DNA from: an uncultured Pelagibacteraceae bacterium
GTDB lineage: Bacteria > Pseudomonadota > Alphaproteobacteria > Pelagibacterales > Pelagibacteraceae
Length of the DNA stretch: 37,479 nt
Direction of reading: 5' to 3'
Assembly: GCA_902524865.1 (NCBI GenBank)
Contig: CABZEV010000007.1
Coordinates: 1-37,479 of the forward strand
The position numbers and the translations under genes are program-made. This document shows, one piece after another, positions 1 to 37,479 of this stretch. Within the stretch, counting starts at the first letter, position 1, and each line of letters starts with the position of its first letter. The notes under the pieces are model-generated. The model made no database searches, was not told where the DNA came from, and saw only the letters and a program-made list of their open reading frames with translations.

Positions 1-138
1 AACGCAGTTGGGGCAAATGTAGGTTTTGTTGAAATTGAGTCTGATAAAGGCCACGATTCTTTTTTGCTTAATGTTCCAGATTTCTTAAAAGCTTTAAAAA
101 ATTTTTTAGATAAATCTTATGCAGAAAAACATTCATGA
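1..138 (+). CDS. metX: Homoserine O-acyltransferase MetX, C-terminal fragment
   Basis: Frame 1 is open from the window edge to a TGA at 136-138 and encodes 45 residues. It contains [12 protein letters not shown], which matches the C-terminal catalytic histidine region (GHDxFL) of MetX-type homoserine O-acetyltransferases, an alpha/beta-hydrolase fold family. The enzyme acylates homoserine in the cytoplasm for methionine synthesis. The stop overlaps the metW start as ATGA, the usual alphaproteobacterial metX-metW pairing. The 5' part lies outside the window, so acyl-donor specificity (acetyl or succinyl) cannot be judged. The piece is too short for the supplied ORF track. Confidence 0.88.
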
Positions 139-731
139 AACCAGAATATATAATTATTTCAGATTTAATTGAGAAAGATGCAAAAGTTCTTGATGTAGGA
201 TGTGATGATGGAACTTTGATGGAATTTTTAAAGACAAATAAAAACGCTAATATCAGAGGAATAGAGATTTCAAAAGAAAAAGTGCAAATCTGTATTGCTA
301 AAGGGCTGTCTGTTATTGAAGGGAATGCAGAATTTGATTTAAAGCAATTTCCAAATGACTCTTTTGAGTATGTTGTTCTTGGGCAAACTTTACAAGCTTT
401 TATAAATCCTGAGATTGTAATTAAAGAGCTTTTACGAGTTGGTAACAAAGCTATAGTAACTATTCCAAATTTTGGGCATTGGAAAGTAAGATTAAATTTG
501 TTATTTAAAGGAACAATGCCAATTACAAACTCTTTACCTCATGATTGGTATAACACACCAAACATTCATATGTGCACGATAAAAGATTTTGTCAGATTTT
601 CTAAGATTATTAACTTTAAAATTTTTAAATCTTTAGCGTTAATTAATGAAAATGTTTCTGATATTAATAACTCAAATCTTATTTTTAAAAATTTATTTGG
701 AGAACTTGGTATATTTTTAATAGAAAAATAA
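135..731 (+). CDS. metW: Methionine biosynthesis protein MetW
   Basis: This 198-aa protein has a class I SAM-dependent methyltransferase fold. The glycine-rich motif [11 protein letters not shown] is at about residues 19-29, an acidic strand end follows (RGIEIS), and the [14 protein letters not shown] segment is characteristic of MetW. MetW accompanies MetX in many proteobacteria and is needed for full homoserine acyltransferase activity; whether it methylates anything is not established. The ATG overlaps the metX stop by 4 nt, so translation is probably coupled. The length is normal for the family. gloB begins on the next base after its stop. Confidence 0.9.
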
Positions 732-1451
732 ATGAAAATTGAAATTATTAAATGTCTACAGGATAATTATAGCTACTTAATCATTGATGAAGAAAATCAA
801 ACCGCTTGTGTCATTGACCCTAGCGAGCCTGTACCAATAATCAATTATCTTGATAATTCAAAAATAAATTTAAAATTCATACTTAATACACACCATCATT
901 ACGATCATGTGGGTGGAAATCTTGAATTAAAAAAAAAATATAATTCTAAGGTGGTTGGATTTATTGGAGATAAAAATCGTATACCCGAGATTGATATATC
1001 TCTAGAGGACCACCAAATATGGAAACAAGATAATTTTGAGGCAAAAATTTATCATGTTCCTGGTCATACATCTGGACATATCGCTTTTCATTTTTTTAAA
1101 GAAAAAAAAATTTTCACAGGTGATACTCTATTCTCTTTAGGGTGTGGCAGAATTTTTGAAGGTACCTACGAACAAATGTATAATTCACTTAAAAAAATTA
1201 AATCATTACCAAAAGATACAGAAATTTATTGTGGCCATGAATACACCTTGGAAAACTCAAATTTTTGTATCGCCAATGACTCTGGTAATTTAAAATTAAA
1301 AAATAAAATACTAGAGATTAACAAGAAACTTCAGAATGCATTACCAACAATACCAAGTACTTTAGCTGATGAATTAGAATGTAATATATTTCTTAAAGCA
1401 AAAGATTTAGAAAGTTTTTCAAAATTGAGAGATTTAAAGGATAATTTTTAG
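732..1451 (+). CDS. gloB: Hydroxyacylglutathione hydrolase (glyoxalase II)
   Basis: This 239-aa metallo-beta-lactamase-fold enzyme hydrolyses S-D-lactoylglutathione to D-lactate and glutathione, the second step of methylglyoxal detoxification. The metal-binding HxHxDH motif is HHHYDH at residues 54-59. Further metal ligands follow in the VPGHTSGH segment, the FTGDTLFSLGCGR segment (bridging Asp) and YCGHEYT. FSLGCGRIFEGT is typical of glyoxalase II rather than of other members of the fold. The C-terminal part carries the glutathione-binding region and is slightly shorter than the usual 250-260 aa. The start directly abuts the metW stop. A recognisable promoter for the next gene lies 10 nt after its stop. 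Confidence 0.92.
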   Translation: MKIEIIKCLQDNYSYLIIDEENQTACVIDPSEPVPIINYLDNSKINLKFILNTHHHYDHVGGNLELKKKYNSKVVGFIGDKNRIPEIDISLEDHQIWKQDNFEAKIYHVPGHTSGHIAFHFFKEKKIFTGDTLFSLGCGRIFEGTYEQMYNSLKKIKSLPKDTEIYCGHEYTLENSNFCIANDSGNLKLKNKILEINKKLQNALPTIPSTLADELECNIFLKAKDLESFSKLRDLKDNF

Positions 1452-1460
1452 TTAATAGGC

Positions 1461-1488
1461 TTGACTAAAGAAATGCCCTGACTATATT
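1461..1488 (+). promoter_or_regulatory. Candidate sigma70-type promoter of rplU
   Basis: TTGACT (1461-1466) and TATATT (1483-1488) are separated by 16 bp, a close match to the housekeeping consensus. They lie in the 59-bp gap after gloB. Transcription would start near 1495, giving a leader of about 15 nt before the rplU ATG at 1511. It is assigned by sequence only. It probably starts the ribosomal-protein operon that continues into rpmA and obgE. Confidence 0.55.
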
Positions 1489-1510
1489 GCCTGATAAAAA
1501 AATCTATTTT

Positions 1511-1909
1511 ATGTCATACGCAGTTATACAATCAGGTGGAAAACAATATAAAGTGAAGTCTGGTGAAATTTTAAAAATTGAAAAATTACCAAATTCAAAG
1601 TCCGAAACTAAAATTGAGTTTAATGATATATTGGCATATGGCGATAATAAAGTAATAGAAATTGGTTCGCCAACAATTCAAGGTGCCAAAGTTGAAGCAA
1701 ACCTAATAAAAAATAGTAAAAATAGAACTGTACTTATTTTTAAAAAGAGGAGAAGACAAAACTCAAGAAGAAAAAATGGTCATAGACAAGAATATTCTAT
1801 GATTAGAATAAATAAAATTTTTTCAAAAGATGGTAAGATTTTATCTGAGGCTGAGAAGATTTCTAAACCAATAAAAAAAGATTCTGAAAAAAAGGAATTG
1901 AGTAAATAA
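1511..1909 (+). CDS. rplU: 50S ribosomal protein L21
   Basis: The protein begins MSYAVIQSGGKQYKV, the conserved L21 N-terminus, so I chose the ATG at 1511. The ORF-track start, a TTG at 1487, lies inside the candidate promoter. From 1511 the protein is 132 aa. Its core carries the L21 signature KKRRRQNSRRKNGHRQEYS, the basic segment that contacts 23S rRNA. A charged lysine/glutamate-rich tail of about 25 residues extends past the usual ~103-aa bacterial length, as in many alphaproteobacteria. It is followed 11 bp later by rpmA, the standard L21-L27 pair. Confidence 0.95.
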   Translation: MSYAVIQSGGKQYKVKSGEILKIEKLPNSKSETKIEFNDILAYGDNKVIEIGSPTIQGAKVEANLIKNSKNRTVLIFKKRRRQNSRRKNGHRQEYSMIRINKIFSKDGKILSEAEKISKPIKKDSEKKELSK

Positions 1910-1920
1910 AGGAATAAAAT

Positions 1921-2175
1921 ATGGCTACAAAAAAAGCTGGTGGATCATCGAGGAACGGTAGAGATAGTGCAGGCAGAAGACTTGGTGTAAAAAAATATGG
2001 TGGTCAATATGTTATTCCTGGCAACATAATTGTTAGACAAAGAGGTACTAAGATATTTCCAGGAGAAAATGTGGGTATGGGTAAAGATCACTCAATTTTT
2101 TCAGTAATAAAAGGTAAAGTTGTTTTTAAAAAAACAAAATCCGATAGAACTTTTGTTTCAGTAAAACCCAATTAA
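1921..2175 (+). CDS. rpmA: 50S ribosomal protein L27
   Basis: The 84-aa protein starts [16 protein letters not shown], the diagnostic L27 N-terminus that reaches toward the peptidyl-transferase centre. It continues with the conserved [17 protein letters not shown] and [13 protein letters not shown] segments. The length is normal. A clear Shine-Dalgarno sequence (AAAGGA, spacing about 7 nt) precedes the ATG, unlike many genes in this window. It sits between rplU and obgE, the conserved bacterial order. Confidence 0.97.
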
Positions 2176-2193
2176 TATTACAACTCAAAATAG

Positions 2194-4281
<2,088 letters not shown>

Positions 4282-4282
<1 letters not shown>

Positions 4283-5532
4283 TGCAAAAGCTACTAACTG
4301 ATATCGGAAAAAAATCAAAAAAAGCAATTAATAAAAGGTTAAGTACAAAAAAAAAGGACAAAGTTCTAAAAGATTATCGTCTTCTAATCTTAAAAAACAA
4401 AAAATTAATAATTAATGAAAATAAAAAAGATATTAAGAATGCCTACAAAAAAGGTATTAAAAATAACTTAATCCAAAGATTAATATTAAATGACAAAAAA
4501 ATAGTTGCGATAACCAATTCTATAAAAAAAATTATTAGTTTAAGGGATCCTACAAATGTCATTTTAGAAAAATGGAAAAGGCCAAATGGTTTAGTAATAT
4601 CAAAAGTATCTATACCTATTGGTGTAATTGGCGTTATATACGAAAGTAGACCCAATGTTACAGCAGATGTTGCATCTTTATGTTTTAAGTCTGGGAATGC
4701 TGTCATTTTAAAAGGTGGATCTGAAGCTTATTATTCTAATCTTATTCTCACAAAATTCTTTAGAAAATCACTAAAGAAAAATAATGTTGATGAAAATTTT
4801 GTTCAGTTTTTAAAACTCAAAAAAAGAAGTGTTGTTGATTTTCTTCTACAAAAAATGAGTAAATTTATTGATGTAATAATTCCAAGAGGTGGGAAAGGTT
4901 TAGTTAAAAAAGTACAGGATTTATCATCTGTTCCAACAATTGGCCATTTGGAAGGTGTTTGTCATTCTTATGTAGATAAAAATGCAAATCCTAAGATTGC
5001 GAATAAAGTAGTTCAAAATGCTAAAATGAGGAATACCGCAATATGTGGAGCAACCGAAACAATTCTTTTACACGAAAAAATAATCAAGAAATTTGGAAAT
5101 AAAATTTTAAAAAATTTAGAAGAAAATGGATGTAAAATTATTGGTGATAATAAGATAAGAAAGCTTTATGATAAAAAAATTCAGAAAGCTTCGATAAAAG
5201 ATTGGACAAAAGAATATTTATCACCTGTTGTATCTGTGAAATCAGTAAAAAATATAGATGAGGCTATAGCGCATATTAACAAATATGGAACCATGCATAC
5301 GGATTGTATTATTACTCAAAACAAAAAAGCAGCAAAAAAATTTTTAAATGAGGTGAAAAGTTCAATAGCTATGCACAATACTTCAACACAATTTGCAGAT
5401 GGAGGTGAATTTGGGTTTGGTGGCGAGGTGGGAATCTCAACCAACACACTTCCACCTAGAGGTCCCGTAGGACTTAATCAACTTATTTCATATAAATATC
5501 AAGTCACCAGCAGAGGCCAAGTAAGGAAGTAA
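4282..5532 (+). CDS. proA: Gamma-glutamyl phosphate reductase
   Basis: ProA (416 aa, normal length) reduces gamma-glutamyl phosphate to glutamate semialdehyde with NADPH. It has the aldehyde-dehydrogenase-like fold. GVIYESRPNVTADVA and the cofactor-site segment GNAVILKGGSEA are visible, the catalytic cysteine lies in RNTAICGATETIL, and the C-terminal STQFADGGEFGFGGEVGIST is the ProA signature. It is unusually lysine-rich at the N-terminus, in keeping with the AT-rich genome. The start overlaps the proB stop by one base. nadD follows after one base. Confidence 0.96.
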
Positions 5533-5533
5533 T

Positions 5534-6055
5534 TTGAATTTAAAAAAAAAAAGAATTGGAATTTTAGGTGGTTCATTTGATCCTGCTCACAATGGTCATC
5601 TAGCTATATCTAAAGAAGCAGTAAAAAGATTTAAACTTGAAAAGATTATATGGGCCATTACAAAAAAAAATCCTTTTAAAATAAAAAGTTCTTTAAGCCT
5701 GCAATCTAGAATTAAAAGATGTAAAAAGATTATTAAAAAAAATAAATTTATTGAGGTCAAATTTTATGAAAATAAAATTAAATCAAATAAAACAATAAAT
5801 CTAATAAATTACTTCAACAAAAATAAAAAAAATGAAATTTTTTTCTTAATGGGTGCAGATAATTTAGTTAATTTCCATAAATGGCATAAATGGAAACAAA
5901 TTTCAGAAAAATGTAATATCTTAGTTTTTGATAGATATGGATATAAGAAAAAATCATTAAATTCTAAGACATATAAAACCCTTAAAAGTGAGAAATTTAA
6001 ATTTGTTTATTTTAATAAAGTCAATATTTCGTCTTCTCAATTAAGGAAAATTTGA
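5534..6055 (+). CDS. nadD: Nicotinate-nucleotide adenylyltransferase
   Basis: This 173-aa protein begins at a TTG codon one base after proA; no in-frame ATG precedes the catalytic motif. It has the nucleotidyltransferase motif GGSFDPAHNGHL (the HxGH element is HNGH), FLMGADNLVNFHKWHKW, and the second family motif in the form SSSQLRKI. NadD adenylylates nicotinate mononucleotide in NAD synthesis. The protein ends directly at the SSSxxR motif, whereas most relatives (about 190-215 aa) continue with a C-terminal helix. The other frames downstream do not encode that helix, so this looks like genuine shortening rather than a recent frameshift. It precedes rsfS, a common pairing. Confidence 0.88.
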   Translation: MNLKKKRIGILGGSFDPAHNGHLAISKEAVKRFKLEKIIWAITKKNPFKIKSSLSLQSRIKRCKKIIKKNKFIEVKFYENKIKSNKTINLINYFNKNKKNEIFFLMGADNLVNFHKWHKWKQISEKCNILVFDRYGYKKKSLNSKTYKTLKSEKFKFVYFNKVNISSSQLRKI

Positions 6056-6072
6056 TAGTCTAAATTTAACTA

Positions 6073-6423
6073 ATGGATAAAATTTCAGATCTTAAAAATT
6101 CTATCATCAAAACATTGGATATTAACAAGGCTCAAGACATAATAAGCATAGATCTTAAAGACAAAAGTTCTATGGCTGATTTTATGATTATTGCGAGCGG
6201 CACTTCATCTAGGCACATACAATCTTTATCCGAGCAAGTTTTGGAAAAATTTAAAGATAATGGCATAAAAAATTCAAAAATTGAGGGCGCAGATAGTAGT
6301 GAATGGAAATTAATTGATGGTATAGACTTAATTGTTCATATTTTTCACCCAGAAAAAAGAAAATTTTATGAACTTGAAAAAATGTGGTCTGAGCTAATAC
6401 CTAAAGAAAAATTAATTATTTAA
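6073..6423 (+). CDS. rsfS: Ribosomal silencing factor RsfS
   Basis: The 116-aa product matches the RsfS/YbeB/Iojap family. Visible landmarks are DIISIDLKDKSSMADFMIIASGTS, RHIQSLSEQV, the WKLIDGIDLIVHIF segment and a conserved aromatic tail (FYELEKMW). RsfS binds ribosomal protein L14 and blocks joining of the 30S and 50S subunits when nutrients are short. Its position after nadD is widely conserved. Its stop overlaps the ctpA start by one base. The length is typical. Confidence 0.93.
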   Translation: MDKISDLKNSIIKTLDINKAQDIISIDLKDKSSMADFMIIASGTSSRHIQSLSEQVLEKFKDNGIKNSKIEGADSSEWKLIDGIDLIVHIFHPEKRKFYELEKMWSELIPKEKLII

Positions 6424-7550
6424 TGAAAAAAGTATTAACATTATTTTTATTTTGTTTTCTATTTCAGCAAGTGAATTCTGCTGAAAATGATATTTACAAA
6501 AAAATTGATTTATTTGGAGAAGTGCTTGAAAAAATCAATAGAGAATATGTAGATGAAATTAATCAATCTGAAAGTATGGACTCTGCAATCAATGGCCTTC
6601 TACAATCTCTTGATCCTTACTCGGCATACATGTCTCCAGAAATATTTAATGAAATGCAGACTGAGACTAGTGGTGAGTTTGGGGGTCTTGGTATTGAGGT
6701 GAGTATGGAGTCAGGTGTTGTAAAAGTCATTTCTCCTATAGATGACACGCCAGCATCTAAAGCAGGGATTAAAGCAGGCGACTATATTGTTAAAATTAAT
6801 GATGTTCAAGTTCAGGGCAAATCTCTCAGCGAAGCTGTTGATTTAATGAGGGGGCCAGTTGGATCAGGAATTGAACTCACAATTCGAAGACGTGGGGAGA
6901 GAAAAGCTCTAATATTTAATGTTGTAAGAGAGATTATACAAATTCAATCCGTTAAAGCTGACATTTTAGAAAAAAGTATAGGTTATTTAAGACTAACTTC
7001 GTTTAATGAAAATAGTGGCAAACAAATAGAAAGAGAAATTAAAAAATTAGAAAAAAATAAAGATGTTAAGTCATACATTTTAGATTTAAGAAACAATCCT
7101 GGCGGACTACTTTCTCAAGCAATAAAAATCTCCGACTTTTTTTTAGATAATGGAGAGATCGTATCCACAAAAAGTAGAAAACCTTCTGAAAATAGAAAAT
7201 GGTTTGCAAAAAAAGGTGACCTTACAAATGGAAAAGTATTGATTGTTCTTATTAATTATGGATCGGCTTCAGCATCAGAAATAGTTGCAGGAGCCCTTAA
7301 AGATCACAAAAGAGCAATTTTATTAGGTGAAAATAGTTATGGTAAAGGCTCAGTACAATCGATCATCCCCCTTAAAAATGATGGAGCAATTAGGCTCACA
7401 GTAGCTAAATATTATCTTCCTTCCGGAAAATCTATTTCTGAGGTTGGTGTACTCCCAGATATAGAGGTTAGTGAGGAAAATGATGAATTCAGAATTAAAA
7501 CTGAAACCGACAATCAGTTAGAATACGCTATTAAACTTCTCAAGGGCTAA
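6423..7550 (+). CDS. ctpA: Carboxy-terminal processing protease (S41 family)
   Basis: The 375-aa protein has an apparent signal peptide (MKKVLTLFLFCFLFQQVNSA, cleavage probably near residue 20), so it acts in the periplasm. A PDZ domain spans about residues 85-165 (GGLGIEVSME; PASKAGIKAGDYIVKINDV). The S41 core follows, with catalytic Ser283 in GSASASE and Lys308 in YGKGSVQ at the 25-residue spacing typical of CtpA/B enzymes. Such proteases trim or degrade periplasmic proteins from their C-termini. It overlaps rsfS by one base and is followed after one base by rppH. Confidence 0.92.
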   Translation: MKKVLTLFLFCFLFQQVNSAENDIYKKIDLFGEVLEKINREYVDEINQSESMDSAINGLLQSLDPYSAYMSPEIFNEMQTETSGEFGGLGIEVSMESGVVKVISPIDDTPASKAGIKAGDYIVKINDVQVQGKSLSEAVDLMRGPVGSGIELTIRRRGERKALIFNVVREIIQIQSVKADILEKSIGYLRLTSFNENSGKQIEREIKKLEKNKDVKSYILDLRNNPGGLLSQAIKISDFFLDNGEIVSTKSRKPSENRKWFAKKGDLTNGKVLIVLINYGSASASEIVAGALKDHKRAILLGENSYGKGSVQSIIPLKNDGAIRLTVAKYYLPSGKSISEVGVLPDIEVSEENDEFRIKTETDNQLEYAIKLLKG

Positions 7551-7551
7551 T

Positions 7552-8028
7552 ATGGAGGAAAAATTCAGAAATCTGCCACTTAGAAGTGGAGTGGGAATTG
7601 TTGTCCTTAACAAGGATAATAAAGTTTTTGTCGCAAAACGAATAGACAATCCTAAGAATTTTTGGCAAATGCCACAGGGTGGAGTAGATGACGGAGAAGA
7701 TTTTTTAGCCGCTGCATATAGAGAATTAGAGGAGGAAACTAGTATAAAGAATGTAAAGCTTGTGAGAGAAATTGAAGGCACAATTACCTACGAACTGCCA
7801 AAAAATTTATTGGGTATTATTTGGAAAGGTAAATATAAGGGACAAAAACAAAAATGGTTTTTAATGAGATACCTGGGTAAAGATGAGGATATAAATATTA
7901 AAACAAATAAACCAGAATTTTTAGAGTGGAAATGGATAGAATTAGATAAAATAACTGAAGTGGTAGTGGATTTCAAATATCATGTATATAAAATACTTAA
8001 AGAAAAAATAAAAATAATAATTAATTAA
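7552..8028 (+). CDS. rppH: RNA 5'-pyrophosphohydrolase (Nudix)
   Basis: This 158-aa Nudix enzyme carries the full box GX5EX7REUXEEX at residues 43-63 (GGVDDGED then YRELEEET). The RppH-type context is present: YRSGVG-like PLRSGVGIV start, FWQMPQGGVDDGE, WFLMRYLG and the FLEWKWIELDKI C-terminal block. RppH removes pyrophosphate from mRNA 5' ends and so starts decay. Older names are nudH or dinucleoside polyphosphate hydrolase, and that substrate range cannot be excluded. Its TAA lies within a TTAATTAA palindrome shared with the stop of the convergent atpC. Confidence 0.9.
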   Translation: MEEKFRNLPLRSGVGIVVLNKDNKVFVAKRIDNPKNFWQMPQGGVDDGEDFLAAAYRELEEETSIKNVKLVREIEGTITYELPKNLLGIIWKGKYKGQKQKWFLMRYLGKDEDINIKTNKPEFLEWKWIELDKITEVVVDFKYHVYKILKEKIKIIIN

Positions 8029-8412
8029 TAGACTTTAAAGTTTCAACTTTTTGATCAGCTAAATATTTCAATTGATCACTAATTTCAGGTTTATTAGATT
8101 CTTCCTCTGCATTTTTTAGTAATTCCTGTAATTTATCTCTCTCAATATCTTTTAAATTTAGGATGTAGCTAGTTAAAATGGATAAAGTATTATTTTTAAA
8201 TTCGATAATCCCGTCCTCAACATAATACTTTTCATCACCAGATTTTGATTGAATGGTAATAATACCTGGTTTTAAAAATGAAATTATAGAAATATGATCT
8301 TTCAGTATACCCATTTCTCCTTCAAATGCAGGAACAACTACCTCACTAACATCCTCTTTGGATAAGAAGGATTTCTCTGGATTAACTATTTCTATCTTAA
8401 ATTCATCACTCA

Positions 8413-8413
<1 letters not shown>
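8021..8413 (-). CDS. atpC: ATP synthase F1 subunit epsilon
   Basis: The 130-aa protein matches the epsilon subunit: FKIEIVNPEKSFLS, VVVPAFEGEMGILKDHISIISFLKPGII (the beta-sandwich domain) and a C-terminal helical hairpin. It forms part of the F1 central stalk and regulates ATP hydrolysis. It is last in the minus-strand atpHAGDC set and overlaps the atpD stop by one base. Its own stop overlaps the convergent rppH by 8 bp, and no terminator hairpin is visible there. Confidence 0.93.
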
Positions 8414-10709
<2,296 letters not shown>

Positions 10710-10716
10710 AAATTAA

Positions 10717-12252
10717 TTAAGATTTAAAGTTTTTCTTAAGATTGGTAATTACTTCAATTAAAGTTTTTTCAGTTTCTTCCTCTAACTTACCAGAACTTAA
10801 AATAGATTGTATTAACTCTGGTTTATCAGATTTGCATCGTTCAATAATTCTATTCTCAAAGTCAGCAATATCTTTTAAATCAATATCATCTAAATACCCT
10901 TTTACTCCACAAAATACAGATATCACCTGTTCAGCAACAGTCATTGGTGAATATTGTTTCTGTTTTAATAACTCAGTTAATTTCGATCCTCTATTTAAAA
11001 GCTGTTGAGTTGAGGCATCTAAATCAGATCCAAATTGAGCAAAAGCTGCCATTTCTCTATATTGTGCCAATTCAAGTTTCATTGATCCTGATACTTTTTT
11101 CATAGCTTTTGTTTGCGCAGCTGAACCAACCCTAGAAACAGATAATCCAACATTAATCGCTGGTCTTATACCTTGGTTAAATAACTCAGTTTCTAAAAAA
11201 ATTTGTCCATCGGTAATTGAAATTACATTAGTTGGAATATAAGCAGAAACGTCTCCACCTTGAGTTTCAATGATAGGAAGAGCTGTTAATGAACCTCCGC
11301 CGTGTTCATCGCTTAATTTAGCAGCCCTTTCCAGTAATCTACTATGAAGATAAAATACATCGCCTGGATATGCTTCTCTGCCTGGTGGTCTTCTTAATAT
11401 AAGTGACATTTGTCGGTAGGCAACTGCTTGTTTTGATAAATCATCATAAATAATTAGAGCATGCATTCCATTATCTCTAAAGTATTCTCCCATTGCACAC
11501 CCCGTGTAAGGAGCCAAAAATTGAAGTGGAGCTGAGTCTGATGCTGTTGCTGCTACTATAGTTGTATATTCCATTGCACCAGCTTCTTCTAAAGTTTTTT
11601 GAATTTGTCTTACAGTTGATCTTTTTTGACCAACCGCAACATAAATACAATAAAGTTTTTGTTTTTCATCTCCGGACTCATTAATCTTTTTTTGGTTGAT
11701 AATTGTGTCAACTGCGACTGCAGTTTTACCAGTTTGACGATCTCCAATAATTAATTCTCGTTGACCTCTTCCAATCGGAACTAGACTATCAATTGATTTT
11801 AAACCTGTTTGCATTGGTTCGCTTACAGACTGTCTTGGAATGATACCGGGAGCCTTAACTTCAACTCTACTTTTTTTTACACTTTTGTCTAATGGTCCTT
11901 TTCCATCAATTGGATTTCCCAACCCATCTACGACCCTTCCTAATAATTCTTTTCCAACAGGGGTATCGACAATACTTCCAGTTCTTTTTACTACATCTCC
12001 TTCTTTAATGTTTCGATCATCTCCAAAAATTACAACACCTACATTTTCACTTTCCAAATTTAAAGCCATACCTTTTGATCCATCAGAAAATTCTACCATT
12101 TCACCAGCCTGAACATTATCTAGTCCATAAATTCTAGCTATACCATCTCCAACTGATAAAACTTGACCAACCTCAGAAATTTTAGTTTTTTCTCCAAAAT
12201 TTTTGATTTGTTCTTTTAATATTTTTGTGACTTCTGAAGGATTGATATCCAT
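10717..12252 (-). CDS. atpA: ATP synthase F1 subunit alpha
   Basis: The alpha subunit is 511 aa, full length, and forms the non-catalytic nucleotide-binding part of the alpha3beta3 ring. The P-loop GDRQTGKT is at residues 170-177. The N-terminal beta-barrel has [22 protein letters not shown], and the family signature [17 protein letters not shown] is present. It lies one base after the atpH stop and 7 bp before atpG. The F0 genes are not in the window, in keeping with the split F0 and F1 operons of alphaproteobacteria. Confidence 0.99.
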
Positions 12253-12253
12253 A

Positions 12254-12811
12254 TTACGCCTCTATCATTCTATTTTCAATTTGTTGTAATTTACTTTTTA
12301 TGGAAGTATCAATCATAGTACTTCCAACTTGCACAATCAAACCTCCAATTAAACTTTCATCTTGTTTATAACTCAACTTAATTTTTGATTTAAAATTGTT
12401 TGATAGCTCATCTGTAATTTTTTTAATCTCATCTTGAGTTAAGGATTTTGCGGATTTAATTTCAGCTTTTAACTCACCTCTTTTCTCAGAACATGTTTGA
12501 ATAAAACTTTTTAAAATTTTTTTAGTATAAAAATATCTTCTTTTTAAAATTAAAAAATTTAAAAAATTTCTAAATAAATTTTCTAATTTAAAGTTATTAG
12601 AAATCTTATTATTAATATCTGTTAAAATATTTTGACCTAAAGATGGGTCCTTTAAAAAATTATTAAACTCTTTGCTTTGATCGATTAAGTTTAGATATGC
12701 CACAGAATTTTCTTCAACTTGGGAAAGTAAATTTGCTTCTTCGGCAAGTTCGTATAAAGCCAAAGAATATCTACTAGCAGAAGTGCTGGAAAACTCTTTA
12801 TTTTTACTCAA
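12254..12811 (-). CDS. atpH: ATP synthase F1 subunit delta
   Basis: This 185-aa protein fits the delta subunit (OSCP), the peripheral-stalk link between F1 and F0. The [16 protein letters not shown] segment near the N-terminus and the C-terminal [27 protein letters not shown] block are diagnostic. The start is a TTG (coding strand, 12811); no in-frame ATG lies upstream of the conserved region. It is the first gene of the F1 set and follows a 107-bp gap holding palindromes and possible promoter elements. Confidence 0.92.
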
Positions 12812-12844
12812 ATTAATACCTATTAAATATTGAAGATTTATTAA

Positions 12845-12856
12845 TAACTCGAGTTA
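12845..12856. promoter_or_regulatory. 12-bp perfect palindrome upstream of atpH
   Basis: TAACTCGAGTTA is a perfect inverted repeat 34 bp upstream of the atpH start codon, near the expected transcription start or early leader of the F1 operon. A second palindrome lies 10 bp away. It could be an operator or part of a hairpin in the leader. No regulator is known to me for this site. Confidence 0.35.
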
Positions 12857-12883
12857 ATTAACACATGACCAATTGGTCTTCAA
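12855..12883 (-). promoter_or_regulatory. Possible promoter of the atpHAGDC operon
   Basis: On the minus strand TTGAAG (12883-12878) is followed after 17 bp by TAATTA (12860-12855), giving a leader of about 37 nt before atpH. The match is only moderate. A stronger -35, TTGACA (12899-12894), lies further upstream but has no good -10 at 16-18 bp. Either way, the 107-bp gap is the only room for a promoter ahead of the operon. Confidence 0.3.
12867..12878. promoter_or_regulatory. 12-bp perfect palindrome GACCAATTGGTC
   Basis: GACCAATTGGTC is a perfect 12-bp inverted repeat in the priA-atpH gap. It contains four G/C bases and stands out in such AT-rich DNA. It falls within the spacer of the candidate atp promoter, a position where a bound dimeric regulator could act. 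Function is inferred only from symmetry and position. Confidence 0.4.
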
Positions 12884-12896
12884 GTAACACGTTTGT

Positions 12897-12917
12897 CAAA
12901 AAAAGCAGTTTTTTTTG
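12897..12917 (-). terminator. Possible weak terminator after priA
   Basis: On the minus strand C-A8-CTGC-T7-G starts two bases after the priA stop. The A and T runs can pair around a CTGC loop and the T arm could act as the U tract. The stem is almost purely A:T, so it is weak at best. Confidence 0.25.
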
Positions 12918-12918
12918 A

Positions 12919-14874
12919 TTAATTGAAGTTTATTGGATCAACATCAACTGAAAGTTTTATTCCCGAGGTAAATTTATATTTTGGTATTAATTTTGCCAAT
13001 GAATTCTGTAATTTTAATGTTTTAAGCCCTCTTATTAAAAGCCTAATACGATATTTTCTCTTCAATCTAAATATAGGAGCACTCACTGGACCTAATATTT
13101 TTCCATTAATCTTATTTTCTAAAAATAATTTAAATTTTAAGGCCTCTTTTTCTAATTCATTTTCATTATTACCAGTCAAAATTAAAGAGATAAATCTTTG
13201 AAAAGGGGGAAGATTATTTATTTTTCTAATTTGAATTTCTTTTTCCAGAAAATTTTCGGGATTTTTGTTAGTAATATCTGAAATCATATTGTTATTTGTA
13301 TTATAAGATTGAAAATAAATTGTAGCTGATTTTCCAGTTCTGCCTGCTCTCCCCGACAATTGATGATAAAGTTGTAAATTTTTTTCTGCGCTTCTTAAAT
13401 CATGGCCATTAGATGATAAATCAATATCTATTACTACAATACAATTTAAATTTGGAAAATGAAACCCCTTTGAAATTAATTGAGTGCCAACTAAAATTTC
13501 AATTTCATTATTTGTGATTTTTTCTAACTTATCCTTTGAACTTTTTTTATTCATAGTGTCACTAGAAAAAATTTCTACTATTCTATTAGGAAATTTTTTT
13601 TTTACTTCTTCAGAAATTCTCTCTACACCTGGACCGCTAAATATAAATTCACATTTTACATCTTTTTTACAATTTCTCTCTAAATAAGTTTTGTATCCAC
13701 AATAATGACATAATAAATTTTTCTTTCTCTTATGATAAACTAAATTTATTGAGCAATTTGGACATGAAAATGTATTATAACATTTTTTACATAACACATT
13801 AGGTGAAAATCCCCTCCTATTTAAAAAAAATAAGATTTGATCCTTTTTTTTTAAATGAACATTTACTTTTTCAATAATTTCATTTGATATCCAAGATTGT
13901 TTTTCCATCTTTGCATTATTTAAATCAATTACTTCATGGTTAGGCAGAGATGCGTTTTGATATCTATTTTCTAGCCTTGAAAATTTGTATTTTTTTTTTT
14001 TTATATTCTGAAAAGTCTCAACTGATGGAACAGCTGTTATCAAATTTATAGGTATATTCTCAAAAGATGCTCTTGAAATTGCCATATCACGTGCATTATA
14101 AATTATACCTTCATCTTGTTTGTATGACTGATCGTGTTCCTCATCGACGATTATTAATCCTAATTTTTTAAATGGTAAAAAAAGTGCAGATCTTGCGCCA
14201 ATAACAACTCTTATTTTTCCTGTTACTATACCACTCCAAATTATTTCTTTATTTTTTTTTGATATACCAGAATGCCAGATTGCTGGTTCTATACCAAAAA
14301 ATTCTAAAAATTTTTTTTCAAACTGATTAGTTAAACCAATCTCTGGTAGCATAATTAAACCTTGATGACCCTTTTTTAAAACAGCTTTTAAAGCTTCAAA
14401 ATAAACTATTGTTTTTCCAGATCCAGTAGTACCTTGCAATACATGAACATTAAAATTTCGATTTGAATTATTTATTTCATTTAGAGAGATTTTCTGATCT
14501 TTTGTTAGCCGAAATAAATTTTTTTTTTTTTCAATTTGAAATACTTTATAAAATTTATCTTCAAATTTCCCTACAGGTTTGCCACTTAATAAAGTCATTT
14601 TTAAAGCCATACCCTTAGATATAAGATTGTATTCGGAAAACCAGTTTAAGAAATTTAAAGTTTTTATATTAAGTTTTGGAATATCTAGTTTCTTGATTAT
14701 TTTTTTTATCCTAAAATTTTTTTCATTTTTTTTTTCGAATTCATTCCATACAACTCCAATCTTTCTTGAAGTACCAAAGGGTACCTCTACAAAATCTCCT
14801 ATACTTAAATTTAAGTTACTTTCATATGTGAAAGGATGATTGAAAATATTAGGCAAAAGAATCGGAAATTGCAT
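12919..14874 (-). CDS. priA: Primosomal protein N' (PriA helicase), divergent
   Basis: PriA restarts stalled replication forks by unwinding DNA and loading the primosome. The 651-aa product has an N-terminal DNA-binding region, Walker A GTTGSGKT at 148-155, the VDEEHDQSYKQ DEEH box, a zinc-binding segment (CKKCYNTFSCPNC; CHYCG) and a C-terminal helicase lobe with GTQLISKGFHFPNL and QLSGRAGRTG. It is shorter than E. coli PriA (about 730 aa). Two oddities: helicase motif III, normally SATPS, reads TAVPS, and the last cysteine pair is spaced CX5C instead of CX2C. Two 13-base poly-A coding tracts are present (13990-14002 and 14519-14531). It lies between the fusion gene and the ATP synthase operon. 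Confidence 0.93.
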   Translation of the reverse strand: MQFPILLPNIFNHPFTYESNLNLSIGDFVEVPFGTSRKIGVVWNEFEKKNEKNFRIKKIIKKLDIPKLNIKTLNFLNWFSEYNLISKGMALKMTLLSGKPVGKFEDKFYKVFQIEKKKNLFRLTKDQKISLNEINNSNRNFNVHVLQGTTGSGKTIVYFEALKAVLKKGHQGLIMLPEIGLTNQFEKKFLEFFGIEPAIWHSGISKKNKEIIWSGIVTGKIRVVIGARSALFLPFKKLGLIIVDEEHDQSYKQDEGIIYNARDMAISRASFENIPINLITAVPSVETFQNIKKKKYKFSRLENRYQNASLPNHEVIDLNNAKMEKQSWISNEIIEKVNVHLKKKDQILFFLNRRGFSPNVLCKKCYNTFSCPNCSINLVYHKRKKNLLCHYCGYKTYLERNCKKDVKCEFIFSGPGVERISEEVKKKFPNRIVEIFSSDTMNKKSSKDKLEKITNNEIEILVGTQLISKGFHFPNLNCIVVIDIDLSSNGHDLRSAEKNLQLYHQLSGRAGRTGKSATIYFQSYNTNNNMISDITNKNPENFLEKEIQIRKINNLPPFQRFISLILTGNNENELEKEALKFKLFLENKINGKILGPVSAPIFRLKRKYRIRLLIRGLKTLKLQNSLAKLIPKYKFTSGIKLSVDVDPINFN

Positions 14875-14879
14875 AGTTT

Positions 14880-14885
14880 ATTATA
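14880..14885 (-). promoter_or_regulatory. Candidate -10 box of priA
   Basis: A consensus TATAAT on the minus strand ends 5 nt before the priA ATG in a 41-bp gap. Transcription would begin at about the A of the start codon, giving a leaderless mRNA. No good -35 is visible, and TATAAT is common by chance in such AT-rich DNA. Confidence 0.3.
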
Positions 14886-14915
14886 TAACAACTTAAAAAT
14901 ATTTATTATTTAGTT

Positions 14916-16583
14916 TTACTTTTTTGAAGTTTTTAAAAAGTCTAAAACTAAAAGACCATTGGAAAAGTTGTATGTATGTGTGCCTTCAATATCTTTAAAA
15001 AAATTAGGTGTAACTTCAAATTTACTATTTTCTTTATAATTATCTTCATTCAATTCTTCAATTTTTGCTACTCCTAATGACTCGCCATATCTATTGAAAC
15101 CAGGTTTTTGATAAACTCTATAAAAATTATCATCTTCAATTATTAATCCAGCATTTCTTGCAAAAAAAGGATCAAATATTACTGGATTTTTTTTATGAGC
15201 TTCCCATTTATCAGAAAAAATGTTTTCACTGCTAAAAATATGTAGTTGGGAGTCGTGATCCTCAAGTTTGCTGTTTGATAAATTTGTTAATAACCACCAT
15301 CTTTTATCTTTATAAAAAATATTAGTATCAACTGCAGAAACATTTTTGATCAATGTTTTTGCAAATTTCCACTTAAGTGGAAATTCAATACATTTATATA
15401 ATCTTATTTCATTAGCCTCATGGGTATCTGGGCACATATAGAGATCTTTATTGTAAGAAAATAAAAATGGATAAGAAAGATGAAAACTTTCCTCTAAAGC
15501 AACACCAATTTCTTTACAAGAGACTTCATTTATTTCGTAGACTGAAATAAATCCTTTTTTTTTTTTTTTATCAAAATCCTCTACAAAACAATAATGATTA
15601 TTGTCTTTTTTAACAACAAAAGGATCTGCTAAATATCTATTTGGAGGATTTGGAATGGTCTTTGCTTCGGAAAGATTTATATTTTTCCAATCGGAGCTAA
15701 ATTTATAAGCAATATTCCATTGATAATTATTATAAAAAATTTCATTTAAAATTTTTATAAAAATATTTTTTAAAGTGTACAAAATATATAATATCGAAAT
15801 ATATATTGATGGTAATGAATAAATTGGGCCAACAGATTGTTTTTCATTCTTAAAATTTATAACAGAAGTATCTGATGTTAAATTTTCTATAACAAAATGC
15901 AGAAAAATGTTTGATTTTTCAAAAAGATTGATAAGATTTAATGTGTAGATCCAATGTGTTGTAAAATATCCCTTAAATAAAACTTTTCCATTATCAAGCT
16001 CATTTCCCAATCTTTGAATTATAAAACCAGTTCTTGCATCTTTATTTATAATCTCCCAAAATCCAGGTGGTCCACCACGATAAAAATTGTTATCCCCATG
16101 ATGAAATGAAATAATACCGTTTTTACACAGATTTAAAATTTCACCTTTTAAAATTCCAGATCCACCACGTATTAAAAGATTAAGATTTAATGATCTTATT
16201 TTTTGTAAATCTGTTTGATTATAACTATAAAAAATTCCATTCTCTGAAATATTTGGTTGGACTTCAATTTCTTTTAAATTAAATTTTTTTAAGGAGTGTA
16301 CTTTAAAAAAATTCGAGAATTTATCATTCCGCTTAAGTATTATTTTTTCTAAATCTATTATTACCTTAAATCCAGCTGCAGCAATGAATTTTTTTAAGCC
16401 TCTTTTTTTAATATATTCTAATGATTTTTTTAAAAGATTTATATTTTCTTGTTTGTCTTTTTTTTGAACTATAAGATGACTTATCTCGTAATTATTTGAA
16501 TTTTTTGATGCTTCAATAAAATCAAAAATTTGTTTCGATGAGTTTAGGCTATCAACAATTATACCTACCCTGGCTTTTTCCAT
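14916..16583 (-). CDS. Formyltransferase-like domain fused to sugar-enzyme-like beta-propeller
   Basis: This 555-aa protein has no gene name that I recognise. The N-terminal half (about 1-215) resembles the formyl transferase fold of Fmt, ArnA and PurN. HHGDNNFYRGGPPGFWE (161-177) matches the catalytic HxSLLPxxRGxxP region, and ELDNGKVL (195-202) supplies the conserved Asp (D197). His161 is kept, but the Asn two residues before it is Ser159. A hydrophobic linker follows (about 255-285). The C-terminal part (about 315-550) has RYLADPFVV, SYPFLF, DTNIFYKDKRWWLLT and FARNAGL, which resemble the GH43-like propeller found at the N-terminus of glucosamine inositolphosphorylceramide transferases. 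The likely role is N-formylation of an amino sugar in a surface glycan, but no glycan genes surround it. A 15-A tract encodes Lys339-343. The domain calls are from memory of motifs, not a search. Confidence 0.7.
   Translation of the reverse strand: MEKARVGIIVDSLNSSKQIFDFIEASKNSNNYEISHLIVQKKDKQENINLLKKSLEYIKKRGLKKFIAAAGFKVIIDLEKIILKRNDKFSNFFKVHSLKKFNLKEIEVQPNISENGIFYSYNQTDLQKIRSLNLNLLIRGGSGILKGEILNLCKNGIISFHHGDNNFYRGGPPGFWEIINKDARTGFIIQRLGNELDNGKVLFKGYFTTHWIYTLNLINLFEKSNIFLHFVIENLTSDTSVINFKNEKQSVGPIYSLPSIYISILYILYTLKNIFIKILNEIFYNNYQWNIAYKFSSDWKNINLSEAKTIPNPPNRYLADPFVVKKDNNHYCFVEDFDKKKKKGFISVYEINEVSCKEIGVALEESFHLSYPFLFSYNKDLYMCPDTHEANEIRLYKCIEFPLKWKFAKTLIKNVSAVDTNIFYKDKRWWLLTNLSNSKLEDHDSQLHIFSSENIFSDKWEAHKKNPVIFDPFFARNAGLIIEDDNFYRVYQKPGFNRYGESLGVAKIEELNEDNYKENSKFEVTPNFFKDIEGTHTYNFSNGLLVLDFLKTSKK
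15555..15569 (-). repeat. Homopolymer tract of 15 A (coding strand)
   Basis: Fifteen consecutive T on the plus strand encode Lys339-343 of the fusion protein. It is the longest homopolymer I found in the window. A gain or loss of one base leads to a stop within about ten codons in either shifted frame, leaving the formyltransferase half intact but removing most of the propeller. Confidence 0.9.
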
Positions 16584-16607
16584 TATTTTTTACCAAAAAT
16601 TTATCAA

Positions 16608-18008
16608 TTAAGAGTGTATAGCTCTTTTGTCTACTGATAAAGCTGCTTCTTTTACTGCTTCTGAAAAAGTAGGATGAGCATGACATGTACGCGCTATATC
16701 TTCTGAACTTGCTCCAAACTCCATCGCAATTCCAATCTCAGCAATTAATTCTCCAGCGTGTGGACCTATTAAGTGTGCTCCCAATACTTTATCAGTTTTT
16801 TCATCAGCAAGAATTTTTACAAAACCCTCGGTGTCATCAATGGCTTTTGCTCTAGAGTTAGCCATAAATGAAAATTTTCCAATTTTATAATTTATTTTCA
16901 GTTCTTTTAATTGTTCCTCTGTTTTTCCAATAGAGGCAACTTCTGGACTAGTATAAATCACACCAGGGATAGTATCATAGTTAACATGGCCTGATTGACC
17001 TGCTATATTTTCTGCAACTGCAATTCCCTCATCCTCAGCTTTATGAGCCAACATAGGACCACTAATTACATCTCCTATCGCATAAATATTATTTTGATTA
17101 GTTTTAAAATTTTTGTCAGTTTTTACCCTCTTTTTTTCATCTAATTCCACACCAATTTTTTGAAGATTTAGTCCCTCCGTATTTGGCTTTCGACCAACAG
17201 ATATTAATACTACATCACATTCAAAATCTTTTTTGGTACCATTTTTGTTTAAAGTTGAGACAATTGCATTATCGTTAATCTTTTTAATTTCCTCTACTTT
17301 ATGCTGCATATGAAAATTGATTCCTTGTTTTTTTAAAATTTTCATAAACTCACTGGATATCTCTTTATCCATGCCTGGTGTTATATGGTCTAAAAACTCA
17401 ACTACATGGACTTCTGCACCAAGTCTAGACCATACTGATCCCATCTCTAAACCTATGTATCCTCCACCAACAACAACCATTTTTTTAGGGACTTGCTCTA
17501 ATTTAAGTGCTCCAGTGGATGAAACAATTACTTTTTCATCAATTTCAATTCCTGGCAATGAAACTGGAATTGAACCAGTTGCAATTATAGTATTTTCAGT
17601 TTGTACAATTGTCTCTTTATTATCTTTATCTTTGATAACAATATCATTTTTAGATTTGAAACTTCCGGAGCCTTTAAAATAAGTGACTTTATTTTTTTTA
17701 AGAAGAAACTCCACTCCTTTGGTCAAAATTGTAACTGCTTTGTCCTTATTTTTCATCATTTTTGACAAGTTTAATTTTACCTCACCAATTTCAATTCCTT
17801 TATTTGATAAACTCTGTGTGTTATGAAACTCTTCAGATAAATTTAATAAACTTTTAGAAGGAATACATCCAACATTCAAACAAGTACCACCTAGTGAACC
17901 TCTAGATTCTATACATGCAGTTTTAAGGCCTAATTGTGCCAATCTTATTGCGCAAACATAACCTCCAGGTCCTCCACCAATTACTACTGCTTGAAATTTA
18001 TCTATCAT
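16608..18008 (-). CDS. lpd: Dihydrolipoamide dehydrogenase (E3)
   Basis: E3 reoxidises dihydrolipoamide with NAD+ in 2-oxoacid dehydrogenase complexes. The 466-aa product has the FAD motif VIGGGPGGYVCA near residue 9, the redox disulfide GGTCLNVGCIPSK (Cys43 and Cys48), the NAD motif VVVGGGYIGLEMGSVW, the second FAD motif YAIGDVISGPMLAHKA, and the C-terminal His-Glu pair in CHAHPTFSEAVKEA. It directly abuts sucB, so it most likely serves the 2-oxoglutarate dehydrogenase complex. It may also serve other complexes such as glycine cleavage if no other E3 exists in the genome. Confidence 0.97.
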   Translation of the reverse strand: MIDKFQAVVIGGGPGGYVCAIRLAQLGLKTACIESRGSLGGTCLNVGCIPSKSLLNLSEEFHNTQSLSNKGIEIGEVKLNLSKMMKNKDKAVTILTKGVEFLLKKNKVTYFKGSGSFKSKNDIVIKDKDNKETIVQTENTIIATGSIPVSLPGIEIDEKVIVSSTGALKLEQVPKKMVVVGGGYIGLEMGSVWSRLGAEVHVVEFLDHITPGMDKEISSEFMKILKKQGINFHMQHKVEEIKKINDNAIVSTLNKNGTKKDFECDVVLISVGRKPNTEGLNLQKIGVELDEKKRVKTDKNFKTNQNNIYAIGDVISGPMLAHKAEDEGIAVAENIAGQSGHVNYDTIPGVIYTSPEVASIGKTEEQLKELKINYKIGKFSFMANSRAKAIDDTEGFVKILADEKTDKVLGAHLIGPHAGELIAEIGIAMEFGASSEDIARTCHAHPTFSEAVKEAALSVDKRAIHS

Positions 18009-19295
18009 TTAAATATCCAAAAATAGCCTTCTTGGTTCCTCTAAATTTTCTTTGATCATTTTTAAAAAGGAAACAGACTCTTTACCATCAACAATTCTAT
18101 GGTCGTATGATAACGCTAAGTACATTATAGGTCTGATCTTAATTTCTCCATCAACAACGATAGGTCTATCAACTATATTGTGCATACCTAAAACACCTGA
18201 TTGTGGAAGATTAAGAATAGGGGTTGAAAGCATTGAACCATAAACACCTCCATTACTGATGGTGAAAGTTCCACCTTGAAGATCTTCAATCGTCAATTTT
18301 CCATTTTTTGCTTTTTCAGAAATTTCTTTAATATTTTTTTCAATATCTGCAAAAGACAATTCATCTGCATTATTTAGGACTGGTACGACCAATCCTTTTT
18401 CAGTGCCAACTGCAAAACTTATATTATAATAATTTTTATAAACAATTGTATCACCTTCAATTTCAGCGTTTATCGCTGGGAAATTTTTTAATGCTACTAT
18501 ACTTGCTTTAACGAAAAAGGACATGAAACCCAATTTTACACCATAGCGATTTTGAAAATCATCTTGATTTTCTTTTCTCATCGCCATTACATTTGACATA
18601 TCAACTTCATTAAATGTTGTCAGTAGGGCTGCATTATCCTGTGCTTGTTTTAATCTCTTAGCAATGGTTTGTCTTAATCTGGTCATCTTAATTCTTTCCT
18701 CTTGACCATATTTTATTTTTCTTTCAGATGGAGGAGGATTGACACCCATTAAATCTATTAGATCACCTTTTAAAACTCTGCCATCTTTACCTGAACCTTT
18801 GACAGAGCTGATATCTATCTTGTTTTCAGTTACAATTTTTCTTACTGCTGGGGACAAAGTTTCATCGATTTTTGTTTCAACTTCTACTTTTAAAGACTCT
18901 ACCTCTTTTGTAAGAACTAACGGTTTTTCTTCCTCAACATTGTCTTGAAAAACTTCCATCTTTTCATCTTTATCATCTTCGTCTATCAAATTATCTTTAT
19001 CAACTTTCACAGTTGGTTGTATCTTTTTAATTTCCTGGTTTTCTTTTGACTTAGTTTCACTCTCTGAAACGGATCCTAAATCAGCACCAACTTCAACGAC
19101 TGATCCATTTTTTGAATTTATTTTTGTAAGAACACCAGATACTGGAGAAGGAACTTCTAAATTTACTTTATCAGTTTCCAGTTCAACAAGTGGTTCGTCA
19201 ACCCCAACGGAGTCGCCTTCATTTTTTAACCACTTAGAGACAGTTGCCTCTGTGATACTTTCCCCAAGAACTGGAACTAATATCTTTTCACTCAT
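18009..19295 (-). CDS. sucB: Dihydrolipoamide succinyltransferase (E2 of 2-oxoglutarate dehydrogenase)
   Basis: This 428-aa E2 has one N-terminal lipoyl domain with lipoyl-lysine K43 in [12 protein letters not shown] charged linker follows (about 80-145), then an E3-binding domain ([22 protein letters not shown]) and a catalytic domain ending in [12 protein letters not shown] with the active-site His and Asp. It transfers the succinyl group to CoA. The sequence GFMSFFVKA and the overall pattern fit succinyltransferase rather than acetyltransferase. It lies 6 bp after sucA and abuts lpd, giving the complete complex in order. Confidence 0.97.
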
Positions 19296-19301
19296 TAATA
19301 T

Positions 19302-22175
19302 TTATTCAAAAACTTTCTTTATAATTTCTTGTTGTTGAGAAATATGTCTCTTGGCATATCCTGTTGCAGGTGATGCGTCTGGACTTCTTCCAATATAAGA
19401 AATTATACTATTCTTAGCCTTTATGTTATCTAATGTCCATTGGATATAATCTCTGACTGAAAACCAAGCACCCATATTTTTAGGTTCTTCTTGACACCAA
19501 TAAAATTTTGCATTTTTAGCATACGGTTTGAGCTCATTAGCAAGTGCTTTTACAGGAAAAGGATAGAGCTGTTCAATCCTATATAACACTACGTTGTCTT
19601 TTTTTATTTTTTCTCTTGCTTCAAGTAAATCAAAGTAAACTTTTCCAGAGCAAAGAATCACTTTTTCAATTTTTTTTGGTTTTTTTAGTTTAATGAATCC
19701 TTTTACTTTCGGATCAATAGCATGATCCCATAAAACTCTATGAAATGAATTTTTTTTACTTAAATCATCCAAATTAGAAACACAATGTTTATGACGTAAT
19801 AATGATTTAGGTGTCATGATAATTAATGGTTTTCTAAAATCTCTATGCATTTGTCTCCTTAAAGCATGGAAATAATTTGCAGGAGTTGTACAATTCATGA
19901 CTTGCATATTATCATTTGAACATAATTGTAAAAACCTTTCTAGCCTAGCTGATGAATGCTCAGGTCCTTGACCCTCATATCCGTGTGGTAACAACATTAC
20001 TAAACCAGAGGCTCTTAACCATTTTCGTTCACCAGAAGCTACGAATTGATCGATAACTACTTGCGCGCCATTAGCAAAATCTCCAAATTGAGCCTCCCAG
20101 ATAGTGAGTGTATTAGGTTCAACCAAACTATATCCGTATTCAAATCCTAGAACAGCTAATTCCGATAAAAAACTATCTACTATTTCAAAATTTTTTTGTT
20201 TATTAGAAATATTATTTAAAGGGATATATCTCGAATTATCGATTTGATTTCTTAAAACAGAATGCCTTTGACTAAATGTCCCTCTTCCTGAATCTTGACC
20301 TACAAGTCTTACTGGATAACCTTCCTCCAATAGTGACCCAAAAGCTAAGGACTCCGCAGTGGACCAATCTATGCCTTTACCATTAGAAACTGAAACTTTA
20401 CGATTTTCTAAAATTTTTGTAATTGTTTTGTGAATGTTTATTTCAGTTGGTATTGTATTTATTTTATCAGAAATATTTCTTAATTTTTTGGTGTCAGAGC
20501 CTGTTACTCCTCTTTTGTCTTTTCCTCGCTCTGGTCTATATCTTGACCATGTTCCCTCAAACCACTCTATTTTTGGTTTATAATTTTTTGCATTTTTAAA
20601 TTGGTCATCTAATAGATCTTTAAATTTTTTAATGGAATTATTTAAGTAATCATTTGTAATTGATCCTTCACTTACCAGTTTTTCACCATAAACTTTGATA
20701 GTTGAAGGATGAGATCTTATCTTTTTATACATCAAAGGCTGAGTAAATGAAGGCTCGTCGCCCTCATTATGTCCAAATCTTCTATAACAAATCAAATCAA
20801 TGACAACGTCTCTATTAAATTTTAATCTAAAGTCTGTTGCAACTCTTGCTGCATAAACAACCGCTTCCGGATCGTCACCATTCACATGAATAATTGGTGC
20901 TTCAACCATTTTCGCTATATCAGATGGATATGGCGAAGATCTTGCAAATCTTGGACTTGTTGTAAAACCTATTTGATTGTTTATTATAATATGAATTGTA
21001 CCACCAGTGTTGTGTCCGGGAAGACCAGACATTGCAAAACATTCAGCAACCACTCCTTGTCCAGCAAAGGCTGCATCTCCATGAATTAGAATTGGAATTA
21101 CTTTTTTCCTATCTTTGTCTTTATGAAAAAATTGTTTCGCCCTAGTTTGTCCTAGAACGACTGGATTAACTGCCTCTAAATGTGAAGGATTATCTGTTAA
21201 ACTCACATGAACTGAATTTCCATCAAACTCTCTGTTAGATGAGGCACCTAAATGATATTTAACATCTCCAGTATCATCCTCAGACTTTGAACTTATTTCT
21301 CCTGCAAACTCATTAAATATTCTTTTATAAGATTTTTGAAGGACATTTGCTAATACATTAAGTCGACCTCTATGAGACATTCCAATTTTAACTTCTTTCA
21401 CATTTGACTGACCACCAATTTTAATTATTTGTTCAAGTGCAGGAATTAAACTTTCACCACCATCGAGACCAAATCTTTTAGTCCCAACATATTTTGTATG
21501 AAGAAATTTTTCAAAACCCTCAGCTTGAATCAGTTTGTTGAGAATTGCCTCTTTGCCATTTTGTGTAAAATTAAAATCATCTGCTTTTTCAACACGATCT
21601 CTAAACCACTTTCTCTCAGTGGGATTTGAAATATGCATATATTCATAACCTAAAGAACCGCAATACTTTTCTCTTAAAAATTTTAAAATGTCATTGATAT
21701 TTGAGTATTGCTTGTTAGTGACATTGTCTAAGAAAATTTTTTTTTGATAATCTTCTTTTTTAAATCCATAAGACTCTGGATGAAGTTCCTCTAAATAATC
21801 TGTTCTTAATAATCCTAATGGATCAAGCTTTGCAATTAGATGACCTCTTTGTCTATACGACCTTATCATCGCAACGGCTTTAATTGAATTAGTGCTTGAT
21901 ATAATTATATCATCATTATTTTGTTCTGTGATTTGATTTTCAAAATTTTGCTTTTTATTTATTGAAACTTTCTTAGAAGGACTCCACGAAGGACCATTGA
22001 TTTCATTAACAATTATATCGTCTTCATCGCCAACTTCTTTAAAATATTTTCTCCAGCTATCAGGTAATTCAGGATCATTATTTACAAATTTTAAGTACAT
22101 TTCTTCGATGAAAGCGCTGTTTGATTTGTTAAGAAAGGCTGTTTTTTTAAATTCTAAATTTTTAGAGGAAGACAT
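19302..22175 (-). CDS. sucA: 2-Oxoglutarate dehydrogenase E1 component
   Basis: This 957-aa thiamine-diphosphate enzyme decarboxylates 2-oxoglutarate and succinylates E2. The N-terminal E2-binding region is followed by MIRSYRQRGHLIAKLDPLG. Active-site segments are GMSHRGRLNVLANV, the thiamine-diphosphate motif HGDAAFAGQGVVAE with NNQIGFTTSP, and GQDSGRGTFSQRHSV. The C-terminal end (WCQEEPKNMGAW; ATGYAKRH) is intact. The length is normal for the family. The gene follows sucD after 35 bp, in which a promoter-like sequence ends about 11 nt before the ATG; no Shine-Dalgarno sequence is evident. Confidence 0.98.
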   Translation of the reverse strand: MSSSKNLEFKKTAFLNKSNSAFIEEMYLKFVNNDPELPDSWRKYFKEVGDEDDIIVNEINGPSWSPSKKVSINKKQNFENQITEQNNDDIIISSTNSIKAVAMIRSYRQRGHLIAKLDPLGLLRTDYLEELHPESYGFKKEDYQKKIFLDNVTNKQYSNINDILKFLREKYCGSLGYEYMHISNPTERKWFRDRVEKADDFNFTQNGKEAILNKLIQAEGFEKFLHTKYVGTKRFGLDGGESLIPALEQIIKIGGQSNVKEVKIGMSHRGRLNVLANVLQKSYKRIFNEFAGEISSKSEDDTGDVKYHLGASSNREFDGNSVHVSLTDNPSHLEAVNPVVLGQTRAKQFFHKDKDRKKVIPILIHGDAAFAGQGVVAECFAMSGLPGHNTGGTIHIIINNQIGFTTSPRFARSSPYPSDIAKMVEAPIIHVNGDDPEAVVYAARVATDFRLKFNRDVVIDLICYRRFGHNEGDEPSFTQPLMYKKIRSHPSTIKVYGEKLVSEGSITNDYLNNSIKKFKDLLDDQFKNAKNYKPKIEWFEGTWSRYRPERGKDKRGVTGSDTKKLRNISDKINTIPTEINIHKTITKILENRKVSVSNGKGIDWSTAESLAFGSLLEEGYPVRLVGQDSGRGTFSQRHSVLRNQIDNSRYIPLNNISNKQKNFEIVDSFLSELAVLGFEYGYSLVEPNTLTIWEAQFGDFANGAQVVIDQFVASGERKWLRASGLVMLLPHGYEGQGPEHSSARLERFLQLCSNDNMQVMNCTTPANYFHALRRQMHRDFRKPLIIMTPKSLLRHKHCVSNLDDLSKKNSFHRVLWDHAIDPKVKGFIKLKKPKKIEKVILCSGKVYFDLLEAREKIKKDNVVLYRIEQLYPFPVKALANELKPYAKNAKFYWCQEEPKNMGAWFSVRDYIQWTLDNIKAKNSIISYIGRSPDASPATGYAKRHISQQQEIIKKVFE

Positions 22176-22186
22176 TATGTTTAATC

Positions 22187-22214
22187 AATATAAACTGACT
22201 AAGAAATTTTTCAA
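22187..22214 (-). promoter_or_regulatory. Candidate sucA promoter with very short leader
   Basis: On the minus strand TTGAAA (22214-22209) and TATATT (22192-22187) are separated by 16 bp. The -35 overlaps the sucD stop codon. Transcription would start only about 5 nt before the sucA ATG at 22175, so a near-leaderless transcript is predicted. It is not experimentally supported. Confidence 0.4.
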
Positions 22215-23085
22215 TCAGACAATTTATCGAACAGTGTTTTTCCAATTTTGGAGGGAGAATTTGCCATTGTTATTCCACAATCTTTCATCTTTTTAATCTT
22301 ATCTTTAGCACCACCTTTTCCCCCAGAAATAATTGCACCAGCATGGCCCATTCTACGACCTGGTGGTGCTGTTATACCCGCTATAAAGCCAACAATTGGT
22401 TTTTTTATTTTGTGATTTTGAATAAAATCTGCTGCTTCTTCTTCGGCTGTACCTCCGATTTCTCCTATCATTAAAATAGACTTTGTTTCGTCATCATTTA
22501 AAAATAGATCTAAACAATCAATAAAGTTTGTGCCATTTATCGGATCTCCACCAATACCTATACAAGTAGATTGACCTAATCCATTTTCTGTAGTTTGGGC
22601 AACTGCCTCATAGGTCAAAGTCCCAGATCTAGAGACAATACCAACTGAGCCTTTTTTGTGGATATTGCCTGGCATGATACCAATTTTACATTCATCAGGA
22701 GTTATTATTCCTGGACAATTAGGTCCGATTAATCTGGAATTTGATTTTAATAATTTCTGTTTAACTCTCAACATATCTTGAATTGGGATACCTTCAGTAA
22801 TGCAAACAATTAACTCGATTGATGCTTCTATTGCCTCAACGATTGCTGCAGCAGCAAACTTCGCCGGCACATATATCATCGTGGCATTAGCACCCTCAGA
22901 GTTTTTAGCCTCTTTAACTGTATTAAAAACTGGTAATCCTAAATGTTTTTGTCCTCCTTTTTTAGGAGTGACTCCACCAACTAATTTTGTTCCATATTTA
23001 ATTGCTTGCTCGGAGTGAAATGTTCCATGTGAGCCCGTAAAACCCTGACAAATTAATCTAGTTTCTTTATTTACAAGAACTGACA

Positions 23086-23086
<1 letters not shown>
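22211..23086 (-). CDS. sucD: Succinyl-CoA synthetase subunit alpha
   Basis: The 291-aa alpha subunit binds CoA through [15 protein letters not shown] near the N-terminus and carries the phosphohistidine in [14 protein letters not shown] near the C-terminus. [21 protein letters not shown] and [10 protein letters not shown] are further family signatures. With SucC it converts succinyl-CoA to succinate and makes ATP or GTP. Its start shares one base with the sucC stop. The stop codon falls within the -35 region of the candidate sucA promoter. Confidence 0.98.
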
Positions 23087-26719
<3,633 letters not shown>

Positions 26720-26761
26720 GAATAGGACCTTTTAGATTAAAAATTCTTATTAGTCTATTGT

Positions 26762-27541
26762 TTAAATATTGGCTGTTGCTAACATTTTTTTTATTTCAGC
26801 AATTGCTTTTGCAGGATTTAAACCTTTTGGACAAGCGCTAGTACAGTTTAAAATTGTATGACACCTATAAAGTTTAAGTTCATTTGCCACTTTTTTTAAT
26901 CTTGAATTTCTCTCTTCATCTCTACTATCTATGATCCATCGATAGGCTTGTAAAAGCACTGCTGGTCCCAGATATTTATCACCATTCCACCAATAACTTG
27001 GACAAGAAGTTGAGCAACACGCACACATTATACATTCATATGCGCCATCTAATTTAGCTCTATCTTCTTTAGACTGAAAAATTTCTTTAGTTTCTGACTT
27101 TGAATTTGATTTTAACCATGGCTCAATTGATTGATATTGTTTATACAAACCATCCAAGTCACCTATTAGATCTTTTTTAACTGTAAGGTGTGGTAATGGA
27201 TAAATATTGATATCACCATCTATTTCTTTGTGGGGAGTTGTGCAAGCAAGGCCATTTTTTCCATCCATATTCATTGCACAGGAACCACAAACTCCATGAG
27301 CACAAGATCTTCTATAAGCCAAAGTTGGATCTATTTCATTTTTAATTTTATTTAAAATATCTAAAACTTTTGAGGGACAATCATCCATATCAACTTCGTA
27401 GGTATCAATTCTAGGATTTTCCCCTGTAGACGGGTCCCATCTATAAACATTTACTTTTCTAAGATTTTTTGAACCAGTTTTATCCTTAAAATATTTACCT
27501 TTTTTTACTTTGGAATTGTCAGGTAAACCTATTTGAACCAT
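26762..27541 (-). CDS. sdhB: Succinate dehydrogenase iron-sulfur subunit
   Basis: The 259-aa subunit carries three iron-sulfur clusters. The plant-type [2Fe-2S] ligands are in [16 protein letters not shown] with a further Cys in GLAC, the [4Fe-4S]/[3Fe-4S] ligands are in [16 protein letters not shown], and a later [11 protein letters not shown] completes them. It passes electrons from SdhA to the quinone site. I chose the ATG at 27541 rather than the ORF-track TTG at 27544, because it overlaps the sdhA stop as TGATG and gives the normal length. It is the last of the sdhCDAB set. Confidence 0.97.
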
Positions 27542-29316
27542 CAATAAACTCTTTCCTGAGGTGGAAAATATTGCACTTCATTAGTTAGTGTTGATTTGTG
27601 AACTTCTCTATAACTAATTTTTGTATCTTTCCCATCACACCAGGCAAGAGTGTGTTGCATAAATTTATTATCATCTCTTTTTGGAAAGTCTTCTCTCGCA
27701 TGTGCTCCTCGACTTTCTTTTCTATTATAGGCTGAATCAACAGTTACTACAGCTTGTCTTATTAGATTATCAAATTCTAAAGTTTCAACTAAATCAGTGT
27801 TAAAAATTAAAGATTTATCTTTAACTGATAATGAGTCTAGCCCGTCATAAGTTTTTCTTATTTCATTAACACCTTCTTTGAGAGTTTTTTCAGTTCTAAA
27901 AACAGCACACTTAGACTGCATAGTTTTTTGCATTGATAACCTTAGTTCAGCTGTTCCGATGTCACCCTGTGAATTTCTTATCTTATCAAAACGATCTAAG
28001 CATTTTTGAGTTTCTGTTTCACTGATTTCCTCGTGTGGAGTTCCTGGTTTTATTAGCTCAGCTGCACGTTTAGCAGCTGCTCTACCAAAAACAACTAAAT
28101 CAATTAATGAGTTTGAACCAAGTCTGTTTGCACCATGAACTGAAACACACGCTGCTTCACCTATTGCCATTAAGCCTGGAACAGTTTTTTCTGAACCATT
28201 TACAGTTAGTACCTCTGCTTTATAATTTGTTGGTATACCACCCATGTTATAATGAACTGTTGGAACAACAGGAATTGGTTCTTTAGTAACATCTACATTT
28301 GCAAATAATCTTGCAGCATCAGTGATACCAGGAAGCCTACTTTCAATAATATCTTTATCTAAGTGATTTAAATTAAGATGTACGTGGTCATGATCTTTTC
28401 CAACTCCTCTTCCTTCATTAATCTCGATTGACATTGATCTACTAACAACATCTCTCGATGCTAAATCTTTTGCTTTAGGAGCATATCTTTCCATAAATCT
28501 TTCACCTTTAGAATTTGTAAGATATCCTCCTTCACCTCTTGCACCTTCTGTGATCAATGTGCCATGACCATAAATTCCTGTTGGATGAAACTGCACAAAT
28601 TCCATATCTTGTAACGGTAAACCTGCTCTTAGTACCATCGCATTACCATCACCTGTACAAGTATGGGCTGATGTTGCAGAATAATATACTTTTCCATAAC
28701 CACCTGTTGCGATTATAACAATGTGGGCTCTAAATCTATGAATAGTTCCATCATTTAAATTCCAAGCAATCAAACCTTTGCATGCTCCATCTTTCATTAA
28801 CAAATCTAATGCAAAATATTCAATAAAAAATTCTGTATTATGTTTTAAAGCTTGCCCATACAAAGTATGCAAAATTGCATGACCAGTTCTATCAGCGGCT
28901 GCACAAGTTCTTTGCACAATTCCGTTGCCATAATTTTTAGTCATACCACCAAATGGTCTTTGATAAATTTTTCCATCTTCAGTTCTGCTAAATGGAACAC
29001 CGTATTTTTCTAGCTCAATAACTGCCTTTGGTGCCTCCTTACATAGATACTCAATGCTATCCTGATCGCCTAACCAATCAGCTCCTTTAACTGTATCGTA
29101 CATATGCCAACGCCAATCATCCTCGCCCATATTTCCTAAAGCAGCAGAAATACCGCCTTGTGCTGCGGAGGTGTGACTTCTAGTTGGAAAAACTTTTGAA
29201 ATACAAGCTGTTTTTAATCCCGCCTCACTTAGACCAACTGCAGCTCTTAAACCAGAACCACCTGCTCCTAAGACTAGCACATCATATTCATGATCGATAA
29301 TTTTGTAAGAATTCAT
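27541..29316 (-). CDS. sdhA: Succinate dehydrogenase flavoprotein subunit
   Basis: This 591-aa flavoprotein oxidises succinate to fumarate. The FAD-binding [20 protein letters not shown] is at the N-terminus, [15 protein letters not shown] holds the His that binds FAD covalently, and [23 protein letters not shown] contains the substrate-site residues. The C-terminal [17 protein letters not shown] is also conserved. Its start overlaps the sdhD stop as ATGA and its stop overlaps sdhB. Length and motifs are normal. Confidence 0.98.
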
Positions 29317-29636
29317 AAATTAATTAATAATATAATTGTAATTAATGGAATTACCACAGCTGATACGTACAAAAAACCATTTGCGACATTTTTGATTTTA
29401 TAATCTTCAATATAATCCTCAAAAACCTCACTAATACTTAATGCTGAAAAGAAATATGCAGTAATTATAAATAAGCTAAATAGAAACTTAGATAATGGAT
29501 TCGTAAAAAATTCCAAAACTTCTGAATAGCTCTGATCATAAATACTTATAAAACTTAAAATAAACCAAGCCATTAATGGAACTAATATTGCTCCACTTAT
29601 TTTTAAAAAAATCCATTTTTTTGTTGCAGCAATCAT
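29313..29636 (-). CDS. sdhD: Succinate dehydrogenase membrane anchor SdhD, histidine-less
   Basis: From the ATG at 29636 (one base after the sdhC stop) this is a 107-aa protein with three membrane segments. The ORF-track start is a TTG 21 bases upstream, inside sdhC, which I think is less likely. It is identified by its place between sdhC and sdhA, its topology, and the helix II-end motif [11 protein letters not shown] that matches the VxxDY quinone-site motif of SdhD (Asp82-Tyr83 in E. coli). The protein has no histidine and no cysteine. The position of the usual heme b ligand (His71 in E. coli, 11 residues before the Asp) is Phe here. Confidence 0.85.
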
Positions 29637-29637
29637 T

Positions 29638-30021
29638 TTAAAATAAATTTTTTCCAATCAAAAATAAAATTATAGTTAAAAAAATTGACCCTATAATAAC
29701 TAAAAGACCAGTTATATTAGTTGTCTTAAGTTCAAATCCATAACCTAAATCCATTACCAAATGTCTTATCTCACTTAAAATTTGAAAACAAAAAGACCAG
29801 GTCAAACCTAAAATAATAAATTTTCCAATCTGGGAATTTAATAATAAATTAATAGAATTGTAATTGTTTTCACCTAATAATAATAATGACGCCCATAAAC
29901 AAATTAATGTAATACCAATTATATTTATTATGCCCGTGATTCTATGTGAAATGGATACTAAAGACGAAATATGCCATTTATAAACCTGTATGTGAGGGGA
30001 TAATGGTTTTTTATTTTCCAT
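29638..30021 (-). CDS. sdhC: Succinate dehydrogenase cytochrome b556 subunit
   Basis: The 127-aa SdhC anchors the enzyme in the inner membrane through three helices. The family start PLSPHIQVYKWHISSLVSISHRITG contains the Ser and Arg of the quinone site. EIRHLVMDLGYGFEL holds the heme b ligand His equivalent to His84 of E. coli SdhC. The start lies inside the end of asd (11-bp overlap), which places sdh translation directly behind asd. With SdhD it should bind heme b and quinone, though the partner lacks its own heme ligand. Confidence 0.93.
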   Translation of the reverse strand: MENKKPLSPHIQVYKWHISSLVSISHRITGIINIIGITLICLWASLLLLGENNYNSINLLLNSQIGKFIILGLTWSFCFQILSEIRHLVMDLGYGFELKTTNITGLLVIIGSIFLTIILFLIGKNLF

Positions 30022-31018
30022 GATAATTCTTTTTAATTATTGTTTCTGCAATTTCTACTGCATTCAAAGCCGCGCCTCTCAAAAGGTTATCTGAAACGAT
30101 CCATAAATTTAATCCATTTTTAATTGTTTTATCTTCTCTAATCCTTGAAATAAAAGTTTCGTCCATTCCCTCTGCTTCAATTGGAGTTGAATAACCACCA
30201 TCATTTCTTTCATCAATAACTTTACAACCCTCGAAATTATTCAAAAGATCTCTTACCTTTTCCAGAGTAAAAGGTTTTTCGAATTGTAAGTTGACCGACT
30301 CAGAATGCGAAACAGAGATAGGCAATCTCACACATGTCGCTGTCAAATCAATTTTAGCATCTAAAATTTTTTTAGTTTCGTTCATCATTTTTAACTCTTC
30401 CTTAGTATAACCGTCATCTGCAAATTGATCGATATGAGGGATAGCATTAAAAGCTATTTGTTTTGTAAAATTTTTAGATGATACTTTTTTACCATCTAAA
30501 ACTAGTTTAGTTTGCTCAATGAGCTCATCCATGGGAGCTTTTCCACCTCCAGAAACTGATTGATAAGTAGAGACAACAATTCTTTTAATTATAAATAGAT
30601 CGTGCAAAGGTTTAAGAGCAATTACCAATTGAGCTGTTGAGCAATTCGGATTTGCAATAATATTTTTTTTAATTTTTTTTAGATCATCTGAATTTACTTG
30701 TGGAACTATCAAAGGTACTTCTGGATCCATTCTAAAAAAACTAGAGTTATCAATTACCAAGCAATTTTTGGCTGCTCTTTCAGCAAATTTTTCAGAAATT
30801 TTTCCACCAGCTGCAAAAAAAGCAATATTAACTTTTGAGAAATCAAAATTTTCTAAATCAAGGACATCAATTTCCTTACCTCTAAAACTAATTTTTTTTC
30901 CAACACTTTTTGAGGACGCAACTAAATATAAATTATCTATAGAAAATTCTTTTCTTTCCAAAATTTCCAATGTTTTCCTACCAACATTTCCTGTTGCTCC
31001 TACAATTGCAATATTCAT
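30011..31018 (-). CDS. asd: Aspartate-semialdehyde dehydrogenase
   Basis: This 335-aa enzyme reduces aspartyl phosphate to aspartate semialdehyde, a branch point to lysine/peptidoglycan and to homoserine (methionine, threonine). The NADP-binding VGATGNVGRKTLEIL is at the N-terminus, the catalytic Cys126 lies in ANPNCSTAQL, and YQSVSGGGKAPMDEL and RLPISVSHSESV follow. The 3' end overlaps sdhC by 11 bp. A 15-bp gap separates it from dmdA and holds a -10-like TATAAA. Confidence 0.96.
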   Translation of the reverse strand: MNIAIVGATGNVGRKTLEILERKEFSIDNLYLVASSKSVGKKISFRGKEIDVLDLENFDFSKVNIAFFAAGGKISEKFAERAAKNCLVIDNSSFFRMDPEVPLIVPQVNSDDLKKIKKNIIANPNCSTAQLVIALKPLHDLFIIKRIVVSTYQSVSGGGKAPMDELIEQTKLVLDGKKVSSKNFTKQIAFNAIPHIDQFADDGYTKEELKMMNETKKILDAKIDLTATCVRLPISVSHSESVNLQFEKPFTLEKVRDLLNNFEGCKVIDERNDGGYSTPIEAEGMDETFISRIREDKTIKNGLNLWIVSDNLLRGAALNAVEIAETIIKKNYHGK

Positions 31019-31027
31019 GATCTAAGT

Positions 31028-31055
31028 TTTATACTAGATGAAAGGTAAATCGCAA
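31028..31055 (-). promoter_or_regulatory. Possible asd promoter in the end of dmdA
   Basis: Minus-strand TTGCGA (31055-31050) and TATAAA (31033-31028) are separated by 16 bp. The -10 ends 9 nt before the asd ATG, so the leader would be only a few bases. The -35 match is 4 of 6. This could uncouple asd-sdh from dmdA expression. Confidence 0.3.
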
Positions 31056-32143
31056 ATTGTTCCTACAAATATTTTTTCATCAATGTCTATATTAAATTGT
31101 ATTTTAGCATCCCAATAAGGTTTATTAATCATTGCGATACCTATAACTTTTTTAAAAGTTGGTGAATAAGCAGCTGATCTTACTGTACCTACGATATTCT
31201 TATTATCATCGTATAAAGTCTTTTCACAGTACATATCAATTTTAGTATGATCGATTTTAATTCCCATGAGTTTTCTTTTAACTCCCTCTTGTCGAATTTT
31301 TTTAAGTTTTTCCTTTCCTAAAAAGTTTACCTCAGAGTCAAGATTTATAAATCTGTCAAAATTCGCTTCTAAAGGATTATCTCTATTATCAAAATCATTT
31401 CCATATGATAAAAGCGCAGATTCTATTCTCTCAATAAGATTAGGACATCCTGGTTTGACATTGAATTCTGCTCCATATTCGAATAAATAATCATATAAAT
31501 CTTGACCAGCTAAATTATCCTCAACATAAATTTCAAAACCTCCTTGTTTTGACCAACCTGATCTTGCAACAAAATAATTTTTTTTTCTAAATTCGTAGTA
31601 TTTAAAATTAAAAAATTTTAATTGTCTTATTTCGTCTCCAAATAATTTCGCCATTAAATCATCCGATAGGGGTCCTTGAACAGCTAAAATATTTACATTT
31701 GGCTCTTTTATTTCTACTTCAAAATTATTTCCTGCGGCAAGTCCCTTTGCAAAAAAAATTACATCTGAGTCTGCTATTGACAACCACCATCTATCTTCTG
31801 CTAATTTATTAATTATAGGATCATTAACTAGCAGTCCTTCATTATCAATTAATGGAGCATAGTAGCATCTTCCAACTTTTGATTTTGATAAATCTCTACA
31901 TGTCATTAACTGAACTAATTTTGCTGAGTCTTTACCAGATATCTCAACTTGTCTTTCAGCAGCCACATCCCAAACTTGAACAAATTTTTTTAGATGTTGG
32001 TAATCAGTCTCCAATGACTTAAATGAGGCTGGTAATAACATGTGGTTATACACTGTGTAACTACTTACCCCATGAGCTTCTATCCTATCTGTGTAAGGAG
32101 TGCTTCTTAATCTTCTTGATTTTACAATTGGAAAGTTTTTCAT
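31034..32143 (-). CDS. dmdA: Dimethylsulfoniopropionate (DMSP) demethylase DmdA
   Basis: This 369-aa tetrahydrofolate-dependent enzyme removes one methyl from DMSP, giving 3-methylmercaptopropionate and 5-methyl-THF. It has the GcvT (aminomethyltransferase) fold: [20 protein letters not shown] at the N-terminal folate domain, [30 protein letters not shown], and [14 protein letters not shown] in the central region. Its length equals that of the Pelagibacter ubique enzyme. The [10 protein letters not shown] start and DVAAERQ favour DmdA over glycine-cleavage T protein, and the neighbouring dmdB and dmdC support this strongly. Its ATG overlaps the hydrolase stop by 4 nt. Confidence 0.94.
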
Positions 32144-32916
32144 TTTTTTAAAAATTCTAAGACCTTTTCCCTCATTTCAAATGCTTTTTCAATCATAATC
32201 ATGTGTCCGCACCTATCTAATATTTGAGTCTTAGAATTTTTAATTAAGCTTGCAAATTTCTTTCCTGCTTTTAAATCAACCATCTTGTCTACCTCCCCAA
32301 GAATTAACATTACAGGACAGCTTATTTTTCTTGCAGCCTGGTAGCCATTTTTGTAATTATTACAAGCGATAAGATCGACTGCTAAAATTTCACTTATATC
32401 TCTTGAAGACTGGATTATTTTTTCCACAGGGTTTCCACCTATAAACTTTTTAGAACCTTCATATCCCCATTTCATCATCAATTTTACAGCATCTGAGTGA
32501 CCATCTTGAGCTAACTTTATTAAATCAGGATGTACCGGCATTCTATTAGATCCACCGACAAAAACTATCTTATCAAGCCTTTTTGTATATCTATGAGAAT
32601 ATTCAAGAATTTCTAAACACCCTTGAGAATGGCCAACCAAAACTAAATTTTTAAGATTTAATTTTTTAAAAACATCTTCCAACCATTCAGCAATTTTTTC
32701 AATACTTTCTAAACAAGGACCATCTGAATTCCCATGACCGGGCAAGTCTATAGATAATACATTAAAATTATTAGTATAAAAAAATTGTTCTGTTAAAGAC
32801 CAGACTATATGAGATAGACCACTTCCATGAAGGAATACTATTGTTTGTTTTTTCGCATTTATTCCTTGGCCCGCATCAGATGCATAAATACTTTTATTTT
32901 TAATTTCAAATATCAA
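32140..32916 (-). CDS. Alpha/beta hydrolase in the dmd operon, function unknown
   Basis: This 258-aa alpha/beta-hydrolase-fold protein has the oxyanion-loop [10 protein letters not shown] (30-39), [10 protein letters not shown], the nucleophile elbow VGHSQGC with Ser97, Asp210 in LGEVDKMVD, and His238 in CGHMIMIE, so a full catalytic triad is present. It has no signal peptide. It lies 8 bp after dmdB and overlaps dmdA by 4 nt, so it should be made together with the DMSP demethylation enzymes. It could act on an ester or thioester linked to DMSP use, for instance as a CoA thioesterase, but the sequence does not reveal the substrate. The general fold is certain and the role is not. Confidence 0.85.
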
Positions 32917-32924
32917 CTAATTAC

Positions 32925-34541
32925 CTAAAATTTTTTTCTTAGTTCAAACTTTTGAATTTTTCCAGTTGAGGTTTTAGGTAGCTCACAAAAAATTACTTGT
33001 TTTGGGACCTTAAAACCTGCAAGTGTTTCTTTACAGAAGCTAATTAATTCTTTCTCAGTTATAGGTTTTTCCTTTATCGTCTCAATAAATGCACACGGTA
33101 CCTCTCCCCATTTTTCATCTGGTTTAGCCACAACAGCGGCTATAGATACTGAAGGGTGTTTTGCAAGAGTATTTTCTATTTCTATAGAGGATATATTTTC
33201 ACCTCCAGAAATTATTATGTCTTTAGATCTATCCTGAATTTTTACATATCCATCCGGATACATAACAGCTAAGTCACCAGAATGAAACCAGCCCCCAGCC
33301 ATTGCTTTATTTGTAGCATCCTTATCCTTAAAATAACCTTTCATAACCACATTTCCTTTAATCATAATTTCACCGATCGTCTTTCCATCTTTTGGAACTT
33401 CAGTCATTGTTTCTGGATCCATTACAGAAACTCCTTCTGTGTTGGGATACCTTACTCCTTGTCTTGCTTTAATTTCGTTCTGCTTTTCCTCATCAAAGTC
33501 ATTCCAAGCATCATTCCACGCACATTGAGTTACGTGTCCATAAGTTTCGGTTAATCCATAAACATGCATAACATCAAAACCAAGTTCTTTCATTTTTTTG
33601 AAAATTATACTTGGCGGTGGAGCTCCTGCAGTAAGTACATATACTTTTTGCTTTAATTTTTTTCTATCAGACTCTGGTGCACCAGTTATCATATTAAGTA
33701 CAATGGGCGCTCCACCAAAGTGGGTAACATTATGTTTGTCTATTAATTCAAAAATTTTTTTTACATCTATATTTCTTAAACAAATTGTTCTTCCATTTAA
33801 CATAGGTATAGTCCAAGGATAACCCCATCCATTGCAATGGAACATTGGGACAATAGTCAAAAAATTAAGTCTGTTTGGCATATTCCAGGCAACAGCGCTG
33901 CCCGTGGACATTAAATATGATCCTCGATGATGGTAAACAACGCCTTTAGGGTTTCCAGTAGTTCCAGATGTATAGCTCAATGATATTGCTTGCCACTCGT
34001 CCTCTGGCATTTTCCAATCAAAATTTTCGTCACCGGTATTTAAAAAACTTTCATATTCTAGATCACCAATTTTTTCACATTTTGATTGGTCTGCATATTT
34101 ATCAACTATATCAATAATTGTAATTTTCCTTTTTAAAGTGCTTAAGGCTTTTTTAACTTCAACGTGCAATTGTCTGTCAACAACAAGAACTTTAGCATCA
34201 CTATGTTCTAAAATATAAGCAATAGTTTTAGCATCTAATCTTATATTTATTGTATTTAACACTGCACCAGACATAGGAACAGAGTAATGTCCCTCAAAAA
34301 TTTCTGGTGTGTTAAAAGCTAAAAACGAGACCGTGTCACCTTTTTGGACTCCAATTTTATTGAGAGCACTTGCAAATTTAATAGTACGTTTGTAAACTTG
34401 AGCCCAGGTATATTTACGATCTTCATAGATAACTGCCTCATATTCAGGATAAATCTCTTTTGCTCTCATTAAAAAAGTTAAAGGGGTTAAGGGGACAAAA
34501 TTTGCGCTATTCTTGTCTAAATTAGTATCGTAATGACTCAT
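32925..34541 (-). CDS. dmdB: 3-Methylmercaptopropionyl-CoA ligase DmdB
   Basis: This 538-aa acyl-CoA synthetase of the ANL superfamily would activate 3-methylmercaptopropionate with ATP and CoA. It has the P-loop-like LSYTSGTTGNPKGVVY, VYGLTETYGH, the GWFHSGDLAVMYPDGYVKIQDRSKDII hinge region, and the C-terminal catalytic Lys in KTSTGKIQKF. The general family also includes medium-chain fatty acid ligases. The DmdB assignment rests on its place directly after dmdC and upstream of dmdA. It starts on the base after the dmdC stop. Confidence 0.9.
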   Translation of the reverse strand: MSHYDTNLDKNSANFVPLTPLTFLMRAKEIYPEYEAVIYEDRKYTWAQVYKRTIKFASALNKIGVQKGDTVSFLAFNTPEIFEGHYSVPMSGAVLNTINIRLDAKTIAYILEHSDAKVLVVDRQLHVEVKKALSTLKRKITIIDIVDKYADQSKCEKIGDLEYESFLNTGDENFDWKMPEDEWQAISLSYTSGTTGNPKGVVYHHRGSYLMSTGSAVAWNMPNRLNFLTIVPMFHCNGWGYPWTIPMLNGRTICLRNIDVKKIFELIDKHNVTHFGGAPIVLNMITGAPESDRKKLKQKVYVLTAGAPPPSIIFKKMKELGFDVMHVYGLTETYGHVTQCAWNDAWNDFDEEKQNEIKARQGVRYPNTEGVSVMDPETMTEVPKDGKTIGEIMIKGNVVMKGYFKDKDATNKAMAGGWFHSGDLAVMYPDGYVKIQDRSKDIIISGGENISSIEIENTLAKHPSVSIAAVVAKPDEKWGEVPCAFIETIKEKPITEKELISFCKETLAGFKVPKQVIFCELPKTSTGKIQKFELRKKF

Positions 34542-36308
34542 TTAATTGAACTTAAAGTTCATGATATTCGAACTCCCAGAAATCGCAGATTTGTAATGTT
34601 GTTCAGCTCTAGGCAGCACTTTTTCAAAATAAAATTTAGCTGTATTTATTTTATCATCATAAAATTTTTTATTTTCCTCGTAATCTTTGAAGCTTACATT
34701 AAGAATTTTTATCCAAGAAAAAGCTAATGAAACATAGCCAAGCGTCTTTAAATAATCATTTGCAGCAGCACTTGCATCATCTTTATTGTTTTGAGTGCTT
34801 TGAATAGTCCAGTCACTAAATTTTTTAAGAATGTCCAAGTAGTGATTAAATTCATTTGTAAATGGTTTTATCTTTTCGTTACTAGAATGAGTTTCAGATT
34901 TTATTAAATCTAAAAATTTATTTATTATATTTCCGTTTTTATTTGATAATTTTCTAAAAACTAAATCAGCAGCTTGCACGGAGTTTGTCCCCTCATAAAT
35001 CGGTGTAATTCGATTATCTCTATATAATTGCTCAATTCCTTGGTCTTTTGTATAACCATATCCACCAAATATTTGCATTGCATCACTTGTAATTTCCATT
35101 CCTAAATCTGAAAATAGAGATTTTACAACTGGTGTCATTAATGAAACCATATCCGAGGCATCTTGTTTAATTTTTTCATCATCATGGTTTAAGCTAACCT
35201 CAGTTTGTTGAGATAACCAAAAACATAATGCTCTTTCACCCTCAATTATCGATTTCATGTTTAATAAAGTTTTTTTTATATCTGCATGTTCTATAATTGA
35301 GTCAGCATTTCCATTTTGCGATTTATTATTATTACTTTTTCCCTGTTTTCTATCTTTGGCATAACTTAATGAATTTTGATAAGCTATTTCAGAAATTCCT
35401 AGCCCCTGAATTCCAACTACTATTCTCTCTAAATTCATCATTGTAAACATTTGACTTAATCCTTTATTTTTAGGACCAATCATTATTCCAGTTGCATCAT
35501 CAAAATTTAAAACACAAGTCGCTGATCCTTTAATTCCCATTTTTGTTTCTATTGATCCTGTGGATATACCATTTCTTGGACCGATAGCCCCATTATCTTT
35601 TACGATAAACTTTGGAACTAAAAATAAACTTATACCTTTTGTCCCTTTGGGTGAGTCTGTAGCTCTCGCAATTACTAAATGAATAATATTTTCTGTTAAA
35701 TCATGATCTCCAGATGTGATGAAAATTTTTTGACCTGTAATCTTATATGTTCCATCAGATTGTTCTACTGCTTTTGTTTTAAGCAAACCTAAATCCGTTC
35801 CACAAACTGGCTCAGTTAAGCACATAGTACCACTCCATTTACCCTCAACCATTTTTGGAAGATATTTATTTTTAATTTCATCTGTTGCATGATGATGAAT
35901 ACAATTATAAGCTCCTAATGTTAGCTCACTATAAAGTTTAAAGGCTAAGCTAGCTGAAGATATCATTTCATCAAAAAATGCACTCACTGTTCTTGGCATA
36001 CCTTGCCCACCGTATTTTGGATCACAAGATAAAGAAGTCCAACCATCTGATATATATTTTTTATAAGCCTCTTTGTAACCTGGTGGAGTTCTAACAACCC
36101 CATTTTCTAGAGTGGCCGGAGTCTCATCTCCTGCCTGCGCAAGTGGTAAAATTATATTTTGATTGATCTTTGCAGCTTCGTCTAAAATATCTTTTACAAG
36201 CTCTGGGTTAACTTCTTTATATTTCTCTAACTCATTATAATTTTTGTTGTCCCTTAGTTTCTCGAAGAGAAACATCATATCATCAACAGGTGCAGTATAA
36301 GTTGGCAT
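34542..36308 (-). CDS. dmdC: 3-Methylmercaptopropionyl-CoA dehydrogenase DmdC
   Basis: This 588-aa FAD-dependent acyl-CoA dehydrogenase is of the long type to which DmdC belongs. The N-terminus MPTYTAPVDDMMFLFEKL is typical of that group. CLTEPVCGTDLG (FAD contact), GQKIFITSGDHDL, and GGYGYTKDQGIEQLYRDNRITPIYEGTNSVQAADL with the catalytic Glu are present, followed by a C-terminal extension. It would oxidise methylmercaptopropionyl-CoA to methylthioacryloyl-CoA. A paralogous fatty acyl-CoA dehydrogenase role cannot be excluded from sequence alone, but the dmdB and dmdA neighbours make DmdC likely. It follows leuB after 26 bp with no Shine-Dalgarno sequence. Confidence 0.9.
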   Translation of the reverse strand: MPTYTAPVDDMMFLFEKLRDNKNYNELEKYKEVNPELVKDILDEAAKINQNIILPLAQAGDETPATLENGVVRTPPGYKEAYKKYISDGWTSLSCDPKYGGQGMPRTVSAFFDEMISSASLAFKLYSELTLGAYNCIHHHATDEIKNKYLPKMVEGKWSGTMCLTEPVCGTDLGLLKTKAVEQSDGTYKITGQKIFITSGDHDLTENIIHLVIARATDSPKGTKGISLFLVPKFIVKDNGAIGPRNGISTGSIETKMGIKGSATCVLNFDDATGIMIGPKNKGLSQMFTMMNLERIVVGIQGLGISEIAYQNSLSYAKDRKQGKSNNNKSQNGNADSIIEHADIKKTLLNMKSIIEGERALCFWLSQQTEVSLNHDDEKIKQDASDMVSLMTPVVKSLFSDLGMEITSDAMQIFGGYGYTKDQGIEQLYRDNRITPIYEGTNSVQAADLVFRKLSNKNGNIINKFLDLIKSETHSSNEKIKPFTNEFNHYLDILKKFSDWTIQSTQNNKDDASAAANDYLKTLGYVSLAFSWIKILNVSFKDYEENKKFYDDKINTAKFYFEKVLPRAEQHYKSAISGSSNIMNFKFN

Positions 36309-36314
36309 AATTTG

Positions 36315-36343
36315 ATTTTAAAATAATTAATTAATTATTGCAA
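36315..36343 (-). promoter_or_regulatory. Candidate promoter of the dmdC-dmdB-hydrolase-dmdA operon
   Basis: Minus-strand TTGCAA (36343-36338) and TAAAAT (36320-36315) are separated by 17 bp. The -35 uses the last two codons of leuB. The -10 ends 6 nt before the dmdC ATG, so the transcript would begin at or next to the start codon. Confidence 0.45.
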
Positions 36344-37441
36344 TTTTGAAATGATCGCATCACCCATTTGTGATGTAGTCACCTCTTTTGAATCTTTTGA
36401 TAAAATGTCTTTAGTTCTTAAACCATCATTTAATACGTCCTGCACAGCTTTTTCTAGAGCTTCTGCCTCTTTATCTAAATCTAATGAGTACCTCAAAGCC
36501 ATAGCAAAACTTAAAATTGTAGCTATTGGATTAGCAATACTTTTACCAGCTATATCTGGAGCCGAACCATGAATAGGTTCATACATAGCCCTCATCTCCC
36601 CATCTTTATTTTTTGCACCTAAAGATGCAGAAGGTAAAAGACCTAATGATCCAGTTAACATTGAGGCTTGGTCAGATAACATATCTCCAAACAAATTATC
36701 TGTTACAATTACATCAAATTGTTTTGGATTTCTCAACAACTGCATAGCACAATTGTCTGCAAGCATATGACTTAATTCAACGTCTTTAAATTCTTTATCA
36801 TGTAATGTCTGAACCTCTTCTTTCCAAAGTTGGCCTGCTTCCATAACATTTGATTTTTCACAAGAAGTTACTTTGTTTGATCTTTTTTTTGCTAAATCAA
36901 AGGCAACTCTAGCAACTCTTATAATCTCATTGCTTGTGTAAGTGTGTGTATTAATCCCTTTTCTTTCGCCATTTTCTATTGGTTTAATTCCTCTAGGCTC
37001 TCCAAAATATATTCCTCCTGTTAACTCTCTTACAATCATAATATCTAAACCTGAGACAATTTCAGGTTTTAATGTTGAGGCATCAACTAATTGTTTAAAA
37101 CATATCGCTGGTCTCAAATTAGCAAATAGTTTTAATTCTTTCCTTAGTTTTAAAAGTGCTCTCTCAGGTTTTTTGGAAAACTCAACATTATCCCACTTCG
37201 GTCCTCCTACAGCGCCTAACATAACAACTGCACTTTCTAATGCTTTATAAAAAACCTCATCTGTAATCGGTGTACCATGCTTATCATAAGAGCATCCTCC
37301 CGCTAAATCTTCATCTATCTCAAAATCTAAAGACTTTTTATCATTGAACCAACTGATAATTTTTTTTACTTCACCAATAACTTCGGGACCAATACCATCT
37401 CCGGGAAGTAATAGTATCTTTCTCTTTTTTACCTTAATCAC
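36335..37441 (-). CDS. leuB: 3-Isopropylmalate dehydrogenase
   Basis: LeuB oxidatively decarboxylates 3-isopropylmalate in leucine synthesis. The 368-aa product has [13 protein letters not shown] at the N-terminus, the substrate-binding [30 protein letters not shown], and [30 protein letters not shown] with the metal-binding aspartates. [18 protein letters not shown] completes the signature. The start is GTG at 37441, overlapping the preceding reading frame by 8 nt; no ATG is available before the first conserved strand. It is followed after 26 bp by dmdC. Confidence 0.96.
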
Positions 37442-37479
37442 TTATAATCCATGGCTTAGAGCTTTTTAATTTTTGCTCA
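37434..37479 (-). CDS. leuD: 3-Isopropylmalate dehydratase small subunit, C-terminal end
   Basis: At the right edge the minus strand has an open frame encoding [14 protein letters not shown] followed by TAA, which ends at 37434 and overlaps the leuB GTG by 8 nt. LeuD proteins commonly end in a basic helix followed by a (K/R)PW motif, and leuD usually precedes leuB. Only 14 full residues are visible, so the call relies on that ending and on context. Confidence 0.6.

Follow-up and report, generated by a model that had tools for sequence, protein, structure and literature searches.

A formyltransferase-like domain fused to a GINT1_N propeller, carried as a strain-variable gene between lpd and priA in a Pelagibacteraceae genome

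In plants, the GINT1 protein joins a GINT1_N domain to a GT64 glycosyltransferase. The Pfam family GINT1_N (PF24793) represents the N-terminal domain of plant glucosamine inositolphosphorylceramide transferase 1, and the propeller half of the bacterial protein described here, which we call X, matches this family. In the open literature we found no paper that gives the GINT1_N domain a function, and nothing relevant either on PF24793 or GINT1_N by name or on a fusion of a formyltransferase with a propeller. Formyltransferases share the motif HxSLLPxxxG, and the Asn that precedes it is crucial in FMT, ArnA and GART; the hydrolase domain of FDH carries Ile at the Asn position and uses a His and an Asp (PMC4388273). 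We analyzed X and its relatives starting from the window, that is, the whole 37,479-nucleotide stretch of DNA from an uncultured Pelagibacteraceae bacterium in which the gene lies.

Position and architecture of the gene

The coordinates that the first-pass annotation gave for the gene stand, and its strand is now set as minus, because the plus strand contains 47 stops over the same interval (Table 1). The genes lpd, X and priA are all co-directional, in a local order of sucA-sucB-lpd-X-priA-atp (core-metabolism content was examined for this local neighborhood only). With a GC content of 25.1% and a GC3 of 15.1%, X resembles the adjacent priA (25.9% and 15.8%), so that composition shows no foreign origin. 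A local promoter and terminator scan found no terminator-like sites near X, a count not clearly below chance. The host carries a regular fmt separately from X. No signal peptide is obvious by eye, and the amphipathic linker helix between the two halves is a possible membrane-surface helix; both features are consistent with X being a cytoplasmic, perhaps membrane-surface, protein.

Table 1. Features of gene X and its surroundings in the window
Feature	Position	Strand	Basis or remark
X, 555-aa formyltransferase-like/GINT1_N propeller fusion	14916..16583	-	ORF, ATG start
priA	12919-14874	-	adjoins X
lpd	16608-18008	-	adjoins X
24-bp gap, lpd stop to X start	16584..16607	.	edge of variable insertion site
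41-bp gap, X stop to priA start	14875..14915	.	opposite edge of variable insertion site
Formyltransferase-homologous segment, aa ~123-209	15957..16217	-	hhalign to Fmt, PDB profile match 4iqf
SFHHGDNNFYRG motif, aa 159-170	16074..16109	-	alignments; Ser for catalytic Asn, His161 kept, GDNN for SLLP
Asp197, equivalent of the formyltransferase catalytic Asp	15993..15995	-	alignments
Linker helix, aa 259-284, amphipathic	15732..15809	-	predicted secondary structure (low confidence at helix start); hydrophobic moment at most 0.45
GH43-like GINT1_N propeller, aa ~286-550	14934..15728	-	Pfam, AlphaFold/Foldseek, conservation 43-44/44

The two halves of the protein and their conservation

The presence of a propeller in the C-terminal half is certain. 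GINT1_N matched aa 312-519 at E 6.7e-41, with 140.7 bits against a curated cut-off of 27, and an AlphaFold model built from a six-row alignment reached a pLDDT of mostly ~80-96 over aa 290-430 and of 53-91 after that. Upon searching with this model, low-confidence N-terminal half included, Foldseek returned propellers of the GH43, GH159, GH32, GH117 and GH130 types, the best being the GH43 structure 4qqs at E 3.7e-8. The fold, modeled for the most part at confident pLDDT, is predicted to be GH43-like and five-bladed, the blade count being taken from the matched folds. By motif reading, not superposition, two Asp of the GH43 Asp/Asp/Glu triad are found in X and the Glu is not at its usual motif, while Glyco_hydro_43 Pfam scores in the relatives fell below the cut-off.

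Residues ~123-209 of X, within a Rossmann-like N-terminal domain of ~aa 1-250, are homologous to methionyl-tRNA formyltransferase by profile comparison, even though the single sequence scores only 16.7 bits against a Pfam cut-off of 26.1. The NCBIfam fmt profile matched X at 4.3e-7; a nine-row X profile matched the Fmt structure 4iqf at 1.3e-7, and 5vys and ArnA at ~2e-4; and hhalign against SAR11 Fmt proteins gave an E of 1.2e-9 over 87 columns, an alignment in which His161 and Asp197 fall on the catalytic His and Asp, respectively, of Fmt. Two structure predictions left the N-terminal half at a pLDDT of mostly 25-63, with 25-50 over most of it in the six-row model and 42 for the model of the formyltransferase domain, low values that result from alignments holding only 3-6 sequences. 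The fusion proposed by the first-pass annotation is borne out on both sides, and so is its numbering of Ser159, His161 and Asp197, as read in the motif SFHHGDNNFYRGGPPGFWE.

The active site itself departs from the formyltransferase pattern: where HxSLLPxxxG would be expected X reads HHGDNNFYRG, with the motif spacing kept, and the catalytic Asn two residues before the His is replaced by Ser159. The subfamily with the form SFHHGDN, proposed in the first-pass annotation, does exist. Relatives with an intact site come from SAR11, another alphaproteobacterium, two other Pseudomonadota, a haloarchaeon and a viral contig, and all of them share HH(G/A)D, with Ser at the Asn position in most and Ala in the viral protein (L075). 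Residues H161, H162, D164, R169, G170, P172, W176, E177, G186, Q190, D197 and G199 are invariant in this group. The change is therefore a shared feature of the group and not an accident of the copy in the window.

The two halves differ strongly in how they are conserved. In the propeller, D320, E335, H368, D419, R476, G479, Q492, Y499 and G500 are invariant in 44/44 relatives, and H536 and D548 are present in 43/44 (one row ends early), whereas the His161/Asp197 pair is kept in 10 of the 35 relatives that have an N-terminal region and is absent in the other 25. On the propeller tree, the label for an intact site requires 6 changes; branches with good support demand at least 3 of them, and support is weak at many deep forks. 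The pair was lost once within SAR11 (L007/L038), where the G010 copy reads ISSNIFRKFQNQNNPPGFWE, without both residues. For the Rhizobiales-type relatives, profile comparison did not recover a formyltransferase identity in the N-terminal regions, which may be unrelated or may have diverged past recognition, and clear intermediates (L038, L058, L078) suggest a real loss of the site. Standalone propellers occur within SAR11 (G068; L040) and in three f9 genomes (L057, L071, L073), and other proteins combine the propeller with a GT28 C-terminal domain (L047) or with GT2 (L083, L084). Both GT2 fusions are viral (L083:4920-6914 and L084:4920-7205) and contain, besides the GINT1_N propeller and the GT2 glycosyltransferase, a part that is weakly kinase-like. 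As the propeller is conserved while the His/Asp pair is often absent, we regard the propeller as the shared core, to which a formyltransferase part is one optional addition.

This contrast is what favors an alternative in which a pseudo-formyltransferase, or a domain with a binding or regulatory role, makes up the N-terminal part, the propeller works as a lectin or an altered GH43-related enzyme, and the HHGDN site is being lost. The standalone propellers and the absence from X of the donor loop and the catalytic Asn point the same way. Strict retention of the HHGDN site across very distant hosts argues against it, and so does selection. Compared with a copy of 95% identity (L001), dN/dS is 0.28 for X as a whole, 0.26 for the N-terminal domain and 0.32 for the propeller, while another SAR11 pair (L036/L037) gives 0.10 for the N-terminal domain. 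The value for X lies above that of lpd (0.125) and well below 1, and these codon-level comparisons demonstrate purifying selection on X, which would be unexpected for a decaying pseudo-site. We hold this alternative to be possible, though with clearly less than an even chance.

Distribution of X and the lpd-priA cargo site

X does not belong to a SAR11 core genome with a constant place in most genomes. Taking a query match over 200 aa as a clear relative, we found one in 7 of the 146 other genomes of the family (147 with the window's own), five of them (G030, G007, G021, G010, G017) with more than the propeller and two (G068, G097) with the propeller only. A further genome (G119) holds a 67-residue fragment, and most other matches in the family were weak frames of ~300 aa that we took to be normal fmt. 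As the set contains one genome per species, many of them incomplete, such frequencies are approximate. Two single-cell contigs of close relatives also have X after lpd: in L001 the protein is 95% identical over 520 aa, and L002 includes only its start. Other SAR11 copies lie elsewhere, between core-type genes; four of them directly follow one gene, which is a GSDH-type dehydrogenase in both copies tested (L036, L039). A standalone SAR11 protein of the formyltransferase domain (L042:10911-11624; Formyl_trans_N 2.7e-8) was seen in a glycan-type cluster.

Synonymous divergence (dS) from L001 is 0.078 for X and 0.095 for lpd but 0.23 for sucB and 0.254 for sucA, and from L002 it is 0.07 for X (a short piece of 54 codons), 0.339 for lpd and 0.889 for sucA. 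These values indicate that X and its edge were probably exchanged recently via recombination in the flanking core genes.

The interval between lpd and priA is itself variable. We compared 30 priA loci of the genus: the lpd-priA gap measures 23-26 bp in 20 of them, 7 carry other inserts, 2 are cut by a contig end and 1 is the window; thus, for the 27 informative loci, 20/27 have no insert and 7/27 hold unrelated cargo, in line with a strain-specific presence, which the first-pass annotation had raised as one possibility. The inserts (L103, L131-L136 and L106), like several neighbor genes of the relatives discussed below, were in part named by eye, and some were checked with Pfam. Among them are an FkbM methyltransferase (L103), a cupin of the DMSP-lyase type (L106/L136), two cassettes, of three genes (L132) and six genes (L131), with DegT aminotransferases, SDR epimerases, GT4 and WbqC, an AAA/helicase-like protein of 1531 aa (L133) and a stretch of ~8.8 kb with phage-type genes (L134, about 9200-18000, with a DNA polymerase A and a terminase small subunit) that is possibly a prophage or a remnant of one. 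The cupin at L136:4194-4775, also present at L106, matches Pfam DMSP_lyase at 7.9e-19 and L136 lies in a complete SAR11 genome; a sulfur-cycle gene may be spreading via the lpd-priA site. X is thus a strain-variable, single-gene cargo between conserved genes.

Such a site bears on two further explanations. In one, X would hydrolyze or sense 10-formyl-THF in the manner of the FDH hydrolase and tie folate one-carbon metabolism to the adjacent TCA operon, as its co-directional place between TCA and priA/ATP synthase genes and the use of His and Asp without the Asn (Ile) in FDH (PMC4388273) might suggest. FDH, however, keeps SLLP and X does not, relatives of X sit in glycan clusters, and the TCA position is limited to this strain group, with the relatives' X elsewhere and unrelated cargo in the lpd-priA gap. 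We rejected a TCA-linked reading because the position is not conserved, and consider the folate explanation very improbable indeed. In the other, X would be a cargo gene outside glycan biology, for instance for defense or phage-related modification, in a hotspot that takes up phage DNA. Copies on viral contigs, one of them (L075) adjoining a tail-collar gene, and the phage genes and large helicase in the gap of sister strains fit such a role, which we nevertheless regard as unlikely, as the viral propellers of L083 and L084 are joined to GT2 and to kinase-like parts and are again glycan-type. Viral sequences scanned with three alignments contributed just four loci of use, and a search of phage records gave no match. 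The viral contig L075 (1436-4275) encodes a full formyltransferase-propeller protein of the HHADN form.

Glycan setting and candidate function

Outside SAR11, the neighborhoods of the relatives are mostly glycan loci or polysaccharide clusters. Among the relatives with an intact site, the haloarchaeal one lies in a plasmid glycan cluster with DegT aminotransferase, NeuB-type synthase and glycosyltransferase genes, one (L116) in an exosortase-type exopolysaccharide cluster with a bacterial sugar transferase, an exosortase and glycosyltransferases, and one (L117) adjoins a Polysacc_synt_2 dehydratase and a sugar transferase. Other relatives occur near an NRPS and Wzz, flippase and sugar transferase genes (Rhizobium), near VpsF and GumC (R. 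rhizoryzae), and near a flippase and TviB (Caballeronia). The exceptions are an intact-site relative adjoining guaA (L115, in G426) and the SAR11 copies. No glycan gene was found beside X within the window, as the first-pass annotation had said of sugar genes, although sister strains do carry amino-sugar cassettes in the lpd-priA gap. Strong DegT sugar-aminotransferase genes are present in all five other searched SAR11-family genomes with a copy of the formyltransferase region plus propeller; none was found in the host assembly (67.6% complete). Together with the propeller-glycosyltransferase fusions, the relatives' neighborhoods back the proposed surface-glycan role, which we infer for X by analogy.

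The explanation we favor, and to which we give an even chance, is that X works in the cytoplasm, is exchanged laterally and uses its two domains to tailor glycans by N-acyl chemistry, with formyl as the first candidate. The target of the C-terminal propeller would be a sugar unit in a surface glycan or in a lipid-linked precursor, which it would bind and perhaps also act on, and the N-terminal domain, of formyltransferase fold with its unusual HHGDN site, would carry out N-acyl chemistry on the amino sugar held by the propeller. Our guess at the reaction is N-formylation, the likeliest one, with a donor that is perhaps other than the standard 10-formyl-THF. The gene would travel alone, as cargo set between conserved genes. 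Formyl transfer in the plain form first proposed is not supported, given the missing Asn, the replaced HxSLLPxxxG and the many relatives with the same propeller that lack the His/Asp pair. The altered donor loop calls for caution on 10-formyl-THF-dependent formylation by X, and the loss of the His/Asp pair in many relatives indicates that the reaction is dispensable to the propeller's role. Alternatively, the HHGDN proteins might be enzymes of a class of their own that share the formyltransferase fold. Their donor pocket would be rebuilt, either to take a donor different from 10-formyl-THF or for amide hydrolysis (possibly at a His/His/Asp metal site), and the propeller coupled to it would itself be a catalytic, sugar-active domain distinct from GH43; we find this doubtful.

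In prokaryotes GINT1_N is widespread, with a polar pocket that does not vary and with different partner domains in different proteins, and it thereby offers a route to the propeller's role, while the HHGDN proteins provide a natural experiment on the extent to which a formyltransferase site can change. The lpd-priA gap, in turn, is a compact cargo site in a very abundant ocean bacterium, holding glycan, sulfur-metabolism and phage genes.

Like the O-chain and HVR2 flexible islands of SAR11 (PMC2217521, PMC11898729), the lpd-priA gap places strain-variable genes between core genes, cell-surface genes in the case of the islands; HVR2 is flanked by the 5S and 23S genes, and the gap is a separate, smaller site, which neither paper mentions by lpd or priA name. 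With the GH43/GH32-type five-bladed propellers (4qqs), X shares the fold at a sequence identity of 18%; by motif reading, not superposition, its ADP and blade-3 Asp resemble the GH43 base and pKa-modulating Asp, and the position of the general-acid Glu reads R-(N/P)-A-G. With Formyl_trans_N (Fmt, ArnA and sugar N-formyltransferases such as the GDP-perosamine N-formyltransferase 5vys), X shares the 87-column homology, the catalytic His and Asp, and the RG, TG and LD.G motifs, but differs in Ser for Asn (Ala in L075), in GDNN for SLLP and in a score below the curated Pfam value. Compared to plant GINT1, finally, X pairs the propeller with a formyltransferase-like domain, without a glycosyltransferase.
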